64,000 nucleotides of DNA, from contig NZ_CP009928.1 in NCBI RefSeq assembly GCF_001021975.1, positions 3,724,001 through 3,788,000 on the forward strand. The letters run 5' to 3'. A model generated the notes under the pieces. The model ran no database searches, was not told the DNA's origin, and saw nothing but the letters and a program-made list of their open reading frames with translations. Source of the DNA: Chryseobacterium gallinarum (GTDB taxonomy: Bacteria > Bacteroidota > Bacteroidia > Flavobacteriales > Weeksellaceae). Shown here piece by piece: positions 1-64,000 of the stretch (position 1 is its first letter; every line of letters starts with the position of its first letter). The position numbers were made by a program, and so were the translations under genes.

Positions 1-57
1 CTTGAAAAACTGAAAGTAAGAAATTCTGTTCAGGCATTTAAAGACAGTTTTTATTAG
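1..57 (+). CDS. C-terminal end of an unknown protein (cut by window edge)
   Basis: An open frame runs from the first base to TAG at 55-57 and gives the last 18 residues, ending VQAFKDSFY. It is too short to assign a family. It is followed by the AraC-domain gene about 90 bases downstream on the same strand. The frame choice is supported only by the absence of stops and by the protein-like, AT-appropriate codon use, so this is a modest-confidence call. Confidence 0.4.
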   Translation, partial: LEKLKVRNSVQAFKDSFY

Positions 58-146
58 AAGATAATTGAAAAGCCCGAAAAGTTCACCATATTATTTTAAT
101 TCTCATTAGTTAAATTTATGATTTTAACTAATTATAAGAAGAACAA

Positions 147-506
147 ATGATTAAAAGAAGCGAAGAGATTACCCAGCAATATTTTGCCTTTTTGGAAAAA
201 CATATCAATGAAGTGATTTCAGGTATTGTTGCTGAATTTATGGAAGTAAATGAAATAGCCGGCCAGCTCGCCATTTCTCATAAACATCTTACAGATACCG
301 TCAAAAAAGAAACCGGGAAGCATCCGTGTTTTTTTTATGATGAAAAAATTATTCAGGAAGCGCAACTGATGCTCATTACATCTGATAAATCAGTAGCGGA
401 AATAGCACGTATCTTTACTTATGACCCCTCTAATTTTTCAAAATTCTTTAAAAAAATGACAGGGATTACCCCGGGTGAATTCAGAAGATCCAGAATTAAG
501 GGATAG
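147..506 (+). CDS. Stand-alone AraC/XylS-type DNA-binding domain protein
   Basis: This 119-residue protein consists almost entirely of an AraC-family double helix-turn-helix domain. The first HTH lies near residues 34-55 (EIAGQLAISHKHLTDTVKK) and the second near 80-105 (SVAEIARIFTYDPSNFSKFF), closing with the family ending TGITPGEFRRS. Full AraC regulators are about 280-300 residues with a ligand-binding N-terminal domain, which is missing here. The ATG at 147 follows an A-rich stretch typical of this phylum. Single-domain forms exist in flavobacteria, so it may be a complete small regulator rather than a remnant. The target genes cannot be told from the sequence. Confidence 0.8.
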   Translation: MIKRSEEITQQYFAFLEKHINEVISGIVAEFMEVNEIAGQLAISHKHLTDTVKKETGKHPCFFYDEKIIQEAQLMLITSDKSVAEIARIFTYDPSNFSKFFKKMTGITPGEFRRSRIKG

Positions 507-517
507 TAGCTTGTTAC

Positions 518-540
518 AATACGCTTACGTATTTTTTTTG
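518..540 (+). terminator. Rho-independent terminator after the AraC-domain gene
   Basis: AATACG (518-523) pairs with CGTATT (528-533) around a CTTA loop, followed directly by a run of T. It ends the transcript of the gene at 147-506. Confidence 0.7.
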
Positions 541-735
541 CTGCTTTATTTCTCTTTTAAGGGACTTAAAAGGCGTCTTTTTTGATGGTAATGAATGCTT
601 TTGAATAATAAATACCAGGAATTTAAAAGAAATTAAAAAGAATAATGTTTTATAAATGAGATAGTTGTAAAAAACAATGGTCTTTTTTATTATTTATTTA
701 TTAGTGTCATGTTCTCATTTTCTTTTTTTTCATAA

Positions 736-768
736 TTTTAGATTAACAAAAAACGAGTTAATCTAAAA
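736..768. promoter_or_regulatory. 12-bp inverted repeat, possible regulator site or hairpin
   Basis: TTTTAGATTAAC (736-747) and GTTAATCTAAAA (757-768) are perfect reverse complements separated by 9 bases. The site lies about 120 bp upstream of the -7 motif of the oxoamine synthase-tetR operon. TetR proteins bind palindromes and often control their own operon, so an operator is possible, but the distance from the promoter is large. It could also be a hairpin. Confidence 0.4.
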
Positions 769-888
769 AGAAAAATATACTAGAAACTGTAAATATATGA
801 GTAAGCTGGTCTTTAGAAATAATAATAATAGATTTATCTTTAATGATATTTTAATCTTATAGGAAAGCTAAAGCCCTTTGAATAATTA

Positions 889-896
889 TATATTTG
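889..896 (+). promoter_or_regulatory. Bacteroidota -7 promoter motif (TATATTTG)
   Basis: TATATTTG matches the Bacteroidota -7 consensus TAnnTTTG and lies 30 bases before the ATG at 927. I see no clear -33 TTTG at the usual distance. Confidence 0.6.
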
Positions 897-926
897 CTTC
901 TTTGAACCGCACAAACAACATTAAGG

Positions 927-2183
927 ATGAGTATTGATTTTACAACAGCAACTTTTAAGGACTTTGAGAATATTCCCGGTTATGATATTGCTCAGAGAGC
1001 AGAGTATTTTTATGAATTCCTGGAGCATATGAAATCCAGGGGACACATGAATTACAGATTGAAAAATACTTCAGGAGCCAATGCAACCCTAAATATAAAT
1101 ATTGCCAACCACGACAAAGAATATATAAGCTTTGTTTCCAGTGACTATTTAGGATTTACCCAGCATCCGAAGGTAATACAAGCTGCTATTGAAGGACTTG
1201 AGAAGTATGGCACCGGTACGGGAGCATCCCCGCTCATTGGAGGGTATTTTGATTATCATAATGCCATTGAAAAAAAGATTGCCGGTTTTTTCGGTAGAAA
1301 TGAAGATGAAGTAGTCTTGTTTACTACCGGCTATTCCGCTAATAGTGCTACTTTACAGATCCTGATGCAGAAGGAAGATATCGCTATTTTAGACATGGGT
1401 GTACATGCCAGCGTACACGAAGGATGTGCTTTTACCAATAAAAAAACATTTCCTCACAACAATTTGGAAGCTTTGGAACATATTTTGAAGGTATCTGAAA
1501 ATACGTACCGTACAAAGCTTGTTATCGTGGATGGAGTATATTCCCAGGAAGGCGATACTTCACGCGCTAAAGAAATATGTGACCTTGTCAAAAAATATAA
1601 TGCCTATCTCATGGTAGATGATGCACATGGTGTTGGAGTTTTGGGGAAAACCGGAAGGGGAGCCCTTGAGAATGATGGCCTATTAGACAAAGTTGATTTT
1701 ATAACAGGGACATCCAGCAAAACCTTTGGTAATCTGGGAGGATACGTCATTGCCAATAAAAAAATTGCGTCATTCCTTAAATTTCAGTCCAGACAGCATA
1801 TTTTTTCCGTAACAGCACCTCCTTCTTCATTCGGGATTTTGAAAGCAATCGATTTGATTGATGAAGAGCCGTTCTGGCAAGAAAAGCTGTGGGATAATAT
1901 TAATTATTTTAAGAATGGACTGAATGATATGGGCTTGGATACAGGAATTACCTGTTCAGCAATTATTCCGGTGAAAATCGGAGACCAGAATAAAATGTGG
2001 GATATCGGAAGGATCCTGCTTGAGCACGGAGTCTATACCAATCCTATTATGTATCCTGCTGTTGCGAGAAAAGATGCCCGTATAAGGATGACTGTAACGG
2101 CAAGACACGAAAAAGAACATCTTGACAAAACACTAAATGTGTTTGATGATATTAATAAAAAATTGCATATTGCGAAAAAATAA
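927..2183 (+). CDS. Alpha-oxoamine synthase (serine palmitoyltransferase / cysteate acyltransferase-like)
   Basis: This 418-residue fold-type I PLP enzyme belongs to the alpha-oxoamine synthase family, which condenses an amino acid with an acyl thioester and releases CO2. Visible motifs are the glycine-rich YGTGTGASPLIGG (94-106), DGVYSQEGD (202-210), DDAHGVG (231-237) and the PLP lysine K265 in TGTSSKTFG. Family members include BioF, KBL, HemA, serine palmitoyltransferase and the cysteate acyltransferase of sulfonolipid synthesis. No biotin or threonine-degradation genes are nearby. The pairing with a TetR regulator and the flavobacterial context favour a sphingolipid or sulfonolipid role, but the amino-acid substrate cannot be read from the sequence. 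Confidence 0.85.
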   Translation: MSIDFTTATFKDFENIPGYDIAQRAEYFYEFLEHMKSRGHMNYRLKNTSGANATLNINIANHDKEYISFVSSDYLGFTQHPKVIQAAIEGLEKYGTGTGASPLIGGYFDYHNAIEKKIAGFFGRNEDEVVLFTTGYSANSATLQILMQKEDIAILDMGVHASVHEGCAFTNKKTFPHNNLEALEHILKVSENTYRTKLVIVDGVYSQEGDTSRAKEICDLVKKYNAYLMVDDAHGVGVLGKTGRGALENDGLLDKVDFITGTSSKTFGNLGGYVIANKKIASFLKFQSRQHIFSVTAPPSSFGILKAIDLIDEEPFWQEKLWDNINYFKNGLNDMGLDTGITCSAIIPVKIGDQNKMWDIGRILLEHGVYTNPIMYPAVARKDARIRMTVTARHEKEHLDKTLNVFDDINKKLHIAKK

Positions 2184-2189
2184 TAAATT

Positions 2190-2837
2190 ATGCCTAGAAA
2201 AGTAGTGCAAGGCCCCATTAGGGACAAAGAAAAAACAAAACAGAAACTGCTTGCCGCAGTTGGTAAAATTTTGAGAGTAAAAGGTTATGCAGGATTAAAA
2301 GTAAGTAAAATTGCTGCAGTAGCCGGATTTGACAAAAAGCTTATCTATGAGTATTTTGGAAGTACTGATAAGCTTATTGATGAGTATATCAAATCTCAGG
2401 ATTACTGGAGCAAATTCAGCCCGAATATTGAAGAAGAAATACAGGTGGGAAAAGGGAAAGAAGCATTAACCCAGGGAATTCTTACGCAATTTGAAAGCCT
2501 GAAGAAAAACAAAGAACTGCAAAAAATTATTCTTTGGGAGCTTTCCGAAAGCAAGCCCATCCTTAAAAATATTTTAAAGCAAAGGGAAGAAGTAGCAGCC
2601 AACCTGTTTGAAAACGTAACAGATCCTTATTTCGGGGAAAATGCTACCAATGTAAGAGCCATGTTGGCTTTGATAGCAGCAGGGGTATATTACCTGAACC
2701 TGTTTCCTGCCTACAACGGAACTGAATTCTGTGGTATTGATATGAGAACGGAAGAAGGAAGGAAAGAAGTTGAAAAAGTGATCGTTGAAATTATTGATCA
2801 TTATTATAAAACAAAAAAAGCAAAAACTGAAAATTAA
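2190..2837 (+). CDS. TetR/AcrR family transcriptional regulator
   Basis: The 215-residue protein has an N-terminal TetR helix-turn-helix near residues 18-62, including VSKIAAVAGFDKKLIYEYFGSTDKL with the usual Y-x-Y-F-x-S/T-K-x-x-L ending. An all-helical ligand-binding part follows. It starts 6 bases after the oxoamine synthase stop, so the two are co-transcribed. TetR proteins typically repress their own operon, and the inverted repeat at 736-768 is a candidate site. The basic C-terminus (KTKKAKTEN) is unremarkable. The ligand is unknown; a lipid or acyl-CoA would fit the partner gene, but that is inference. Confidence 0.9.
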   Translation: MPRKVVQGPIRDKEKTKQKLLAAVGKILRVKGYAGLKVSKIAAVAGFDKKLIYEYFGSTDKLIDEYIKSQDYWSKFSPNIEEEIQVGKGKEALTQGILTQFESLKKNKELQKIILWELSESKPILKNILKQREEVAANLFENVTDPYFGENATNVRAMLALIAAGVYYLNLFPAYNGTEFCGIDMRTEEGRKEVEKVIVEIIDHYYKTKKAKTEN

Positions 2838-2915
2838 AAAGCTTTCCTTTTTAAATCAGAAATAAGTTTGTGGATAATTTGGAGCTTTTAATTTTCAAAT
2901 TAAAACTTTATTGCT

Positions 2916-2923
2916 TATTTTTG
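2916..2923 (+). promoter_or_regulatory. -7 promoter motif immediately before dnaX
   Basis: TATTTTTG fits TAnnTTTG and ends only 4 bases before the dnaX ATG at 2928. If it is used, the dnaX message would be leaderless or nearly so. Confidence 0.5.
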
Positions 2924-2927
2924 ACCA

Positions 2928-4013
2928 ATGGAAAATTTTATCGTATCTGCAAGAAAATACCGCCCACAAGAGTTTGATACTGTTGTTGGACAATCCCATA
3001 TTACGGATACTTTAGAACATGCAATTGAAGAAAGTCAGTTAGCACAGGCTTTGCTTTTTTGTGGTCCTCGTGGGGTGGGCAAAACTACCTGTGCCAGAAT
3101 TTTGGCCAGAAAAATTAATGAAAAAGACGGTTCTGTTTCAGAAGATGGCTTTGCCTATAATATCTATGAATTAGATGCCGCCTCCAATAATTCTGTAGAT
3201 GATATCAGAGAACTCATTGACCAGGTACGTTTTGCCCCTCAGGTAGGAAAATATAAAGTGTATATCATAGACGAGGTGCATATGTTGTCTTCTGCAGCAT
3301 TCAATGCTTTTCTTAAAACACTTGAAGAACCGCCTGCCCACGCTATTTTTATTCTGGCCACAACTGAAAAGCATAAAATTATTCCAACAATTTTATCCCG
3401 ATGTCAGATCTATGATTTCAAAAGAATCATTATTGAAGATATCCAGGGACATCTGAAAAATATCGCCGTAAAAGAAAATATTCAATATGAAGACGATGCC
3501 CTGTACCTGATTGCCCAGAAAGCAGATGGTGCATTGAGGGACGCTCTTTCCATTTTCGACAGGCTTTCTACATTTTCCCAAAAGAATATTACCCTGGCAA
3601 AAGCTGCTGAAGTATTAAATATTCTGGATTACGATCAATATCTGAATATCGTAGATCTGGCGAAAGAAAATAAAATTCCTGAAGTACTTTTTGCATTTAA
3701 TGAAATTGTAAAAAAAGGGTTTGACCCCCATATTTTCATTGCGGGACTCGGAAATCATTTCAGAGATCTTATGATGGCCCAGAACACAGCTACAATAGAT
3801 CTTATTGAAGTCGGTGAAAAAACAAAGGCCAGGTTTGTAGAGCAAAGCCAGAAATGGAATGCCCAGCAGCTCATCGATGGCATTGAAATCTGCAACCATG
3901 CTGATATCAATTACAAGAACTCAAAAAATCCAAGACTTACAGTTGAAATTGCACTGATGCAGCTGGCTTCCCTGACAGCTAATTCAGGTGATACTAAAAA
4001 AAAAAGTTCCTGA
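2928..4013 (+). CDS. dnaX: DNA polymerase III subunit gamma/tau, zero-frame product
   Basis: This is the clamp-loader ATPase core. Walker A is GPRGVGKT (46-53), Walker B IIDEVH (113-118), followed by the SRC motif (SRCQIYDF) and the lid and collar domains. The zero frame ends after 361 residues at TGA 4011-4013, just past an A10 tract. The frame -1 continues directly into a tau-like tail to 4627. The product therefore resembles E. coli gamma, with tau requiring a -1 slip, unless the A tract is mis-sequenced. The region after Walker A runs from ARKINEKDG straight to ELDAASNN and lacks the four-cysteine zinc module of most DnaX proteins. The start MENFIVSARKYRPQ is the family start. Confidence 0.93.
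   Translation: MENFIVSARKYRPQEFDTVVGQSHITDTLEHAIEESQLAQALLFCGPRGVGKTTCARILARKINEKDGSVSEDGFAYNIYELDAASNNSVDDIRELIDQVRFAPQVGKYKVYIIDEVHMLSSAAFNAFLKTLEEPPAHAIFILATTEKHKIIPTILSRCQIYDFKRIIIEDIQGHLKNIAVKENIQYEDDALYLIAQKADGALRDALSIFDRLSTFSQKNITLAKAAEVLNILDYDQYLNIVDLAKENKIPEVLFAFNEIVKKGFDPHIFIAGLGNHFRDLMMAQNTATIDLIEVGEKTKARFVEQSQKWNAQQLIDGIEICNHADINYKNSKNPRLTVEIALMQLASLTANSGDTKKKSS
3996..4005 (+). other. A10 tract, candidate slippage site in dnaX
   Basis: Ten consecutive A residues precede GTTCC. In frame 0 they read AAA AAA AAA AGT TCC TGA and stop. After a -1 slip they read AAG TTC CTG ATA and stay open for 207 more codons. The -1 frame carries a stop (TAA, 3995-3997) immediately before the tract, so the frames can be joined only inside it. 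The tract includes the heptamer A AAA AAG known from E. coli dnaX, though not in the same register. Either programmed slippage or a homopolymer length error would give this picture. Confidence 0.7.
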
Positions 4014-4627
4014 TATTAGCGCCGTTTCTCAGTGAAAAGCAGGAAGTGAAAACTCCTGAAAAAACGCCAGAGAAAGTAGCAGCTGTAGCTCAGCCTTTGC
4101 CAGTACAGGCGGAAATAGCATCCGAACCTGCTTTCCGTAAGGCCAATAAACCGTTATCCAGACAAGGAGCTTCTCTGGGATTTAGCATTAATTCTTTTCT
4201 GAATACAGAAGAAAAACAAACGATAGAAGAAACGGTAACTGTAAAAACAGAAAATCTTCCCCAGAATCATTTCACAGATACAGATCTGCAGATGGAATGG
4301 AATCTTATGCTTAAACAGCTTCAGAAAAAAGACGGCTTCATATTCAATGCAGTCAAAACGTTTAAACTGGTAAAAAAAGAAGAAAGTAAGATTAAAGTTC
4401 TATACCCTTCAGAATCAGCCAAAGTAGAGTTTGACAAAATAAGCGGAGAATTTTTTAATCATTTCAGAAGAAAAGTTCACAATCATGCTATTGAGATAGA
4501 GTATGAGCGGGACGTTGAAAATCTGAAGATTGAGGTGATGACCAAAAGAAAAATATTTGAAAAATTCATCGAGAAAAATCCACTTTTGAAAGATCTTGAT
4601 GATTTAATGAAGTTTGATTTGACATAA
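4004..4627 (+). CDS. dnaX: DnaX tau-specific C-terminal extension (-1 frame)
   Basis: Read in the -1 frame from the A tract, this gives 207 residues beginning KFLILAPFLSEKQEVKTPEK. A Pro/Glu/Lys-rich linker is followed by a compact domain near the end (NHFTDTDLQMEWNLMLKQLQ to KNPLLKDLDDLMKFDLT). Such C-terminal domains of tau bind the polymerase alpha subunit and DnaB in other bacteria. Together with the first frame the full protein would be about 566 residues. A GTG at 4046 could be proposed as an independent start, but the in-frame residues upstream continue sensibly from the ATPase part, so I treat this as one gene. Unusual only in its frame. Confidence 0.8.
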   Translation, partial: KFLILAPFLSEKQEVKTPEKTPEKVAAVAQPLPVQAEIASEPAFRKANKPLSRQGASLGFSINSFLNTEEKQTIEETVTVKTENLPQNHFTDTDLQMEWNLMLKQLQKKDGFIFNAVKTFKLVKKEESKIKVLYPSESAKVEFDKISGEFFNHFRRKVHNHAIEIEYERDVENLKIEVMTKRKIFEKFIEKNPLLKDLDDLMKFDLT

Positions 4628-4641
4628 TTTTTATATATTTG
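4613..4641 (+). promoter_or_regulatory. Promoter for the DAHP synthase leader transcript
   Basis: TTTG at 4613-4616 and TATATTTG at 4634-4641 are separated by 17 bases, matching the Bacteroidota TTTG / TAnnTTTG pattern. It overlaps the end of dnaX and would start a transcript with a leader of about 370 bases before the DAHP synthase gene. Confidence 0.6.
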
Positions 4642-4723
4642 TCAAATATTTTTGTAGAAATTAAGTCTGCAACAAAAATAAACAGTACAAGAAAACGCTA
4701 AAACAAGACATTTCCAGACAAAA

Positions 4724-4852
4724 ATGGAAAAATTATTATCAACATATCTGTCTTATTTTACACCCGCTAATTACTTTAGCGGTTATTTTAGCTTTTCTGC
4801 TTCTTATTATAGAAATTTCAGAACATATTACCGATTTTACTGGTATTGTTAA
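4724..4852 (+). CDS. Aromatic-rich leader peptide of the DAHP synthase/chorismate mutase gene
   Basis: An ATG at 4724 opens a 42-codon frame ending with TAA at 4850-4852. It encodes 10 Tyr, 6 Phe and 1 Trp, so 17 of 42 residues are aromatic. They are densest at the end, YYRFYWYC (35-42). The frame lies between a good promoter (4613-4641) and the gene for the first enzyme of aromatic amino-acid synthesis (5019). This is the layout of an attenuator leader peptide, where ribosome stalling on scarce Tyr/Phe/Trp codons alters downstream RNA folding. The ATG follows an A-rich stretch, as usual here. AT-rich DNA favours TAT and TTT codons, which tempers the argument, but the position and the TGG/TAC/TTC codons support it. 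A shifted frame reads like a membrane helix but has no start codon. Confidence 0.72.
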   Translation: MEKLLSTYLSYFTPANYFSGYFSFSASYYRNFRTYYRFYWYC

Positions 4853-4874
4853 CTGAATTTCTTTCCAAAAAATA

Positions 4875-4973
4875 CAGGAGGAGCTAAGCCCTTTAATTCT
4901 CCTGATTCCTTTAAAAATTTTTGAACGGCATTTTTTGAAAAGAATTATAAAGTAAATTTTATAATGAAAGGGC
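4875..4973 (+). promoter_or_regulatory. Candidate attenuator RNA structures before the DAHP synthase gene
   Basis: CAGGAG (4875-4880) pairs with CTCCTG (4899-4904); two inner pairs extend the stem to 8 bp. The loop segment GCCCTTT (4888-4894) is complementary to AAAGGGC (4967-4973), which lies 45 bases before the start codon. The two pairings could be alternatives. No clean terminator with an adjacent T run is visible; the nearest is TTTAAAAATTTTT at 4911-4922. Whether control is on transcription or translation is therefore open. Confidence 0.4.
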
Positions 4974-5018
4974 CGTGCTATGATTTTATTTAAAAATGTA
5001 AACAATAGATTTTAGAAT

Positions 5019-6101
5019 ATGAACTTAAAAGATTTAAAAAATGAATGGATGAGTGGTCTTACACAACCATTAATGATTGCCGGACCCTGCAGTGCTGAAA
5101 GTGAGGCTCAAATGCTTGAAACAGCCAAAAGAATTAAAGAATCAAATGCCCAGGTATCTGTTTTCCGGGCAGGAATCTGGAAACCGCGTACAAAACCGAA
5201 TGGCTTTGAAGGAGTAGGAGTGATCGGCTTGAATTGGCTAAAAAAAGTAAAAGAAGAATATGGTTTTAAAACCGCTACGGAAGTAGCCAATGCTCACCAT
5301 GTATTCGCAGCTTTGGAGGCTGATGTAGATGTGCTTTGGATAGGAGCAAGGTCTACGGTAAATCCTTTTACAGTACAGGAAATAGCAATGGCTTTACGCG
5401 GAACAGACAAGCCGGTATTCGTTAAAAACCCTGTAAACCCTGATTTGGCTTTATGGATCGGAGCCTTAGAAAGACTACTTGGGCAGGATATTAAAAATCT
5501 TGGTGTAATTCACAGAGGATTTTCTACCTACCAGAAAACAAAATACAGGAATAATCCCAACTGGCAGATTGCTCTTGACTTCAAAAGCCAGTTTCCTGAT
5601 ATTCCAATGCTGATTGATCCATCCCATATTTGCGGTAATAGAACAGGCCTTGCCGATATAACCCAGGAAGCCCTTAACGTTGGATACCAGGGAGCAATCA
5701 TCGAAACGCACTGTAACCCTGATGAAGCCTGGAGTGATGCCGCACAACAGATTACTCCCGAAGTATTGGCGGACCTTATCAGCAATTTAAAAGTAAGAAG
5801 TTCAAATCTTGCAGGTTTTGAAGGAGAAATGGGAAGGCACAGAACACTGATTTCTGATCTTGACTTCCAGTTAATAGAGCTTCTTTCTCAAAGGATGAGG
5901 ATCTCTGAAAAAATAGGAAAGCTTAAAAAAGAAAACGATATTGCTATTTTTCAGCCGGAGCGTTGGAAGGTTATCACAGAATATGCTAACCAGAAGGCTA
6001 TAGAAACAGGAATGTCCCAGGAGTTTATTGAAAAAATCTTTAAGGCGATCCATGAAGAATCTATTGAAGTTCAGAATAACATTATGATCGACAAGAAATA
6101 A
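5019..6101 (+). CDS. Bifunctional 3-deoxy-7-phosphoheptulonate synthase / chorismate mutase type II
   Basis: The 360-residue protein fuses two shikimate-pathway activities. Residues 1-265 form a type I-beta DAHP synthase, with GPCSAES (22-28), WKPRTKPNGFEG, NPVNPDLALW, DPSHICGNR and ETHCNPDEAWSDAAQQ. It condenses PEP and erythrose 4-phosphate. Residues 271-360 form an AroQ-type chorismate mutase, starting MGRHRTLISDLD and containing RMRISEKIGKLKKEN. This fusion is common in Bacteroidota. The gene stands alone behind a leader of almost 400 bases that encodes an aromatic-rich peptide, so control by Phe/Tyr/Trp supply is likely. The start ATG at 5019 gives the normal family N-terminus. Confidence 0.95.
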   Translation: MNLKDLKNEWMSGLTQPLMIAGPCSAESEAQMLETAKRIKESNAQVSVFRAGIWKPRTKPNGFEGVGVIGLNWLKKVKEEYGFKTATEVANAHHVFAALEADVDVLWIGARSTVNPFTVQEIAMALRGTDKPVFVKNPVNPDLALWIGALERLLGQDIKNLGVIHRGFSTYQKTKYRNNPNWQIALDFKSQFPDIPMLIDPSHICGNRTGLADITQEALNVGYQGAIIETHCNPDEAWSDAAQQITPEVLADLISNLKVRSSNLAGFEGEMGRHRTLISDLDFQLIELLSQRMRISEKIGKLKKENDIAIFQPERWKVITEYANQKAIETGMSQEFIEKIFKAIHEESIEVQNNIMIDKK

Positions 6102-6114
6102 ATTGCACACAGTC

Positions 6115-6141
6115 CTGAATCAGTAAATCTTTATGATTCAG
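6115..6141 (+). repeat. Small hairpin after the DAHP synthase gene
   Basis: CTGAATCA and TGATTCAG form an 8-bp stem with an 11-base loop, 13 bases after the stop codon. There is no T run, so it is a weak terminator candidate or an RNA-end stabiliser. Confidence 0.4.
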
Positions 6142-6161
6142 ATGTTGCCATCAATACATAC

Positions 6162-6232
6162 AGGGCTTAGATAAAGCGAACTAAGGGAAAATTAAAGCAT
6201 TTGTTTTCATCTGGATCCGCTATCTAAGCCCT
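6162..6232. repeat. 11-bp inverted repeat upstream of rsgA
   Basis: AGGGCTTAGAT (6162-6172) and ATCTAAGCCCT (6222-6232) are perfect reverse complements 49 bases apart, with a possible GC/GC extension. The right arm ends 7 bases before the rsgA -7 motif. No T tract follows, so it is not an ordinary terminator. Confidence 0.45.
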
Positions 6233-6239
6233 AATTGCG

Positions 6240-6247
6240 TATATTTG
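6240..6247 (+). promoter_or_regulatory. -7 promoter motif of rsgA
   Basis: TATATTTG lies 14 bases before the ATG at 6262. It falls inside the open frame that begins with TTG at 6235, which is why the ATG at 6262 is preferred as start. Confidence 0.65.
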
Positions 6248-6261
6248 CAGAAGTATTATCT

Positions 6262-7188
6262 ATGAAAGGAAAAATCATTAAATCAACAGGCAGCTGGTAC
6301 CAGGTTTTGGAATTGGAAACAAATAAAATTTTTGAAGCCAGGATCCGGGGGAAATTCAAGCTGATTAAAACAAGACTTACCAATCCACTTGCTGTAGGAG
6401 ATTTTGTCGAGTTTCAGCTGGAACAGGATGATATTGCATGGATTACGAAAATAGAGCCACGTAGAAATTATCTGATCAGAAAATCAGTAAACCTTTCAAA
6501 AGAAGCACATATCATCGCTTCCAATATTGATCTGGCATGTTTTATTTTTACTCTGAAGCATCCTGAAACATCATTAGGATTCCTGGACAGGTTTCTGGCA
6601 TGCTGTGAAGCTTATAATATCACCCCATTGATTCTTTTCAATAAAATAGATGTTCTGCATGAGGAGGAGATTGAAATTGTAAAAGATATTGAATTTCTTT
6701 ATCAGGAAATTGGTTATGATACATTGGAAATTTCATCCTATTCAAGATTAAATCTGGATCAGCTTCAGGAAATTCTAAAAGATAAAACTTCTGTGTTTTT
6801 CGGACATTCAGGATGTGGAAAATCTACCTTGGTGAATGCATTGCAGCCCGGCCTGAACCTAAAAACCTCTGAAATATCAGACACTCACCTTAAAGGTAAA
6901 CATACTACCACTTTTGCTCAGATGCATTTCTGGGATTTTGGAGGAAATGTTATTGATACTCCCGGTGTTCGTGAATTTGCAATGATTGATATTGAAAAGG
7001 AAGAAGTTCAGCATTATTTCCCCGAAATTTTCAGGAAAAGGGAAGAATGTAAATTTCATAACTGCCTGCATATTAATGAACCGAAATGTGCTGTTGTAGC
7101 CGCTTTGGAAACCGGGGAAATCCAGTCTTCCCGTTATTCTACTTATATCAAACTAATGGATGAAGCGGAAGAAGCTTCCCAAAAATAA
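6262..7188 (+). CDS. rsgA: Ribosome small subunit-dependent GTPase A
   Basis: RsgA (YjeQ) is a circularly permuted GTPase that checks 30S subunit maturation. From the ATG at 6262 it has 308 residues. An N-terminal OB fold is followed by the permuted motifs NKID (G4), the P-loop GHSGCGKST (G1) and DTPGVREF (G3). The C-terminal zinc knuckle is CKFHNCLHINEPKC. An upstream TTG at 6235 would add nine residues but would place the promoter motif inside the gene. Its length is within the family range. The gene stands alone between the aromatic gene and ndk. Confidence 0.95.
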   Translation: MKGKIIKSTGSWYQVLELETNKIFEARIRGKFKLIKTRLTNPLAVGDFVEFQLEQDDIAWITKIEPRRNYLIRKSVNLSKEAHIIASNIDLACFIFTLKHPETSLGFLDRFLACCEAYNITPLILFNKIDVLHEEEIEIVKDIEFLYQEIGYDTLEISSYSRLNLDQLQEILKDKTSVFFGHSGCGKSTLVNALQPGLNLKTSEISDTHLKGKHTTTFAQMHFWDFGGNVIDTPGVREFAMIDIEKEEVQHYFPEIFRKREECKFHNCLHINEPKCAVVAALETGEIQSSRYSTYIKLMDEAEEASQK

Positions 7189-7514
7189 ACTTCAGACACT
7201 TCCTTCATTTATTATTGCCAATTCTTATTTGGGAACCGATCAGTTTTTAAAATTCCAAAACAAAGTTTTATTTATTCAGCACCTATATAAGTTACAATTT
7301 CTTGTAATTTAAAAATAACTCCACTTTTGTCATTAAAAAATCTGCCATTTTTGTATTTCTTCTCTGTAATTAGACTGATTTTAAAATAGCAATTAAAAAA
7401 ATAAAAAAAAGTTCATTTATTTCATTGATTAAAATGGAAGCAATAGTGTATTAATATGATTTTTTATGCTTTTTATTTTTGTTAATTTCGCAAAAAAACA
7501 ATCGATTTATTGTC

Positions 7515-7545
7515 AATAAAAAACCCAGCCGAAGCTGGGTAAAAA
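7515..7545 (-). terminator. Hairpin with UUCG loop, terminator on the minus strand
   Basis: ACCCAGC (7523-7529) pairs with GCTGGGT (7534-7540). On the minus strand the loop is TTCG and the stem is followed by TTTTTT, the form of a strong intrinsic terminator. No annotated minus-strand gene lies upstream of it, so it may end a small antisense RNA, or the plus-strand form with a CGAA loop may be a structured leader element. Confidence 0.5.
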
Positions 7546-7554
7546 CTAATAACC

Positions 7555-7632
7555 ATGAAAACTCAAATTAAACATGAGAATCGCAATAGAATAAACAATT
7601 ACTGTGCCAAAGTTGAATTCATAATTTCTTAA
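7555..7632 (+). other. 25-codon frame (uncertain) upstream of ndk
   Basis: ATG at 7555 begins a 25-codon frame starting MKTQIKHENRN and ending with TAA at 7630-7632, 14 bases after the hairpin. It is polar and basic with one Cys. I do not recognise it. It could be a small protein, part of a structured RNA, or chance. Confidence 0.25.
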
Positions 7633-7688
7633 TAAAAGTTATTTTTATGTTAAATAAAAATTAAAATTAAAACAAAAGATATTTTTTG

Positions 7689-7696
7689 TAATTTTG
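7689..7696 (+). promoter_or_regulatory. -7 promoter motif of ndk
   Basis: TAATTTTG, a perfect TAnnTTTG match, lies 23 bases before the ndk ATG. Confidence 0.65.
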
Positions 7697-7719
7697 CGCC
7701 ATTAAAAAAATATACATTT

Positions 7720-8136
7720 ATGTCTAACATTACATTCACTATGATTAAGCCTGATGCAGTTGCAGACGGACATATCGGTGCTATATTGGGAAAGATTGCT
7801 GAAGGAGGTTTTAAAATCAAAGCTTTAAAATTAACCCAGCTTACAGTAGCTGATGCTAAAAAATTCTATGAAGTACATGCTGAAAGACCATTTTATGGAG
7901 AGCTGGTAGAATTCATGAGCTCTGGTCCTATCGTAGCTGCAGTTTTAGAAAAAGAAAACGCTGTGGAAGACTTCAGAACATTAATTGGTTCTACCAATCC
8001 TGCTGAAGCGGCAGAAGGAACAATCAGAAAAATGTTTGCAAGAAGCATCGGAGAAAATGCAGTTCACGGTTCAGACTCTGACGAGAATGCATTAATCGAA
8101 GCTCAATTCCATTTTTCAGGAAGAGAAATTTTCTAA
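7720..8136 (+). CDS. ndk: Nucleoside diphosphate kinase
   Basis: The 138-residue enzyme transfers the gamma-phosphate between nucleoside tri- and diphosphates through a phosphohistidine. The start [10 protein letters not shown], the segment [11 protein letters not shown] and the active-site stretch [11 protein letters not shown] with His116 are all present. Length and sequence are typical of bacterial NDK. It is transcribed alone from the TAATTTTG promoter and ends at a strong hairpin (8159-8184). It is cytoplasmic and housekeeping, with nothing unusual. Confidence 0.98.
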
Positions 8137-8158
8137 GTAAATTTTCTTACATCATAAA

Positions 8159-8190
8159 AAATCCGGAGACCAATCTCCGGATTTTGTTTT
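8159..8190 (+). terminator. Terminator of ndk (shared with the convergent fucosidase gene)
   Basis: AAATCCGGAG (8159-8168) pairs with CTCCGGATTT (8175-8184), followed by TTGTTTT. The A run on the left arm makes it usable from both directions, and the two flanking genes converge here. Confidence 0.85.
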
Positions 8191-8194
8191 ATGG

Positions 8195-10039
8195 CTAAAG
8201 ATTGCTTTCTATAGCACCTACTTTCCCTTTGTAAAGTTCCAGCGGCTTGTCAAGCAACACAGCAATGACCGTCATATTTTTATCTAACCTGTCTTCTGGA
8301 ACATCAATGTAAACGATTCCCGGTGTTTCGCTCCAATAAAGCTTATTGTAAACAGAATGAGAAATCAGGGTACCTTCCCCCACAATCCTTATTCTGGCAA
8401 TACTATTTTTTATTCCCTTTAAAGCAATAGGACCGGTAGGAGTTCCTTCTACAAAGAGATAAAGGGTCTGCCTGTCTTTGGAAAGTGCACTCATCCCTGA
8501 ATAATAACCGCCCGGCAATCCTTTTCCGGTTTCAAAAAGGGCTTCAGCATGTTTACTGATCCATTGCAGGGTTTCAGAGTTTGTTCTGGCGGTTTTTTTG
8601 ATAGTCATATCAAGACCGTCACCTGTAAGTCCCGTGTTGTTCAGTAGATTATTACCAAGGTGGAGCTGGTCTGCAATTTCATAACTGGCCAACTGACTGT
8701 TTTTACGTTCCAGAATATCTGTAAGCTGGGCTTTCTGTTTACTATTTTTCAGGAAAATTGGAGGGGTATCAAAAGTAAGTTCCACAACGGTGACGTCCTT
8801 GTCAAACTTTGCTTCAGGAAAATATAGTGTTGCTGTTTTATCTGCATCATAATCTACTTTTACCACGGCCCGTTCATCTCCTATGATTTTGGCAGATACA
8901 GGCCTGGAATCCAAACCATAGATCCGGGTAAAACTCTTGGCTTCTTCAAGGTAAAGAAATAATGACTTTTTAGAAGCAGATAATGCCGATTTTCCTCTGT
9001 AGTTTTCAAAAGGAATACCTTGTTCCGTTTCATAAATGGCATCTTTATTCTTTAATGTCCACCTGCCCAGGTTTTTCAGGATTTCTACCTGTTTCTCAGG
9101 AATAGTCCCATCGGACTTAGGACCTATGTCTAACAGCAGGTTACCACCCATACTGATCACATCAGCCAGTGTCCTTATAATCATATTGGACGTCTTATAA
9201 TTATTGTCATAAGGCTGATATCCCCAGGAATCATTCATTGTATAGCATAATTCCCAATAGGGGTTATGTGGGGCTGTCACTGGAATACCTTGTTCAGGAG
9301 TATCATAATCCCCATGACTATTGAGTCTGGAATTGATGATAATATTGGGATTATATTCTTTTAATAGATTTAAGGTCTGAGGAGCTTTCCATTCGTCTGA
9401 AGTGTGTTCCCAATCTCCATCAAACCATAGTAGATCAGGCCGGTAGGAGGATGAAAGCTCCCGGAGCTGGGTTTGGTAATAATTGATAAAATTTTCCCAT
9501 CGTTTCGGATCATTTTTGAGTTCATATCTCTTTTTTGTCCGGGTGTTGACATCATAATAAGGATGGCTCCAATCAGGAAGTGAAAAGTATAACCCTGTTT
9601 TTAGTCCGGATTTTTTCAAATCAGATATAAAAGGACTTAAAACGTCTTTTTTGGCGGGAGTATTGCCTGGAACGGTAATAGCCTTATCTGCTTTTGAATT
9701 CCATAGTGAAACCCCATCATGGTGTTTGGTGGTAATAACCGCATATTGGGCTCCCGATTCTTTGATGAGCCTTGTCCATTGTTCCGGGTGATATTGTGAA
9801 GCTGAAAAACCGTTAAGCTGCTTCATATAATTATCATAATTGATGTAATTGTTGAAGAAAGACCAGGATTCGGAAATTCCATTGACAGAATAGATTCCCC
9901 AGTGAATAAAAATACCCAATTTGGCTTTTTTAAACCATTCCATTTTTTGGGTGTTATCAACAGATTGCGCTTGTATATTGATGCTATATGCAGATAATAA
10001 CAAACCAAGGGAAATAGCTTTGATCAGCCTGTTTTTCAT
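8195..10039 (-). CDS. Secreted alpha-L-fucosidase, glycoside hydrolase family 29
   Basis: The 614-residue protein begins with a Sec signal peptide (LGLLLSAYSINIQAQ, cleavage near residue 25). The GH29 catalytic barrel covers about residues 30-350, with IHWGIYSV (45-52), TTKHHDGVSLW (103-113) and the probable nucleophile Asp207 in LLWFDGDWE. GH29 enzymes remove alpha-L-fucose from glycans. The C-terminal 260 residues hold two successive beta-rich segments that look like a tandem duplication: AIYETEQGIPFENYRGKSAL and ALFETGKGLPGGYYSGMSAL are clearly related. The gene stands alone with no SusCD pair beside it, so periplasmic or surface glycan trimming is likely but its substrate is unknown. Confidence 0.9.
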   Translation of the reverse strand: MKNRLIKAISLGLLLSAYSINIQAQSVDNTQKMEWFKKAKLGIFIHWGIYSVNGISESWSFFNNYINYDNYMKQLNGFSASQYHPEQWTRLIKESGAQYAVITTKHHDGVSLWNSKADKAITVPGNTPAKKDVLSPFISDLKKSGLKTGLYFSLPDWSHPYYDVNTRTKKRYELKNDPKRWENFINYYQTQLRELSSSYRPDLLWFDGDWEHTSDEWKAPQTLNLLKEYNPNIIINSRLNSHGDYDTPEQGIPVTAPHNPYWELCYTMNDSWGYQPYDNNYKTSNMIIRTLADVISMGGNLLLDIGPKSDGTIPEKQVEILKNLGRWTLKNKDAIYETEQGIPFENYRGKSALSASKKSLFLYLEEAKSFTRIYGLDSRPVSAKIIGDERAVVKVDYDADKTATLYFPEAKFDKDVTVVELTFDTPPIFLKNSKQKAQLTDILERKNSQLASYEIADQLHLGNNLLNNTGLTGDGLDMTIKKTARTNSETLQWISKHAEALFETGKGLPGGYYSGMSALSKDRQTLYLFVEGTPTGPIALKGIKNSIARIRIVGEGTLISHSVYNKLYWSETPGIVYIDVPEDRLDKNMTVIAVLLDKPLELYKGKVGAIESNL

Positions 10040-10222
10040 AATTTTTCATTTTAAGGCTAAATATAAATAAAGAATATTTATTTTCCGGTATTTGTGAAAA
10101 TCTTCTTTTAAATATGAATGCTTTGACATAAAAATCAAATTGTATAATCTTCAAATGAAATTGTTGTACTTTTAAGACAAATAAATGGAACGCTTATTGT
10201 AAATTTTATCAAAAAAACAAGT

Positions 10223-10438
10223 ATGAAACTTCCAGCAGTATTAATGGCTAGTTTGTTAGCGGCAGGAGTGTCAGCGCAAACAAAACCTGTTTCCAAAAAC
10301 AAAAAGCAGGTAAAGAAAATGAAAAAAGAAATTATTCTGGATACTTCCAAAAAGCCAAAACCTACACCAAAAGTGATTGTTAAAAAAGATACGCTTATAC
10401 GTGTTCCACATCATTGTCCGGCCTGCGGAATGGGATAA
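10223..10438 (+). CDS. Secreted RiPP-like precursor peptide ending CPACGMG
   Basis: This 71-residue protein has an N-terminal signal peptide (MKLPAVLMASLLAAGVSA, cleavage before Gln19). A very Lys/Pro-rich linker follows, and the C-terminus is HHCPACGMG with Cys65 and Cys68 as the only cysteines. It ends 2 bases before the start of a DUF692/MNIO enzyme, so the two are translationally linked. MNIO enzymes modify cysteines in the C-terminal core of such precursors; methanobactin and 3-thiaglutamate pathways are examples, and a Chryseobacterium MNIO pathway acting on a similar core has been reported. The linkage makes a precursor role likely. Signal-peptide-bearing MNIO precursors (bufferins) are also known. 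The modification itself is not visible in DNA. Confidence 0.8.
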   Translation: MKLPAVLMASLLAAGVSAQTKPVSKNKKQVKKMKKEIILDTSKKPKPTPKVIVKKDTLIRVPHHCPACGMG

Positions 10439-10440
10439 GA

Positions 10441-11538
10441 ATGGAAAAACCTTTTTTAGGAATATCAATGATGGCAGAAGCAGACTTTCTTACTGCCATT
10501 TTACCTTTATTAAGAGACGGTTCTATTGATGTATTAGAATGGTCTTTTGATACTTTTTACCATGCAGAAGAGCCGGATTGGCTTACCCGTCTTTTGAATT
10601 TCTATTCACAGAACAATCGTTTGCTGGGGCATGGTGTTTACTATTCATTATTTGATGCAAAATGGACCGAAAGGCAAAGCATGTGGCTTCAGAAATTAAA
10701 AGAGGAAGTTCAGCAGCGAAAATACAACCATATCACGGAACATTTTGGATTTATGAATACAGAAAATTTCCATCAGGGAGTTCCATTGCCGGTTTCTTTG
10801 CATCCCAAAACTTTAGAAATAGGAAAAGACAGGTTGTGCAGACTGCAGGAAGTATTGGAAATTCCGGTTGGGATAGAAAATCTGGCGTTTTCCTTTTCTA
10901 TAGATGACGTTAAACAACAAGGCATTTTTCTTGAAAAATTAATAGAAGATACAGATGGTTTCTTGATTCTGGATCTGCATAATATATACTGCCAGGCATG
11001 CAATTTTGGATTAGGTATAGAAGAAATCGTCAGACTTTATCCTTTGGAAAAAGTACGGGAGATACATCTGTCCGGAGGAAGCTGGCAAACAAGCCCTTAT
11101 GGAAAGAGACGAATTCGGAGAGATACTCATGACGATACTGTTCCTGCGGAAATACTGACTGTTTTACCGTCAGTATTGTCACAATGTGAAAATCTGGAAT
11201 ATGTAATTATAGAGAGGCTGGGACATACAATACAAACAGAAACTGAGGCAAAAGACTTCCTTGACGACTTTCTCAAGGTAAAGGCAATTATCGGGGCTTC
11301 AGAATGGAACAGCCGTCATAAAGAAATAAAGATCAAAAAGAAACCGGAGTGTGCTGGCCGGCCTGTTGAAGATGAAGGATTGTACCGGGAACAGACGATA
11401 CTTACAAAGCTTCTTTTTGATAATGTGAAAGCTGATCATTTCAAAGATTTTGATTTCCAGTATTTTAAAACTGAAAATTGGGACCCGGAAATGATACGGA
11501 CGGCCCAGAATATCATTAAAAAATGGAATCCTTACTAA
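10441..11538 (+). CDS. DUF692 multinuclear non-heme iron oxidase (MNIO) family enzyme
   Basis: The 365-residue protein has the DUF692 TIM-barrel metal-binding pattern: GHG with His64, EHFGF (100-104), IENLAF (145-150), LDLHN (177-181), EIHLSGG (207-213), DTHDD (228-232) and IIERLGH (256-262). The family (MbnB, TglH, ChrH) uses two or three irons to rewrite cysteines in peptide substrates. A C-terminal extension of about 85 residues beyond the barrel (from ASEWNSRHKEI) may help bind the precursor, since no separate partner gene is present. The ATG at 10441 follows the precursor stop by 2 bases. A TTG at 10414 would overlap the precursor and is less likely. Confidence 0.88.
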   Translation: MEKPFLGISMMAEADFLTAILPLLRDGSIDVLEWSFDTFYHAEEPDWLTRLLNFYSQNNRLLGHGVYYSLFDAKWTERQSMWLQKLKEEVQQRKYNHITEHFGFMNTENFHQGVPLPVSLHPKTLEIGKDRLCRLQEVLEIPVGIENLAFSFSIDDVKQQGIFLEKLIEDTDGFLILDLHNIYCQACNFGLGIEEIVRLYPLEKVREIHLSGGSWQTSPYGKRRIRRDTHDDTVPAEILTVLPSVLSQCENLEYVIIERLGHTIQTETEAKDFLDDFLKVKAIIGASEWNSRHKEIKIKKKPECAGRPVEDEGLYREQTILTKLLFDNVKADHFKDFDFQYFKTENWDPEMIRTAQNIIKKWNPY

Positions 11539-11564
11539 AATTCAATAACCATCAATCAAATTAT

Positions 11565-12053
11565 ATGAAAATGACTACGTTATTACTGCTTATTACAGCT
11601 GTGCTTACTGCGCTTATTGCCGGACTTTTTTATGCGTATTCCTGCTCTGTGGTACTAGGGCTGGGAAAATTGTCCGATACGGAATATCTGAAAGCAATGC
11701 AGAGTATTAACCGTGAAATCTTAAATCCTGTTTTTTTCCTGAGTTTTATGGGAACACTTATTCTGCTGCCGGTATCAGCTTTCGTTTTTCGTGGGCAGCC
11801 TGCTTTTATTTTTCTTTTACTGGCAAGTTTAGCATATCTCACAGGTGTTTTTGGGGTTACGGTAGCCGGAAATGTCCCGATGAATAACGTCCTGGATACA
11901 TTCGATATTTCCGGATCTACAGCTGAAGCTGTTAAAAAAATGCGCGACAGTTTTGAAAACAGATGGAATCTGCTGAACATTATAAGAACAGTTTTTTCCG
12001 TGATAACCATTGCGCTGGTGATTAGTGCCTGTATCTGGAATAAAGAAGTATAA
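11565..12053 (+). CDS. DUF1772 (anthrone oxygenase-like) membrane protein
   Basis: From the ATG at 11565 the protein has 162 residues with about four membrane helices: near 5-25, 55-80, 85-105 and 135-158. The pattern includes GLFYAYSCSVVLGLGKLSD, PVFFLSFMGTL and VPMNNVLD, which fits DUF1772 proteins. Their function is mostly unknown; a few fungal relatives are anthrone oxygenases. It is the third gene of the MNIO operon. An in-frame ATG at 11523 overlapping the enzyme would add 14 polar residues before the first helix and is less likely. A role in handling or exporting the modified peptide is only an inference from position. Confidence 0.8.
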   Translation: MKMTTLLLLITAVLTALIAGLFYAYSCSVVLGLGKLSDTEYLKAMQSINREILNPVFFLSFMGTLILLPVSAFVFRGQPAFIFLLLASLAYLTGVFGVTVAGNVPMNNVLDTFDISGSTAEAVKKMRDSFENRWNLLNIIRTVFSVITIALVISACIWNKEV

Positions 12054-12054
12054 T

Positions 12055-12096
12055 TCCGTAAAAATACGGACCAATCAAATTCCGTGTTTCTACGGA
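12055..12096. promoter_or_regulatory. Two tandem palindromes CCGTR-N4-TACGG
   Basis: TCCGTA-AAAA-TACGGA (12055-12070) and TCCGTG-TTTC-TACGGA (12081-12096) lie 26 bases apart centre to centre, just after the DUF1772 stop. A third copy of the core is at 19541-19554. The spacing resembles a tandem protein-binding site, but no gene start follows closely. Confidence 0.35.
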
Positions 12097-12185
12097 TGGT
12101 TTCATTATATTTTATTCAGATATTTGAGTGGTAGCAATAAGGAATTAAAACTAAAAACCACAAAGCTCGAATTCCAAAAAATGTG

Positions 12186-12216
12186 AAAAAGGCAGGTCTT
12201 CAGACCTGCCTTTTTC
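12186..12216 (+). terminator. Strong terminator of the MNIO operon
   Basis: AAAAAGGCAGGTCT (12186-12199) pairs perfectly with AGACCTGCCTTTTT (12202-12215). Confidence 0.9.
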
Positions 12217-12276
12217 TTGTCAGTTTTTAAGTGAAAAATTATCCTGATAAAGAGTACGATACGAGTTGTTGTAAAC

Positions 12277-12306
12277 AATAAAGGCAGCTCGCAGGCTGCC
12301 TTTATT
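12277..12306 (-). terminator. Terminator of rpe
   Basis: AATAAAGGCAGC (12277-12288) pairs with GCTGCCTTTATT (12295-12306). On the minus strand it directly follows the rpe stop codon. Confidence 0.8.
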
Positions 12307-12325
12307 ATAATGTTTTCTATTTTTT

Positions 12326-12976
12326 TCAGATCTTTAAAAGTTCTATAGTTCTCTCCGGGCTTTCTGCAGAGAAAACCGCATTTCCGGCTACAAGGACATC
12401 TGCTCCGGCTTCAAAAAGTTTTGAAGCGTTATCAAGATTGACTCCGCCGTCTACTTCAATAAGGGCAGTAGAATTGTTGCTCAGAATCAAATCTTTGGTT
12501 TCCGCAATTTTTTTATACGTGTTTTCAATGAATTTCTGTCCTCCAAACCCTGGGTTTACACTCATCAATAAAACAAGATCTACATCTGCAATAATATCTT
12601 CAAGCATTAATACAGGAGTAGAAGGATTTAATACAACCCCTGCTTTTGCTCCTTTACTCTGAATGTGATGGATGGTCCTGTGAAGGTGAGTACACGCTTC
12701 GTAATGTACAGAAATCAGATCTGCACCGTGATTGATGAATTCATCAACATATTTTTCGGGTTCAACAATCATCAGGTGAACATCTACGAATTTTTTAGCA
12801 TGCTGTTGAACAGTTTTCATCACAGGAAAACCAAATGAAATATTAGGTACAAATCTGCCGTCCATTACATCAATATGGAACCAGTCGGCCTGAGATCTGT
12901 TTAACATTTCAATGTCTCTTTGCAGATTCCCAAAGTCTGCAGATAAAAGGGAAGGAGCAATAAGCTTCGTTTTCAT
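12326..12976 (-). CDS. rpe: Ribulose-phosphate 3-epimerase
   Basis: The 216-residue TIM-barrel enzyme interconverts ribulose 5-phosphate and xylulose 5-phosphate in the pentose phosphate pathway. Family motifs are IAPSLLSADFGNL at the start, HIDVMDGRFVPNISFG, HLMIVEP, LLMSVNPGFGGQKFI and the phosphate-binding EVDGGVN and VAGNAVF. His and Asp residues of the metal site are intact. The length is the usual one. It is monocistronic, followed by a good terminator, and faces the MNIO operon. Confidence 0.97.
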   Translation of the reverse strand: MKTKLIAPSLLSADFGNLQRDIEMLNRSQADWFHIDVMDGRFVPNISFGFPVMKTVQQHAKKFVDVHLMIVEPEKYVDEFINHGADLISVHYEACTHLHRTIHHIQSKGAKAGVVLNPSTPVLMLEDIIADVDLVLLMSVNPGFGGQKFIENTYKKIAETKDLILSNNSTALIEVDGGVNLDNASKLFEAGADVLVAGNAVFSAESPERTIELLKI

Positions 12977-12997
12977 TTTTACTTTTTACTTAATATT

Positions 12998-13080
12998 AGA
13001 TTTAAGATGTTAGACCTCAGATATCAGACGTAGAATTGTTATCATAATCTATTGTCTGATATCTTTATCTAATGTCTTTA
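12998..13080. repeat. Degenerate inverted repeat between rpe and the M42 peptidase gene
   Basis: AGATATCAGAC (13019-13029) and GTCTGATATCT (13054-13064) are perfect complements. The similarity extends outward as an imperfect repeat (TTAAGATGTTAGAC against TATCTAATGTCTTTA). A related string of TTAGATTTAAGATG units occurs at 27366-27400. It looks like a genus-specific intergenic repeat. Confidence 0.5.
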
Positions 13081-14151
13081 ATGATACTTCAGTTTCATCT
13101 CCGGCTTGATTGCCAATACTGTTTCGTAGATCAGTTTGATGACATTGGCGACATCTTCTTTAGATACCATTTCTACTGTGGTATGCATATATCGCAAAGG
13201 TAAGGAAATCAAAGCACTTGGTACACCACCGTTGGAATGGGCAAAAGCATCAGTATCCGTTCCCGTAGATCTGCTTGCGGCTGCTCTCTGGAAAGGAATT
13301 TTCTTTGTTTTTGCCGTGCTAATTATTAACTCCCTGATCGTATGGTGAACGCTTGGCGCAAAAAACACAACGGGGCCAGCTCCGCATTTCTGATCTCCTT
13401 CTTTTTTCTTTTCGATCATCGGGGTAGTGGTATCATGGGTAACGTCTGTTACAATTGCAATATTCGGTTTGATTGTATCTGCAATCATATCAGCACCATA
13501 TAATCCTACTTCTTCCTGAACGGAATTGGTAATATAAAGACCAAATGGTATAGATTTTTTATTTTCCTTTAAAAGTCTTGCCACTTCAGCAATCATAAAG
13601 CCTCCGATTCTGTTGTCCAGTGCCCTGCAGACAAAATACCTGTTATTCATTTCAAAGAACTCATCAGGATATGTAATCATACAACCTACAAAGATTCCCA
13701 TTTCTTCCACTTCTTTTTTAGAAGTAGCCCCACAATCAATAAAAATATTTTCAATTTTCGGTGCAGGCTCATTTTGATTGGTTCTCGTGTGAATAGCCGG
13801 CCATCCGAATACCCCTTTTACAATTCCGTTTTCACCATGAATATGAACTACTTTCGAAGGTGCAATTGTTTGATCTGAACCTCCGTTTCTGATAACGTAG
13901 ATAAGCCCGTCATCAGTGATATAATTAACGTACCATGAGATTTCATCGGCATGAGCTTCAATCACTACCTTAAATTCTGCTTCCGGATTGATAATACCAT
14001 AACAGGTTCCATAATGATCTACTTCTACTTTGTCTACATAAGGTCTGATGTAATCCATCCAGACTTCCTGTCCTTTGTGTTCGTAACCGGTTGGTGATGA
14101 GGTATTTAAATATTTTTCTAAAAATTTTAAAGATTTCTTTTCAAATTTCAT
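13078..14151 (-). CDS. M42 family metallopeptidase (glutamyl aminopeptidase type)
   Basis: The 357-residue enzyme belongs to the co-catalytic zinc aminopeptidases of family M42, which form large tetrahedral complexes and clip N-terminal residues from peptides. Visible motifs are SPTGYEHKG near the start, VIEAHADEISW with the first His-x-Asp ligands, CRALDNRIGGF, the catalytic pair in NSVQEEVGLYGA, TDVTHDTTTP and the C-terminal SLPLRYMHTTVEMV with the last His ligand. Ligand motifs all look intact. No signal peptide is present, so it is cytoplasmic. Its length is typical. Confidence 0.93.
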   Translation of the reverse strand: MKFEKKSLKFLEKYLNTSSPTGYEHKGQEVWMDYIRPYVDKVEVDHYGTCYGIINPEAEFKVVIEAHADEISWYVNYITDDGLIYVIRNGGSDQTIAPSKVVHIHGENGIVKGVFGWPAIHTRTNQNEPAPKIENIFIDCGATSKKEVEEMGIFVGCMITYPDEFFEMNNRYFVCRALDNRIGGFMIAEVARLLKENKKSIPFGLYITNSVQEEVGLYGADMIADTIKPNIAIVTDVTHDTTTPMIEKKKEGDQKCGAGPVVFFAPSVHHTIRELIISTAKTKKIPFQRAAASRSTGTDTDAFAHSNGGVPSALISLPLRYMHTTVEMVSKEDVANVIKLIYETVLAIKPEMKLKYH

Positions 14152-14202
14152 AAAAAGGAATGATTTTTGCGTTCAATTTTTGCTATTACAAGTGTAAAAA
14201 TA

Positions 14203-14907
14203 ATGAATTTTAGTAAGATTGTCTGTCTTTTTATTTTCTTTTTTGGAGTCAGTGTTTTCGGTCAGAAAGATACTATTGTGGCTAAACCACTTAATCAATA
14301 CCCGGCTGAATCCTTGAAGGTGGATGAGTTTGGCAATAAATATTATTATGATGAGCAGCAGAAGGTGAAGGTTTATGAAGTTAATGGTGAGCCTGTGGTC
14401 GTATTGGATGAATTGGTTTTGGTTAATAAACCGAGATTCAACAATCAACTGGATAAAAATTACTATTATTTCCTGAATAAGAAACTGTATAGAGTATATC
14501 CGTTATTTTTAACTGCTTTACAGCAATACAGGGACATTCAGAAAGATATGAATGACATGGACAGCAAGGCTAAAAGAAAATTTGTAAGAGAAAGACAAAG
14601 CATGCTTGCTGATCAGTATGAAAAGCAACTGCGGGATCTGACTACTACAGAAGGACAGGTTTTTGCAAAGCTTATGAACAGAGCTACTGATAAAAGTGTT
14701 TACGAGATTATCAGAGAATTAAGAGGAGGATTAAGTGCTTTCTGGTGGAACTTAAAAGGTAAAATGGCTGATATTGATCTGAAAGATCGCTATGATCCAC
14801 ATAAAAACAGGACAGATGAATTTGTTGAATCATTACTCCAGTCTAACTGGAATTCAGGATATCTGAAACCTTATCCCGGAGCCAGCGATTTTAAAGTAAA
14901 GAAATAA
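14203..14907 (+). CDS. Exported DUF4294 family protein
   Basis: From the ATG at 14203 this is a 234-residue protein with a signal peptide (MNFSKIVCLFIFFFGVSVFG). The mature part is charged and helical, including YYYFLNKKLYRVYPLFLTAL and GQVFAKLMNRATDKSVYEIIRELRGG. These features fit DUF4294, a Bacteroidota family of unknown function. A TTG at 14167 would add 12 residues before the signal peptide and is rejected as start. The gene diverges from the M42 peptidase gene with a gap of only about 50 bases. I cannot propose a function. Confidence 0.8.
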   Translation: MNFSKIVCLFIFFFGVSVFGQKDTIVAKPLNQYPAESLKVDEFGNKYYYDEQQKVKVYEVNGEPVVVLDELVLVNKPRFNNQLDKNYYYFLNKKLYRVYPLFLTALQQYRDIQKDMNDMDSKAKRKFVRERQSMLADQYEKQLRDLTTTEGQVFAKLMNRATDKSVYEIIRELRGGLSAFWWNLKGKMADIDLKDRYDPHKNRTDEFVESLLQSNWNSGYLKPYPGASDFKVKK

Positions 14908-14929
14908 AATATAATTCCTGTAAGATTGC

Positions 14930-15346
14930 TTACAGGAATTTTTCTTTTAATTTATCAAATACGATCTTATCGATAGGAAGTGGAAAAGGATTATCCGGCC
15001 TGTCAATATTTATCCATTCTGTTTTTTCTATACAGGGATCCAGGATCAGAAAGTCCTCTTCATTTACAATGTTGACTATATAATAAATGGTGAGAAGCTG
15101 TTCGTTTTCCCTGAAACGGGATACCAGGAAATTTTCCTGGGTATAAAAATGTTCTACCACATCTATTTTTACATTAAGCTCCTCATCAAACTCGCGATGC
15201 AAACACTCCAGGACTCCTTCACCATATTCCAGTCCGCCACCAGGGAATTTCATTAAAGGCTCGCCGGCATATTCCTCAAATAAAGTCAGTACTTTTTTAT
15301 TTTTTATTGCGCAGGCATAGACTCTGATATTGATCTTGTCTATCAT
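14930..15346 (-). CDS. Nudix hydrolase
   Basis: The 138-residue protein has a complete Nudix box, from GGGLEYGEGVLECL through the following HREFDEELNV, with the metal-binding REFDEE. Nudix enzymes cleave nucleoside diphosphate derivatives; the substrate cannot be read from the sequence. The flanking segments are short, as in MutT/ADP-ribose pyrophosphatase-size proteins. It lies upstream of nothing obvious on its strand; its neighbour mnmD is on the same strand about 85 bases away and may be co-transcribed. Confidence 0.88.
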   Translation of the reverse strand: MIDKINIRVYACAIKNKKVLTLFEEYAGEPLMKFPGGGLEYGEGVLECLHREFDEELNVKIDVVEHFYTQENFLVSRFRENEQLLTIYYIVNIVNEEDFLILDPCIEKTEWINIDRPDNPFPLPIDKIVFDKLKEKFL

Positions 15347-15430
15347 ATATAAGGTATAATATTTTGTATAGCTAAGGTAAGAAAATTATACAGAAGTGAG
15401 AAACCGGAATTTTCTAAAAAGATTTGACTT

Positions 15431-16105
15431 CTATAATTTAATCGCATTAATCATTTCCCTTTTTCCAGGCGGCCCCTGCTTTTTCTCTACTTTAAAATTG
15501 AGATCCTGCAGGATTCTTCTTACACTTCCTTTAGAAGAATACGTTGTTAATAATCCATTAACGGACATTTTGTCAGACACAAGCTCAAATAATGGCTTTT
15601 CCCAAAGATCAGGCTGTACCCTGGCTCCGAAGCAGTCAAAATAAACAAGATTAATTTCAGGCAGATCAATGTCTTTGAGATCAAAAAAGTCACATTCTAT
15701 CTTTTTTAAGTTGAAACCACTAATAATTTCAACTGATTTTTCCCAATCTGCCAGATGAATTTTCTGATAAATATTTTTAAACTCAGGGTTATCAAAAAGT
15801 TCAAAATAAGCTAAATCGTTAACTTCGGATTCATTTATGGGATATTTTTCGAGTGAAAAATAATTGATGACATGATTTTTGTCAGTTTTTAAATATTCAT
15901 TAATTGTCACTAAAACATTCAAACCTGTCCCAAAACCGAGTTCTAAAATATTAATTTCGCAATCATCTATTAAATTTAGTCCATTTTTAATAAACACGTG
16001 TTCTGCTTCCTGAAGAGCTCCGTGATGAGAATGGTAATTTTCATTTAAATCATTGATATACAATGTTTTGCTTCCGTCGTTAGTGGTCTTAATTTCTCTT
16101 TTCAA
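15431..16105 (-). CDS. mnmD: tRNA mnm5(s2)U34 methyltransferase MnmD-like
   Basis: The 224-residue protein is a class I SAM-dependent methyltransferase of the MnmD/DUF752 type. Motif I is ILELGFGTGLNVL near residue 50, and later features are CDFFDLKD, LVYFDCFGARVQPDLW and TYSSKGSVRRIL. MnmD performs the last methylation of the wobble uridine hypermodification. E. coli carries this as the N-terminal half of MnmC, while stand-alone forms are common elsewhere. The oxidase half (MnmC1) is absent here. The PGKREMI segment near the C-terminus is family typical. It diverges from ilvE. Confidence 0.88.
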   Translation of the reverse strand: MKREIKTTNDGSKTLYINDLNENYHSHHGALQEAEHVFIKNGLNLIDDCEINILELGFGTGLNVLVTINEYLKTDKNHVINYFSLEKYPINESEVNDLAYFELFDNPEFKNIYQKIHLADWEKSVEIISGFNLKKIECDFFDLKDIDLPEINLVYFDCFGARVQPDLWEKPLFELVSDKMSVNGLLTTYSSKGSVRRILQDLNFKVEKKQGPPGKREMINAIKL

Positions 16106-16157
16106 GCTATTTTTTTGTCAAATTTACTCTAAAATTTTTATATTTAGAAAATTATGT

Positions 16158-16165
16158 TAAATTTG
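16158..16165 (+). promoter_or_regulatory. -7 promoter motif of ilvE
   Basis: TAAATTTG fits TAnnTTTG and lies 25 bases before the ATG at 16191. Confidence 0.6.
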
Positions 16166-16190
16166 TAGAACATCGTAAAAATTTTAAAAA

Positions 16191-17261
16191 ATGATAATTC
16201 AAAAAACTGAAAACTCCAGAATTTCTACATTTGACCCAAACAATTTTACATTTGGAAGTACTTTTATTGATCATATGATTATATGTGAGTATGAAAATGG
16301 AAAATGGGGTGATGTAAAATTAGTTCCTTATGGTCCTATACCATTTACCCCTGCTATGATGGGAGTAAACTACGGACAAGCTTGTTTTGAAGGTATGAAA
16401 GCCTATAAAGACAAAGACGGGCAGGTTTTCCTTTTCAGGCCTGAAAAGAATTTTGAACGTATCAACAAGTCAGCGAAGCGTCTTGCCATGCCGGAGGTGA
16501 CTGAAGAAATGTTTTTAGGCGGATTAAAAGCATTAGTGGATATCGACAGAGACTGGATCCCTCAGGGAGAAGGAATGTCATTATATATAAGACCATTGAT
16601 TTTTGCAACAGAGGAAGCTTTGAAAGCTAGAGTTGCTAATAAATATATGTTTGCTATTGTTGCTACCCCTGCAAAGAGTTATTATTCAGAACCTGTTTCT
16701 GTAAAAATCTCTGATCACTATTCAAGAGCGGCAAATGGTGGAGTAGGATCTGCTAAGGCAGCCGGAAATTATGCGGCCTCTTTCTATCCTACGCAGCTGG
16801 CAATTGAAGAAGGATACGAGCAGATTATCTGGACAGACGATGCTACACATGAGTATTTTGAAGAGAGTGGTACAATGAACGTATTTGTAAGAATCAATGA
16901 TACTATTTATACACCGCCAACCTCTGAGAAAATCCTTGATGGAGTAACAAGGGATAGCTTCATTCAGCTGGCTAAGAAAAGAGGAATTGAAGTAAAAGTA
17001 GAACCTGTTGCTGTAAAAACAGTGATTGATGCTTTAAAAAATGGTAGTCTTAAAGAAGTATGGGGAGTAGGTACCGCTGTGGTTACTACTGAATTCCAGG
17101 CTTTAGGTTATCAGGGTGAGAAGTTGGAACTTCCAAGATTGCCTGCAGAGGAAAGTTATGCAGCCATCCTTAAAAAAGATTTGGTTGACTTGCAAAACAA
17201 CCTTTCTGAAGATCCATTCGGATGGAGAGTAGCTGTGGACCATGTCCTGGAAACAGTTTAA
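16191..17261 (+). CDS. ilvE: Branched-chain amino acid aminotransferase
   Basis: The 356-residue fold-type IV PLP enzyme interconverts leucine, isoleucine and valine with their 2-oxo acids. Motifs include GQACFEGMKAY, RPEKNFERINKSAKRLAMP, the lysine-containing GGVGSAKAAGNYAASF, WTDDATHEYFEESGTMNVF and EVWGVGTAVVTT. Length and layout match the longer bacterial BCAT class. It stands alone with its own promoter and a good terminator, away from other ilv genes. No leader peptide is visible in the 25-base gap after its promoter, unlike the DAHP synthase gene. Confidence 0.96.
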   Translation: MIIQKTENSRISTFDPNNFTFGSTFIDHMIICEYENGKWGDVKLVPYGPIPFTPAMMGVNYGQACFEGMKAYKDKDGQVFLFRPEKNFERINKSAKRLAMPEVTEEMFLGGLKALVDIDRDWIPQGEGMSLYIRPLIFATEEALKARVANKYMFAIVATPAKSYYSEPVSVKISDHYSRAANGGVGSAKAAGNYAASFYPTQLAIEEGYEQIIWTDDATHEYFEESGTMNVFVRINDTIYTPPTSEKILDGVTRDSFIQLAKKRGIEVKVEPVAVKTVIDALKNGSLKEVWGVGTAVVTTEFQALGYQGEKLELPRLPAEESYAAILKKDLVDLQNNLSEDPFGWRVAVDHVLETV

Positions 17262-17284
17262 GATTAATTAAATAACTATATTGA

Positions 17285-17308
17285 GTCGGGATTTTTCCCG
17301 GCTTTTTT
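17285..17308 (+). terminator. Terminator of ilvE
   Basis: GTCGGGA (17285-17291) pairs with TCCCGGC (17296-17302) around TTTT, followed by TTTTTT. Confidence 0.88.
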
Positions 17309-17667
17309 ATTGGCTTTTAACCACAGATGACACAGATTGACACAGATGTTTGTGGATATTTTTCTTGTAGATTAAACAGGTAAAGGTTTGTAATAAAAAT
17401 CTTTGATTTTTAAAACTTTTGTGTACTTCTCTGTGCTATGCCTTTAACTTAAAAAACTAAAGTGTTCAAAACTTTTGCGACTTTTGTGGTAGGCTTGTTA
17501 ACCACAGATGGCATTGATCAACAGAGATGTTTATGGTATAATTATATTAAAAGTTTAAAGCTTTTTATGGAGGTTGGTAATTGATTTTGATTATCATTAA
17601 TTAGTTCTTGTAAATCCTGTATAAATTTTGTAATTGATTCCTGAAATGTGTATTTTCGCAAAAGTTT
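17309..17667. repeat. Intergenic region with degenerate ACCACAGATG repeats
   Basis: No gene is visible. TTAACCACAGATG-type units occur at 17316-17348 (with ACACAGATTGACACAGATG) and again at 17499-17530 (TTAACCACAGATGGCATTGA). A related unit, TTAACCACAAATGG, sits at 31480-31493 beside the dispersed repeat. These look like members of a low-copy intergenic repeat. A weak promoter motif, TATTTTCG, is at 17651-17658. Confidence 0.45.
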
Positions 17668-18180
17668 ATGAGAAAATTACTCTTCATATCAGCCATAAGC
17701 CTGCTGAGCTGTAACAGAAATGCACAAACCGTCCATCCTCCGGTAGGCGGTATTCTAAGTCAGAAAGACCTGGAGGTTTCTAAGAACAGAATGAAAAACC
17801 TGAATACGATAGAAAGGAATCAGATTCAGGAATGGATCAGCAGTCAGAATGTAAGGTATTATCCTACACAGCTTAACTATTGGGTATCGGTAGAAGGGTA
17901 TGATCAGAGAGAAAGGAGAGCTGATAACACTTCGATCTCATATTCTTATGATTTGTATGATTTTGACCAAACCAAGATTTACGATCAGCCTGTTGAAAGA
18001 AGAGAGGCCAGATTCGGGCATTTTGATGAACTGAAAGCAGTAGAGAATGCTTTGCGTTTTATACATGATGGAGAGGAAGTGACGCTTTTGGTGCCGTCTG
18101 CATTGGCCTATGGAACTTTTGGAGACGAAAAGAAAATAGATAACGATATCCCATTAATCATAAAATTAAAAGCTTTATAA
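17668..18180 (+). CDS. gldI: GldI-like FKBP-type peptidyl-prolyl isomerase lipoprotein
   Basis: The 170-residue protein has a lipoprotein signal ending SLLSC (Cys15). Its C-terminal half is an FKBP-like domain with GHFDELKAVENALRFIHDGEEVTLLVPSALAYGTFGD. GldI is a gliding and type IX secretion-associated isomerase lipoprotein of flavobacteria, and length and layout agree. Several FKBP active-site aromatics are not evident, so activity may be weak. It is followed 3 bases later by a second isomerase gene, which points to a periplasmic folding operon. Presence of gldI does not prove gliding. Confidence 0.78.
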   Translation: MRKLLFISAISLLSCNRNAQTVHPPVGGILSQKDLEVSKNRMKNLNTIERNQIQEWISSQNVRYYPTQLNYWVSVEGYDQRERRADNTSISYSYDLYDFDQTKIYDQPVERREARFGHFDELKAVENALRFIHDGEEVTLLVPSALAYGTFGDEKKIDNDIPLIIKLKAL

Positions 18181-18183
18181 TAC

Positions 18184-19299
18184 ATGAAATTGTTTAACAA
18201 GAATATAATTCTGGCAGCGGCAAGTGTTTCGCTGATGAGTTGTACCCCAATTTATAAAAAAATGAACGTAGACAAAGAAACTTACGAAGGTCTTAATGAC
18301 GGACTTTATGCTAATCTTCAAACAACTAAAGGCAATATGATTGTGAAGTTTGAGGACAAGAAAGCACCAGTAACTGTAGCCAACTTTATCGGTCTTGCAG
18401 AAGGTAAAATCGATAACAAAGCTAAGGCTAAGGGAGTTCCTTACTATGACGGAACTATTTTCCACAGAGTAATTAAAGATTTCATGATCCAGGGTGGTGA
18501 TCCCCAGGGAACAGGAATGGGGGATCCCGGATATAAATTCGAAGATGAAAAAAACGATCTTAAGCACACAGGAAAAGGTATTCTTTCTATGGCGAATTCG
18601 GGACCGAATACAAATGGTTCTCAGTTTTTTATCACTGAAGTTGCTACTCCTTGGTTAGACGGAAGACACACAATCTTCGGAAAAGTTGTAAAAGGAACTG
18701 AAGTGATTGATGCCATTGCTAATGTAGAAAAAGGAGCGCAGGATAAGCCTAAAACGGATATTGTTTTAGAAAAAGTTTCTGTTTTCAGTAAAGGTGATGA
18801 ATATAAAAACTACGATGCAGCCAAGACTTTCAACGAAGGAAAAGCTAAAATCGCAGAAAACAATAAAGCTTTCATCGCTAAAGAAGAAGCAGAAAAAAAG
18901 AAAAGAGAAGAAGAATTCAGAGCAAACCAGGAGAAATTAGTGGAAAACCTGAAAGCGGGTATGCAGAAAACTGAATCAGGCCTTTATTATAAAATTACCA
19001 AAAATACTGATGGTAAAGCTCCTAAAGCAGGAGATAATGTATCTGTGCACTATGCAGGGAAATTGGTAGACGGAGCTGAGTTTGATTCTTCATTCAAGAG
19101 AAACGAGCCGATCGAAATTCCAATCGGAACGGGAAGAGTAATCAAAGGATGGGATGAAGGAATCTTATTATTGAAAGAAGGTGAAACAGCTACTTTATTG
19201 ATTCCGCCGGCAATGGCTTACGGAGAAAGGGGAGCAGGAGGCGTGATTCCGCCAAACTCATGGCTGATCTTTGATGTTGAACTTGTAAAGGTAAAATAA
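18184..19299 (+). CDS. Cyclophilin-FKBP fusion lipoprotein (peptidyl-prolyl isomerase)
   Basis: The 371-residue protein carries two prolyl isomerase folds. A lipoprotein signal ends SLMSC (Cys20). A cyclophilin domain covers about 43-195, with FHRVIKDFMIQGGDPQGTG and NTNGSQFFIT. A charged helical linker rich in Lys/Glu (about 210-265) follows, then an FKBP domain at about 280-371 with VSVHYAGKLVDGAEFDSS, GRVIKGWDEGI and PPAMAYGERG. All hallmark residues of both domains are present. It would fold outer-membrane or secreted proteins in the periplasm. It follows gldI by 3 bases. Confidence 0.92.
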   Translation: MKLFNKNIILAAASVSLMSCTPIYKKMNVDKETYEGLNDGLYANLQTTKGNMIVKFEDKKAPVTVANFIGLAEGKIDNKAKAKGVPYYDGTIFHRVIKDFMIQGGDPQGTGMGDPGYKFEDEKNDLKHTGKGILSMANSGPNTNGSQFFITEVATPWLDGRHTIFGKVVKGTEVIDAIANVEKGAQDKPKTDIVLEKVSVFSKGDEYKNYDAAKTFNEGKAKIAENNKAFIAKEEAEKKKREEEFRANQEKLVENLKAGMQKTESGLYYKITKNTDGKAPKAGDNVSVHYAGKLVDGAEFDSSFKRNEPIEIPIGTGRVIKGWDEGILLLKEGETATLLIPPAMAYGERGAGGVIPPNSWLIFDVELVKVK

Positions 19300-19322
19300 T
19301 CGCAGTTTTTTAAAGATATAAG

Positions 19323-19348
19323 ACCACCCGGAAAAGGGTGGTTTTTTA
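19323..19348 (+). terminator. Terminator of the gldI-PPIase operon
   Basis: ACCACCC (19323-19329) pairs with GGGTGGT (19336-19342), followed by TTTTT. Confidence 0.88.
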
Positions 19349-19540
19349 TTGGATTGGAAAGTTGATGCGATCTCACAAAACCGGAAATAATATGAAAGCA
19401 TGTGCTGTTTCCAAAGATCAGAAAGCATGAATATTTTATTATTGAAAAGGTCCCCTGAATCTGCTGATGTTTTACTGAAGAAAATCTGTGAATATTGCAG
19501 AATATGCTCTATAAAGAACGTTTTTTTGTTTCTATAAATA

Positions 19541-19554
19541 CCGTATAAATACGG
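19541..19554. promoter_or_regulatory. Palindrome CCGTA-N4-TACGG upstream of a small gene
   Basis: CCGTA-TAAA-TACGG is the third copy of the palindrome seen twice at 12055-12096. Here it lies 61 bases before an ATG, a plausible operator position. The rest of 19349-19615 shows nothing definite. Confidence 0.4.
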
Positions 19555-19615
19555 ATTTCCTAAAAGAACAATTACCGATATCTTTATCAGACACTTACAT
19601 TAATAAACAACAAAT

Positions 19616-19837
19616 ATGTTTGATCTGAATTACGATGTAATAAAACAGGAAATTGAATCAGAAATCTGTGGAGAGCATGGTATTCATCCTGAGTTTATAA
19701 AAACAGAAGAGGGATTTGGAATTAAAGCCTGCTGTGATCCTTTCAGGCTGGCGTTGGTTCAAAAGTCTGAAAAAAGTATTGAAGAGCAGACGGAAAAGCT
19801 GCTTAATAAGATCATGAAGGATATGTTTAAAGAGTAA
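19616..19837 (+). CDS. Small hypothetical protein, 73 residues
   Basis: A short acidic protein begins MFDLNYDVIKQEIESEICGEHGIHPEFI. It contains the pairing CGEHGIHPE and KACCDPF, with three Cys and two His that might bind metal, and a helical C-terminus (EEQTEKLLNKIMKDMFKE). It has no signal peptide. It is followed by a strong terminator (19875-19898), which supports a real transcribed gene. I do not recognise the family. A CCGTA-N4-TACGG palindrome lies upstream. Confidence 0.7.
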   Translation: MFDLNYDVIKQEIESEICGEHGIHPEFIKTEEGFGIKACCDPFRLALVQKSEKSIEEQTEKLLNKIMKDMFKE

Positions 19838-19874
19838 ATTTTGTACGATGTGATAATAGACCTGTTATTATCAA

Positions 19875-19898
19875 AAAACCGCCCCTTGGGGCGGTTTT
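19875..19898 (+). terminator. Terminator after the 73-residue protein gene
   Basis: AAAACCGCCCC and GGGGCGGTTTT form an 11-bp perfect stem with a 2-base loop and can act in both directions; the next gene converges from the other side. Confidence 0.88.
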
Positions 19899-19921
19899 CT
19901 AGTAAAAAGAAAGAATTAAAG

Positions 19922-20176
19922 TTATGTGTTTCTGCCGGATCTCTTCTTCATACCGTTTCCTGCAAGGGAACTGATGAATACAAGGCCAAAGCCGATATAA
20001 GCGGCAAATGCGGTCAGATATATTATTAAGCTGTTTAAGCTAGGTTTTGAGCTGTATACCAATACGGAAAAGGCAGCAAAACTCAACACCAACATTAGGC
20101 TCCAGATATGCAATTTTGCAGCATCTTCATTTCTCTTAAAAATCATTTCAAAAAAGGCTCTCATCATTATTAACAT
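19922..20176 (-). CDS. Small two-helix membrane protein, 84 residues
   Basis: The frame encodes two hydrophobic segments (IWSLMLVLSFAAFSVLVYSS and LNSLIIYLTAFAAYIGFGLV) flanked by charged residues. The C-terminus is basic (MKKRSGRNT). The start could be at 20176 or at the in-frame ATG at 20164 (MRAFFEMIFKRNEDAAK). It shares the bidirectional terminator at 19875-19898 as a downstream stop signal. The composition looks like a genuine small membrane protein, but I do not recognise it. Confidence 0.6.
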   Translation of the reverse strand: MLIMMRAFFEMIFKRNEDAAKLHIWSLMLVLSFAAFSVLVYSSKPSLNSLIIYLTAFAAYIGFGLVFISSLAGNGMKKRSGRNT

Positions 20177-20953
20177 TTTAAGGGTTATACATTAATTAAA
20201 TTAATAGAATAATCAGCATCCTTCATCACGGTAAAAAGAATATTATATTCTCTTACTGGGCTAAGGTCGTGATAGCTGGGCTATTTATTCAAATATATAT
20301 CATACCAGGTCAGAAAACCCGGGATATTTTAACAATCTTTTGAATCATTGCTCATGATTCGAGGGTGAAAGATACCAGTAGATACGGGGCATAAAACTGC
20401 AATGAAAAACCAACGTACAGTTGACCAATCACGTTCCCGTATCTTATACGGCATCGTAGAAAAAAAAGGATTCATATACTGGTATATGAACATGAATCAG
20501 TGGAAAACTGAAAATCCACAGAAAACCTCTTTTCTCATCCTTAGTGCTTTTTTATAATTTTTTCTCGAAAAATTATATGCCAATATCATGCCAAAGTGAA
20601 ATTTTCACGATTAACACTTTGTTTTACGAGATTGATAAGTCTGGTATTGAAGGGCATTTCTCTTTATTATTTCCTTAAACAAGGAAATAATATTTATGAA
20701 TCAATTAGGTTTGGCTAAAGCCGATATATGCCTAACCATTAAAAAGCGGACAAAGTCTGTTCCTAATGAATAATTAATATATTGGAGAAAGCATTTGTAG
20801 TATTAGAGTTTTAAAAAATACCAAATTGCACTAAAATAAAGGATGAATGTCACTAATATAAATTTGCATGGATCTCTGGATATGATAAGTCCATAAAAAT
20901 CCGTGATTTATCAGGTTTTTATGGACTTGTTATGTAATCTGGCGTGTATGGTT
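20177..20953. other. 777-base gap without a firm gene
   Basis: No long frame is present. A 51-codon frame at 20402-20557 on the plus strand (start MKNQRTVDQSRSRILYGIVE) is the only protein-like stretch and could be a small gene or a remnant. The remainder is AT-rich with short fragments of coding-like sequence; I see no repeats, promoters or terminators I would defend. Confidence 0.4.
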
Positions 20954-22312
20954 TTACCAGTTTTTATCAATCATATAGATCATCTGTGTCATTGCAACGG
21001 CTCCCAGCAGCAGTTCTCTCCGGTTTACTTTTTCAAAGGTATCTTCTTCCGTGTGGTGGATGTCGAAGTAACGCTGGGAATCAGGCATTAGCTCTGCGGC
21101 AGGAATGCCCATATCATGAAGCGGATAGAGGTCTGTTCCTGAGAATTTTTCTTCAAAATTATAAACTCCGTAAGGAAGGAATAGTTTTGACCAGCCTTGA
21201 ATCTGCTTTCTTTTGGTATCGTCCATGTCTAAAGCAATTCCTCTTGGTGCAAAGCCTCCGGCATCAGATTCTATGGCAAAAAGGTGCTTTTCATTTTTTT
21301 CTTTTACTGTTTTTCCGTACTGAACTCCGCCTTTTACGCCGTTTTCTTCATTAGCAAAACATACGACCCTGATGGTATGGTTGTTCTGGAGTCCTAATTT
21401 TTTAAAGGTTCTCAATACTTCAATACTTTGAGCAATTCCTGCCCCGTCATCATGGGCCCCTTCTCCTACATCCCAGGAATCAAGGTGGCCGCCTACCACA
21501 ATTACGCTCTGGTCTTTTTTACCGGTAATTTCACCAATAACGGAATGGGAGAGTTTTTCTCCTTTCATCCCGCAATTTGAATTAAGTTTTGCAGTAATTT
21601 TCTGGTTTTTCAGAAGGACTTCCAACTCATCAGCTGTACTGCTTCCGATGGCTACGGCAGGTACTTTTACGACGTTGTCTTCATATCTCATTGCCCCGGT
21701 GTGTGGAACATCATCAAAAGCTGACGAAAGTGAACGGATAATAGCAAATTTTCCGCCTTTTTTGGCCGTTAATGAAGCTGCTGTTGTTCTGTATTTGGCA
21801 GCATCACTATATCCTTTAAAAGTTTCTATGAATGATTGTTTGAATGCATAATTAAAAAACAGGATTTTGTCCTTTACCTGTTCCGGAGAGAGTTTTTCAT
21901 ATTCTTCCATAGATTTTACCATGATGATTTCCCCTGATACGTCTTTGCCACCCGTTCCTTCGGAGTTTCCAAGAGAGAGCATTTTAAGGCTTTTCCAGCT
22001 TCCGTTGGAAGTTTTAATGTGTAAGGATTCTTTTCCTCTTACCCAAACCGGAATCATGACTTCCTGAAGCCATACTTTATCTGCTCCGGCATCACGGAGT
22101 TTTTGTTCTGCCCATTTTACAGATTTCTCATAGGCTTCAGATCCGCTTAAACGGTGGCCGATATTTTTAGTGAGTTCGCGCAGATCGTTGTAGCCTTTTC
22201 CGTTATTTAAGACTTCAAGGGAGATTTTGCTGAATTGTACTGAATCTTCTTTGGTCTGGCCAAAAGCTGCCATTCCAAAAAGCAATAATGAGGTTCCTAG
22301 TATCTTTTTCAT
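20954..22312 (-). CDS. Secreted M28 family zinc peptidase, copy 1
   Basis: From the ATG at 22312 the protein has 452 residues with a signal peptide (MKKILGTSLLLFGMAAFGQ). A PA-like insert lies near residues 120-250. The M28 metal centre is intact: GGHLDSWDVGEGAHDDGAG carries His and two Asp, ANEENG carries the catalytic and ligand Glu, ESDAGGF the Asp, and DIHHTEEDTF the last His. M28 enzymes of this type act as exported aminopeptidases or carboxypeptidases. It is the last of three tandem paralogues and starts 2 bases after the stop of copy 2. Copies 1 and 2 are highly similar over their full length. Confidence 0.92.
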   Translation of the reverse strand: MKKILGTSLLLFGMAAFGQTKEDSVQFSKISLEVLNNGKGYNDLRELTKNIGHRLSGSEAYEKSVKWAEQKLRDAGADKVWLQEVMIPVWVRGKESLHIKTSNGSWKSLKMLSLGNSEGTGGKDVSGEIIMVKSMEEYEKLSPEQVKDKILFFNYAFKQSFIETFKGYSDAAKYRTTAASLTAKKGGKFAIIRSLSSAFDDVPHTGAMRYEDNVVKVPAVAIGSSTADELEVLLKNQKITAKLNSNCGMKGEKLSHSVIGEITGKKDQSVIVVGGHLDSWDVGEGAHDDGAGIAQSIEVLRTFKKLGLQNNHTIRVVCFANEENGVKGGVQYGKTVKEKNEKHLFAIESDAGGFAPRGIALDMDDTKRKQIQGWSKLFLPYGVYNFEEKFSGTDLYPLHDMGIPAAELMPDSQRYFDIHHTEEDTFEKVNRRELLLGAVAMTQMIYMIDKNW

Positions 22313-22314
22313 TG

Positions 22315-23676
22315 TTACCAATTTTTATCGATCATATAAATAAGTTGTGTCATCACTGTTGCGCCAAGCAGCAGTTCTCTTCGGTTGACTTTTTCAAAGG
22401 TATCTTCTGCTGTATGGTGGATGTCAAAATAACGTTGTGGTTCCGGAACGAGTTCTGCAGTGGGTACACCCATATCATGAAGCGGAGCAATGTCTGATCC
22501 GGAATATTTACCCTCGAAGTTGTAGACTCCATAAGGTAAAAAGAGCTTTCCCCAGCTTTGGATCTGTTTTCTTTTAGAATCTTCCATTTCCAGTGATATT
22601 CCTCTGGGAGAAAAACCTCCGGCATCAGATTCTATAGCGAAAAGGTGTTTTTCATTTTTCTCTTTAACGGTTTTTCCATATTGCTTTCCTCCCTTTGTGC
22701 CGTTTTCTTCATTGGCAAAGCAAACTGCCCTGATGGTATGGTTATTTTGAAGTCCTAATTTTTTAAAGGTTCTCAGTACTTCAATACTCTGAACAATTCC
22801 TGCTCCGTCATCATGGGCCCCTTCTCCTACATCCCAGGAATCAAGGTGGCCACCTACCACAATTACGCTCTGGTCTTTTTTACCGGTAATTTCTCCGATG
22901 ACGGAGTGGGAGAGCTTTTCACCTTTCATCCCGCAGTTGGAATTGAGCTTTGCAGTGACTTTCTGGTTTTTCAATAGAGCTTCCAGCTCATCTGCAGTCG
23001 TATTTCCAATAGTAACTGCAGGAATTTTGACCGTATTCTCCTCGTATCGCATATTTCCTGTATGCGGAACATCGTCAAACGCTGAAGAAAGCGATCTTAT
23101 GATAGCAAATTTTCCGCCTTTTCCTGCTGTTAAAGCAGCAGCAGTCCTTCTGTACGGACCTGATTCCCTATAGGAAATAAAAGTCTGTACATGCCCCTGA
23201 TTGAAAGGATAATTAAAAAATACAATTTTATCTTTTACCTGTTCCGGGGAAAGTTTATCATATTCTTCTATGGATTTTACCATAATGATTTCCCCTGATA
23301 CGTCTTTACCACCTGTCCCTTCGGAGTTTCCAAGAGAGAGCATTTTAAGGCTTTTCCAGCCTCCGTTGGAAGTTTTGATGTGTAAGGACTCTTTTCCTCT
23401 TACCCAAACCGGAATCATGACTTCCTGAAGCCAGACTTTATCTGCTCCGGCATCGCGGAGTTTTTGTTCTGCCCATTTTACGGATCTTTCATAAGCTTCA
23501 GATCCGCTTAAACGGTGGCCGATATTTTTAGTGAGTTCGCGCAGATCGTTGTAGCCTTTTCCATAATTCAGAATTTCCGTAGAGATTCTGTTGAATTGTA
23601 AGGAATCTTCTTTGGACTGACCGGATAAGAAAGTCGCTCCTAAAATTAATAATGACAGGTTGGCTATTCTTTTCAT
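22315..23676 (-). CDS. Secreted M28 family zinc peptidase, copy 2
   Basis: The start at 23676 (MKRIANLSLLILGATFLSGQ) gives 453 residues with a signal peptide. An upstream ATG at 23694 would overlap copy 3. The metal centre is intact and nearly identical to copy 1: GGHLDSWDVGEGAHDDGAG, ANEENGTKGG, ESDAGGFSPRG and DIHHTAEDTF. Differences from copy 1 cluster around residues 165-195 (FNQGHVQTFISYRESGPYR), in the PA-like insert, which may affect substrate choice. It is co-transcribed with copies 1 and 3 as a tight operon produced by tandem duplication. Confidence 0.92.
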   Translation of the reverse strand: MKRIANLSLLILGATFLSGQSKEDSLQFNRISTEILNYGKGYNDLRELTKNIGHRLSGSEAYERSVKWAEQKLRDAGADKVWLQEVMIPVWVRGKESLHIKTSNGGWKSLKMLSLGNSEGTGGKDVSGEIIMVKSIEEYDKLSPEQVKDKIVFFNYPFNQGHVQTFISYRESGPYRRTAAALTAGKGGKFAIIRSLSSAFDDVPHTGNMRYEENTVKIPAVTIGNTTADELEALLKNQKVTAKLNSNCGMKGEKLSHSVIGEITGKKDQSVIVVGGHLDSWDVGEGAHDDGAGIVQSIEVLRTFKKLGLQNNHTIRAVCFANEENGTKGGKQYGKTVKEKNEKHLFAIESDAGGFSPRGISLEMEDSKRKQIQSWGKLFLPYGVYNFEGKYSGSDIAPLHDMGVPTAELVPEPQRYFDIHHTAEDTFEKVNRRELLLGATVMTQLIYMIDKNW

Positions 23677-23677
23677 A

Positions 23678-25084
23678 TTACCAGTTTTTATCAACCATAA
23701 AAATTAATTGAGTCATCGCCACTGCGCCCAGCAAAAGCTCTCTTTTATTCACTTTATCGAAAGTATCCTGTTCGGAGTGATGGTAATCAAAGTATCTTTG
23801 GGTATCTACAACGAGTTCTGCCAGAGGAATATCCAGTTTTTTTAAAGGAGATATGTCCTGGATTGCATTGGTTTGGTCGAAATCATAAACGCCATAAGGA
23901 CGAAAATATTCTTTCCAGGGCTCAATCAATCTTCTTCTCTGAGGGGGCATATCCAAAGAAAAACCTCGTGGAGAATAACCTCCTGCATCTGTACCTAAGG
24001 CAAATACATGTTTTTCTTCTTTCTTTTTCACATAAGCAGCGTACATCTCGCGGCCCTGTCCTCCGTTTTCACTGTTGGCATACAGGACCACCCGGATGGT
24101 GTGATTATTTTCATATCCAATTGCTTTCAAAGTTCTTAAAACTTCGATGCATTGCACCACTCCTGTTCCGTCATCAATAGCACCTTCACCAATATCCCAT
24201 GAATCAAGCTGGGCTCCTAAAACAATCACTTTTGAATCTTTTTTGCCCTGGATTTCAGCAATAATATTGGGATTTGTGGTATCGTTTTTTGATTCCGCAG
24301 TCATGTTGATTTTAGCCGTAACTTTTTGTTTTTTTAGTAATTTTTCCAATTCATCTGCAGATCTTACTCCTATTGATAAAGCCGGAATTTTAACTTTATC
24401 ATCTGGTTCGTAGTAGATCATTTTGGCATGAGGAACATCGTCATTTGCTGTTGTTAATGATCTTATGATTAATGCTTTTGCACCAGTTTTAGCAATAACA
24501 GAGGCAGAAATTAATTTTGATTTGGCAGCCAGCAGATAGGAATCACTCGTATTGATAATTTTCGGATCCATAGGAACATTTACGAAAACAATTTTGTCTT
24601 TTAACTGGCCTATTGACATGGCGTTAAGCTCGGTAGTGGAGTTAATTAAAACGATTTCACCTATCAGGTCTTTTCCGCCGGTTCCTTCAGAGTTCCCGAA
24701 AGAAAGCATCCTGATATTTTTCCAATCCCCATTTCCTGCTTTTATCTGTAGGGATTCTTTTCCTCTGATCCATACGGGTGCTTTGGCTTCTTGCCTCCAG
24801 ATCATATCAATACCAATTTCCCTGAACTTTTTTTCAGACCATTCTACTGCTTTTGCATAACCGGGGGTTGCACTGAAACGGGCCCCGATACCTTTTGTAA
24901 GTTCTCCGAGGTTGTCATATGCTTTACCATTGGTCATAATCTCATCTGAGATTCTTTCAAATTCTTTGTGGTAGTTTAATTTTACAGGAATTGCTGCTTT
25001 TCCGGCAGGCTTTTTCTGAGGTTTTTTTTGAGAAAATAAAAATCCACTCAAAAAGAGTGGAAGTATAATGAATATTTTTTTCAT
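23678..25084 (-). CDS. M28-like secreted protein, copy 3, probably catalytically inactive
   Basis: This 468-residue paralogue is first in the operon. It has a signal peptide (IILPLFLSGFLFSQ) and a Lys/Pro-rich mature N-terminus. It keeps the M28 fold but has changed key residues: GGHLDSW of copies 1 and 2 reads GAQLDSW (His ligand to Gln), and ANEENG reads ANSENG (catalytic Glu to Ser). The later Asp (GTDAGGY) and His (DYHHSEQDTF) remain. By M28 chemistry it should lack full zinc binding and the general base. It may be a pseudoenzyme that binds peptides or partners. The reading frame is intact, so it is maintained. Confidence 0.9.
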   Translation of the reverse strand: MKKIFIILPLFLSGFLFSQKKPQKKPAGKAAIPVKLNYHKEFERISDEIMTNGKAYDNLGELTKGIGARFSATPGYAKAVEWSEKKFREIGIDMIWRQEAKAPVWIRGKESLQIKAGNGDWKNIRMLSFGNSEGTGGKDLIGEIVLINSTTELNAMSIGQLKDKIVFVNVPMDPKIINTSDSYLLAAKSKLISASVIAKTGAKALIIRSLTTANDDVPHAKMIYYEPDDKVKIPALSIGVRSADELEKLLKKQKVTAKINMTAESKNDTTNPNIIAEIQGKKDSKVIVLGAQLDSWDIGEGAIDDGTGVVQCIEVLRTLKAIGYENNHTIRVVLYANSENGGQGREMYAAYVKKKEEKHVFALGTDAGGYSPRGFSLDMPPQRRRLIEPWKEYFRPYGVYDFDQTNAIQDISPLKKLDIPLAELVVDTQRYFDYHHSEQDTFDKVNKRELLLGAVAMTQLIFMVDKNW

Positions 25085-25139
25085 TTTTTATTTACCTTTC
25101 TTTTTCCGGGGATAAAAGTAGGGAAAAAATAGGAATTTA

Positions 25140-26384
25140 TTAAGGTTTCATGTCATACATTAACAAAGCTGTAACCAGTTTTGGTTCAATAAATGTACAT
25201 TTTGGGGGCATGCTCAATTTTAAGTCTGAAATTTTAATCATATCATTAAAACTTACAGGGTAAATTCCGAAGCCGACCTTACCTTCGCCGCTGTCTACTT
25301 TTTCTTTTAAAATATTGATTCCGTTAATATTGGAAGTTCCTTTTACATAAGAAATTTGTTCAGAACTGTCAGGGTCTTCGATTTTCAAAATGTTTTTAAA
25401 AATATATTTATCTACCAGATGGTGATCCAGATTGTCCAGTGACATTTCTTTTGAGCGTAAATCATGTTTTACGTGAAGAGAGTAGAATTTGTTTCCCATA
25501 TACATTGAAATATGGAATTTCTGCGAAGGAAAATAGGGAGTTTCTCCTTTCTCATGAATAAGAAAATACTGTTCAAGTTCTTTCAGGAATTGTTCGTTGG
25601 AAAGCCCGTTCAGATCATGCAGAAGCCTGTTGTAGTCATGAATTTTAATAGACTGGTTGGAAACAATGAAACTGTACACAAAATTGTAAAGCTCAGTCCC
25701 GTTATGTCTTTTGTTTTTTTCTTTCTGGCGCTTAGCGTTCAGTGCGGTAGAACCAATTCTGTGGTGTCCGTCGGCAATATAAAAAGAGTCGATCTGATCA
25801 ATCACTTCTTTGAACTGCTGAAGTTTCAGACGATTGTCTATTCTCCAGATTTTATGTCTGATCCCGATAGAATCTACATGATTAAAAATTGGAACATTCT
25901 TTTCCTCATGGTTCATCAGCAGCTCAATTTTTGAGTTGGCAGGGTAGGTAAGTAATACAGGTTCGGCCTGCAGATTTACTTTTTCAAGGTAATGAGCAAG
26001 CTTTTCTTTTTTCTGAGGAATGGTACTTTCATGTCTTTTGATTTTTCCATTCCAGAAATCTTCAATGCTGGCTAAACCCAGTAGTCCTCTGAATACCTGT
26101 TTGTTGGGATAGATCTGCTCATATAGATAATAAGCTGAATTGTCCTGAACCAATTTTTTGTCTTCCAGAAGTTCTTCAAATGTAGAACGTATTTTTCTCA
26201 GATTCCGGTCAATATCTTTAGATTTACTTACAACATAGGGTTTTATCATATTGATGTAAGTATTTTCGACTTGAGCTTTCTCTGCGATCTCTTCCTGGGT
26301 GAAATTATCCAGAGGATGGGTAGGGAAAGTACTCTCGAAGTCTCTATGAGGTCTTATTCCACGGAAAGGTTTAAAAACAGGCAT
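25140..26384 (-). CDS. DUF1015 family protein
   Basis: The 414-residue protein matches DUF1015, with the start PFRGIRPHRDF, the invariant FYIADGHHRIGSTALNAKR and FGIYPVSFNDMIKISD. It follows serA by 2 bases and serC upstream, an arrangement common in Bacteroidota. This suggests a role tied to serine or phosphoserine metabolism. Some DUF1015 relatives are described as SerC-associated or as possible kinases, but the activity is not established to my knowledge. It is cytoplasmic with no signal peptide. Confidence 0.88.
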   Translation of the reverse strand: MPVFKPFRGIRPHRDFESTFPTHPLDNFTQEEIAEKAQVENTYINMIKPYVVSKSKDIDRNLRKIRSTFEELLEDKKLVQDNSAYYLYEQIYPNKQVFRGLLGLASIEDFWNGKIKRHESTIPQKKEKLAHYLEKVNLQAEPVLLTYPANSKIELLMNHEEKNVPIFNHVDSIGIRHKIWRIDNRLKLQQFKEVIDQIDSFYIADGHHRIGSTALNAKRQKEKNKRHNGTELYNFVYSFIVSNQSIKIHDYNRLLHDLNGLSNEQFLKELEQYFLIHEKGETPYFPSQKFHISMYMGNKFYSLHVKHDLRSKEMSLDNLDHHLVDKYIFKNILKIEDPDSSEQISYVKGTSNINGINILKEKVDSGEGKVGFGIYPVSFNDMIKISDLKLSMPPKCTFIEPKLVTALLMYDMKP

Positions 26385-26386
26385 AT

Positions 26387-27352
26387 TTATCTTATAGTTT
26401 CTTTTTGTAGCTTAATAATTTGTTCTGCAAGTTCGACACCGATTTTCTCTTGCGCATCTACCGTATTTCCTCCTATGTGAGGAGAAAGGGATAATGCAGG
26501 GTTCATTAATAATGGCAGCTCCGGATTGGGCTCATTCTCAAAAACATCCAATGCAGCCCCCGCCACTTTTCCTGACTCAATAAAATCAACCAGGGTCACT
26601 TCATTGATCACTCCGCCTCTTGCAGTATTTACAATATAGACTCCGTCTTTCATTTTTTCAAATTGTGGAGTATCTATAATATATTCGGTTGTTTTAGGAG
26701 TATTAATGCTGATGAAATCTGCTTCTTTAAGGAATGCATCCATATCATTGGTGGAAGTAATTTCAAAGCTGACCGACTGCCCGTCAAAGAAATTCAGGGT
26801 AAGAACTTCCGTTTTGGGGCTTCTTGTCAGAACAGTAACTTTCATCCCTAATGCAATTCCTATCTTCACTACTTCCTGGCCAATACTTCCAAAACCGATT
26901 ACTCCTAATGTTTTACCTGAAAGTTCGTAAGCATTGCTGAATGACTTTTTCATTGCATTGAAGTGAGTTTCTCCCTCCAACGGCATCAATCTGTTCGATT
27001 CGTGAAGGAATCTGGCCAATGATAAAAAATGTCCGAATACAAGCTCTGCCACTGATTTTGAAGATGCAGTAGGAGTGTTGATTACTTTAATCCCTTTGTT
27101 TTTTGCATATTCAACATCAATATTATCCATGCCGATACCGCCTCTGCCGATAATTTTAAGGCCGGGACATGCATCGATCAGATTTTGTCTTACTTTAGTT
27201 GCACTTCTTACAAGAAGAACATCCACATTATTGTCATTTATAAAATTAATAACGTGATCCTGGGCGACTCTATTGTCCAGGATTTCGATTCCGGCTTCTT
27301 TTAAAGCCTGTTCTCCTGCTCTCGAAATTCCATCGTTTGCTAAAACTTTCAT
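26387..27352 (-). CDS. serA: D-3-phosphoglycerate dehydrogenase
   Basis: The 321-residue enzyme is a D-isomer-specific 2-hydroxyacid dehydrogenase. The NAD-binding fold is at GVIGFGSIGQEVVKIGIALGM, with VNTARGGVINE and LSPHIGGNT carrying the catalytic Arg, Glu and His region. It lacks the C-terminal ACT regulatory domain, so it is the short, serine-insensitive form. It lies between serC and DUF1015 in one operon and would perform the first step of serine synthesis from 3-phosphoglycerate. The start ATG gives the expected MKVLANDGIS. Confidence 0.93.
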   Translation of the reverse strand: MKVLANDGISRAGEQALKEAGIEILDNRVAQDHVINFINDNNVDVLLVRSATKVRQNLIDACPGLKIIGRGGIGMDNIDVEYAKNKGIKVINTPTASSKSVAELVFGHFLSLARFLHESNRLMPLEGETHFNAMKKSFSNAYELSGKTLGVIGFGSIGQEVVKIGIALGMKVTVLTRSPKTEVLTLNFFDGQSVSFEITSTNDMDAFLKEADFISINTPKTTEYIIDTPQFEKMKDGVYIVNTARGGVINEVTLVDFIESGKVAGAALDVFENEPNPELPLLMNPALSLSPHIGGNTVDAQEKIGVELAEQIIKLQKETIR

Positions 27353-27464
27353 GTGTTATTTTATTACAGATGTTAGATTTAAGATGTCATAAATCAGACT
27401 TTGAGGGTCTGTTGTCTGTATCTGTTTCTGGTATCTTTTTATTTTTTCGATCGCCTAATATAAA
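27353..27464. repeat. Degenerate TTAGATTTAAGATG repeat between serC and serA
   Basis: The gap contains CAGATGTTAGATTTAAGATG followed by a partly complementary GTCTGTTGTCTGTATCTG stretch, similar in style to the repeat at 12998-13080. No coding frame is visible. Confidence 0.4.
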
Positions 27465-28529
27465 CTATTTTATCGACTTCATTACATCCACTAAAACCTG
27501 TACACTCTCGATAGGTAAAGCGTTGTACAGACTTGCACGGTATCCGCCTAAGCTTCTATGTCCGTTTAATCCGCTGATCCCTGCAGCTTTCCACGCATTA
27601 TCGAACTCTTCTTTCCTGGTTTCGTCTGTGATTTTGAAAGAAACGTTCATCAGGGAACGGTCTTCTTTTACGCAGAATGTTTCAAATAGGGGATTACGGT
27701 CTATTTCATCATATAAAAGTTTTGCTTTTGCTTCATTTCTCTGTTCAGCAGCAGCTATTCCCCCGTTTTTTTCAAGATACTGAAGTGTCAGTAATGATGC
27801 GTATACCGGAAATACGGGTGGGGTGTTGTACATAGACTCCTTTGCAATATGCTGGGAATAATCCAGCATAGACAGCATATTTTCTCTACCTGTTTTTCCA
27901 AGGATTTCTTTTTTTATCACTACCAAAGTAACTCCCGCAGGTCCCATATTTTTTTGAGCACCGGCGTAGATCAGGTCGAATTTAGAAAAATCAAGTTGTC
28001 TGGAGAAAATATCGGAACTCATATCACATACCATCAAGGTGTCTACCTCAGGGAAAGTTTTCATTTGAGTTCCATAGATCGTATTGTTAGAGGTACAATG
28101 GAAATAATCATATTCTGATCCTACCGTATAATTTTTAGGAATGAAAGAGTAGTTTTCTTCTTTTGAAGACCCTACAACATCTACAGTTCCTAATTTTTTA
28201 GCTTCTTTAATGGCACCGGCTGCCCAGGTTCCTGTATCAAGGTAAGCCGCTTTACCGCCAACTTTCATAAGGTTGTAAGGAACCATTGCAAATTGCATAC
28301 TGGCACCGCTTCCCAAATAAAGTACTTCGTAATCATCCCCAAGATTCATCAGCCTTTTCACAATGGCACGCGCTTCGTCCATTACCGCAACAAAATCCTT
28401 ACTTCTATGAGAGATTTCCAGGAGTGATAATCCGATTCCGTTAAAATCTAAAATCGCCTGCGCTGATTTTTCAAACACCTCTTGTGGTAAAATACATGGT
28501 CCCGCGCTAAAGTTGTGCTTTTTGTTCAT
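27465..28529 (-). CDS. serC: Phosphoserine aminotransferase
   Basis: From the ATG at 28529 (MNKKHNFSAGPCILP) the enzyme has 354 residues, the normal SerC length. A longer frame exists up to 28637 but its first 36 residues are Lys-rich and not family-like. Motifs include FSAGPCILPQEVF, LYLGSGASMQFAMVPYNL, TGTWAAGAIKEA, CDMSSDIFSR and the PLP lysine in YAGAQKNMGPAGVT. The end HRSLGGYRASLYNALP is typical. It makes 3-phosphoserine from 3-phosphohydroxypyruvate with glutamate and leads the serC-serA-DUF1015 operon. Confidence 0.95.
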   Translation of the reverse strand: MNKKHNFSAGPCILPQEVFEKSAQAILDFNGIGLSLLEISHRSKDFVAVMDEARAIVKRLMNLGDDYEVLYLGSGASMQFAMVPYNLMKVGGKAAYLDTGTWAAGAIKEAKKLGTVDVVGSSKEENYSFIPKNYTVGSEYDYFHCTSNNTIYGTQMKTFPEVDTLMVCDMSSDIFSRQLDFSKFDLIYAGAQKNMGPAGVTLVVIKKEILGKTGRENMLSMLDYSQHIAKESMYNTPPVFPVYASLLTLQYLEKNGGIAAAEQRNEAKAKLLYDEIDRNPLFETFCVKEDRSLMNVSFKITDETRKEEFDNAWKAAGISGLNGHRSLGGYRASLYNALPIESVQVLVDVMKSIK

Positions 28530-28613
28530 ATCTTTATTTTTTGGTTGCTTCCGGAATTTTTCAATTCTTTTAGCTTTATTTGATTTTTTACTAGATTTAT
28601 TAAGTTTTTGGGT

Positions 28614-28644
28614 AAAAAAAGCCGCCTCACACATCATGAGACGG
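28614..28644 (-). terminator. Terminator after the ferredoxin gene
   Basis: On the minus strand CCGTCTCA pairs with TGAGGCGG (one G-U pair) and is followed by CTTTTTTT. It separates the ferredoxin gene from serC. Confidence 0.75.
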
Positions 28645-28651
28645 AGATTTT

Positions 28652-29002
28652 TTATTCGCCGTGTAAGAAAGCTTTTTTATCAAGCAGAGCTTCTTCAGAC
28701 TCTACATGGTCTTCATCAGGAATACAGCAGTCTACCGGACATACAGCAGCACATTGTGGCTCTTCGTGGAATCCTTTACATTCTGTACATTTATCTGTTA
28801 CGATGAAATAAACGTCATCACTTACTGGCTCCTGTGGTGCGTCCGCATCTACAGTAAGTCCTGAAGGCAGTGTTACCGTACCTTTAAGGGCAGTCCCTTC
28901 TGAAGCTTTCCAATCTACTGCTCCTTCATATATTGCATTATTCGGACATTCCGGTTCACAAGCCCCACAATTAATGCATTCATCAGTTATTTTAATAGCC
29001 AT
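28652..29002 (-). CDS. 4Fe-4S dicluster ferredoxin
   Basis: The 116-residue protein has two cluster motifs: CINCGACEPECP near residues 11-22 and CTECKGFHEEPQCAAVCPVDCC near 73-94. The second has a longer CxxC-x8-C spacing, as in the Allochromatium/Azotobacter type 2[4Fe-4S] ferredoxins. An acidic stretch lies between the motifs. It is a small electron carrier; the partner is not indicated. It is divergent from the LuxC-like gene with a 59-base shared promoter region. Length and layout match flavobacterial relatives. Confidence 0.93.
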   Translation of the reverse strand: MAIKITDECINCGACEPECPNNAIYEGAVDWKASEGTALKGTVTLPSGLTVDADAPQEPVSDDVYFIVTDKCTECKGFHEEPQCAAVCPVDCCIPDEDHVESEEALLDKKAFLHGE

Positions 29003-29015
29003 CGCTAATTTTTTT

Positions 29016-29023
29016 TAAATTTG
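29016..29023 (+). promoter_or_regulatory. -7 promoter motif of the acyl-CoA reductase gene
   Basis: TAAATTTG, a TAnnTTTG match, lies 38 bases before the ATG at 29062. Confidence 0.55.
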
Positions 29024-29025
29024 CA

Positions 29026-29033
29026 CAAAATTA
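29026..29033 (-). promoter_or_regulatory. -7 promoter motif of the ferredoxin gene
   Basis: The minus strand reads TAATTTTG here, 23 bases before the ferredoxin ATG. The two divergent -7 motifs are almost adjacent. Confidence 0.55.
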
Positions 29034-29061
29034 CAAAATATTCCCCAATTTTAAAGTAATT

Positions 29062-30096
29062 ATGAATATCGAAAATCAAGTTTTAGGACTTATTAAATTA
29101 AGCAGTTATATAAAAGCGTTTTTAGCTAAGAAACCGGAGAGTTATAATGAGGATGATGTTAATATTGAATTATTGTTAAAGAAGTCTGAAATAGAGAATC
29201 CGTGGTTTACGGTTGATAATCAGAAATTTGCTTTACAACAGTGGGCAGATCTTCTTACTGAAGAAAATATCAAAAATTGGCTTGAAAATTATACAATCTC
29301 TAAAATATCCAAGAGAATAGGATTGATTTTAGCTGGCAATATCCCTTTGGTGGGCTTTCATGATGTAATTTCAGTAGTTGTAAGCAATCATATTCCGGTG
29401 ATTAAACTTTCTTCCAAAGATAAATACCTGATTCCTTTTTTATTAAATAAATGGAACGGGTTTTCAGAGAACCGGATAAAATTTGAATTTGTAGAAAAGC
29501 TAGAGAATTTTGATGCGGTAATTGCCACAGGAAGTAATAATACAGCCAGGTATCTTGAATATTATTTTAAAAATCATTTAAATATTATTCGTAAAAACAG
29601 AACTTCTATTGCTGTTTTGAAAGGTGATGAAACAGATGAGGAACTTCAGCTTCTTGCTCATGACATTTTCCAATATTTTGGATTAGGCTGCAGAAATGTC
29701 ACCAGAATCTTTATTCCAAAAGACTTTTTGATTGACAGGTTGTTTGAAAATTTCCTCGGTTTCAAGGATATTATCAATCATCATAAGTATGCTAACAATT
29801 ATGACTACAACAGGGCGATTTATCTTTTGAATCAGGAAAAGTTCTGGGATAATAATTTTGTAATGCTGAAAGAAGATGACAAACTCTTCAGTCCACTTTC
29901 TGTAATTAATTTCAGCAGATATGAATCTCTGGATGATGTCCGGAATTTTATTGAAGAAAATGAAGAAAATATCCAGTGTGTGGTAGCTAAGAGTGTGTTA
30001 GGACTGAACTCCATTTCATTCGGGGAAGCACAAAATCCGGGGCTTGATACGTATGCAGATAATGTGGATACGATGAAATTTTTGGAACTGGTTTGA
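29062..30096 (+). CDS. LuxC-family acyl-CoA reductase-like protein
   Basis: The 344-residue protein resembles the LuxC/aldehyde dehydrogenase-type acyl-CoA reductases. Features are LILAGNIPLVGFHDVISVVVS near residues 92-112 (nucleotide-binding region), AVIATGSNNTARYLEYYF, and FGLGCRNVTRIFIP with a likely catalytic Cys. It is shorter than LuxC (about 480 residues) but typical of the Bacteroidota form. It would reduce an acyl thioester to an aldehyde, but the substrate is unknown. The divergent ferredoxin gene could be an electron partner or only a neighbour. Confidence 0.8.
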   Translation: MNIENQVLGLIKLSSYIKAFLAKKPESYNEDDVNIELLLKKSEIENPWFTVDNQKFALQQWADLLTEENIKNWLENYTISKISKRIGLILAGNIPLVGFHDVISVVVSNHIPVIKLSSKDKYLIPFLLNKWNGFSENRIKFEFVEKLENFDAVIATGSNNTARYLEYYFKNHLNIIRKNRTSIAVLKGDETDEELQLLAHDIFQYFGLGCRNVTRIFIPKDFLIDRLFENFLGFKDIINHHKYANNYDYNRAIYLLNQEKFWDNNFVMLKEDDKLFSPLSVINFSRYESLDDVRNFIEENEENIQCVVAKSVLGLNSISFGEAQNPGLDTYADNVDTMKFLELV

Positions 30097-30142
30097 TTTT
30101 CGTATCTTCCATGACCTATTTCACCAAATAAAAAATAATTAA

Positions 30143-30589
30143 ATGAAAAAAATATTTTTAGGTCTGGCGATTATTGGCGCACAGTTGATGTTTGCTCAGA
30201 AAGTTATGGGACTGAAGGTTGAGAACAGTCAAAAGAAAGAACAGCCGGCTACCATAAGTAAGGATAAAGTCAATGTTTGTAATGAAAATTTCCAGAGGTT
30301 TATCAAAGCTCTTCAATCTTCGGATTATAAAGCTGCACAAGAAGTTCTTTCTGATAAGGTAAAAGAAATTGTTACAGAAGATATCCTTAAAAAAGTGAAG
30401 GATGGCATTGATGTCAATAAAAAACTTGAAATTTTAAAAGTAGGGTATCACGTAACGATGGATGGTATCAGTCATCCCAATATTAAATATAAATATGAGG
30501 GAGATTCATCGTCAAAAGAAGTGATAAGTGCCGTATTTGAAGATGATGGTAAAATTTTAGGTGTATTGCCTACGAATAAAGATAAATAA
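30143..30589 (+). CDS. Secreted hypothetical protein, 148 residues
   Basis: A signal peptide (MKKIFLGLAIIGAQLMFAQ) leads a 129-residue mature protein. It has a helical part (CNENFQRFIKALQSSDYKAAQEVLSDKVK) and a beta-rich end (VISAVFEDDGKILGVLPTNKD). This layout recalls DUF3887/DUF4878-like small NTF2-type domains, but the match is uncertain. It sits between the acyl-CoA reductase and BI-1 genes on the same strand, with gaps of 46 and 32 bases, so it may share their transcript. Function unknown. Confidence 0.72.
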   Translation: MKKIFLGLAIIGAQLMFAQKVMGLKVENSQKKEQPATISKDKVNVCNENFQRFIKALQSSDYKAAQEVLSDKVKEIVTEDILKKVKDGIDVNKKLEILKVGYHVTMDGISHPNIKYKYEGDSSSKEVISAVFEDDGKILGVLPTNKDK

Positions 30590-30621
30590 ATTTAATTTTG
30601 ATTTTATAAAAAATAGTAACT

Positions 30622-31311
30622 ATGATGACAGATGTTTTAGTCGCTCATTCTTCAGAAGCGGAGAAGGCGAATTTTTACAAGAAGACGTATTTGCATGTTG
30701 CCTTATCAATCCTGGCTTTTATTGGTGTTGAAACTATTTTGCTGAAAACAGTACCGGTAGAAGTTATAGCGATGATGTTTGGGCAAAGATATACGTGGCT
30801 ATTGATTATTGGAGTGTTTTGGTTAGCTTCTGTTTTAGCTTCCAAATGGTCACTTTCACAAAGTAAATCTACCCAGTATTTAGGTTTAGGATTTTATATC
30901 CTGCTGGAGGCTGTTATCTTCATGCCTTTGCTTTTCATTGCAACCAATATGACGGGTGGAGCTAATGTAATTTTCCAGGCTGCAACTCTTACTATTGCGA
31001 TGTTTGCTGGTATTTCTGCAGTTGCATTTTCTTCTAAAAGAGATTTTTCTTTTTTAAGAAATATCATTGTAATCGGAGGATTTATTTCCATCGGACTGAT
31101 TGTAGCGGGCATGATCTTTGGTTTTAACCTTGGGTTATGGTTTTCGGTAGGAATGGTAATCCTGGCTTCAGCTACCATTTTATATCAAACAAGCAAATTA
31201 AAAGATGCTTTCGGAACCAACCAGTATGTAGGTGCCGCTTTACAGCTTTTTGCTTCTATTATGCTTTTATTCTGGTATATCCTGAGTATTCTGATGAGCA
31301 GAAGGAGTTAA
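30622..31311 (+). CDS. Bax inhibitor-1/YccA family membrane protein
   Basis: The 229-residue protein has about seven membrane helices and belongs to the BI-1/TMBIM family. Recognisable segments are FYKKTYLHVALSILAFIGVE at the start, YLGLGFYILLEAVIFMPLLF, AATLTIAMFAGISAVAF and the C-terminal GAALQLFASIMLLFWYILSI. Bacterial members (YccA, YbhL, BsYetJ) are implicated in calcium leak or protease regulation. Its role here is unknown. A strong terminator follows. Confidence 0.9.
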   Translation: MMTDVLVAHSSEAEKANFYKKTYLHVALSILAFIGVETILLKTVPVEVIAMMFGQRYTWLLIIGVFWLASVLASKWSLSQSKSTQYLGLGFYILLEAVIFMPLLFIATNMTGGANVIFQAATLTIAMFAGISAVAFSSKRDFSFLRNIIVIGGFISIGLIVAGMIFGFNLGLWFSVGMVILASATILYQTSKLKDAFGTNQYVGAALQLFASIMLLFWYILSILMSRRS

Positions 31312-31338
31312 TGGGAAGATCTTATTAATTTTAAATAG

Positions 31339-31370
31339 AATCCTGGTGAGTTTTCATCAGGATTTTTTAT
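31339..31370 (+). terminator. Terminator of the BI-1 gene
   Basis: AATCCTGGTGA (31339-31349) pairs with TCATCAGGATT (31354-31364), with one G-U pair, followed by TTTTT. Confidence 0.88.
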
Positions 31371-32063
31371 TTCGGAATCTGATTTTTTGGGAAGTTTTTT
31401 TAGATAATAGAGTTAAACACACATGGCGGCAATAGATATTCCTCCTTCGTCGGAATGGCAGTATATTGCAATAAGTGCTTTAACCACAAATGGGATCTTG
31501 AATATAAAAATTCTGTTCATTATTGATTAGCGTCAAAATTATTGAGATCGTTTTCACGCAAAGTTTAAAAAAAATAATGTTCTATTTCAAGCAGGAAAAG
31601 AAGACAGCATAGCTGCTGACTAAGCGCATGCAAAGTGTTCGCTTCATCTGAATCGATTAAAAATCGATTCATTTCTTAGCTTACTTAAAATAAAGAGTAG
31701 TCAAAAGATCTTTGCATGAATTTTAAAAATTAAATAGATCTAAATATTATATGCCCCCCCCCCAACTTTTGCGCTTGATCCCACAAATGGCACTATTGGT
31801 ACAGTTGATATTTGTACAAGAATATTAGTAGGGTTGGAGTTTAATGTAAGCTGTGAACCAAAAAATCCTGATGATATTTTCACCGGGATTTTAATTGGAT
31901 TCTTTAAGGAGTTCATGCAACATCTGCTTCATATGACCTGTTCAGCCCTTTGAAGTAAGTTTACAATTGAATAAAATAATTCTTAAAGAATAGAAAAGTA
32001 TAGTAATGAGGAAAACCTCAGGTATTGTGTTTTTACAATCTTTTAAGTAGAAATATAATAATG
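31371..32063. other. Gene-poor gap carrying dispersed repeat copy A
   Basis: No protein gene is visible. The gap holds a TTAACCACAAATGG unit, the 285-base repeat (31494-31782) and a C10 tract (31754-31763). A weak terminator-like AATCCTG...CGGGATT pair lies at 31863-31894. The remaining sequence to 32063 shows nothing definite. Confidence 0.55.
31494..31782. mobile_element. Dispersed non-coding repeat, copy A (MITE-like)
   Basis: This stretch matches 59514-59800 over its whole length with roughly 90 percent identity by eye. It starts GATCTTGAATATAAA and ends ACTTTTGCGCTTGATCCC. Internally it has a subterminal inverted repeat (TTCACGCAAAG at 31553-31563 with CTTTGCATGAA at 31710-31720) and a hairpin GAATCGAT-ATCGATTC near 31650-31670. 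It is flanked by the direct repeat CCACAAATGG (31484-31493 and 31781-31790). No transposase or protein frame is present. The features suit a non-autonomous element or structured RNA repeat. The C10 tract lies near its right end. Confidence 0.6.
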
Positions 32064-32312
32064 CTATTTATCAATAGAACCCAAAACCTTTTGGGCAAAA
32101 GAGTTTAAAGCATCTTTTTCGCTCATTCCGTTCTGTACATTGGCATGAACTTCCAAAGCCCCGCAAATGTTGGTAATAAGCTCTCCTGCAACATTAAGAT
32201 CCTCTTCGCTTGTTCCTCTGAACTCACAGAAGCTTTCCAGGACTTCTAATGTTTTTTCAAGGTTTTCAGGAGTCTGATTCTGATAAAACTGTCTGATTAC
32301 TGGTAACTTCAT
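32064..32312 (-). CDS. Small conserved protein of the thioredoxin operon (DUF6952-like)
   Basis: This 82-residue acidic, helical protein (start MKLPVIRQFYQNQTPENLEK) contains FCEFRGTSEEDLNVAGELITNICGALEVH. Its ATG overlaps the stop of the thioredoxin gene (TAATG), so translation is coupled. The same order, peroxiredoxin, thioredoxin, small protein, is what I recall from flavobacterial genomes. I assign it tentatively to DUF6952; no function is known to me. Two Cys residues are present but no CxxC motif. Confidence 0.72.
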   Translation of the reverse strand: MKLPVIRQFYQNQTPENLEKTLEVLESFCEFRGTSEEDLNVAGELITNICGALEVHANVQNGMSEKDALNSFAQKVLGSIDK

Positions 32313-32620
32313 TATACTAATTCGTTAAAAAGGTTAATTAAACTTTCTGCCTGGTTAGATTGAACCTGATTTACCAATTCTCCGTTTTTAAAGATGGCGA
32401 AAGTAGGCAGGTTATCTACTTTTGCTAATTTTCTGCTTTCAGGAAGCTTTTCAGCATCTACATATAAAAATGGAATAGATTCATTTTCAGATGCTAATTT
32501 TTTGAACTTCGGCTTCATGATCCTGCAGTTTCCGCACCATGTTGCCCCATACTGAACAACTACTTTTTCGTTGTCGTTAACTATGTTTTGTAATGTATCT
32601 TCGGTTAATTCTGTGTACAT
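32312..32620 (-). CDS. Thioredoxin family protein
   Basis: From the ATG at 32620 (MYTELTEDTLQN) the protein has 102 residues and a thioredoxin fold. The active site is WCGNC in GATWCGNCRIMKPKF, differing from the usual WCGPC of housekeeping thioredoxin. The cis-proline region reads VDNLPTFAIFKNGE. A longer frame to 32647 would add a short, atypical extension. It lies between peroxiredoxin and a small protein in one operon and probably reduces the peroxiredoxin or another target. Confidence 0.9.
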   Translation of the reverse strand: MYTELTEDTLQNIVNDNEKVVVQYGATWCGNCRIMKPKFKKLASENESIPFLYVDAEKLPESRKLAKVDNLPTFAIFKNGELVNQVQSNQAESLINLFNELV

Positions 32621-32642
32621 AAGTTTATTTTTGGAAAAAATA

Positions 32643-32710
32643 AACAATGTAACAATCTAAAAAATTACCAATCTAGTAAAATTATTGTACTGTTAGATTG
32701 TTACATTGTT
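32643..32710. repeat. 18-bp perfect inverted repeat between peroxiredoxin and thioredoxin genes
   Basis: AACAATGTAACAATCTAA (32643-32660) and TTAGATTGTTACATTGTT (32693-32710) are exact complements with a 32-base loop. It fills the gap between the two genes. It could act as an attenuating or stabilising hairpin, giving unequal expression, or be an intergenic repeat. Confidence 0.6.
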
Positions 32711-32721
32711 ATATTACAATA

Positions 32722-33354
32722 TTAATTTTTTGCTAAGTATTCTGCTGTAGAAGTTCTGTCTGCTTTCATTGCTTCTTTTCCTTCTTCCCAGTTTGCCGGA
32801 CATACTTCACCGTGTTTTTGAACGTGTGTGTAAGCGTCAATTAATCTTAAGAATTCTTTTACATTTCTACCCAGTGGCATATCGTTTACCGCTTCGTGGA
32901 AAATTTTTCCGGTTTCGTCGATAAGGTAAGTCGCTCTGTAAGTTACGTTAGAACCTGTGAAAATTTCATTTCCATCTTCATCATATTCGAAATCCTGATC
33001 TACGATTCCTAATGTGTTAGCCAATTGTCTGTGTGTATCAGCTAAAAGCGGATAAGTAACTCCTTCAATACCTCCGTTATCTTTTGGAGTGTTTAACCAT
33101 GCAAAGTGTACTTCGTTGGTATCACAAGATGCACCGATTACTTTAGTGTTTCTTTTTTCGAATTCACCTAAAGCTTCCTGGAAAGCGTGAAGCTCTGTAG
33201 GGCATACAAAAGTGAAATCTTTAGGATACCAGAATAAAAGAACTTTTTGCTGGTTGTTTACTGCTTCATCAAGGATGTTGATTCTAAGATCGTCACCCAT
33301 TTCAGACATTGCGTCAATCGTTAAATTCGGGAATTTTTTTCCTACTAAAGACAT
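32722..33354 (-). CDS. Peroxiredoxin, AhpC/TSA type 2-Cys
   Basis: The start at 33354 (MSLVGKKFPNLTIDAMSEMGDD) gives 210 residues. The peroxidatic Cys lies in FTFVCPTEL and the resolving Cys in GEVCPANWEEG, as in typical 2-Cys AhpC enzymes that reduce hydrogen peroxide and organic peroxides. The longer frame to 33390 would run into the promoter motif at 33388-33395 and is rejected. It heads an operon with a thioredoxin and a small protein. Length is slightly greater than E. coli AhpC owing to a C-terminal tail. Confidence 0.95.
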   Translation of the reverse strand: MSLVGKKFPNLTIDAMSEMGDDLRINILDEAVNNQQKVLLFWYPKDFTFVCPTELHAFQEALGEFEKRNTKVIGASCDTNEVHFAWLNTPKDNGGIEGVTYPLLADTHRQLANTLGIVDQDFEYDEDGNEIFTGSNVTYRATYLIDETGKIFHEAVNDMPLGRNVKEFLRLIDAYTHVQKHGEVCPANWEEGKEAMKADRTSTAEYLAKN

Positions 33355-33387
33355 AATTTTCTTGTTTTTATATTTAAATTTCTGTTG

Positions 33388-33395
33388 CAAATATA
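33388..33395 (-). promoter_or_regulatory. -7 promoter motif of the peroxiredoxin operon
   Basis: The minus strand reads TATATTTG, a perfect TAnnTTTG match, 33 bases before the ATG at 33354. Confidence 0.65.
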
Positions 33396-33468
33396 TAAAA
33401 GACTTGTCTATCGAACAAACAAATGTCGATAAATAAAATCTATAATTGTTTTTAAGGTGTTTTAATTG

Positions 33469-33496
33469 AAAAAGCCCTGAATTCAGGACTTTTTTG
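33469..33496 (-). terminator. Terminator of the aspartate aminotransferase gene
   Basis: On the minus strand AAGTCCTG pairs with CAGGGCTT around AATT and is followed by TTTTC. Confidence 0.75.
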
Positions 33497-33505
33497 TTTA
33501 TTTTT

Positions 33506-34699
33506 TTAGTTAAATTTCTCTAACAACTCTTTGATCCGTCTCATGGCTTCTCTGAGATCTTCTTCTGAAGCAGCATAAGAAAACCGGATACATTCGGGAC
33601 TTCCGAAAGAGAGCCCGCCCACGCATCCTACATGTGCATTTTCAAGAAGGAACATAGCAAAATCGTCCGAATCCTTAATTTCGGTTCCGTTCAGATTTTT
33701 ACCGATATAGTGTGAAATATCCGGGAAGAAATAAAACGCTGCTTTTGGCAACAACACTTTGAATCCCGGGATTTCTTTGATCAGTTCATAAACCAGGTCT
33801 CTTCTTTTCTTGAAGGCATCAATCATGTACCTGTATTCTGAAGGGTCTGTTTTTAAAGCAACAATGGATGCCCTTTGGGCAACAGTATTGGCACCGCTTG
33901 TCATCTGTCCCTGTACTTTTTCACAGGCTTTAGCCAGCCATTCCGGGCATGCGGAGTATCCGATTCTCCAGCCGGTCATTGCAAATGCTTTAGACATTCC
34001 GTTAATAACGGCTGTTTGCTCGTATACTTCCGGAAACTGGGCAATAGAGGTTGTTTTTGTTTCATAATTGATGTACTCATAGATCTCATCAGAAATTATC
34101 GTAACATGAGGATATTTAGCAATAACCTGAGCAAGAGATTTTAGTTCATCATAGGTGTAATATCCGCCGGAAGGATTACATGGAGAACTGAAAAGGATAG
34201 CTTTGGTTTTCTCTGTAATGGCTTCTTCCAGTTGTTCTGCTGTCACTTTGAAATCCGTAACATAGGATGTCGGAAGCATTACAGAAGTTCCGCCCATCAT
34301 TTTTACCATCTCATCATAGCTCACCCAGTAAGGAGCGGGAAGAAGAACTTCATCACCATCATTAATGATCGCTGCCAGAACATTTAAAATAGCTTGCTTG
34401 GCACCATTGGAAACACAGATTTGAGTAGGTTTGTACTCCAGTTTATTATCTCTTTTTAATTTATAGGCAATAGCTTCACGCAATTCCAGGAATCCGGGAA
34501 CAGGAGAGTAGTGGCTGTAGTTTTGATTGATGGCATCGAACGCAGCCTGTTTGATATTATCCGGAACATCAAAATCCGGTTCACCAAGAGTTAAGCTGAT
34601 TACATCTATTCCGTTCGCTTTCATTTCCCTGGCTTTGTTAGACATTACAAAAGTCTGTGAGTATCCTAGTCTTTTTACTCTATCTGAAAGTTTATCCAT
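33506..34699 (-). CDS. Aspartate aminotransferase-type class I PLP enzyme
   Basis: From the ATG at 34699 (MDKLSDRVKRLGYSQTF) the protein has 397 residues. It is a class I aminotransferase of the AspC 1-alpha/beta group, with LTLGEPDFDVPDNIKQAA, SNGAKQAILNVLAA, FSSPCNPSGGYY, SDEIYEYINYE and the PLP lysine in INGMSKAFAMTGWRIGY. Arg in CIRFSYAASEEDL binds the substrate carboxylate. It probably makes aspartate from oxaloacetate and glutamate. The frame to 34720 is rejected because a promoter motif covers it. Confidence 0.92.
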   Translation of the reverse strand: MDKLSDRVKRLGYSQTFVMSNKAREMKANGIDVISLTLGEPDFDVPDNIKQAAFDAINQNYSHYSPVPGFLELREAIAYKLKRDNKLEYKPTQICVSNGAKQAILNVLAAIINDGDEVLLPAPYWVSYDEMVKMMGGTSVMLPTSYVTDFKVTAEQLEEAITEKTKAILFSSPCNPSGGYYTYDELKSLAQVIAKYPHVTIISDEIYEYINYETKTTSIAQFPEVYEQTAVINGMSKAFAMTGWRIGYSACPEWLAKACEKVQGQMTSGANTVAQRASIVALKTDPSEYRYMIDAFKKRRDLVYELIKEIPGFKVLLPKAAFYFFPDISHYIGKNLNGTEIKDSDDFAMFLLENAHVGCVGGLSFGSPECIRFSYAASEEDLREAMRRIKELLEKFN

Positions 34700-34717
34700 G
34701 TATTTTTTGAATTTTAA

Positions 34718-34725
34718 CAAATATA
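34718..34725 (-). promoter_or_regulatory. -7 promoter motif of the aspartate aminotransferase gene
   Basis: The minus strand reads TATATTTG, 18 bases before the ATG at 34699. Confidence 0.65.
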
Positions 34726-34947
34726 AATAAAAAGGTTTTTTAAAAGGAATAAAAAAGATAGCCGGTTTAAAGATTTTTATCAGGTCTGGACACGATTTTT
34801 ACATTCATAAAGTGGATACTTTTACAGCAAACTTTAATGGAGTTATTGTCCAGCAGCGTTTTATGTAAAAAAGATTAAAGGATCTCAATTAGTGAATCTG
34901 TGTTTGCAATTCATTCCTTTAAAATTTGAATAAAGCTAATAAAAACT

Positions 34948-34955
34948 TATTTTTG
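34948..34955 (+). promoter_or_regulatory. -7 promoter motif of rsmG
   Basis: TATTTTTG lies 18 bases before the ATG at 34974 and inside the longer frame that opens with TTG at 34926, which favours the ATG. Confidence 0.6.
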
Positions 34956-34973
34956 CGGATTATAATAATTCAC

Positions 34974-35609
34974 ATGTCTACATCGTTACTATTAAAATAC
35001 TTTCCGGATCTAACAGAAACGCAGCTGGAACAGTTTGCACAATTGGAAAAACTGTACAATGAATGGAATGAAAAGATTAATGTGATTTCCAGAAAAGATA
35101 TGGAGTCGCTGTATGAAAAACATATCCTGCACTCGCTGGGAATAGCCAAAGTAATGGAGTTTGCTCCGGGAACGAAAGTTCTTGATATCGGGACCGGCGG
35201 TGGTTTTCCGGGTATTCCTCTGGCAATTTTATTTCCCGGATCAGAATTCACTTTAATTGATTCCATCGGGAAGAAAATAAACGTAGTGAATGCTGTAGCA
35301 GAAGGTGTCGGATTAAAAAATGTAACGGCCATTCACGGAAGGGCTGAGAAATTAAAAGATAAATTTCATTTTGTAGTCAGCAGGGCAGTTACCCAGATGC
35401 CTGAGTTTTTAAGATGGCTGAAAGGAAAGTTTGAAAAAGAGCAGTTCAATCAGAAGCATAATGGTGTTTTATATCTAAAAGGAGGAGATCTCGCAGAGGA
35501 ACTGGCAGGAATTAAATGCGAAATTTTCAATCTTAAAAATTATTTTGAAGAAGAATTCTTTGATACAAAAAAAGTGGTTTATTTGTCAAAAGGTAATTTT
35601 AGTTCCTGA
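34974..35609 (+). CDS. rsmG: 16S rRNA 7-methylguanosine(527) methyltransferase
   Basis: RsmG (GidB) methylates N7 of G527 in 16S rRNA. From the ATG at 34974 the protein has 211 residues. Family features are the N-terminal LYNEWNEKINVISRKD, the HILHSL segment, the SAM-binding motif VLDIGTGGGFPGIPLAI and FHFVVSRAVTQMPEFLRW. Length is normal. It has its own promoter and is followed by an unrelated lipoprotein gene. Loss of this enzyme gives low-level streptomycin resistance in other bacteria. Confidence 0.96.
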   Translation: MSTSLLLKYFPDLTETQLEQFAQLEKLYNEWNEKINVISRKDMESLYEKHILHSLGIAKVMEFAPGTKVLDIGTGGGFPGIPLAILFPGSEFTLIDSIGKKINVVNAVAEGVGLKNVTAIHGRAEKLKDKFHFVVSRAVTQMPEFLRWLKGKFEKEQFNQKHNGVLYLKGGDLAEELAGIKCEIFNLKNYFEEEFFDTKKVVYLSKGNFSS

Positions 35610-35672
35610 TTTGACAACAATAAGGAATGATTTTTGCTAACTATTTATTGATAATCGGGAAATTAAAAAGTT

Positions 35673-36080
35673 ATGAAAAAACTTTTAAACATTGGGTTTT
35701 TGGTGATTTTATCGGGTCTGTTTCTGGTCTCGTGTAATGATGATGAAGACTACCAGACCATAGAATCCATTGGCAAGATTAAAATAGACAGTGTAAAAGT
35801 CATGAATGATACGATGGATGTGTTTACCATTCAGAGTATTAAAACCTATTCTACTTATCCGTCTCATTGTGAAGGTTTCTACGGATACGATTATATCTAT
35901 AATGCCAACCTTGAAAGAACCGTTACTTCTTACAAATACATTACGAACGGCCCTTGTGCACAAGGCAGCTATGTGGGAGCCAGCCAAATCAACTTCAGTC
36001 CGCAGAAGAAGGGAACCTATATCTTTAAATTCTGGAACGGTGGAAATAACTGGATTACCAAAACAATTGTGGTGCAATAA
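35673..36080 (+). CDS. Hypothetical lipoprotein, 135 residues
   Basis: The protein begins with a lipoprotein signal ending LFLVSC (Cys21), followed by an acidic NDDEDYQ stretch. Such S-D/E-rich positions after the Cys resemble the surface-export signal of Bacteroidota lipoproteins. The mature part is beta-rich (FWNGGNNWITKTIVVQ at the end) with two further Cys (SHCEGFYG, NGPCAQGS), perhaps a disulfide. The TAA overlaps the ATG of the next gene, so the two are coupled. I do not recognise the family. Confidence 0.75.
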   Translation: MKKLLNIGFLVILSGLFLVSCNDDEDYQTIESIGKIKIDSVKVMNDTMDVFTIQSIKTYSTYPSHCEGFYGYDYIYNANLERTVTSYKYITNGPCAQGSYVGASQINFSPQKKGTYIFKFWNGGNNWITKTIVVQ

Positions 36081-36616
36081 TGAAGTTAGGCTGGATGTTT
36101 TGTTTTTTGACTGTGAGTATCCTGTATGGTCAGAAAATAATCTGGAAAGAAGAGCAGAAACTTGTCTGGGATAATTTCAGGAGTCCTGTTAAAAGCAAAA
36201 GTAATCCGGATGTTGCAGCATATACAAACTGTGGCTGGGAATATTCTGTAGTGAAATCTACCAATCCAAAGTCTCCCGTAAGTATTGAAATAAAGGCTGT
36301 TTTTCATGAAGATAAATCCTGGAAGGATGTAAACAAAATCAATGATTATATTTTACTGCATGAGCAGAAGCATTTTGATATAGCGGAGATGTTTGTAAGG
36401 AAATTCAGAAAAACTATTGCAGAGAAAATTAAAACTTCCGGGGATTATGACAGGTTTTTTAAAACAGTGTATAATGAGATGTCAGCCAGCTATAAAAACT
36501 TTCAGGTCTCTTATGATAAAGAAACCCGCCATGGGATGAATAAAGAGAAACAGGAAGAATACAATACGATAATTTCTCAAGAATTAGAAAATTTAAAAAG
36601 CTATAAAGCCCCTTGA
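36080..36616 (+). CDS. Exported DUF922-like putative zinc protease
   Basis: The 178-residue protein has a short signal peptide (MKLGWMFCFLTVSILYG). It contains LLHEQKHFDIAEMF, an HExxH motif (HEQKH) with a downstream Glu, as in zinc metalloproteases and in DUF922 proteins. Preceding WDNFRSPVKSKSNPDVAAYT is also typical of that group. The zincin motif is seen directly; proteolytic activity is not proven. The ATG overlaps the previous stop (TAATG), and the stop overlaps the TTG start of the next gene (TTGA), so three unlike genes are tightly coupled. Confidence 0.75.
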   Translation: MKLGWMFCFLTVSILYGQKIIWKEEQKLVWDNFRSPVKSKSNPDVAAYTNCGWEYSVVKSTNPKSPVSIEIKAVFHEDKSWKDVNKINDYILLHEQKHFDIAEMFVRKFRKTIAEKIKTSGDYDRFFKTVYNEMSASYKNFQVSYDKETRHGMNKEKQEEYNTIISQELENLKSYKAP

Positions 36617-39300
36617 AATTCCTCAATAAAATCATTCATGAACTGTTGGCGCAAAACCCGGATCTTTCTGCGTTCAATATCATTCTGCCCGGGAAGCGTC
36701 CCATTGTGTTTATCCGTCAGATTCTGGAGGAAAATAATTACTCCGGTTTCCTGCCTAATTTTTTCACAATAGAGGAATTAATTAATACGATTGCAGATAA
36801 GCAGCCTATTCAGGGAATACCACTCTGGCTTTTTTCTTATGATGTATTCCGGAGTCTGAACTTTACACCTTACGAAGATTTTGCAGAATTTTTAAAATGG
36901 TTTCCGACCTTGCAGAAAGATTGGGATGATATTCTGAAATTTTCAGACAGTGATCAGGCAGTACTGCAATATATGTTTGATGAGGAAAGGATTAAGGAAT
37001 GGGCCCAGGACCTAGGGGATGACGAAGGTGTTCCCAGAAAAAAGTTCCTTAATTTCTGGCGGAATATGAATGTCTTTCTTCCGGAGTTGAAAGAGAAATT
37101 AAAAGAAAGGAACTGGGCTACCTCAGGAATGATTCATGAAACGGCAAAAGCCGAAATTGAAAGTTTTGCGAAAAGTACTTCAGAACATTTTGTTTTTTGT
37201 GGGTTTAACGCCTTTACTCCGGTTGAAGAAAAACTCGTCAGGAGCCTGTTGAAACAAGATAAGGCCCAGTGTTTTTTTCAGGCAGACCGTTATTACTTTG
37301 ATGATGAAAGACAGGAAGCCGGGAAATTTCTCAGAAATCATAAAATGTGGAAAGAATTTGATGAGCACCGGGCTTTTCAATGGATTGAAGATGATTTCAG
37401 CCAACCTAAAAAAATCAAGGTTTATGAGGTTTCAGGAAATGTAACCCAAACAAAAGTACTGCCGGAGATTTTTAAGGAAATCAATAATAAAACCTATTCC
37501 AATACAGCGGTAGTGTTGCTTGATGAAAATCTTTTGCCTGCGAGCCTGGATGTGATGCACGGGATTGAAAGCCTGAATATTACCATGGGATTTCCTTTGA
37601 AAAACTTGTCCTTTTCCAATGCAGTAAAACGTCTTTTTTACCTGCAAAAGCAATTGGAGAAGAATAAATCGTCTTACTATTACAGGGATATTTTCCCGAT
37701 TCTGGAAGAATTACCCAAATCTGCCGAAGATGAACTCATCATTAATGATTTTAAAGCAAAGATTGAAGAAAGAAATATTGTCTATATTTCCGGAAAGCTT
37801 TTGCATGAACTTCTGGGCAGATTATCGTATTTCGGACTTCTTCAGAAAGCGGAGGGTACCCATTCTTATCTCGATAAGCTGATTGCATTTTGCCAACAGG
37901 TTAAATGGCTGGAAATAGATGACATTCAGTACGAAAATGTTTCTCATTTTGAAAATGCGTTCAGGATTATCAAGAACCAGCTGACTCCCTATAATATTGA
38001 GATCAAAATGGAAACACTGGAAATTCTGATTAATCAGCATATTAATTCCGAAAGTATAGATTTCCAGGGAGAACCATTACGGGGGCTACAGATTATGGGG
38101 CTGCTGGAGACACGTCTCCTGAATTTTGAGAACGTCATTATGCTTTCGGTGAATGAAGGGAAACTGCCCCTTGGGAACTCACAGAATACCTATATTCCTT
38201 TTGATATCCGTAAGGTTTTTGATCTTCATACATTTCTGGAAAACGACAGCATTTATGCATATCACTTTTACAGGCTTATTCAGGATGCCAGAAATGTTCA
38301 TTTACTGTACAATGCTTTAAGTTCCGGTGTGAATACTGGAGAAAAAAGCAGGTTTATTACCCAGATTGAAATGGAAAGTGCTCATGAGATTGAGCATTTG
38401 ATTATTGAAAATTCTTCAGATCCCATTACTACAAAACCTATTGAAATTGCTAAAACGGGAATTGTAATGGAACGCCTCCAGAAATGGAAAGAGAAAGTAT
38501 CTGCTTCACACCTTACCAGTTATCTTTATAATCCCATCGATTTTTATCTTTCCAAGATTTTAAACACTTCGGAAACCGATGAGATTGAGGAAGAATTATC
38601 AGTGAAAAATTATGGAAATCTGGTTCATTACTCACTTCAAGAAGTATATGAAGTTTTAAAAGGTAAGTTATTAAAAGAAAGTGATCTGCGAAATTCAATT
38701 AAAGCTGTAGATCAATATATTAATATTGCCATTGAAAAACTGAAACATCAGCCTGAATTCTATGAAAAAGGGATGAATTATATTCATAAAGCCATTGCTA
38801 AGAAAGTAATTGAAAATATCCTTAATCATGATCTTGAATTAATAAAGCAGGGCAATAAATTAGAAATTGTTGATATTGAAAGAAAGTTTGAAAATGTAGA
38901 ATTTTACCTGGAGGGAAATGATAAAATTTCTTTTTTTGGTTTTATCGACAGAATCGATAAGCTGAATGGGACTTTAAGAATTATCGATTATAAAACTGCC
39001 AAAATTAAAAATCTTAATGTGAAAATTGACGAAGACAATGTTTCTGATTATTTCCATAATAGTGACCGGAAGCAGGCTCTTCAGTTATGTATTTATCATT
39101 ACGTGGTGCAACACCTTCCTGAATTCTGGGGTTTTCCTATAGAAACCGGAATCTGGAGCTTTGCAGAAGCCAAAAAAGGAATGGTTGCGTTACAATTCGA
39201 TAAAGGGGATATCGATGAGGCGATGAAATCTGTTAAAAGCCTTATTCTGGAGATTCTCAATCCGGATATCAGTTTTGTAGAGAATATAAAGTCTTATTAA
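36613..39300 (+). CDS. AddB-like PD-(D/E)XK nuclease of a recombination complex
   Basis: The 895-residue protein resembles the nuclease/inactivated-helicase subunit AddB/RexB. The N-terminus (FNIILPGKRPIVFIRQIL) is helicase-like but has no Walker A lysine motif. The C-terminal nuclease domain has GNLVHYSLQEVYE near 670 and the active-site GFIDRIDKLNGTLRIIDYKTAK near 780-802 with Asp and Asp-x-Lys. Such subunits process double-strand breaks with an AddA helicase encoded elsewhere. The start appears to be TTG at 36613 within TTGA overlapping the upstream stop; no ATG is nearby. Length is less than B. subtilis AddB (about 1150). Confidence 0.85.
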   Translation: MKFLNKIIHELLAQNPDLSAFNIILPGKRPIVFIRQILEENNYSGFLPNFFTIEELINTIADKQPIQGIPLWLFSYDVFRSLNFTPYEDFAEFLKWFPTLQKDWDDILKFSDSDQAVLQYMFDEERIKEWAQDLGDDEGVPRKKFLNFWRNMNVFLPELKEKLKERNWATSGMIHETAKAEIESFAKSTSEHFVFCGFNAFTPVEEKLVRSLLKQDKAQCFFQADRYYFDDERQEAGKFLRNHKMWKEFDEHRAFQWIEDDFSQPKKIKVYEVSGNVTQTKVLPEIFKEINNKTYSNTAVVLLDENLLPASLDVMHGIESLNITMGFPLKNLSFSNAVKRLFYLQKQLEKNKSSYYYRDIFPILEELPKSAEDELIINDFKAKIEERNIVYISGKLLHELLGRLSYFGLLQKAEGTHSYLDKLIAFCQQVKWLEIDDIQYENVSHFENAFRIIKNQLTPYNIEIKMETLEILINQHINSESIDFQGEPLRGLQIMGLLETRLLNFENVIMLSVNEGKLPLGNSQNTYIPFDIRKVFDLHTFLENDSIYAYHFYRLIQDARNVHLLYNALSSGVNTGEKSRFITQIEMESAHEIEHLIIENSSDPITTKPIEIAKTGIVMERLQKWKEKVSASHLTSYLYNPIDFYLSKILNTSETDEIEEELSVKNYGNLVHYSLQEVYEVLKGKLLKESDLRNSIKAVDQYINIAIEKLKHQPEFYEKGMNYIHKAIAKKVIENILNHDLELIKQGNKLEIVDIERKFENVEFYLEGNDKISFFGFIDRIDKLNGTLRIIDYKTAKIKNLNVKIDEDNVSDYFHNSDRKQALQLCIYHYVVQHLPEFWGFPIETGIWSFAEAKKGMVALQFDKGDIDEAMKSVKSLILEILNPDISFVENIKSY

Positions 39301-39485
39301 GGTGTCCGGTTTATATTTTTACTAAAATTCTGTACCTCGTTTAAAATTATTAATTAATTTTTTTAGTCCTTTCCTCAAAAAAATGGAAAATGTTTTTATT
39401 GAATCTCATAGAGTTTTTTAGGGGTATAATTGTATATTTACTGTAAACTTTTCATCTCAGGATAATTGAACAAACGCAGCACCGT

Positions 39486-41852
39486 ATGAAAAAGCTTTTG
39501 ACAGTATTGGCTATAATTTTCTCTTTTACTCTACAATCTCAACAAAAAACGGATACTTTAGATACAGCATTGCAAAATATAACCAGGGATACCAAATTCG
39601 GGCTCGCTCTAAGTGGAGGCGGGGCCAAAGGATTTGCTCACATCGGTATTTTGAAAATGATTGATTCGCTCGGTATTAAAATCGACTATATTACCGGAAC
39701 CAGTATGGGAGGTATTCTTGGCGGGTTATATGCAATGGGGTATAATGCTGATCAGCTGAAGAAAACCGTTTATAAAGTAGACTGGAACAGGATTTTAAGT
39801 AATAAAATCCCTTACAATAAAGTGAATATCAGCGAAAAAGGAGAGTATGACAAATATATTCTTGAGTTTCCGGTGGTAAAAGGGTTTCCGACACTTCCCA
39901 GTTCTTATATTGAAGGGCAATATATGGGTGAAGTTCTTAATACCCTTACCTTCAATGCAAAACATATTAATGATTTCAGCAAGCTCAGGATCCCTGTAGA
40001 GCTTACCTCTTCTGATATAGAAAACGGAGGATTGGTTATGCAGAAAAAAGGCTCTTTGCCCTTGGCAATCCGTGCCACTTTAGCGATCCCGGCGGCTTTT
40101 GCCCCGGTTTATATTGATGGAAAATTATTGGTAGATGGTGGTTTGGACCGTAATTATCCTGCAAATGAAGTCAGACAGATGGGGGCTGATTTTGTAATAG
40201 GAGGATACACAGGGTTTAGGCTTTTTACCAAAAAGGAAATTGAAAATCCGATGAAAATGATCTATCAAACCCATGCAATCCGTTCTGTAGAAGATTTTAA
40301 ACACCAGAAGGAACTATCCGATATACTGGTAGATTTTGTAGATCCTTTGGGAGATATTACCACCAAAGACTTTGCAAAGTTCAGAAGGATTATCAAAATT
40401 GGAGAAACGGAAGCAAGAAAACATCTTCCTGAATTTGTAGCATTGGCAGAAGCGCAGAAAAAGCTGGGTATTAAAAGTGAGCACCAGATGATTGAGGAAG
40501 TAAAAATGCCAACAGCAAAGTTTACATATAATGAAGAAGATGGAACCCCAATTACCGATACTGCTGAAATAAAGGTAATTAAAAATCAGATGGGATTGGT
40601 GGAAGGAAAGTATTATGATGCTAAAACGATCAACGAAGCCATTGACCGGGTTTTCGGGATGCGTCAGTATGAGAAAGTGTATTATACCTATATCACTGAA
40701 AATGACCATCTTGTAATGAATATTTTTGTGAAAAGAGCTAAAAAGGGTGCCTTTAAACTGGCTCTCCATTATGATACGGAACAATCTGTAGGAATTATTG
40801 TAAATTATACATACCGGAATATCCTGATGAACAGATCAAGATTTTTAGCAACTGTAGATATTTCAGAACGTTTTAAAGCCAGATTGGCGTATCAGCAGTT
40901 TCTGGGTACCGGAGATCGATGGTGGTTTGAAGCGGAAGCTAAAATGATACATCTTAAAAGTAATGACCTGACTTTTAGATTGGTAGATATTTATAGCGAA
41001 AGTGAGAATGCCAGATTCCCTAATCATATGTATAGAAATATAACCGGGAAAATTGCCTTAAATTATAATGTTACACCGAATGCATTTATTTCTTTAGGTA
41101 CCGAATTCAGTACGGAAAGAATGTATAGTCTATTGGATAAAGTAGATCAGACAAGGTATGATAATTACAGTAAAAAACTATATAATCACAGCAATTTTAA
41201 TACTTTTCTGAAATTTGAGCAGAACAACCTTAACAAGAAATATTTTTCTACCAAAGGAAATCATCTTCAGGCCAGCGCCAGGTTTTATTATGGAGATCAA
41301 TATGAATTGTATGATTTAGAGCAGGTACAACCTCAGTTGTATTCTATTTTAAACCCTAAGGGAGATTATTACTATCAGCCTGAAAATCTGGTTTCATTTA
41401 CTTTAAATGAAAATTTTGCTCATCCTGTTACAAGAAGACTGACCGTAAAAGGCAATCTATTCCTGGGAACAAGTTTCGGATCCCAGAAGGAGGGAAAATA
41501 TCCTTATCTGTTTCTTAATGAGAAATATAATCTGGGAGGAAGTGAATACAATTATGATTTACTCAATCCCGAATTTAATGGATTACGCCAGAAAGAGCTG
41601 CCTGTAACTTCTGTTGCCAAAGCTGGAGTAGCGCTTCAATACAGAATCATGAGACGATTGTACCTGACACCCTCCCTTCATTATGGTAAAATCAGTCAGG
41701 AGCTGTCACCTTTTAAACAAAGTTATAATATTCTGGGTTACGGACTGAATCTCGGATATGAATCTCTCTTAGGTCCAATCAGTTTTAATATTTCAAGAAA
41801 TGATTATCTTGAATTCTGGAGAATATATTTCAGTATAGGATTTAAATTTTAA
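39486..41852 (+). CDS. Patatin-like phospholipase fused to an outer-membrane barrel
   Basis: The 788-residue protein has a signal peptide (LLTVLAIIFSFTLQSQ). A patatin domain follows at about 38-330 with the oxyanion GGGAKG (44-49), nucleophile Ser73 in GTSMGG, and Asp217 in VDGGLDRNYP. A POTRA-like segment (about 365-420) precedes a C-terminal Omp85-type beta barrel that ends RIYFSIGFKF with a terminal Phe. This is the architecture of type Vd proteins such as PlpD, except that here the passenger probably stays attached. The lipase triad is intact. It stands alone with a 185-base upstream gap. Confidence 0.9.
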   Translation: MKKLLTVLAIIFSFTLQSQQKTDTLDTALQNITRDTKFGLALSGGGAKGFAHIGILKMIDSLGIKIDYITGTSMGGILGGLYAMGYNADQLKKTVYKVDWNRILSNKIPYNKVNISEKGEYDKYILEFPVVKGFPTLPSSYIEGQYMGEVLNTLTFNAKHINDFSKLRIPVELTSSDIENGGLVMQKKGSLPLAIRATLAIPAAFAPVYIDGKLLVDGGLDRNYPANEVRQMGADFVIGGYTGFRLFTKKEIENPMKMIYQTHAIRSVEDFKHQKELSDILVDFVDPLGDITTKDFAKFRRIIKIGETEARKHLPEFVALAEAQKKLGIKSEHQMIEEVKMPTAKFTYNEEDGTPITDTAEIKVIKNQMGLVEGKYYDAKTINEAIDRVFGMRQYEKVYYTYITENDHLVMNIFVKRAKKGAFKLALHYDTEQSVGIIVNYTYRNILMNRSRFLATVDISERFKARLAYQQFLGTGDRWWFEAEAKMIHLKSNDLTFRLVDIYSESENARFPNHMYRNITGKIALNYNVTPNAFISLGTEFSTERMYSLLDKVDQTRYDNYSKKLYNHSNFNTFLKFEQNNLNKKYFSTKGNHLQASARFYYGDQYELYDLEQVQPQLYSILNPKGDYYYQPENLVSFTLNENFAHPVTRRLTVKGNLFLGTSFGSQKEGKYPYLFLNEKYNLGGSEYNYDLLNPEFNGLRQKELPVTSVAKAGVALQYRIMRRLYLTPSLHYGKISQELSPFKQSYNILGYGLNLGYESLLGPISFNISRNDYLEFWRIYFSIGFKF

Positions 41853-41861
41853 TCCATAAAA

Positions 41862-41887
41862 ATACACCCCAAAGAAATGAGGTGTAT
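41862..41887 (-). terminator. Terminator of the T9SS hydrolase gene
   Basis: ATACACC (41862-41868) pairs with GGTGTAT (41881-41887). On the minus strand a TTTTT run follows, so it mainly serves the gene at 41922-43877; the patatin gene converges on it. Confidence 0.65.
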
Positions 41888-41921
41888 AAAAAATTAACTT
41901 GAAATTAATAGAAGAGGATAG

Positions 41922-43877
41922 TTAGAGTTTTATTTTTTTATGGTTTACTTTACCATTAGAAAGACTGATTTGCACCACATATACTCCCGGCTCTAAATTG
42001 TCAGATTCAAAGCTGGATTTATTGACCTCTTGTTGAAGCACCAAAGTACCAGAGATGCTATATATACTAATGCTTTTGATAATATCACCCGATCTGGCTT
42101 TAATTTGACGATTTTGCGTATAGATCTCGGAAATGTCTTCTGTTAGTCCACGACCGATTGATTTTTTAAACTGAAGGTTATAAAACGGAGTTACCACTTC
42201 AAAAATATAATTTCTGCTTTCCAGATTCCGTATATCAATGCCGTTGTTTTCCTGGTATTGTTCATTGGAAATGGTTTTAACCAGGTTTTTATTTTCATCA
42301 AAAATATGTACTGAGGAAAGTTCCTGCGGATTAATTTTTAATTGTAAAACAGCATTATTTTCAGATTGAACCATTTCATTTTCTGCAATTTCCTTTGGGG
42401 TACTTTTGATATAAGGAATCAATTTATCTTCATTGTTTTCCGATACTTTTAAAAGATAGACTCCATCCTTTAAAGAAGATAAATTGCGGTTTGCTGCTGA
42501 TCTGCTTATGGCTTTTTCCTGGTTGAAATCTGTAATTTGAATCAGTTGCATAGTTCCAAGATCTGGTTTTATCTGGGAAGAGGATAATGGATCAGCCTGT
42601 GAGAGAACTGGAGCGGACTGTTTGCCAAAAATGGAATCTGCAATAGCCCATTGATTTAAAAGGCCGCCGCTCCTCAATGTATTGAATTTTGCATTTGATG
42701 CCAGAACGAAAGGTACAATACCTCCTATATGACCCAAAGGTCCCCAGTAAAAGGAGTCAAGTTTATATTTATTCAGATCCCACCATGGATAATATCCACG
42801 CTGTACTTCAATGGTTTTGGAAGTATTTTCGGGTGGAATAGCCAGATCTACGGTAGAATGGCCCAAAGTCATAGGAGTTTTATTATACCAATCGTATACA
42901 TCCTTAGGTTTCATACATTGTCTGAGTTTGTTACCTGGATTATTGGTCACATCATTGATAAAATTGGTGGTAAAAAGCTTTCTCCATATAACGGGACCCC
43001 AAAGCAGCCCTCCGTTATCCTGGACTACATGATAATTGTAACGGTCCAGGTATTCTGCAGAAATGACTTCCGAAATATCGCTGGTATAAGTTTTATATCC
43101 GGTATTATTGCAGCTATGCAGAACATTGGCTAAAAATGCAGTGAAAGGATAAAAATCTTTTTCCAAAACCCCTTTATTGAGAGTGATCCCTGAGAAGTCA
43201 TAAGGGCCGTCTCCCATATAAGCATACTTAAATTTTAAATTAGTAGGATTAGACACACTTAACTTCTTGAGTGTAGACATTGCGGCATGGGCTCCCTGGG
43301 AATATCCCGCTAAGAAATATTCATCATACCGTTTTACTCCCAATTGAGACAAAACTTTATCAGCTGCCGTTACAAAATCTATGGTAGCCCCGGCTTCTGT
43401 GGCATAATCTACATACGGGTGAGTACCTTCTCCGGTTCCCATCCCTACGTAATCAGGGGCCATTAAAATATATCCGTTAAGTACATACGATAATTCAACA
43501 ACAAACCCGGCTGTTAATGTTCCTTTAAAATTGGAGGGGACATTATGCCTGCTGTCGGTTGTACCATGATCTGAAACTACTGTTGAAAGCTTAAATCCCA
43601 CATTGGGAAACATAAGAAGTCCGGTTGCCTTTACCAGGTTATTATTCTCATTTTTAGTGTAATAGGTAATTTTATAACCTTTTACTCCCACATTAAACCC
43701 GTTAAGATAATTTACAAAATCAGGAGCATTCTGTTCTCCAAGGTTATTTGCAATAAAATTGACAACACCTTGCGGGGTTAAGTCCAGTTTCTGTTCTACG
43801 CTTACCAGATCACCGGGTTGCTGGGCAAAGTAAAATGGTGCGGCTAACCCTAATAAAAAAACGGCGATTTTTCTCAT
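41922..43877 (-). CDS. Secreted alpha/beta hydrolase (lipase-like) with T9SS sorting domain
   Basis: The 651-residue protein starts with a signal peptide (MRKIAVFLLGLAAPFYFAQ). The alpha/beta hydrolase part covers about 30-400, with the nucleophile elbow GYSQG (Ser193 in FLAGYSQGAHA), DHGTTDSRHN and LMAPDYVGMGTGEGTHPY. The layout resembles secretory lipases and related esterases. The end, from SISIYSISGTLVLQQ to GVYVVQISLSNGK, is a type A T9SS C-terminal sorting domain, so it is exported and surface-bound or released. A linker with many Asn/Gln joins the parts. The substrate is unknown. Confidence 0.87.
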   Translation of the reverse strand: MRKIAVFLLGLAAPFYFAQQPGDLVSVEQKLDLTPQGVVNFIANNLGEQNAPDFVNYLNGFNVGVKGYKITYYTKNENNNLVKATGLLMFPNVGFKLSTVVSDHGTTDSRHNVPSNFKGTLTAGFVVELSYVLNGYILMAPDYVGMGTGEGTHPYVDYATEAGATIDFVTAADKVLSQLGVKRYDEYFLAGYSQGAHAAMSTLKKLSVSNPTNLKFKYAYMGDGPYDFSGITLNKGVLEKDFYPFTAFLANVLHSCNNTGYKTYTSDISEVISAEYLDRYNYHVVQDNGGLLWGPVIWRKLFTTNFINDVTNNPGNKLRQCMKPKDVYDWYNKTPMTLGHSTVDLAIPPENTSKTIEVQRGYYPWWDLNKYKLDSFYWGPLGHIGGIVPFVLASNAKFNTLRSGGLLNQWAIADSIFGKQSAPVLSQADPLSSSQIKPDLGTMQLIQITDFNQEKAISRSAANRNLSSLKDGVYLLKVSENNEDKLIPYIKSTPKEIAENEMVQSENNAVLQLKINPQELSSVHIFDENKNLVKTISNEQYQENNGIDIRNLESRNYIFEVVTPFYNLQFKKSIGRGLTEDISEIYTQNRQIKARSGDIIKSISIYSISGTLVLQQEVNKSSFESDNLEPGVYVVQISLSNGKVNHKKIKL

Positions 43878-43988
43878 ATTGATATTTTTTTAGTGGTATC
43901 AATATAGTGTATTTAATAAATTTAATTAAAAATTACGACATTAATAATTATTCATTGAATATCAAATCTCCTGAAAGTGACTAAAATA

Positions 43989-44018
43989 AAAGAGTCTGGT
44001 CCATGGACCAGACTCTTT
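43989..44018. terminator. 30-bp perfect palindrome, bidirectional terminator
   Basis: AAAGAGTCTGGTCCA and TGGACCAGACTCTTT form a perfect stem between the acyl-CoA dehydrogenase stop and the hydrolase start, both on the minus strand. Confidence 0.8.
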
Positions 44019-44037
44019 CGGTATATTTTGCTTTGAT

Positions 44038-45216
44038 TTAAAAAGCGTTGATTCCTGTAATATCTAAACCGGTGATTAACAAATGAACATCATGAGTCCC
44101 TTCATAGGTGATAACCGATTCTAAATTCGCAGCGTGTCTCATCATTGGGAATTCTCCCATAATTCCCATACCTCCAAGTATTTGTCTTGATTCTCTTGCG
44201 ATATCAATAGCCATTTTTACGTTGTTTCGTTTTGCCATTGAAATCTGTGCAGGAGTAGCCTTATGATCATTTTTAAGATTTCCCAGCTGAAGACATAACA
44301 ATTGCGCTTTTGTAATTTCTGTCAGGAATTCAGCTAATTTCTTTTGCTGAAGCTGGTAGGAGCCGATTGGTTTACCGAATTGTTTTCTTTCTTTCGAATA
44401 TTGAACTGCAGTGCAGTAACAGTCGATAGCAGCACCGATTACTCCCCATGAAATTCCATATCTGGCAGAGTTCAGACAAGAAAGTGGTCCTTTAAGTCCT
44501 GTAACTCCCGGAAGTAAATTCTCTTTAGGAACTTTCACATCATTGAATACCAGTTCTCCAGTTTTTGAAGCCCTTAAGCTCCATTTATTGTGTGTTTCCG
44601 GAGTGGTAAAGCCTTCCATTCCTCTTTCAACGATGAGACCCTGTACTTTTCCTTCTTCATTTTTTGCCCAAACCACAGCGATATCGCATAACGGTGAATT
44701 GGTGATCCACATTTTGGCACCATTTAAAAGATAATGATCTCCCATATCTTTAAAATAAGTCTCCATAGAACCCGGGTCAGAGCCGTGATTAGGCTCAGTC
44801 AGCCCAAAAGACCCGATCATTTCTCCTGCAGCAAGCTTAGGAAGGTATTTTCTTTTCTGCTCTTCAGAACCGAATTCGTTGATAGGAAACATTACCAGTG
44901 AGCTTTGCACAGATGCAGCAGAACGTACTGCAGAATCTCCTCTTTCCAACTCCTGCATGATTAAACCGTAAGAAATCTGGTCTAATCCTGAACCGCCATA
45001 TTCCACCGGGATATATGGACCTAAAGCCCCAATTTTTCCTAATTCTCTCATCAGGCCGGGAAGATCTGTATGGTTTTGTGCTGCCTGATCAATCTGCGGC
45101 ATTACAAAACTTTCTACCCAGTCTCTTACAGATTGGCGGATTAGTTTGTGTTCTTCAGTAAGTAAAGCATCTATACCGTAATAATCAGGGATGCTTGTAA
45201 GAGGATAATATGACAT
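44038..45216 (-). CDS. Acyl-CoA dehydrogenase, glutaryl-CoA dehydrogenase-like
   Basis: The 392-residue flavoprotein carries the ACAD motifs IGSFGLTEPNHGSDPGSMET (FAD and substrate binding), WITNSPLCDIAVVWAK and RQILGGMGIMGEFPMMRHAA. The C-terminal ITYEGTHDVHLLITGLDITG holds the catalytic Glu372. The TYEGTxDxHxLxxGxxITG pattern is characteristic of glutaryl-CoA dehydrogenases, which act in lysine and tryptophan breakdown. A general short-chain dehydrogenase role is possible. The gene is monocistronic, with no other catabolic gene near. Confidence 0.9.
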   Translation of the reverse strand: MSYYPLTSIPDYYGIDALLTEEHKLIRQSVRDWVESFVMPQIDQAAQNHTDLPGLMRELGKIGALGPYIPVEYGGSGLDQISYGLIMQELERGDSAVRSAASVQSSLVMFPINEFGSEEQKRKYLPKLAAGEMIGSFGLTEPNHGSDPGSMETYFKDMGDHYLLNGAKMWITNSPLCDIAVVWAKNEEGKVQGLIVERGMEGFTTPETHNKWSLRASKTGELVFNDVKVPKENLLPGVTGLKGPLSCLNSARYGISWGVIGAAIDCYCTAVQYSKERKQFGKPIGSYQLQQKKLAEFLTEITKAQLLCLQLGNLKNDHKATPAQISMAKRNNVKMAIDIARESRQILGGMGIMGEFPMMRHAANLESVITYEGTHDVHLLITGLDITGINAF

Positions 45217-45344
45217 GATTTTTTGATTTTGTTAAAAATAACAATTTTCGTCTTGTCTGGGAAATTTTTTTCTCAACTTCTGTTATTGTTGATTTTCAAT
45301 TGTATAGCGTTATTTATGGTATTTTAGTGCTCTGTTTTTCATTT

Positions 45345-46133
45345 TCAGACCTCCTCATCGTTGGATATAGGATACTGATTAGGGGCATTATGAACTTTGC
45401 TTTTGAATTTATACAGGTAAGGGGCTTTATTTGCTGAGCCATCATATAATTTTTCAAGTCTGTCAAGAATATTTAAACTTAAAATTTTCCGCTGAAAATT
45501 ATTTCTCCTGAACTTCTGTCCTAATATTGTTTCATAAAGTGACTGAAGGTCTTTCATTGTAAACTTTTCCGGAAGAAGATTACTTGCTGCCACTTCCGTA
45601 TTGATATTCATACGGAGGTACTCCAGACCCGTTTCTATGATCCTGTCGTGATCAAAAGCCATCTTAGGTAACTTGCTGACTTCAAACCATTCACAGCTTT
45701 CATTGAAAGCATCAGGAAAAGTATTGGCTATTGAAAAATCGATAAGGCTGCAGTAGCCAACCGTTATAAATCTTTGGAAGATCCAGTGATCTTTCGGAAC
45801 CTCTATTCCTTTGTTTTGAAGAAGAATCTGGTGAACGTTATTTTCTGTACGGTCTATTCTTCCGAAAGTATGAAACTGCTTTAAAAACAAGTCTTTAAGG
45901 TGTGTTCTCTCAAATAATACCCTTGCGGCTGCTTCCCGGAGATCTTCATCATTAAATACAAAACCGCCCGGGAGTGACCATAAATCCAGATCATGATACT
46001 TTAAAAGCAATACCTTCAAAATGTTGTTATGAAAACCGAATATTGTACAGTCTACCGATACATGGGCTACAAAATCTTTAGTATCGATAAGCTCCTGAAG
46101 GGTTTCTTTATTTTTTGTGTCTTTAATTTTCAT
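45345..46133 (-). CDS. Nudix-domain sugar-responsive transcription regulator (NrtR/AraR type)
   Basis: The 262-residue protein has an N-terminal Nudix fold and a C-terminal winged helix (EKFTMKDLQSLYETILGQKFRRNNFQRKIL). The Nudix box is degenerate: GGFVFNDEDLREAAARVLFE has RV and FE where hydrolases need REUxEE, so it likely senses a ligand rather than cleaving it. Bacteroidota members such as AraR bind sugars and control pentose or glycan genes. Here it lies next to an MFS sugar transporter and the glucan operon, which it probably regulates. It follows the transporter gene on the minus strand by 21 bases. Confidence 0.88.
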   Translation of the reverse strand: MKIKDTKNKETLQELIDTKDFVAHVSVDCTIFGFHNNILKVLLLKYHDLDLWSLPGGFVFNDEDLREAAARVLFERTHLKDLFLKQFHTFGRIDRTENNVHQILLQNKGIEVPKDHWIFQRFITVGYCSLIDFSIANTFPDAFNESCEWFEVSKLPKMAFDHDRIIETGLEYLRMNINTEVAASNLLPEKFTMKDLQSLYETILGQKFRRNNFQRKILSLNILDRLEKLYDGSANKAPYLYKFKSKVHNAPNQYPISNDEEV

Positions 46134-46154
46134 GGCCGTAAAAATAAATATTTT

Positions 46155-47342
46155 CTAGCTATTCTTTCGAGAGAATTTAAAATATACTAAACTAATCATA
46201 AAAAGAATAAGTACGGAGCCTAAAATATATAAAGGATAAAAATTTAACAGTTTTTTTTCAAACAATAGTGACATAATGATAGAGCTTACAGAGCTGCCCA
46301 GAGAGGAGAAAATAACAATCAGTGAAGTGAAAAGATTGATCTTAGCCTTACCGATAGTGGCAATCATTTTTGAATTAATAACAGGGTAAAGTGGTGCCAG
46401 AAACAAACCGATCACCGGAAACAGAAAAAGCAGCAGCCTGGAATTTTCATGATCAAAATATTGTATTCCCAGAATAATGACAAGAATGGTTATAATAAAA
46501 AAAATGCATGACACATAATATCCTGTTAGTGAAAAATTCCTGATAATATTAGCCGTGACGGTTCTTCCGGCATAAGAGAAAAGAGCCAGAAAAGAAGAGG
46601 CCTGTAAAGCAAAAAAAGAATTGACTTTCAGGTGATTTTTGTAAAAAGAAGGAAGCCACGAATTAAATCCCTGTTCTACAAAAACAATAAAGAAAATAAC
46701 CCCCAGAAACAGTAATACAGGAAGTGTGGTAAAACCTGACAATTCAGAAATAAGGCTCTTGTTTTCTGTGGTGCCTGCTTCTGAAATTTCTATTCTCGAA
46801 AACAAAAATATCGTTACTGCAGAGAGAAGTGTGATCAGTAAAAATCCGGATTTCCAGAATTCGGAGTACTGGCTGGAAATCAGCCAGCCAAAGCCGGTAT
46901 TGACTACAAAAATGCCTATCATAAAGGATGCTTCTACGCTGTTCATGGTTTTTGCCAACGCTTTTTCATCAGAAATATTATTCCTTATGATTCCGAAAAC
47001 ACAGATTTTGCCTATCGCAAAGCAGGCTCCAATGATTGCAAACCACACTTTATAAAACCAAAAGTCTGCTATAAAAGGAAGCAGCGATGAGCAAATTCCT
47101 ACAATAATCAAAGCAAGGATTATGGCTTTTTTTGTTCCGGTCCTGTTAATGAAACTCACGGCAAAAAGGGAGATAAAAGCGATGGGAAGATCTTTAAAAG
47201 ACTCCAGCATTCCCAGTTCTCCATAGGTGATTTTTGCCTCAGACAACTGCAGAATGATAAGTCCCATGCAATTTAAAACCATGGAAAAAATCAGGAAAGT
47301 TAATTTTAGAGGAAGTGAAATTTGAGAAAGCTTGGCTGCCAT
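46155..47342 (-). CDS. MFS transporter of the glucan locus
   Basis: The 395-residue protein has about twelve membrane helices in the MFS layout. The loop between helices 2 and 3 reads SFINRTGTKKAIILAL, a variant of the GxxxD(R/K)xGR motif. A long central loop (FSRIEISEAGTTENKSLISEL) separates the halves, and WLPSFYKNHL is reminiscent of sugar-porter relatives in Bacteroidota. Its position between the Nudix regulator and the susC operon suggests import of glucose or gluco-oligosaccharides released in the periplasm. It would be co-transcribed with the regulator. Confidence 0.87.
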   Translation of the reverse strand: MAAKLSQISLPLKLTFLIFSMVLNCMGLIILQLSEAKITYGELGMLESFKDLPIAFISLFAVSFINRTGTKKAIILALIIVGICSSLLPFIADFWFYKVWFAIIGACFAIGKICVFGIIRNNISDEKALAKTMNSVEASFMIGIFVVNTGFGWLISSQYSEFWKSGFLLITLLSAVTIFLFSRIEISEAGTTENKSLISELSGFTTLPVLLFLGVIFFIVFVEQGFNSWLPSFYKNHLKVNSFFALQASSFLALFSYAGRTVTANIIRNFSLTGYYVSCIFFIITILVIILGIQYFDHENSRLLLFLFPVIGLFLAPLYPVINSKMIATIGKAKINLFTSLIVIFSSLGSSVSSIIMSLLFEKKLLNFYPLYILGSVLILFMISLVYFKFSRKNS

Positions 47343-47519
47343 TTTGGGGAGTATCTGAATTGGATTTTTATAAATATTTATGAATTATGGGTAGAAAGAT
47401 AAGGCTTTCAAGTCCCAAAAATAAACGAAAAATTAAAATAATTATTAATGAAATGTTAATTAATTGAAAAAAAATATATTTTTATTGTCTCAATTTGAGA
47501 ATTAAAATAATAACTGTAT

Positions 47520-50438
47520 ATGAATGTAAAAATATCGAGAAGCGTAGGAATGGTGGCTGTCCTCTATTTTACAGCTAATTTCAGTGCCCAGACAACAGTG
47601 AAGGACACCGTTTCAAAGGAAAACAAAATAGATGAGATTGTAGTGATTGGTTATGGTACTCAAAAAAAGAGTAATGTAACCGGAGCTATAGCAAGTATTA
47701 AAGCCAGTGACATAGAAAATATCCCGGCAGGTAAACCGGAACAGGTACTGCAGGGAAGGGCTGCAGGAGTTTCGGTAGTAACCAATTCCGGACAGCCCGG
47801 GGCACCTGCCACAGTAAGGGTACGTGGAATTACCAGTTTTGGGGCAGGAAGTAATAGCCCCTTATGGGTTGTTGACGGAATTGTTGTAGATAACATCGGA
47901 TGGCTCAATCAATCTGACATAGAGAGTATCGAAGTTTTGAAAGATGGAGCATCATCTGCTATTTACGGTGTCTCTGCGGCAAAAGGGGTAATTCTGGTTA
48001 CTACCAAAAAAGGCAAAAAGGGAAGACTCAGTCTTTCTTATAACGGGTTTTACGGTTTTTCAAATGCCTCTAAAAAATTGGATCTTCTGGATGCCACCCA
48101 ATATGCAAAAATCATCAATGAAGGATTGGTAAATGATGGGGGTGCACCAAGATTTCCCAATCCTGAAGCATTTGGAAAAGGAACCAACTGGCAGGATACG
48201 ATTTTCGGAACGGGTGAAAAATCCTCTCACGAAGTAAGCATCACGGGTGGCAATGATAAATCAAGTTATTATACATCATTTGGATACTTTGATCAGACCG
48301 GCATTGTAATGAGTGATATCTCTTACTACAAAAGGATAAACGGAAGGTTCAACTCAACTCATAAGGTTACTGATTATTTAACTTTAGGGCAAACCTTTGC
48401 TTATACCCACACAAAATCTCAGGGAGTGAGCGCCAATGAAGAATATGGAGGTCCTCTGGCTTCGGCAGTGAACCTGGATCCTACAACTCCGGTGGTGGTG
48501 ACAGACTGGTCGATGGTAGACCCCAACGGCTATACAAACCCTTACATCATTCGGGATCCTGAAGGCCGCCCTTATGGTATCTCGCGGTATGTAAACAATG
48601 AAATGACGAATCCAAGAGCTTTCCGTACCATTCAGCAAGGTAACCACAATTGGTCGGATGATTTTGTAGGTAATATTTTTGCTGAACTTAAATTCCTTGA
48701 TCATTTTACATTCAAAACAAGTCTTAACGGTAAGAAATCCTATTGGGGAAGCCGCACCTTTACACCCAAATATTATTTAAGTCCTAATTATAGCAACACA
48801 GGTTTCAATAGTCTGAATAAGGTGGACGAAAATAAGTTTGAATGGAGTATGGAAAATACGTTGACCTATCAAAATAAATTCGGTAATCATAATCTAAGTG
48901 TATTGGTAGGACAGGGAGTATACCGGTACAATATATCCGGAGGTGCCAGCCTGACGTATAGTAATTTACCTATCGACAACTGGACAGAGGCTTCTTTTAA
49001 TTTTGATATTCCTCAGGATGATATTGTAGCAAAAGGCTGGGACGGAATCCAGACCCGTAAGGCTTCTTATTTTGGTAGAGTTATTTATGATTATGCTGAT
49101 AAGTATTTATTCACAGGGACCATCCGTAGGGACGGTTCTTCAAAATTTGCCACGAACCAGCATTGGGGAATTTTCCCTTCCATGTCTTTAGGCTGGAATG
49201 TGCACAAAGAAAACTTTTGGCCGGAAAACAAAGTGGTTAATAGTTTGAAATTGAGAGGAGGTTACGGAGTTTTAGGGAACGATGAAATGGAGAACTTCAG
49301 GTTTGCGAGTTTTATGGTTTCAGGAAGCAATTACACAAATGCCGGAAATAATATCATTATTGGATATGCACCAAGTACTCTGGAAAATCCCAACTTAAAA
49401 TGGGAACAAACCAGCCAGTTTAATATTGCTGCAGACTTAAAACTGTTTAAGAATTTCACCCTTACTGCAGATTGGTATAGAAAGAAAACTACTGATATCT
49501 TAAGACAGATCAATATTCCGGGATATGTAGGGGTTCCTAATTTGCCCTGGTCGAATGTAGGGGATATGGAAAACTCAGGATTGGAACTTGAACTGGGTTA
49601 TAAAAAGAACTGGGAAGATTTCAGTATATCCGTAAACGGAAATTTTGCTACGATAAAAAACAAGGTACTGCGACTGGAGGATGATATTAATTACTTCAAT
49701 CTTGCTTCCTTTCAGACAATGGGAGCCGTATCAAGAGTAGCTGTCGGGCAGCCATACGGATCATTTTATGGCCAGACCTATAGTGGTGTTTTCCAGAATC
49801 AGGCACAAATTGATGCCTACGTAAATGCCAATGGGGACAAACTATTACCGAATGCCAGACCGGGGGATTTTATCTGGCAGGATAACAACGGGGATGGTAA
49901 AATTGATGAAGAAGATAAAGTCAACTTAGGAAGTTCTATTCCGAAATATACCTTTGGGCTTACTGTGAATTTAAATTATAAGAATTTTGATTTTATGGTA
50001 TTTGCGCAAGGACAGGCGGGGAATAAAATTTTCCAGGGACTAAGAAGACTGGATATCCTTGATGCCAATTACCAGACAAGAATTTTGGACCGATGGACAG
50101 GAGAGGGATCTACAAATGACAACCCGAGGGTAACAAGGAATGATCCAAACCACAATTATTCCTGGATGTCAAACTATTACCTTCAGAAAGGAGATTACGT
50201 CCGTGTGAAAATTATCCAGTTAGGCTATACATTGCCTCAGGATGTTACAAGCCGTTTCGGGATGAATAAAGTAAGGCTGTATATCACCGGGGAAAATCTT
50301 TTTACCTTCACAAAATATACAGGCTATGATCCGGAAATTGCCGGAAGGAATAATTCTGAACAAGATATTATCGGGGTTGACAGGGCTTACTATCCACAAG
50401 CCAGAACATTCTTACTGGGAGCAAATATTCAATTTTAA
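47520..50438 (+). CDS. SusC/RagA-type TonB-dependent outer-membrane transporter
   Basis: The 972-residue protein has a signal sequence, then goes almost at once to a TonB-box-like segment and plug: KIDEIVVIGYGTQKKSNVTG near residues 35-55, followed by GAPATVRVRGI and the barrel ending RTFLLGANIQF. The 80-residue carboxypeptidase-regulatory-like N-terminal domain of many SusC proteins is absent. It imports oligosaccharides bound by the SusD partner 11 bases downstream, using TonB energy. It heads the operon with three glucan hydrolases. The frame is intact. Confidence 0.95.
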   Translation: MNVKISRSVGMVAVLYFTANFSAQTTVKDTVSKENKIDEIVVIGYGTQKKSNVTGAIASIKASDIENIPAGKPEQVLQGRAAGVSVVTNSGQPGAPATVRVRGITSFGAGSNSPLWVVDGIVVDNIGWLNQSDIESIEVLKDGASSAIYGVSAAKGVILVTTKKGKKGRLSLSYNGFYGFSNASKKLDLLDATQYAKIINEGLVNDGGAPRFPNPEAFGKGTNWQDTIFGTGEKSSHEVSITGGNDKSSYYTSFGYFDQTGIVMSDISYYKRINGRFNSTHKVTDYLTLGQTFAYTHTKSQGVSANEEYGGPLASAVNLDPTTPVVVTDWSMVDPNGYTNPYIIRDPEGRPYGISRYVNNEMTNPRAFRTIQQGNHNWSDDFVGNIFAELKFLDHFTFKTSLNGKKSYWGSRTFTPKYYLSPNYSNTGFNSLNKVDENKFEWSMENTLTYQNKFGNHNLSVLVGQGVYRYNISGGASLTYSNLPIDNWTEASFNFDIPQDDIVAKGWDGIQTRKASYFGRVIYDYADKYLFTGTIRRDGSSKFATNQHWGIFPSMSLGWNVHKENFWPENKVVNSLKLRGGYGVLGNDEMENFRFASFMVSGSNYTNAGNNIIIGYAPSTLENPNLKWEQTSQFNIAADLKLFKNFTLTADWYRKKTTDILRQINIPGYVGVPNLPWSNVGDMENSGLELELGYKKNWEDFSISVNGNFATIKNKVLRLEDDINYFNLASFQTMGAVSRVAVGQPYGSFYGQTYSGVFQNQAQIDAYVNANGDKLLPNARPGDFIWQDNNGDGKIDEEDKVNLGSSIPKYTFGLTVNLNYKNFDFMVFAQGQAGNKIFQGLRRLDILDANYQTRILDRWTGEGSTNDNPRVTRNDPNHNYSWMSNYYLQKGDYVRVKIIQLGYTLPQDVTSRFGMNKVRLYITGENLFTFTKYTGYDPEIAGRNNSEQDIIGVDRAYYPQARTFLLGANIQF

Positions 50439-50449
50439 TACGTAAAAAC

Positions 50450-51997
50450 ATGAAAAACAGATTTTTATATAAAGGGATTGCCATTACATTTTTAACGGGT
50501 CTGAGTTTTAGCAATATTAGCTGTAGTGGGTCATACCTGGATGATGTGCAGAATTCAGGGTCTTTTAACACGGATTTATATTTTAAAAATGAGCAGCAGT
50601 CTTTCAGCGCATTGGTTTCTGTATATGATGTTCTAAGGAAATATTCCGGAGGCTTTGAAAATACGGTTACATTTTTTAATGCAGGTTCCGACGATTTTTA
50701 TTCAGGAGGGGGAAACTCTAATGATGGGGCAGGAATACAGGGTTTTAATAATTATTCCCTGAACCCGAATACCATGCCTGCAAGTTACTGGAGAGATTAT
50801 TATCAGGGGATTGCCCGTGCTAACCTTTTAATAGAAAGGGTACCGGGAGCTTCAATGAGTGAGGATCTGAAAAAAAGATTTATTGCTGAGGCTAAGGTTT
50901 TGCGATCCCTGTACTATTTTGAGCTTCTAAGAATGTTCGGAAATATTCCGCTGGTGCTTAAAAGTGTAAAATTTGATGATGATTACTGGCATATCCCACA
51001 GGCAAAACCAAGCGAGGTTTATACACAAATAGAAAGTGATATCAACGCTGCCATTCCGGATTTAATGATGACGGCAAGCGGAAATGACAGAGGAAGAATT
51101 ACGCAGGGAACTGCCAGAGCAATATTGGGGAAAATCTATCTTTATGATAAAAAGATGCCGGAAGCTGCAGCACAATTTGCAGAAGTGAATGGTACACCGG
51201 GAGGAACCAGCCAATACGGATATAAACTTGTAGCCAATTATGCCGATCTGTTTAAGGTAGGCCCGGAAACGGCTGATCCTTATAAGTTTTCAACAGAATC
51301 TATTCTGGAAGTCATGCATACCAATAAAGGAAATTCCGATTGGGGATTCTGGGGACAGGGAAAAGATGAAGGAAATTCTATCAATGTTATGCTGGGACCA
51401 CGTTCTTATAATTTAACAACGATACCCAATAATAATGCACCGGATTTATATGCAGGATGGGCATTTAACACCGTAACGGAAGATCTGTTTAATTTTATGC
51501 AGGGAGATCCGAGATTGGCAGTAACGATTTTCAATGCAAAGCAATTGGTGAATGAAGGGAAAATCACCTACAGCCCGGCGTTTGCAGATACCGGATATTT
51601 CTTGAATAAATATATGCCTACCAACGACCTGAAAAGTTCACTTCCCGGGCCACCAGAGTTGAATTTCAGACAGAATTATATTGCGATAAGGCTGGCAGAT
51701 ACCTATCTGATGGAAGCAGAAGCTTTAGGAGCTGCAGGAGGAAGAGCACAGGCTTTATTGGATGCGGTAAGAGCCAGAGTAGGTTTACCTTCCGTTCCTG
51801 TTTCTATGCAGGCAATTAAAGATGAAAGAAGGAGGGAGCTTGCCGGGGAAGGACACCGATGGTTTGACCTTGTACGATGGGGAGATGCACCTTCCAAACT
51901 TGCTTTTAAAGGATTCAAAGGAGGCAAAAATGAAATTTTACCTATTCCGTTTAATGAATTGCCCAATACTTCTTTGCATCAAAATCCCGGCTATTAA
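50450..51997 (+). CDS. SusD/RagB-family glycan-binding lipoprotein
   Basis: The 515-residue protein has a lipoprotein signal ending SNISC (Cys25) and the SusD fold with TPR-like helices: YYQGIARANLLIERVPG, RFIAEAKVLRSLYYFELLRMFGNIPLV and the C-terminal IKDERRRELAGEGHRWFDLVRWG. It forms the lid of the SusC transporter and captures oligosaccharides at the cell surface. It is followed 3 bases later by the GH30 gene, so it is part of one transcript. Glycan specificity is inferred from the downstream enzymes. Confidence 0.95.
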   Translation: MKNRFLYKGIAITFLTGLSFSNISCSGSYLDDVQNSGSFNTDLYFKNEQQSFSALVSVYDVLRKYSGGFENTVTFFNAGSDDFYSGGGNSNDGAGIQGFNNYSLNPNTMPASYWRDYYQGIARANLLIERVPGASMSEDLKKRFIAEAKVLRSLYYFELLRMFGNIPLVLKSVKFDDDYWHIPQAKPSEVYTQIESDINAAIPDLMMTASGNDRGRITQGTARAILGKIYLYDKKMPEAAAQFAEVNGTPGGTSQYGYKLVANYADLFKVGPETADPYKFSTESILEVMHTNKGNSDWGFWGQGKDEGNSINVMLGPRSYNLTTIPNNNAPDLYAGWAFNTVTEDLFNFMQGDPRLAVTIFNAKQLVNEGKITYSPAFADTGYFLNKYMPTNDLKSSLPGPPELNFRQNYIAIRLADTYLMEAEALGAAGGRAQALLDAVRARVGLPSVPVSMQAIKDERRRELAGEGHRWFDLVRWGDAPSKLAFKGFKGGKNEILPIPFNELPNTSLHQNPGY

Positions 51998-52000
51998 CCC

Positions 52001-53422
52001 ATGAAGTTTCACAACTTATATAGTTTCTTTATAGGTGCCACACTACTTGGTGGTGTGGTACTTTTTCCTTTGTCATGTACTGTCCGGGATAAAGGAAGTG
52101 AAGTAGAGTACTGGCTTACGAAAGGTGATGGAAGTGTTAAATTGCAACTTCAGAATCAGTCAAGATTTATAAGTCATTCCGACGACTTTCAGTCTATTGA
52201 AATTGATGCTGCCCAAAAGTTTCAATATGTTGATGGATTCGGATATACATTGACCGGAGGGAGTGTAGAGGTAATCAACCGTTTATCGCCTTCCAAAAGA
52301 AAGGCCCTGCTTAATGAGCTTTTCGGGCGCGGTAAAAACTCCATTTCAATCAGCTATCTGCGATTAAGCATAGGAGCTTCCGACCTTGATGGAGAAGTTT
52401 TTTCTTATAATGATGTACCGGAAGGAGAGACAGATCCTTCACTTTCAAAATTCAGCCTGATTAAGGACAAAGCATTGATCAGCATGCTGAAAGAAATTTT
52501 ACAGATTAATCCGGCTATTAAAATTATCGCAGCGCCCTGGTCGGCACCGGTATGGATGAAAGACAACGGGAAATCAAAAGGAGGAAGCTTACGACCTGAG
52601 TTTTACGGTGTATATGCCAATTATTTTGTGAAATATATCCAGGCAATGAAGAGAGAAGGAATCACAATTGATGCCATTACTCCGCAGAATGAACCTTTGC
52701 ATCCGGGAAATAACCCGAGTTTATATATGCCATCCGAACAGCAGAAACACTTTATCAGGCAATATTTAGGTCCGGCTTTCCGATCTCATAAAATTAATAC
52801 TAAAATTGTGATCTATGATCATAACTGCAATAAGCCGGAATATGTTCTTGATATTCTGAAAGATCCGGATGCTTATCAGTATATTGACGGTTCTGCTTTC
52901 CATCTTTATGAAGGAGAAATATCAGCTTTAAGTACTGTTCATGCGGCTTTTCCGGAAAAAAATCTTTATTTTACGGAACAATGGACAGGATCAAAAGGAA
53001 CTTTTAATGAAGACCTGAACTGGCATACTAAAAATGTGATCATCGGGTCTATGAGAAATTGGAGTACAATAGCACTGGAATGGAACCTGGCTAATGATCA
53101 GGAATACAGACCGCATACAGAAGGCGGATGTACAGAATGTAAGGGAGCGATTACCGTTTCTGACAAAGAGAATTTTACCAGAAATGTTTCTTATTACATT
53201 ATTGCTCATGCATCCAAATTTATTCCCGCGGGATCACAGCGTATTGCCTCTACTCAGACAGGAAATCTTTCGACAGCAGCTTTTAAGACTCCTGCCGGAA
53301 AAACAGTCCTGATTGTCCAGAATGATAGCAAATCGGATGAAAATTTTAACATCATCTATAATGGGAAAAATAAAACAGCTGTAATAATCCCCGGAAATTC
53401 AGCAGCAACCTATATTTTTTAA
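52001..53422 (+). CDS. GH30 beta-glucanase lipoprotein, first copy
   Basis: The 473-residue protein has a lipobox ending FPLSC (Cys26). The GH30 catalytic barrel carries the acid/base Glu231 in TPQNEPLHPG and nucleophile Glu326 in LYFTEQWTG. GWSAPVWMK-type substrate residues read APWSAPVWMKDNG. GH30 includes beta-1,6-glucanases and glucosylceramidases. In a SusCD locus with GH16, a beta-1,6-glucanase or exo-beta-glucosidase role on laminarin or fungal-type glucan is likely. A C-terminal beta domain (IIYNGKNKTAVIIPGNSAATYIF) completes it. Confidence 0.9.
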   Translation: MKFHNLYSFFIGATLLGGVVLFPLSCTVRDKGSEVEYWLTKGDGSVKLQLQNQSRFISHSDDFQSIEIDAAQKFQYVDGFGYTLTGGSVEVINRLSPSKRKALLNELFGRGKNSISISYLRLSIGASDLDGEVFSYNDVPEGETDPSLSKFSLIKDKALISMLKEILQINPAIKIIAAPWSAPVWMKDNGKSKGGSLRPEFYGVYANYFVKYIQAMKREGITIDAITPQNEPLHPGNNPSLYMPSEQQKHFIRQYLGPAFRSHKINTKIVIYDHNCNKPEYVLDILKDPDAYQYIDGSAFHLYEGEISALSTVHAAFPEKNLYFTEQWTGSKGTFNEDLNWHTKNVIIGSMRNWSTIALEWNLANDQEYRPHTEGGCTECKGAITVSDKENFTRNVSYYIIAHASKFIPAGSQRIASTQTGNLSTAAFKTPAGKTVLIVQNDSKSDENFNIIYNGKNKTAVIIPGNSAATYIF

Positions 53423-53441
53423 TGAATACCAGAGATCGGGA

Positions 53442-54248
53442 ATGAAATTTACACTTCAAAATATCACACAACTTTGTATAGTAATCCTGGCTTTATCTGC
53501 AATGAGCTGTATTTCAAGGCAAGCAGATTCCGGCAGAAAGCTGATCTGGAGTGATGAATTTAATGGAAAAGGGCTCCCGGATTCTTCAAAATGGAACTAC
53601 GATGTGGGAGGAAATGGTTTCGGCAATAATGAAGCCCAGTTTTATACCCTACGTAGACCCGAAAATGCCCGGATGGAAAATGGCAATCTGGTGATAGAAG
53701 CCAGAAAAGAAAAGTGGGAAAACAATGCCTATACTTCAGCAAGGCTTTTAACGAAAGAAAAATTTTCTTTTCAATACGGAACTGTAGAAGTGCGGGCCAG
53801 GCTTCCCAAAGGCCGCGGAACATGGCCGGCAATCTGGATGATGAGTGAAAATATGAAGAAATGGCCGGATGATGGCGAGCTTGATATTATGGAACATGTA
53901 GGTTTCAATCAAGGATACATACACGCCTCGGTACATACTCAAAAATACAACCATATCCGGGGGACACAGAAAACAGATACCCTATTTGTAAAGGATGTTA
54001 GTGAAACGTTTCATGTATATAAAGCGGTGTGGACACCGGAAAAAATTAATGTTTATGTTGACGACATGAAGTTTTTCACCTACGAAAATAAAGAGAAAGT
54101 CTATGAAGCATGGCCTTTTGATCAACCCTGCTTTATTATACTCAATCTGGCAATAGGTGGCTTCTGGGGCGGAAAAGAAGGAATTGATGACGCTGTTTTC
54201 CCACAGAAATATTATATAGACTATGTAAGGGTCTATCAAAATAATTAA
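53442..54248 (+). CDS. GH16 beta-1,3-glucanase (laminarinase-like) lipoprotein
   Basis: The 268-residue protein has a lipoprotein signal ending SAMSC (Cys23) and a GH16 jelly-roll. The catalytic signature GELDIMEHVG supplies nucleophile Glu146, Asp148 and acid/base Glu151. TWPAIWMM and the start LIWSDEFNGKGLPDSSKW are typical of bacterial laminarinases. It would cut internal beta-1,3-glucosidic bonds at the cell surface, producing fragments for SusD. It lies 19 bases after the first GH30 gene. Confidence 0.93.
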   Translation: MKFTLQNITQLCIVILALSAMSCISRQADSGRKLIWSDEFNGKGLPDSSKWNYDVGGNGFGNNEAQFYTLRRPENARMENGNLVIEARKEKWENNAYTSARLLTKEKFSFQYGTVEVRARLPKGRGTWPAIWMMSENMKKWPDDGELDIMEHVGFNQGYIHASVHTQKYNHIRGTQKTDTLFVKDVSETFHVYKAVWTPEKINVYVDDMKFFTYENKEKVYEAWPFDQPCFIILNLAIGGFWGGKEGIDDAVFPQKYYIDYVRVYQNN

Positions 54249-54283
54249 TGAAAAAGAGGACCAGGGTCCAAAAATAAAAAATC

Positions 54284-55723
54284 ATGAGAAAACTAATTGT
54301 AAGCTGTTTTGTGGTAGGTGTTGTTTTCAATGCCAATGCTCAAAACTATTGGAAAAAAAATGAAGGAAAAACAGCTAAGGTAATTCTTACCCATTCAAAG
54401 GCTAATGAGAAAATGGTGGATAAGGGGACCGTGAAGTTCGAAAAATTTGGTCAGCCCAAAGAAACAGAAGCGTGTATTTTTGTAGCTCCTAATTTTAAAT
54501 ATCAGAAGCTGATAGGAATTGGTGGGGCAATCACCGATGCTGCTGCAGAAACCTTTTATAAAATGCCTGAGAATAAGCAGAAAGAAATTTTAAACGCTTA
54601 TTATGGTAAAGACGGGCTGGGGTATACAGTAGTCCGAACCAATATGAACTCCTGCGACTTTTCAAGTGATTCATACACCTATGTGGCAGATCATGATACT
54701 TCTTTGAAATCTTTTACGGTAGCCCATGACGAAAAGTATAAGATTCCCATGATTCGTGAAGCACAGAAAGCGATAGGAAAAAATTTTATCTTTTATTTTT
54801 CACCATGGAGCCCGCCGGCATGGATGAAATCCAATAAAAGTTTATACAAAGGTGGAAGACTGGAAAATCAATATTACCAGACCTGGGCAGACTATTATAT
54901 TAAATTCATAAGAGAATATGAAAAAAGAGGAATCAACGTTTGGGGCTTAACCGTTCAAAACGAACCTATGGCTACCCAAAGCTGGGAATCCTGTATTTAC
55001 ACAGCGGAAGAAGAAGGAGAGTTTCTGAAAAACAACCTGGGACCAACCCTTTGGAAAAACGGATATAAAGATAAAAAAGTGATGATCTGGGATCATAACA
55101 GGGATCTGATCTACCAAAGAGCCACCACCACCCTGGCTGATCCGGAAACTTCAAAATATGCCCACGGTATCGGATATCACTGGTACGAAACCTGGAATAA
55201 CAAAACCCAGCTGTTTGACAACCTGGCAGAAACTCACAGGGCATTTCCGGATAAGTTTCTGGCCTTTACTGAGGGATGCAAGGAACAGTTTAATATGGAC
55301 AAAATCTATGATGTAAGCCTGGGAGAGCTGTACGGGAAGAATATGCTGAATGATTTCAATAAAGGAAATGCTTTGTGGACAGACTGGAACGTTTTACTGG
55401 ATGAAACAGGCGGCCCCAACCATAAAGGCAATTTTTGCTTTGCCCCTATTATTGCTGATACAAAAACAGGGGAGGTGTACTATACCTATGAGTATTATTA
55501 TGTAGGGCATGTCTCAAAATTCATCAAACCCAATGCCCAAAGAATCGGAAGCTCTTCCAACAGAGCAGCCCTGACGTCAACAGCTTTTATGAATGAGAAC
55601 GGACAGTTGGTGACGGTTATCATGAATGATTCCGATACTGATATTGATACCAATCTATGGATTGAAGGAATGGCTGCCCGGCTGACAGCTCCCGCGCATT
55701 CTATACAGACCGTAATTTTATAA
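54284..55723 (+). CDS. GH30 beta-glucanase, second copy
   Basis: The 479-residue protein has a cleavable signal (VSCFVVGVVFNANAQ) and no lipobox in the mature position, so it may be periplasmic. The acid/base is Glu227 in TVQNEPMATQSW and the nucleophile Glu330 in LAFTEGCKEQ. IGIGGAITDAAAETFY and FSPWSPPAWMKSN are classical GH30 glucosylceramidase-type features. It is only distantly like the first GH30 in the same operon, so it probably acts on a different linkage or chain end, and in another compartment. It ends the operon before a very strong terminator. Confidence 0.92.
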   Translation: MRKLIVSCFVVGVVFNANAQNYWKKNEGKTAKVILTHSKANEKMVDKGTVKFEKFGQPKETEACIFVAPNFKYQKLIGIGGAITDAAAETFYKMPENKQKEILNAYYGKDGLGYTVVRTNMNSCDFSSDSYTYVADHDTSLKSFTVAHDEKYKIPMIREAQKAIGKNFIFYFSPWSPPAWMKSNKSLYKGGRLENQYYQTWADYYIKFIREYEKRGINVWGLTVQNEPMATQSWESCIYTAEEEGEFLKNNLGPTLWKNGYKDKKVMIWDHNRDLIYQRATTTLADPETSKYAHGIGYHWYETWNNKTQLFDNLAETHRAFPDKFLAFTEGCKEQFNMDKIYDVSLGELYGKNMLNDFNKGNALWTDWNVLLDETGGPNHKGNFCFAPIIADTKTGEVYYTYEYYYVGHVSKFIKPNAQRIGSSSNRAALTSTAFMNENGQLVTVIMNDSDTDIDTNLWIEGMAARLTAPAHSIQTVIL

Positions 55724-55749
55724 TTTCATATTAATTTTATTTTTAACAG

Positions 55750-55778
55750 AACCGGCGGCCTCGAAGAGGCCGCCGGTT
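55750..55778 (+). terminator. Terminator of the glucan operon
   Basis: A 13-bp GC-rich perfect stem, AACCGGCGGCCTC with GAGGCCGCCGGTT, encloses a GAA loop and is followed by TGTTT. Confidence 0.9.
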
Positions 55779-55790
55779 TGTTTGGTCCCT

Positions 55791-55820
55791 GAAATAAGCT
55801 TTACTTAAACAGCTTATTTC
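55791..55820. repeat. Second hairpin after the glucan operon
   Basis: GAAATAAGCT (55791-55800) and AGCTTATTTC (55811-55820) form a perfect 10-bp stem, 12 bases after the main terminator. Confidence 0.55.
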
Positions 55821-55885
55821 ATAACTATGTAAACCCTTATTTGCACTGGCTGGATCTTTAAAGATTTAGACACAGATGAAGAAAA

Positions 55886-55916
55886 AAACCGCAATACGTT
55901 TATCATATTGCGGTTT
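55886..55916 (-). terminator. Terminator of fabI
   Basis: AAACCGCAATA (55886-55896) pairs with TATTGCGGTTT (55906-55916); the minus strand continues with TTTT. Confidence 0.85.
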
Positions 55917-55953
55917 CAATAGTCCTCCTAAGAGGTTCCAGTTTTATCTAAAA

Positions 55954-56766
55954 TTAGTTTTCAGTATCATATTTGCTGATCACTTTCTGGGTAACTCCGG
56001 AGCTGCTGAAACCTCCATCATGGAAAAGGTTCTGCATAGTTACTTTCTTCGTAAGATCAGAGAACAGCGTAACACAATAGTTAGCACAGTCAAGAGCTGT
56101 AGCATTTCCCAGCGGAGACATATCCTCAGCATATCCCAGGAATCCTCCAAAGCCTTTCACGCCGCTTCCTGCCGTAGTGGGAGTAGGTGATTGGGAAACT
56201 GTGTTGACACGTACTTTTCTCTCTCCCCAGTAATTACCGAACGTTCTTGCAATACTTTCCAGATAAGCTTTATTATCAGACATATCATTGTAGTCAGGGA
56301 AGGTTCTTTGAGCAGCAATGTAGGTAAGAGCAAGGATACTTCCCCATTCATTCATACAGTCTTTTTCCCAGGCTACACGCATTACTTTATGGAAAGATAC
56401 GGCAGAAACATCCCATCCTTTTTCCAACCAGTCATAGTTCATTTCTGTATAGTGTTTTCCTTTTCTTACATTGACGGACATTCCGATAGAGTGAAGGATA
56501 AAATCTATTTTACCAAATTTTGCAACAGCGGCATCAAAAAGTTTTTCAAGGTCTTCTATAGAAGTAGCATCAGCGCCTATCACTTCAGAACCTGTCTTTT
56601 CAGCTAGAGAATTCAATTCTCCCATTCTCATTGCGATAGGAGCATTTGACAAGATAAACTCAGCACCTTCTTCATGACATCTTTCTGCGACTTTCCATGC
56701 GATAGATTGTTCATTAAGAGCCCCAAAAATAATTCCTTTTTTGCCTTTAAGTAAACCGTATGACAT
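55954..56766 (-). CDS. fabI: Enoyl-[acyl-carrier-protein] reductase (NADH), FabI type
   Basis: The 270-residue short-chain dehydrogenase reduces enoyl-ACP in the last step of fatty acid elongation. It has the FabI form of the nucleotide motif (KKGIIFGALNEQSIAWKVAE). The catalytic Tyr-x6-Lys is in DYNDMSDNKAYLESIA, and RVNTVSQSPTPTTAGSG follows. FabI is the triclosan target. The start MSYGLLKGKKG is normal. It is monocistronic with a TACATTTG promoter and a good terminator. Confidence 0.95.
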   Translation of the reverse strand: MSYGLLKGKKGIIFGALNEQSIAWKVAERCHEEGAEFILSNAPIAMRMGELNSLAEKTGSEVIGADATSIEDLEKLFDAAVAKFGKIDFILHSIGMSVNVRKGKHYTEMNYDWLEKGWDVSAVSFHKVMRVAWEKDCMNEWGSILALTYIAAQRTFPDYNDMSDNKAYLESIARTFGNYWGERKVRVNTVSQSPTPTTAGSGVKGFGGFLGYAEDMSPLGNATALDCANYCVTLFSDLTKKVTMQNLFHDGGFSSSGVTQKVISKYDTEN

Positions 56767-56790
56767 AATTTTTTAATGTTTATTGAAATA

Positions 56791-56798
56791 CAAATGTA
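56791..56798 (-). promoter_or_regulatory. -7 promoter motif of fabI
   Basis: The minus strand reads TACATTTG, a TAnnTTTG match, 24 bases before the fabI ATG. Confidence 0.6.
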
Positions 56799-56826
56799 GC
56801 AATAATTTGTGGTTATGGCATAATAA

Positions 56827-56860
56827 AAAATGGAGCCTTATCAATTTAAGACTCCATTTT
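56827..56860 (-). terminator. Terminator of the 99-residue helical protein gene
   Basis: AAAATGGAG (56827-56835) pairs with CTCCATTTT (56852-56860), with four more pairs inside after one mismatch; the minus strand ends in a T run. Confidence 0.75.
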
Positions 56861-56887
56861 ATTGAAAATATTTATTTGACTGAATTT

Positions 56888-57187
56888 TTAATTGGTTTTC
56901 TTGTTCCATTCCGCCTTCACATCTTCTGCAGCATCCTTAGTTTTTTCCCAGGCTTCATCCGCTTTATCCTTAATATCTTCCCAGGCATCTGTGACATTAG
57001 CTTTTACCCTGTCAAACCAATCTTCCTGGCTTGCTTCCTGGTCATTTTTCCTCTTTTCATTAATATAATCCTTGGCTTTATCTGCCAGCTCATTTACTTT
57101 CCATTTTGCCTTATCTGCTGCATTCTGTAAAGAATTTTCTGCATTGTTCACTGCATTTTCTGCCTTGTTATAATCCGAATTGTTCAT
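56888..57187 (-). CDS. Small amphipathic, LEA-like helical protein
   Basis: The 99-residue protein is almost wholly helical and made of Ala, Lys, Asp, Glu and Asn. It shows repeating units such as NAVNNAENSLQNAADKAKW and AWEDIKDKADEAWEKTKDAA, roughly 11-residue periodic. Such proteins resemble LEA group 3, YtxH or CsbD-type stress proteins, but I cannot assign a family. No signal peptide or membrane segment is present. It has its own terminator and a separate upstream gap, so it is probably monocistronic and perhaps stress-induced. Confidence 0.7.
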   Translation of the reverse strand: MNNSDYNKAENAVNNAENSLQNAADKAKWKVNELADKAKDYINEKRKNDQEASQEDWFDRVKANVTDAWEDIKDKADEAWEKTKDAAEDVKAEWNKKTN

Positions 57188-57328
57188 AATACTTATAAAT
57201 TTGGTTAATGTACCAGTAAACTTACAATAACCATTCCTAAATAATAATTGTACCTGTTAAACTTTTCATAATCTTTTGTTGTATTTTACTGAATGGATAT
57301 TTAACTTTAACTATTAAAAATTAATAGC

Positions 57329-57886
57329 ATGGAAAAAATACGTTGCGGATGGTGTGAAAAAGATGATCTTTACAGGAAATACCATGATGAAGAATGGGGA
57401 AGGCCCGTTTATGATGATGAAACTATTTTTGAATTCCTTATTCTTGAAAGTTTCCAGGCAGGCTTAAGCTGGTATACTATTCTGGCAAAAAGAGAAAATT
57501 TTAGAAAAGCTTTTGATCAGTTTGATTATAAAAAGATTGCAGCATATTCTCAAAGCAAGATAGAAGAACTTATGAATAATCCCGGAATCATCAGAAACAG
57601 ACTCAAAATATCAGCCACTATTACCAATGCACAGAAATTTATAGAAATTCAGAATGAATTTGGAAGCTTTTCTCAATATATCTGGGGATTTGTTAACGGC
57701 ACACCTATAGATAACAGGCCGAAAGCATTATCTGATGTTCCCGCCACAACAAGGATTTCAGATATTATTTCAAAAGATTTAAAAAAGAGAGGCTTTAAAT
57801 TCATGGGATCTACAGTAGTGTATGCCCATATGCAGGCAACAGGAATGGTAAACGATCACCTTGAATCATGTTTTATCAGAAATTGA
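57329..57886 (+). CDS. tag: DNA-3-methyladenine glycosylase I
   Basis: The 185-residue base-excision enzyme removes 3-methyladenine. The N-terminal RCGWCEKDDLYRKYHDEEWG has the Cys and His of the zinc site, ESFQAGLSWYTIL holds the catalytic Glu region, and the C-terminal STVVYAHMQATGMVNDH supplies the remaining zinc ligands along with Cys near the end. Length and features are typical. It is monocistronic. Confidence 0.96.
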   Translation: MEKIRCGWCEKDDLYRKYHDEEWGRPVYDDETIFEFLILESFQAGLSWYTILAKRENFRKAFDQFDYKKIAAYSQSKIEELMNNPGIIRNRLKISATITNAQKFIEIQNEFGSFSQYIWGFVNGTPIDNRPKALSDVPATTRISDIISKDLKKRGFKFMGSTVVYAHMQATGMVNDHLESCFIRN

Positions 57887-58080
57887 TCAATTAATTTTCT
57901 TTATTTTTTGCTGTGTTTTTTTATTAATAATACAAATGGTGGTGAATTTAATTCCATGTCATTTCTTAATTAATGTTTTGATATAAGTTGTTGATATGTA
58001 ATTGATTTTCATTAAACAGTGATTAAATACAGTATTACTCACATTAGCCTGATATATTTGCTGTATTTTCAATTATTTTA

Positions 58081-58108
58081 TTGAATTGATATAAATATTG
58101 TATATTTG
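58081..58108 (+). promoter_or_regulatory. Promoter of the head-repeat protein gene
   Basis: TTG at 58081-58083 and TATATTTG at 58101-58108 are 17 bases apart, matching the Bacteroidota pattern. The ATG follows 17 bases later. Confidence 0.65.
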
Positions 58109-58125
58109 CATCTTCAAAAACATAG

Positions 58126-59409
58126 ATGATGCAAATCAATTATAAACAACAATTTAGTTTTCTCTTTTTTGTCTTTACTATTTTAATATATGGACAGGTG
58201 GGGATTGGAATTTCCGAACCGGATAAGTCTGCCATGTTGCAGATCAGTTCAAAAAATAAAGGAGTGCTTTTACCTGGTGTTGATTTAGACTCGGTTACAG
58301 ATCAGATGACTGTTCCTTATCCGGCGGAAGGACTTATGGTATGGAATAATGGAAATGGAGGGCTTTCTGAAACAGGATTTTATTATTGGTCTGCCTCCAA
58401 ATGGAACAGGCTCTCCACTATTACCATTGATATGATTAACAAACTGGATAATGGGGCAGGTTGGAATGTTACCGGAACAAATATGGGAAATTATGGTGGA
58501 GCAAACACCCATTTATCATTGGGAACAAAAACACGCGATGATTTGATTTTTAAAGTAAACTCTTCCGTTGCAGGAAGGTTGGGTGTTGATAATTCTGTAA
58601 GTCTGGGACATGGTGCCAATGCCGGTCAGGATGGTATTGCGATTGGAAGTTCCAGTTCAGCATTTCAGGGAATATCAATCGGAAAGGCGGCAGCCGTTTC
58701 TGCGAATGATGCTTTGGCAATAGGTAATAAATCTAATGCAGGAGCGTTTCAATCAACGGCCATCGGATATAATGCCCAAACCAGTAAAAATGAATCCACC
58801 GCTATAGGAAACAATTCATCAGCAGACGGATTCCAGTCAATAGCATTGGGTTATCATGCAAAAACCAATGCTAATAATGAAACAGCTATAGGATATAATA
58901 CGATCACAAATAGTCAGAATTCTACAGCTATAGGTTCCGGGGCAAATGCTCTCGGACAATACTCAACAGCAGTAGGATACGGAGCATCCACTTCACAGGC
59001 CAATGCCATTGTTCTGGGAAATAATAATGCAAATGTAGGAATTGGTACAGGTGCTCCGGATACCTCTGCAAAACTGGACGTGAACGGACAGTATAAATTG
59101 GGCGAAAAAGGTAATGTGCAGAAAAACCAGATCAGTTTTGAAGCTTGGCCGGGAGTATCCATTAATAATCTGCCTCCCGGAAAATCCATCACCCTGGAAA
59201 TCGGGATTCCGCCAGTACTACAGCCAGGTTCTACAAGAGCAGCCGTAGTAGTTTCCCCGGCAGGGGACTTTGCAGGAAATTCTTCATTCTCAATTTCAAA
59301 TCCGAGAATGACTTCTACTTCCAGCATTATGGTGAATCTCACCAACATTTCAGGAAGTGCAAACAGCCTGTATTCTGGTCATTTTTATGTAATGATCCAT
59401 GAGTTCTAA
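58126..59409 (+). CDS. Secreted protein with YadA-like head repeats
   Basis: The 427-residue protein has a signal peptide (FSFLFFVFTILIYGQ) and then a Bacteroidota surface-fibre layout. The middle (about 150-310) has many 14-residue units with A-I-G or S-I-A-L-G cores, such as STAIGYNAQTSKNE and STAIGNNSSADGFQ. These match the Hep_Hag/YadA head repeats of trimeric autotransporters. There is no YadA membrane anchor; the protein ends in a beta-rich domain (SGHFYVMIHEF). GVGIGISEPDKSAMLQISS near the start and VGIGTGAPDTSAKLDVNG near 305-322 are typical of flavobacterial exported proteins. An adhesin or surface-fibre role is inferred. Confidence 0.75.
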   Translation: MMQINYKQQFSFLFFVFTILIYGQVGIGISEPDKSAMLQISSKNKGVLLPGVDLDSVTDQMTVPYPAEGLMVWNNGNGGLSETGFYYWSASKWNRLSTITIDMINKLDNGAGWNVTGTNMGNYGGANTHLSLGTKTRDDLIFKVNSSVAGRLGVDNSVSLGHGANAGQDGIAIGSSSSAFQGISIGKAAAVSANDALAIGNKSNAGAFQSTAIGYNAQTSKNESTAIGNNSSADGFQSIALGYHAKTNANNETAIGYNTITNSQNSTAIGSGANALGQYSTAVGYGASTSQANAIVLGNNNANVGIGTGAPDTSAKLDVNGQYKLGEKGNVQKNQISFEAWPGVSINNLPPGKSITLEIGIPPVLQPGSTRAAVVVSPAGDFAGNSSFSISNPRMTSTSSIMVNLTNISGSANSLYSGHFYVMIHEF

Positions 59410-59446
59410 ATAGAATAATAAGTTTATTATAGTTGATATGGTGTTA

Positions 59447-59473
59447 GGGTTCTCATTATTGGGAGCCCTTTTT
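59447..59473 (+). terminator. Terminator after the head-repeat protein gene
   Basis: GGGTTCTC (59447-59454) pairs with GGGAGCCC (59461-59468) using two G-U pairs, followed by TTTTT. Confidence 0.82.
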
Positions 59474-59513
59474 AAGGATCAGTCTCAAAAATTGGGACAT
59501 AATAAATTGGGTC

Positions 59514-59800
59514 TGAATATAAAAAATTCTGTTCATTATTGATTAGCATCAAAATTATTGAGCTCGTTTTTCACGCAAAGTTTAAAAAAAATAATGTTCC
59601 ATTTCAAGTAGGCAAAGAAGGCAGCATAGCTGCTGACTAAGCGCATGCAAAGTGTTCGCTTCATCAGAATCGATTAAAGATCAATTCATTTCTTAGCTTA
59701 CTTAAAATAAAGAGTAATCAAAAAGGAATCTTTGCGTGAATTTTAAAAATTAAATAGATCTAAATATTATTATAAGATCACAACTTTTGCGCTTGATCCC
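59514..59800. mobile_element. Dispersed non-coding repeat, copy B (MITE-like)
   Basis: It matches 31494-31782 along its whole length. The subterminal inverted repeat TTCACGCAAAG (59570-59580) / CTTTGCGTGAA (59730-59740) is perfect here, and the inner GAATCGAT/ATCAATTC hairpin keeps pairing with one mismatch. It fills most of the gap between the head-repeat gene and the MarR gene. No clear flanking direct repeat is seen at this copy. Confidence 0.6.
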
Positions 59801-59883
59801 TTTTAATAATTCTTTTAATAATATTTCAAACAAATATATTGTGCACAAAATAAAATAAGTACTTTTGCATCTCAAATTCTTTT

Positions 59884-60312
59884 ATGATGCTTCTTTCAAA
59901 TCATTTATGTTTTAAAGCCTATGCTGTTTCGCGGTTAATTACCGGTTTATATAAACCCTACCTGGAAAAACTATCCATAACCTATCCTCAATACCTGGTA
60001 ATGCTTGTGCTTTGGGAAAATGGTAAAATAAGCATCGGGAGAATAGGAGAGTATCTTCATCTGGACAATGGAACACTTACCCCGCTGTTGAAGCGTATGG
60101 AGAAAAACGGACTTTTGAACAGAATCAGAAGTACTGATGATGAAAGGGTAGTATTGATCAGCCTGACGGAAAAAGGAGCTGCTCTCCAACATAAAGCCAG
60201 GTCTATTCCCGAAGCGGTTCAGGCTTGTATAGATCTTGACGAAGACCGGAAAAAACAGTTAATGGCCACCTTGGATGACTTATTACTAACAAACTCCGAT
60301 TCTAAAATATGA
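59884..60312 (+). CDS. MarR-family regulator, OhrR-like peroxide sensor
   Basis: The 142-residue winged-helix protein begins LSNHLCFKAYAV, with Cys9 in the position of the OhrR sensing Cys, followed by TYPQYLVMLVLWE, the OhrR hallmark. The HTH is LHLDNGTLTPLLKRMEKNGL and the wing STDDERVVLISLTEKG. OhrR represses organic-hydroperoxide resistance genes until its Cys is oxidised. No ohr gene is adjacent. It overlaps the next gene by ATGA and so would regulate that SDR gene with itself. Confidence 0.88.
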   Translation: MMLLSNHLCFKAYAVSRLITGLYKPYLEKLSITYPQYLVMLVLWENGKISIGRIGEYLHLDNGTLTPLLKRMEKNGLLNRIRSTDDERVVLISLTEKGAALQHKARSIPEAVQACIDLDEDRKKQLMATLDDLLLTNSDSKI

Positions 60313-61088
60313 AAAAAACAGGAATTATAGGCTATGGATGGCTGGGAGCCAGAATAGCCAATGCTTTATCCGGAAAATACACAATATATGCTACCACTAC
60401 GTCGCAAGAAAAGGCTGCTGAGCTGAATGCTAAAGGAATAAATACTACCTGTGCGGGATTTCCTGATTATCAACTGACTGAAACATACCCGCAATGGAAC
60501 GAAATAAAAAAACTGGATATCCTGATTATTACAATTCCTGTTTCAGAAAAAAGCTGTTGTGTAAGCTCTTTATATAACAGGATACAGCATTTATCATCAT
60601 TTATAGGTGATTTTAAAGGACAAATGTTTCTGATGAGTTCTACCGGTGTATATCCGGATATCTCGAAAGAGTTTACGGAAGAAGATGTTCCTCTGGAAAA
60701 GGTTTCAGGAGAAAGAATGATTAAAAACAGATATCCGCAGGCCAATATTTTAAGATTAGGTGGCTTAATGGGAGACAACAGGCTTCTTAAGAATTATAAT
60801 GTTTCTAATCCTGATTTTGCTGTGAATCATATTCATTACGCAGATATTGCAGGTATTCTTTTCAAGATGATCGAAGATGGAACAGAAAACTGCCTTTATA
60901 ATGTGACAGCTCCAATGCATCCGGCAAAATTCCAGGTGCTTAATGCCCAAAACAATAGTGCAACGGAGGTAGAAGAGGAAACAGGAATAAAGGGAAAAAT
61001 TGTCCTGTCTTCAAAACTGGTTTCCGAGCTGGAGTACATTTTTCAATATCCTGATCCACGGAAGTTTCATGAGGTTTCTCTGGAATGA
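60309..61088 (+). CDS. NAD(P)-dependent epimerase/SDR-like protein
   Basis: The 259-residue protein starts with a Rossmann motif, GIIGYGWLGARIANALSG, and contains MSSTGVYPDISKEFTEEDVPL, like YeeZ-type atypical extended SDRs. These typically lack the catalytic Tyr-x3-Lys and bind NADP. The start overlaps the OhrR-like gene stop (ATGA), so translation is coupled. A redox-linked function under peroxide control is inferred, but the substrate is unknown. Confidence 0.82.
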   Translation: MKKTGIIGYGWLGARIANALSGKYTIYATTTSQEKAAELNAKGINTTCAGFPDYQLTETYPQWNEIKKLDILIITIPVSEKSCCVSSLYNRIQHLSSFIGDFKGQMFLMSSTGVYPDISKEFTEEDVPLEKVSGERMIKNRYPQANILRLGGLMGDNRLLKNYNVSNPDFAVNHIHYADIAGILFKMIEDGTENCLYNVTAPMHPAKFQVLNAQNNSATEVEEETGIKGKIVLSSKLVSELEYIFQYPDPRKFHEVSLE

Positions 61089-61162
61089 CAAAGAGATTGT
61101 TAAAACCGCATCATTATAAAATCCGGAAAAACCAAAAATTCAAAACGGCTTAACGTATCCAA

Positions 61163-61227
61163 AAAACCAAAATCCATTGGTTTTAGTAGAAGGTATAAAA
61201 AAAGCCTTTGGATTTTTCCAAAGGTTT
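61163..61227. terminator. Two adjacent terminator hairpins between convergent genes
   Basis: AAAACCAA (61163-61170) pairs with TTGGTTTT (61177-61184). Then AAAGCCTTTGGA (61201-61212) pairs with TCCAAAGGTTT (61217-61227), with one bulged G. They serve the SDR gene from the left and the minus-strand hypothetical gene from the right. Confidence 0.7.
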
Positions 61228-61265
61228 GTTACTAAAAAATCAGAAATGGCATACACCGCTTATTT

Positions 61266-61781
61266 TTATAATCTGAAATATTCCCTTTCCGCAACACTGT
61301 AGGTATGGAATTTATCCATTCCAATCCAGTTGAAATTAAGTCCGAGTCTCCTGCGGTATTCGTCAATATTGGTGTAGTTTTTTTTAGAAAAACTTTCCTC
61401 ATCAAATACAATGGAATCCTTCATAATTTTATCATCAAATACCCCAAGAAAATAAGCATCTATAGGCATACCCGCAAAATCGGAACTATGTTCAATAATA
61501 AAATTGTTAATCTGATAATCTTGAACAAGTTTTATGATATCCAAAATAGTATGTTTCTCATCTGAACCCCATAAGACCAAATCATCAGGCTGATATTGTT
61601 TGAAATCATCAAAAAGGTTCTGAACATTATCATATTTCTGAGCTTCTTCAATAAACCAGGAAATAGAAGGTCCTATAATATCAAAAGGAACAAACAAGAC
61701 ATCCCTGATCTTAAAATGAACAATCTTTTTATCTAACTCAAGAGATTGATTGGTAATAAAACAAGTGATGTCTTGTCCCAT
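61266..61781 (-). CDS. Hypothetical protein, 171 residues
   Basis: A soluble acidic protein (start MGQDITCFITNQSLELDKKI) without signal peptide or membrane segment. It has Trp-rich parts (SISWFIEEAQKYDN, DLVLWGSDEKHTIL, FNWIGMDKFHTYSV). It starts 6 bases after the nucleoside phosphorylase stop, so they form an operon. I do not recognise its family. It could be a partner or an immunity-type protein, but nothing in the sequence supports either. Confidence 0.75.
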   Translation of the reverse strand: MGQDITCFITNQSLELDKKIVHFKIRDVLFVPFDIIGPSISWFIEEAQKYDNVQNLFDDFKQYQPDDLVLWGSDEKHTILDIIKLVQDYQINNFIIEHSSDFAGMPIDAYFLGVFDDKIMKDSIVFDEESFSKKNYTNIDEYRRRLGLNFNWIGMDKFHTYSVAEREYFRL

Positions 61782-61787
61782 AAAAAC

Positions 61788-62642
61788 TTATTTAATAATT
61801 CTGTCAAGAACCCAGGTAATAAGATTCTTTTCAGAAGCATGGTGATCTGCAGAAAACTCTCCGCGTCTTCTGTTGGCAATGACGTTATTCACAGTGATGG
61901 CTTTATGACCTAATAATTTTGAAAGGGCATAGATCGCAGAAGTTTCCATTTCAAAGTTGGTGATCCCAAGATCATTTAATGTTTCAAGGAATTGATCATC
62001 TACTGCTTTCAAACGCAGCTGCCTTCCCTGTGGAGCATAGAAACCAGGGAATGTTGCTGTATTTCCGTGGTATTTTGCATCTTTGTAGTATTCACCCATT
62101 TCTTCTGCCCAGTCTGAGAAATAAAGCATCGGTTTGATTCTTTCGTAAGGGAATCTTTCCATAAAGCTTTTAGAAAATTCGTTTTCGAAGTTGTACTCCT
62201 GGTAGAAGTGCATCAGTCCGTCCAGACCTACTACGTTCTGTGTTACCAGCATATTATCTACCTGAACATCCGGATTTACACTTCCGCAGGTTCCCATACG
62301 GAAAAGCTCAAGGGCCTTGTGTTCTGTCTTGAACTCTTTATTTTTAAGATCGATATTTACCAAAGCATCGAGCTCATTCATTACGATATCAATGTTTTCG
62401 GTTCCGATCCCGGTTGACATTACCGTAATTCTTTCGCCACGAAGAGTTCCTGTATGGGTATAAAATTCCCTTTTGTTTTTCTTGATTTCTACGGTATCGA
62501 AATATTTTGAAACCTTTGCCACCCGGTCAGGGTCGCCCACAAGGATGATTTTGTCAGCAATATCTTCAGGTAAAAGATTCAGGTGATATACACTTCCGTC
62601 TTCATTCAGAACAAGTTCTGAGGCAGCAAGTTTATTCAGCAT
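61788..62642 (-). CDS. Nucleoside phosphorylase (uridine phosphorylase-like)
   Basis: The 284-residue protein is a nucleoside phosphorylase of the PNP/Udp superfamily, with IILVGDPDRVAKVSKYF, STGIGTENIDIVMNELDALVN, RMGTCGSVNPDVQVDNML and NFEMETSAIYALSKLLGH, which includes the ribose-binding Met-Glu. It would split nucleosides with phosphate in salvage. Uridine specificity is likely from the family but not certain. It leads an operon with the unknown 171-residue protein. Confidence 0.9.
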   Translation of the reverse strand: MLNKLAASELVLNEDGSVYHLNLLPEDIADKIILVGDPDRVAKVSKYFDTVEIKKNKREFYTHTGTLRGERITVMSTGIGTENIDIVMNELDALVNIDLKNKEFKTEHKALELFRMGTCGSVNPDVQVDNMLVTQNVVGLDGLMHFYQEYNFENEFSKSFMERFPYERIKPMLYFSDWAEEMGEYYKDAKYHGNTATFPGFYAPQGRQLRLKAVDDQFLETLNDLGITNFEMETSAIYALSKLLGHKAITVNNVIANRRRGEFSADHHASEKNLITWVLDRIIK

Positions 62643-63173
62643 AATTTATATTTTTTTTGTTAATTAATGAAATAGTTTCTTTATACAATCATTTCCTTTT
62701 CTGCATGTCAATAGCAAACAGTAATTTTTTTTTATAGGACTATTTTAGTTTTTGATATTGAATTGCATTTAAAAAGTCTCTCCCCAATAGCCTCTCCCCA
62801 TTATTTTTCCGGTATTTTAGAATTACCGGTTTTACGAATAATGAATTTGATTCCGGGGTTTAAAATTAGTAAAAAATATGTTACCTTAATAACTATTCAG
62901 CTTTTCTATTGAGTACTATAGAAAATGATATTAGTAAATAATATGCTTGTTGAAGAATTGGAGATAGATAAGGGAACGAACAGCTTGAAAGAATTTTCCG
63001 GGGAATATTGAAAAAAGATCTTTTTAGATCTGTATTTTATACTGTATGTGGTCTTCAAAAGATAACCAACCGGATCTCCGCAACCTTGGAAATCAATTTT
63101 CTATGCCTGTAATTCAGTGGCAACAGAAAACAATCTTTGAAGTGTATCGTCCCAATAAAATGCTTTTGCAGAT
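62643..63173. other. 531-base gap between the phosphorylase and yciH genes
   Basis: Both flanking genes are on the minus strand. A plus-strand frame at 63046-63249 runs into yciH and is probably chance. A CCGGTA/TACCGG pair lies at 62809-62829, and CTCTCCCCA occurs twice near 62778-62800. I see nothing else I can support. Confidence 0.5.
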
Positions 63174-63497
63174 CTATCCGCCGACACGCTTGGTTTTATA
63201 TCCCATCTCCTTAAGGATATTCATGATTTTATCACGGTTATCCCCCTGAATGATAATTGTTCCGTCCTTTTCAGAGCCCCCTATTCCTAAGGTGCTTTTT
63301 ATTTTTTTTGATATCTTTTTCAGCTCTTCTTCACTGCCTTCCCATCCTTCAACAATGGTGACAGGTTTTCCGTTTCTGCCTTTTTTTTCAAACTTGCATA
63401 CCAAAGGCTCTTTTTGCTTGAACTCTTCTTCAGGCATTTCAAAATCCTGCTCTTCATGATCAGGAAAAAGATTCTTTAATTGGTCTCGTAAATCCAT
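63174..63497 (-). CDS. SUI1/YciH family translation factor-like protein
   Basis: The 107-residue protein has the SUI1/eIF1 fold: CKFEKKGRNGKPVTIVEGWEG, KKISKKIKSTLGIGGSEKDG and IIQGDNRDKIMNILKEMGYKTKRVGG. The bacterial member YciH is a nonessential translation initiation or stress-related factor that resembles eIF1. The short N-terminal acidic part (MDLRDQLKNLFPDHEEQDFE) is typical of Bacteroidota forms. It stands alone. Confidence 0.93.
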   Translation of the reverse strand: MDLRDQLKNLFPDHEEQDFEMPEEEFKQKEPLVCKFEKKGRNGKPVTIVEGWEGSEEELKKISKKIKSTLGIGGSEKDGTIIIQGDNRDKIMNILKEMGYKTKRVGG

Positions 63498-63629
63498 ACC
63501 GCAAAATTAAAAAGATTTATGAATTAATGATATAAAAATTTGCAGATTGAATTTTCAAAAACCAACCTGTATAAATAAAATTTAAATAACATGATGCCGG
63601 TCAGCTTAATTAACACCAGGAACTTTTCA

Positions 63630-63637
63630 TATTTTTG
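63630..63637 (+). promoter_or_regulatory. -7 promoter motif of the last gene
   Basis: TATTTTTG lies 25 bases before the ATG at 63663. Confidence 0.55.
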
Positions 63638-63662
63638 ACTAACGAAACATTAAAAACTATTT

Positions 63663-64000
63663 ATGAAAACCAGCCATGTTATTGCAATCCTGATGATGAC
63701 TTTCGGATTAGCTAAAGCCCAGACCGGTTTTTCCGGCGATCCGCTCAACGCGGTTTTTGAAACAAAAGATACAGACCGGTTCTGGAAAGCATTTGATAAA
63801 ATGGAAACTTCCCAGCAAAATCCTTTTGCAGATTATATTAAAGAAGGCTCACCCGGGGTAAAAGGTTTTATGGAGTTCAGGATCATCAATGCCGACTCAC
63901 TATATTCAAAAGTAAAAAAGAGAAAAGAAGATTATCTTAAAAGCAGGAATGTACTGGCAGGAATACATCAAAAAGAAAAAAAGACCCGAGCCATTTACAG
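63663..64000 (+). CDS. Secreted protein, DUF2268-like, 5' part (cut by window edge)
   Basis: The ATG at 63663 opens a frame that runs off the window, giving 112 residues. A signal peptide (VIAILMMTFGLAKAQ) is followed by a helical mature part: VFETKDTDRFWKAFDKMETS, YIKEGSPGVKGFMEFR and DSLYSKVKKRKEDYL. This start resembles Bacteroidota DUF2268-type putative zinc proteases, in which an HExxH motif lies further downstream, outside this window. The assignment is tentative. Confidence 0.6.
   Translation, partial: MKTSHVIAILMMTFGLAKAQTGFSGDPLNAVFETKDTDRFWKAFDKMETSQQNPFADYIKEGSPGVKGFMEFRIINADSLYSKVKKRKEDYLKSRNVLAGIHQKEKKTRAIY

Follow-up and report, generated by a model that had tools for sequence, protein, structure and literature searches.

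A candidate ribosome-sensing leader rich in aromatic codons upstream of DAHP synthase/chorismate mutase in Chryseobacterium

Leader peptides of amino acid pathways and the Chryseobacterium locus

The closest precedent for the locus considered here is the aroR–aroF leader of Corynebacterium glutamicum, reportedly described by Neshat et al. in 2014. In the available text of later publications, aroR is presented as a DAHP synthase (DAHPS) leader that contains Phe-Tyr-Phe and exerts control by ribosome stalling (PMC11802643, PMC4046766), and it is limitation for Phe that matters, not the availability of Tyr (PMC11802643). Closer to the present organism, the accessible sections of work on F. psychrophilum give strong clues to leader peptides before amino acid operons and report structured 5′ elements ahead of several genes, pheA and hisG included; these elements belong to the same class as the leader described below, and the same sections do not name a DAHPS leader (PMC9723704). 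Short ORFs resembling leader peptides are also noted for B. thetaiotaomicron in the available part of one report (PMC7366714). No DAHPS leader in the Bacteroidota was found in a literature search that was judged by titles and the starts of abstracts and covered mostly open-access full text.

The genus itself supplies further comparisons. The trp leader of the genome under study, MFKMSNNIWWWLSNSSSGLKVLSCC (L226, upstream of trpE), contains WWW and is followed by a hairpin of −16.1 kcal/mol with a T tract. All 30 trpE loci fetched after a search of 40 genomes of the genus (L226 and others within L228–L256) have a leader with WW and a terminator with a long T tract, at −12.0 to −17.9 kcal/mol. 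The his leader of the same genome, MKPTFLALHHYHHHLC (L227, upstream of hisG), is followed by a terminator of −13.1 kcal/mol. Together, the trp and his attenuators indicate that the organism uses the attenuation principle. A 19-codon frame with six aromatic codons, LNFNSHLCSYNNNTFNYYL, overlaps the start of pheA in this genome (L257), and no hairpin with a T tract was found in the approximately 500 nt upstream of pheA.

The window, a stretch of 64,000 nt from Chryseobacterium gallinarum, contains a short frame dense in Tyr, Phe, and Trp codons before a gene for DAHPS/chorismate mutase. Like aroR, it is a leader peptide with aromatic codons placed before a DAHP synthase. Compared through the available descriptions, it differs from aroR in its phylum, in the dominance of Tyr, in an invariant Trp, in its length of 42–48 codons, and in having no trp-like terminator. 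With the trp leaders it shares an ORF rich in codons for the end product, competing strands around the stop codon, and a position before the first gene of the pathway. The reading preferred here, with a probability of about three in four, is that a ribosome-sensing leader sets DAHPS/chorismate mutase expression according to how much charged Tyr-, Phe-, and Trp-tRNA is available.

The leader frame and its conservation

The features of the leader locus given below lie on the forward (+) strand. The putative controlled gene (5019–6101) matches the Pfam domains DAHP_synth_1 (PF00793, E 1.3e-37) and CM_2 (PF01817, E 8.9e-22). Upstream, the candidate promoter TTTG-N17-TATATTTG (4613–4641) consists of TTTG at 4613–4616, a 17-nt gap, and TATATTTG at 4634–4641, and it overlaps the 3′ end of dnaX. 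We take the TTTG/TAnnTTTG pattern to be the Bacteroidota-type promoter consensus, and the promoter was assigned by this consensus alone. Across the 72 leaders collected from relatives, a TAnnTTTG box is present in 71, with TTTG 16–21 nt upstream in 57 of 72, and the end of the box lies a median of 82 nt from the leader start. In the window, the leader frame MEKLLSTYLSYFTPANYFSGYFSFSASYYRNFRTYYRFYWYC (4724–4852) encodes 42 amino acids, with 10 Tyr, 6 Phe, and 1 Trp, and ends in YYRFYWYC. The original prediction had placed the promoter, this ORF, the downstream gene, and two RNA pairings discussed below correctly, and its naming of the gene agrees with the domain matches.

The neighboring dnaX gene (window 2928–4627) occupies two frames, with the break at an A10 run near 4001–4010. 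Its halves lie in different frames in all 81 loci with both halves recognized, out of 123 looked at (A10 in 50, A11 in 31), which points to a conserved site of slippage or frameshifting and not to an error in sequencing.

DAHPS was found in all 98 Chryseobacterium genomes. Upstream regions were read for 70 loci from these genomes and 47 from the rest of the family; the leader motif occurs in 67 of the 70 and in 5 of the 47, the latter in two further genera (g9 and g32), which gives 72 of 75 regions when the three genera are pooled. The aromatic-ORF scan returned no comparable leader in the remaining 42 regions of the family, nor in 24 order-level loci from beyond it. By pattern, the motif is present in 79 of 80 named loci, a set that shares species with the main sample and is no independent sample; in the 80th (C. 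gregarium, L211), the frame is kept, as judged by eye, with Phe replacing one Tyr. A covariance model of the region, searched within this family only, matched 26 of 120 family genomes and 3 of 33 genera with one match per genome; 20 of the matched loci were fetched, and the leader and DAHPS were present in 10 of the 10 inspected. A second copy in the C. gallinarum genome was sought and rejected: an exact 18-mer is unique, with one further site at one mismatch. By these searches, the element is clade-restricted, single-copy, and seen in three genera.

The genus members that lack the motif (L050, L051, and L068) are useful natural variants. By eye, L050 and L051 carry a diverged aromatic-rich frame at the same place (YYYSDHSAYW..., ...LFFTDIYYCERFHYSF), and L068 a degraded one.

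The leaders have a median of 17 aromatic codons, with 7–11 within the last 16 codons, and begin with ATG, GTG, or TTG. Their C-terminal consensus is YYRNFRxYYRF(Y)YWY[CS], in which the Trp codon is TGG in 72/72 and is preceded by Tyr in 72/72; Tyr codons alternate between TAT and TAC, and the last residue varies among C, S, Y, and R. The frame is open from the start through the conserved end in all 72. The R-N-F-R stretch is rewritten in L047, L054, L268, and L269, with the aromatic end still in frame. In L055 (from genome G045), the stop is lost and the frame extends 13 codons across the stretch called region 2 below, a natural test of stop position.

Alignment folding, ribosome-mask, covariation, and duplex tests used 41 representatives of the 72 leaders (<95% mutual identity). 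In 40 of these, dN/dS is 0.186 for the C-terminal block and 0.730 for the N-terminal half; L055 was excluded for its lost stop, which was set by hand elsewhere. Over the tested block, 0 of 40 representatives have a stop in the ORF frame, whereas of the two remaining frames one is interrupted in 7 of 40 and the other in 39 of 40. This conservation answers a worry attached to the original prediction, that AT-rich DNA might inflate aromatic codon counts, and alignment of the upstream regions bears out the conservation it had proposed as the key test, with frame and aromatic codons kept in those 67 Chryseobacterium regions and covariation in two of the hairpins described below (A and P2). Judged by substitution patterns, the last leader codons are under selection at the amino acid level.

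The window leader peptide has no Pfam or NCBIfam family match. A leader of the same kind from Chryseobacterium sp. IT-36CA2 is listed in the database as protein P0001 under the name PheST operon leader peptide PheM. It resembles PheM, the pheST leader, in being short and aromatic-rich. Unlike PheM, the present leaders have DAHPS/chorismate mutase downstream in the loci read, and P0001, like the window peptide, has no NCBIfam match; the name is probably a wrongly transferred label.

RNA helices and the predicted ribosome-position switch

Several helices around the leader are conserved. Hairpin A (4764–4790), inside the ORF and with the U-rich tail TTATTTTA, has 97.2% of cells paired and compensatory changes at 6/7 pairs; it scored as terminator-like in the terminator scan and is a putative pause site or weak terminator. 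Region 1 (4811–4821), the codons for R-N-F-R, can pair with region 2 (4853–4873), which lies directly after the stop and whose AATTTCTT begins 6 nt from the first stop base in 61/72. This 1:2 helix is 93.9% paired, with compensatory changes at 2/10 pairs and 10 of the 41 representatives unpaired at the most variable of its positions, one of those two. The last codons form the P0 hairpin (4830–4844), in which the outer three pairs are 99.2% and the inner three 91.9% paired, with zero compensatory change. Downstream, the P4 hairpin (4944–4965), with strands ATTATAAA and TTTATAAT around a variable loop, is 96.6% paired; its strands are near-invariant and again show zero compensatory change (the P4 pattern did not pick up L035). 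Two other roles considered for the P4 region, those of a second promoter and of a DNA operator, were rejected, the loop length of P4 being variable and TAnnTTTG absent.

The covariation score of hairpin A, 1:2, P0, P2, and P4 taken jointly was reached by 0 of 500 shuffles, with the weight on hairpin A and P2. RNAalifold, run on two alignments, predicted 1:2 (in a slightly different register), P0, and P4; on the second alignment, it returned neither P1 (the pairing of regions 2 and 3 described below) nor P2, and 0 compensatory pairs among 19. Mutual information computed across every pair of columns mainly reflected relatedness and was left aside. The window RNA from 4800 to 4977 folds at z = −2.5. 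No Rfam family, T-box or other, matched at gathering score in the window; between 4300 and 5300, there are three weak matches (E 0.5–4.9) to eukaryotic or viral families.

Two other helices had been named in the original prediction as the alternative pairings of an attenuator. They share no bases and so are not alternatives by overlap, and formed together they would make a pseudoknot, as the second joins the loop of the first to bases after P4. Neither is supported as the attenuator. The first, P2 (4875–4904; CAGGAG 4875–4880 with CTCCTG 4899–4904), is a covarying hairpin (compensatory changes at 5/6 pairs, 81.3% paired) that competes with neither helix of the switch described below. The second, helix C (GCCCTTT 4888–4894 with AAAGGGC 4967–4973), passes a loose test in 39/68, of which 35 are loci L002–L037, and is limited essentially to the closest clade; in more distant sequences, possible partners for the P2 loop or for the bases after P4 were judged by eye. 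Its GCCC/GGGC becomes GUCC/GGAC in L032–L034, L036, and L037.

The pairings that do exclude each other are 4811–4821 with 4853–4862 (the 1:2 helix) and 4858–4873 with 4930–4944. The latter is P1, whose 3′ strand is region 3 (4930–4946). The P1 duplex is conserved and stable: its mean energy is −10.1 kcal/mol, and in 39 of 41 representatives it ranks within the best 5% when compared with duplexes of shuffled strands. Its covariation does not exceed that of shuffles; pairing is 84.6% for P1 and 84.4% for the shuffles, of which 156 of 500 reach the same level, so a pairing of this kind could stem from low sequence complexity. Sliding P1 by one column costs little, leaving 81.1% paired. P1 is the weaker limb of the predicted switch, with which the ribosome-mask calculation below agrees in 26–30 of the 41 representatives.

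In the ribosome-mask calculation, the RNA downstream of the ribosome was folded codon by codon in the 41 representatives; the values of L039 are wrong in these results, and in those for start accessibility, P3, and the P1 duplex, because the finder misplaced its region 3. The ribosome was taken to cover the RNA up to 12 nt past the first base of the A site. Expected P1 pairs number 7.6–8.5 with the A site at codons −16 to −7, 5.8 with it at codon −1, 1.7 with it at the stop, and 3.4–4.6 at −20 to −17; the representatives reaching five P1 pairs at these positions are 26–30, 21, 6, and 12–16 of 41. On these counts, it is at the conserved aromatic block that stalling favors P1, in most sequences though not in all; stalling farther upstream, where many aromatic codons also lie, favors P1 less. 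P4 hardly changes between ribosome states (5.8–6.7 pairs) and so is not a classical 3:4 partner. Sequestration of the DAHPS start is unsupported, the mean unpaired value being 0.622 with a stalled ribosome and 0.621 with one at the stop.

In the mechanism proposed here, RNA polymerase would pause at hairpin A and the 1:2 hairpin, allowing the first ribosome to catch up. When any of the aromatic tRNAs is short, the ribosome would stall in the aromatic block and cover region 1, leaving region 2 free to form P1 with region 3, and expression would be on. With a good supply, the ribosome would reach the stop and cover region 2, so that P1 could not form and expression would be off. The sensor part is strongly supported by the comparative evidence, from which we infer a response to aromatic amino acids. 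Sensor and switch would together resemble trp-type attenuation, with the difference that all three aromatic amino acids are read.

The output and competing explanations

Beyond +12 nt from the leader stop, a hairpin with a T tract was found in 0 of 72 leaders at −10 kcal/mol and in 2 of 72 at −6 kcal/mol, unlike the trp leaders with their terminators in 30/30. Such sites occur within the ORF in 57/72 at −6 and 8/72 at −10 kcal/mol, and at 0 to +12 from the stop in 41/72 and 4/72, respectively. A lax test, asking for 6 T in 8 together with a hairpin of −6 kcal/mol or better, is passed by 67 of 72 leaders, and in each of these the best site falls within the ORF or at +7 to +9 relative to the stop. 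P4 lacks a T tract. P3, the hairpin preceding a T6 run at 4931–4936, was rejected as a terminator, with a mean of −0.9 kcal/mol and 4.1 versus 4.6 pairs between ribosome states. The stretch after the stop has 10.5% G versus 14.8% C, and the dnaX end 16.6% G versus 14.0% C; a G-poor stretch of this kind would permit Rho action.

The attenuation logic of the original prediction is supported for its sensing half, a conserved and selected aromatic leader before DAHPS/chorismate mutase with a trp-like geometry of stop and strands; a trp-like intrinsic terminator was not found between leader and gene. Its absence favors premature termination or decay on the exposed G-poor stretch. In our judgment, Rho-dependent termination is the most likely of the outputs, at a little under even odds; next, on the unlikely side, come the hairpins inside the ORF as weak intrinsic terminators. 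A tentative form of the reading, somewhat less likely than not, is a switch that reads Tyr, Phe, and Trp jointly and in which an AU-rich fold at the stop (P1 beside P4) would control DAHPS without an intrinsic terminator, for example by hiding a site of Rho entry or of RNA decay.

The rival readings differ in which part of this evidence they take as central. If the hairpins inside the ORF (hairpin A with TTATTTTA, or 1:2/P0 with the tail ATTTCTTT) were intrinsic terminators whose formation ribosome position decides, the frequency of sites under the lax test and the strong covariation of hairpin A would follow, and both hairpins may indeed act as pause sites or weak terminators. As a full account, this is unlikely: few sites remain at −10 kcal/mol, their tails are interrupted, the trp leaders of the genus show by contrast how strong such terminators can be, and the conservation of region 3 and P4 farther downstream is left unexplained. 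Selection on the peptide invites another account, in which the leader peptide stalls the ribosome on a free aromatic compound and not on empty A-site codons. TnaC is such an arrest peptide, responding to tryptophan. The conservation of the C block beyond its aromatic residues (R, N, R, R), with its low dN/dS, fits this; however, the four loci with a rewritten R-N-F-R and the variable last residue do not. Since the R-N-F-R codons form region 1 and the Arg codon of the second block lies in P0, RNA pairing explains the nonaromatic conservation, and an arrest that raised biosynthesis under product excess would have the wrong sign. The arrest peptide is accordingly a remote prospect.

Purifying selection on the C block and the listing of one such protein in a database could also mean a small protein with its own function, its place before DAHPS being incidental or a matter of simple co-expression. 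This is less probable still, given that the leader jointly retains its spacing to region 2 and its place ahead of DAHPS, the N-terminal half is weakly constrained, no protein family is matched, and competing RNA helices overlap the ORF end. As for a chance ORF in AT-rich DNA, a forward ORF with at least 17 Tyr, Phe, or Trp codons did arise in 4 of 2000 dinucleotide-preserving shuffles of 4631–5018 (mean best 5.6), a frequency that makes composition alone a poor explanation; with frame, codons, and surroundings conserved in 72 sequences, this reading is refuted for practical purposes.

The proposed ribosome-sensing leader would be a clade-restricted form of leader-peptide attenuation. The original prediction had noted that flavobacterial leaders are rarely annotated, but as such they are not new, as the clues in the accessible sections on F. 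psychrophilum indicate (PMC9723704). The locus offers a clean case for how Bacteroidota convert ribosome stalling into control without a visible canonical terminator, and the trp and his attenuators of the same genome provide built-in controls. On this reading, all three aromatic amino acids would be sensed where the shikimate pathway begins. If the terminator-less form is true, it would also bring into view outputs of the Rho or decay type, which are little studied in the phylum.
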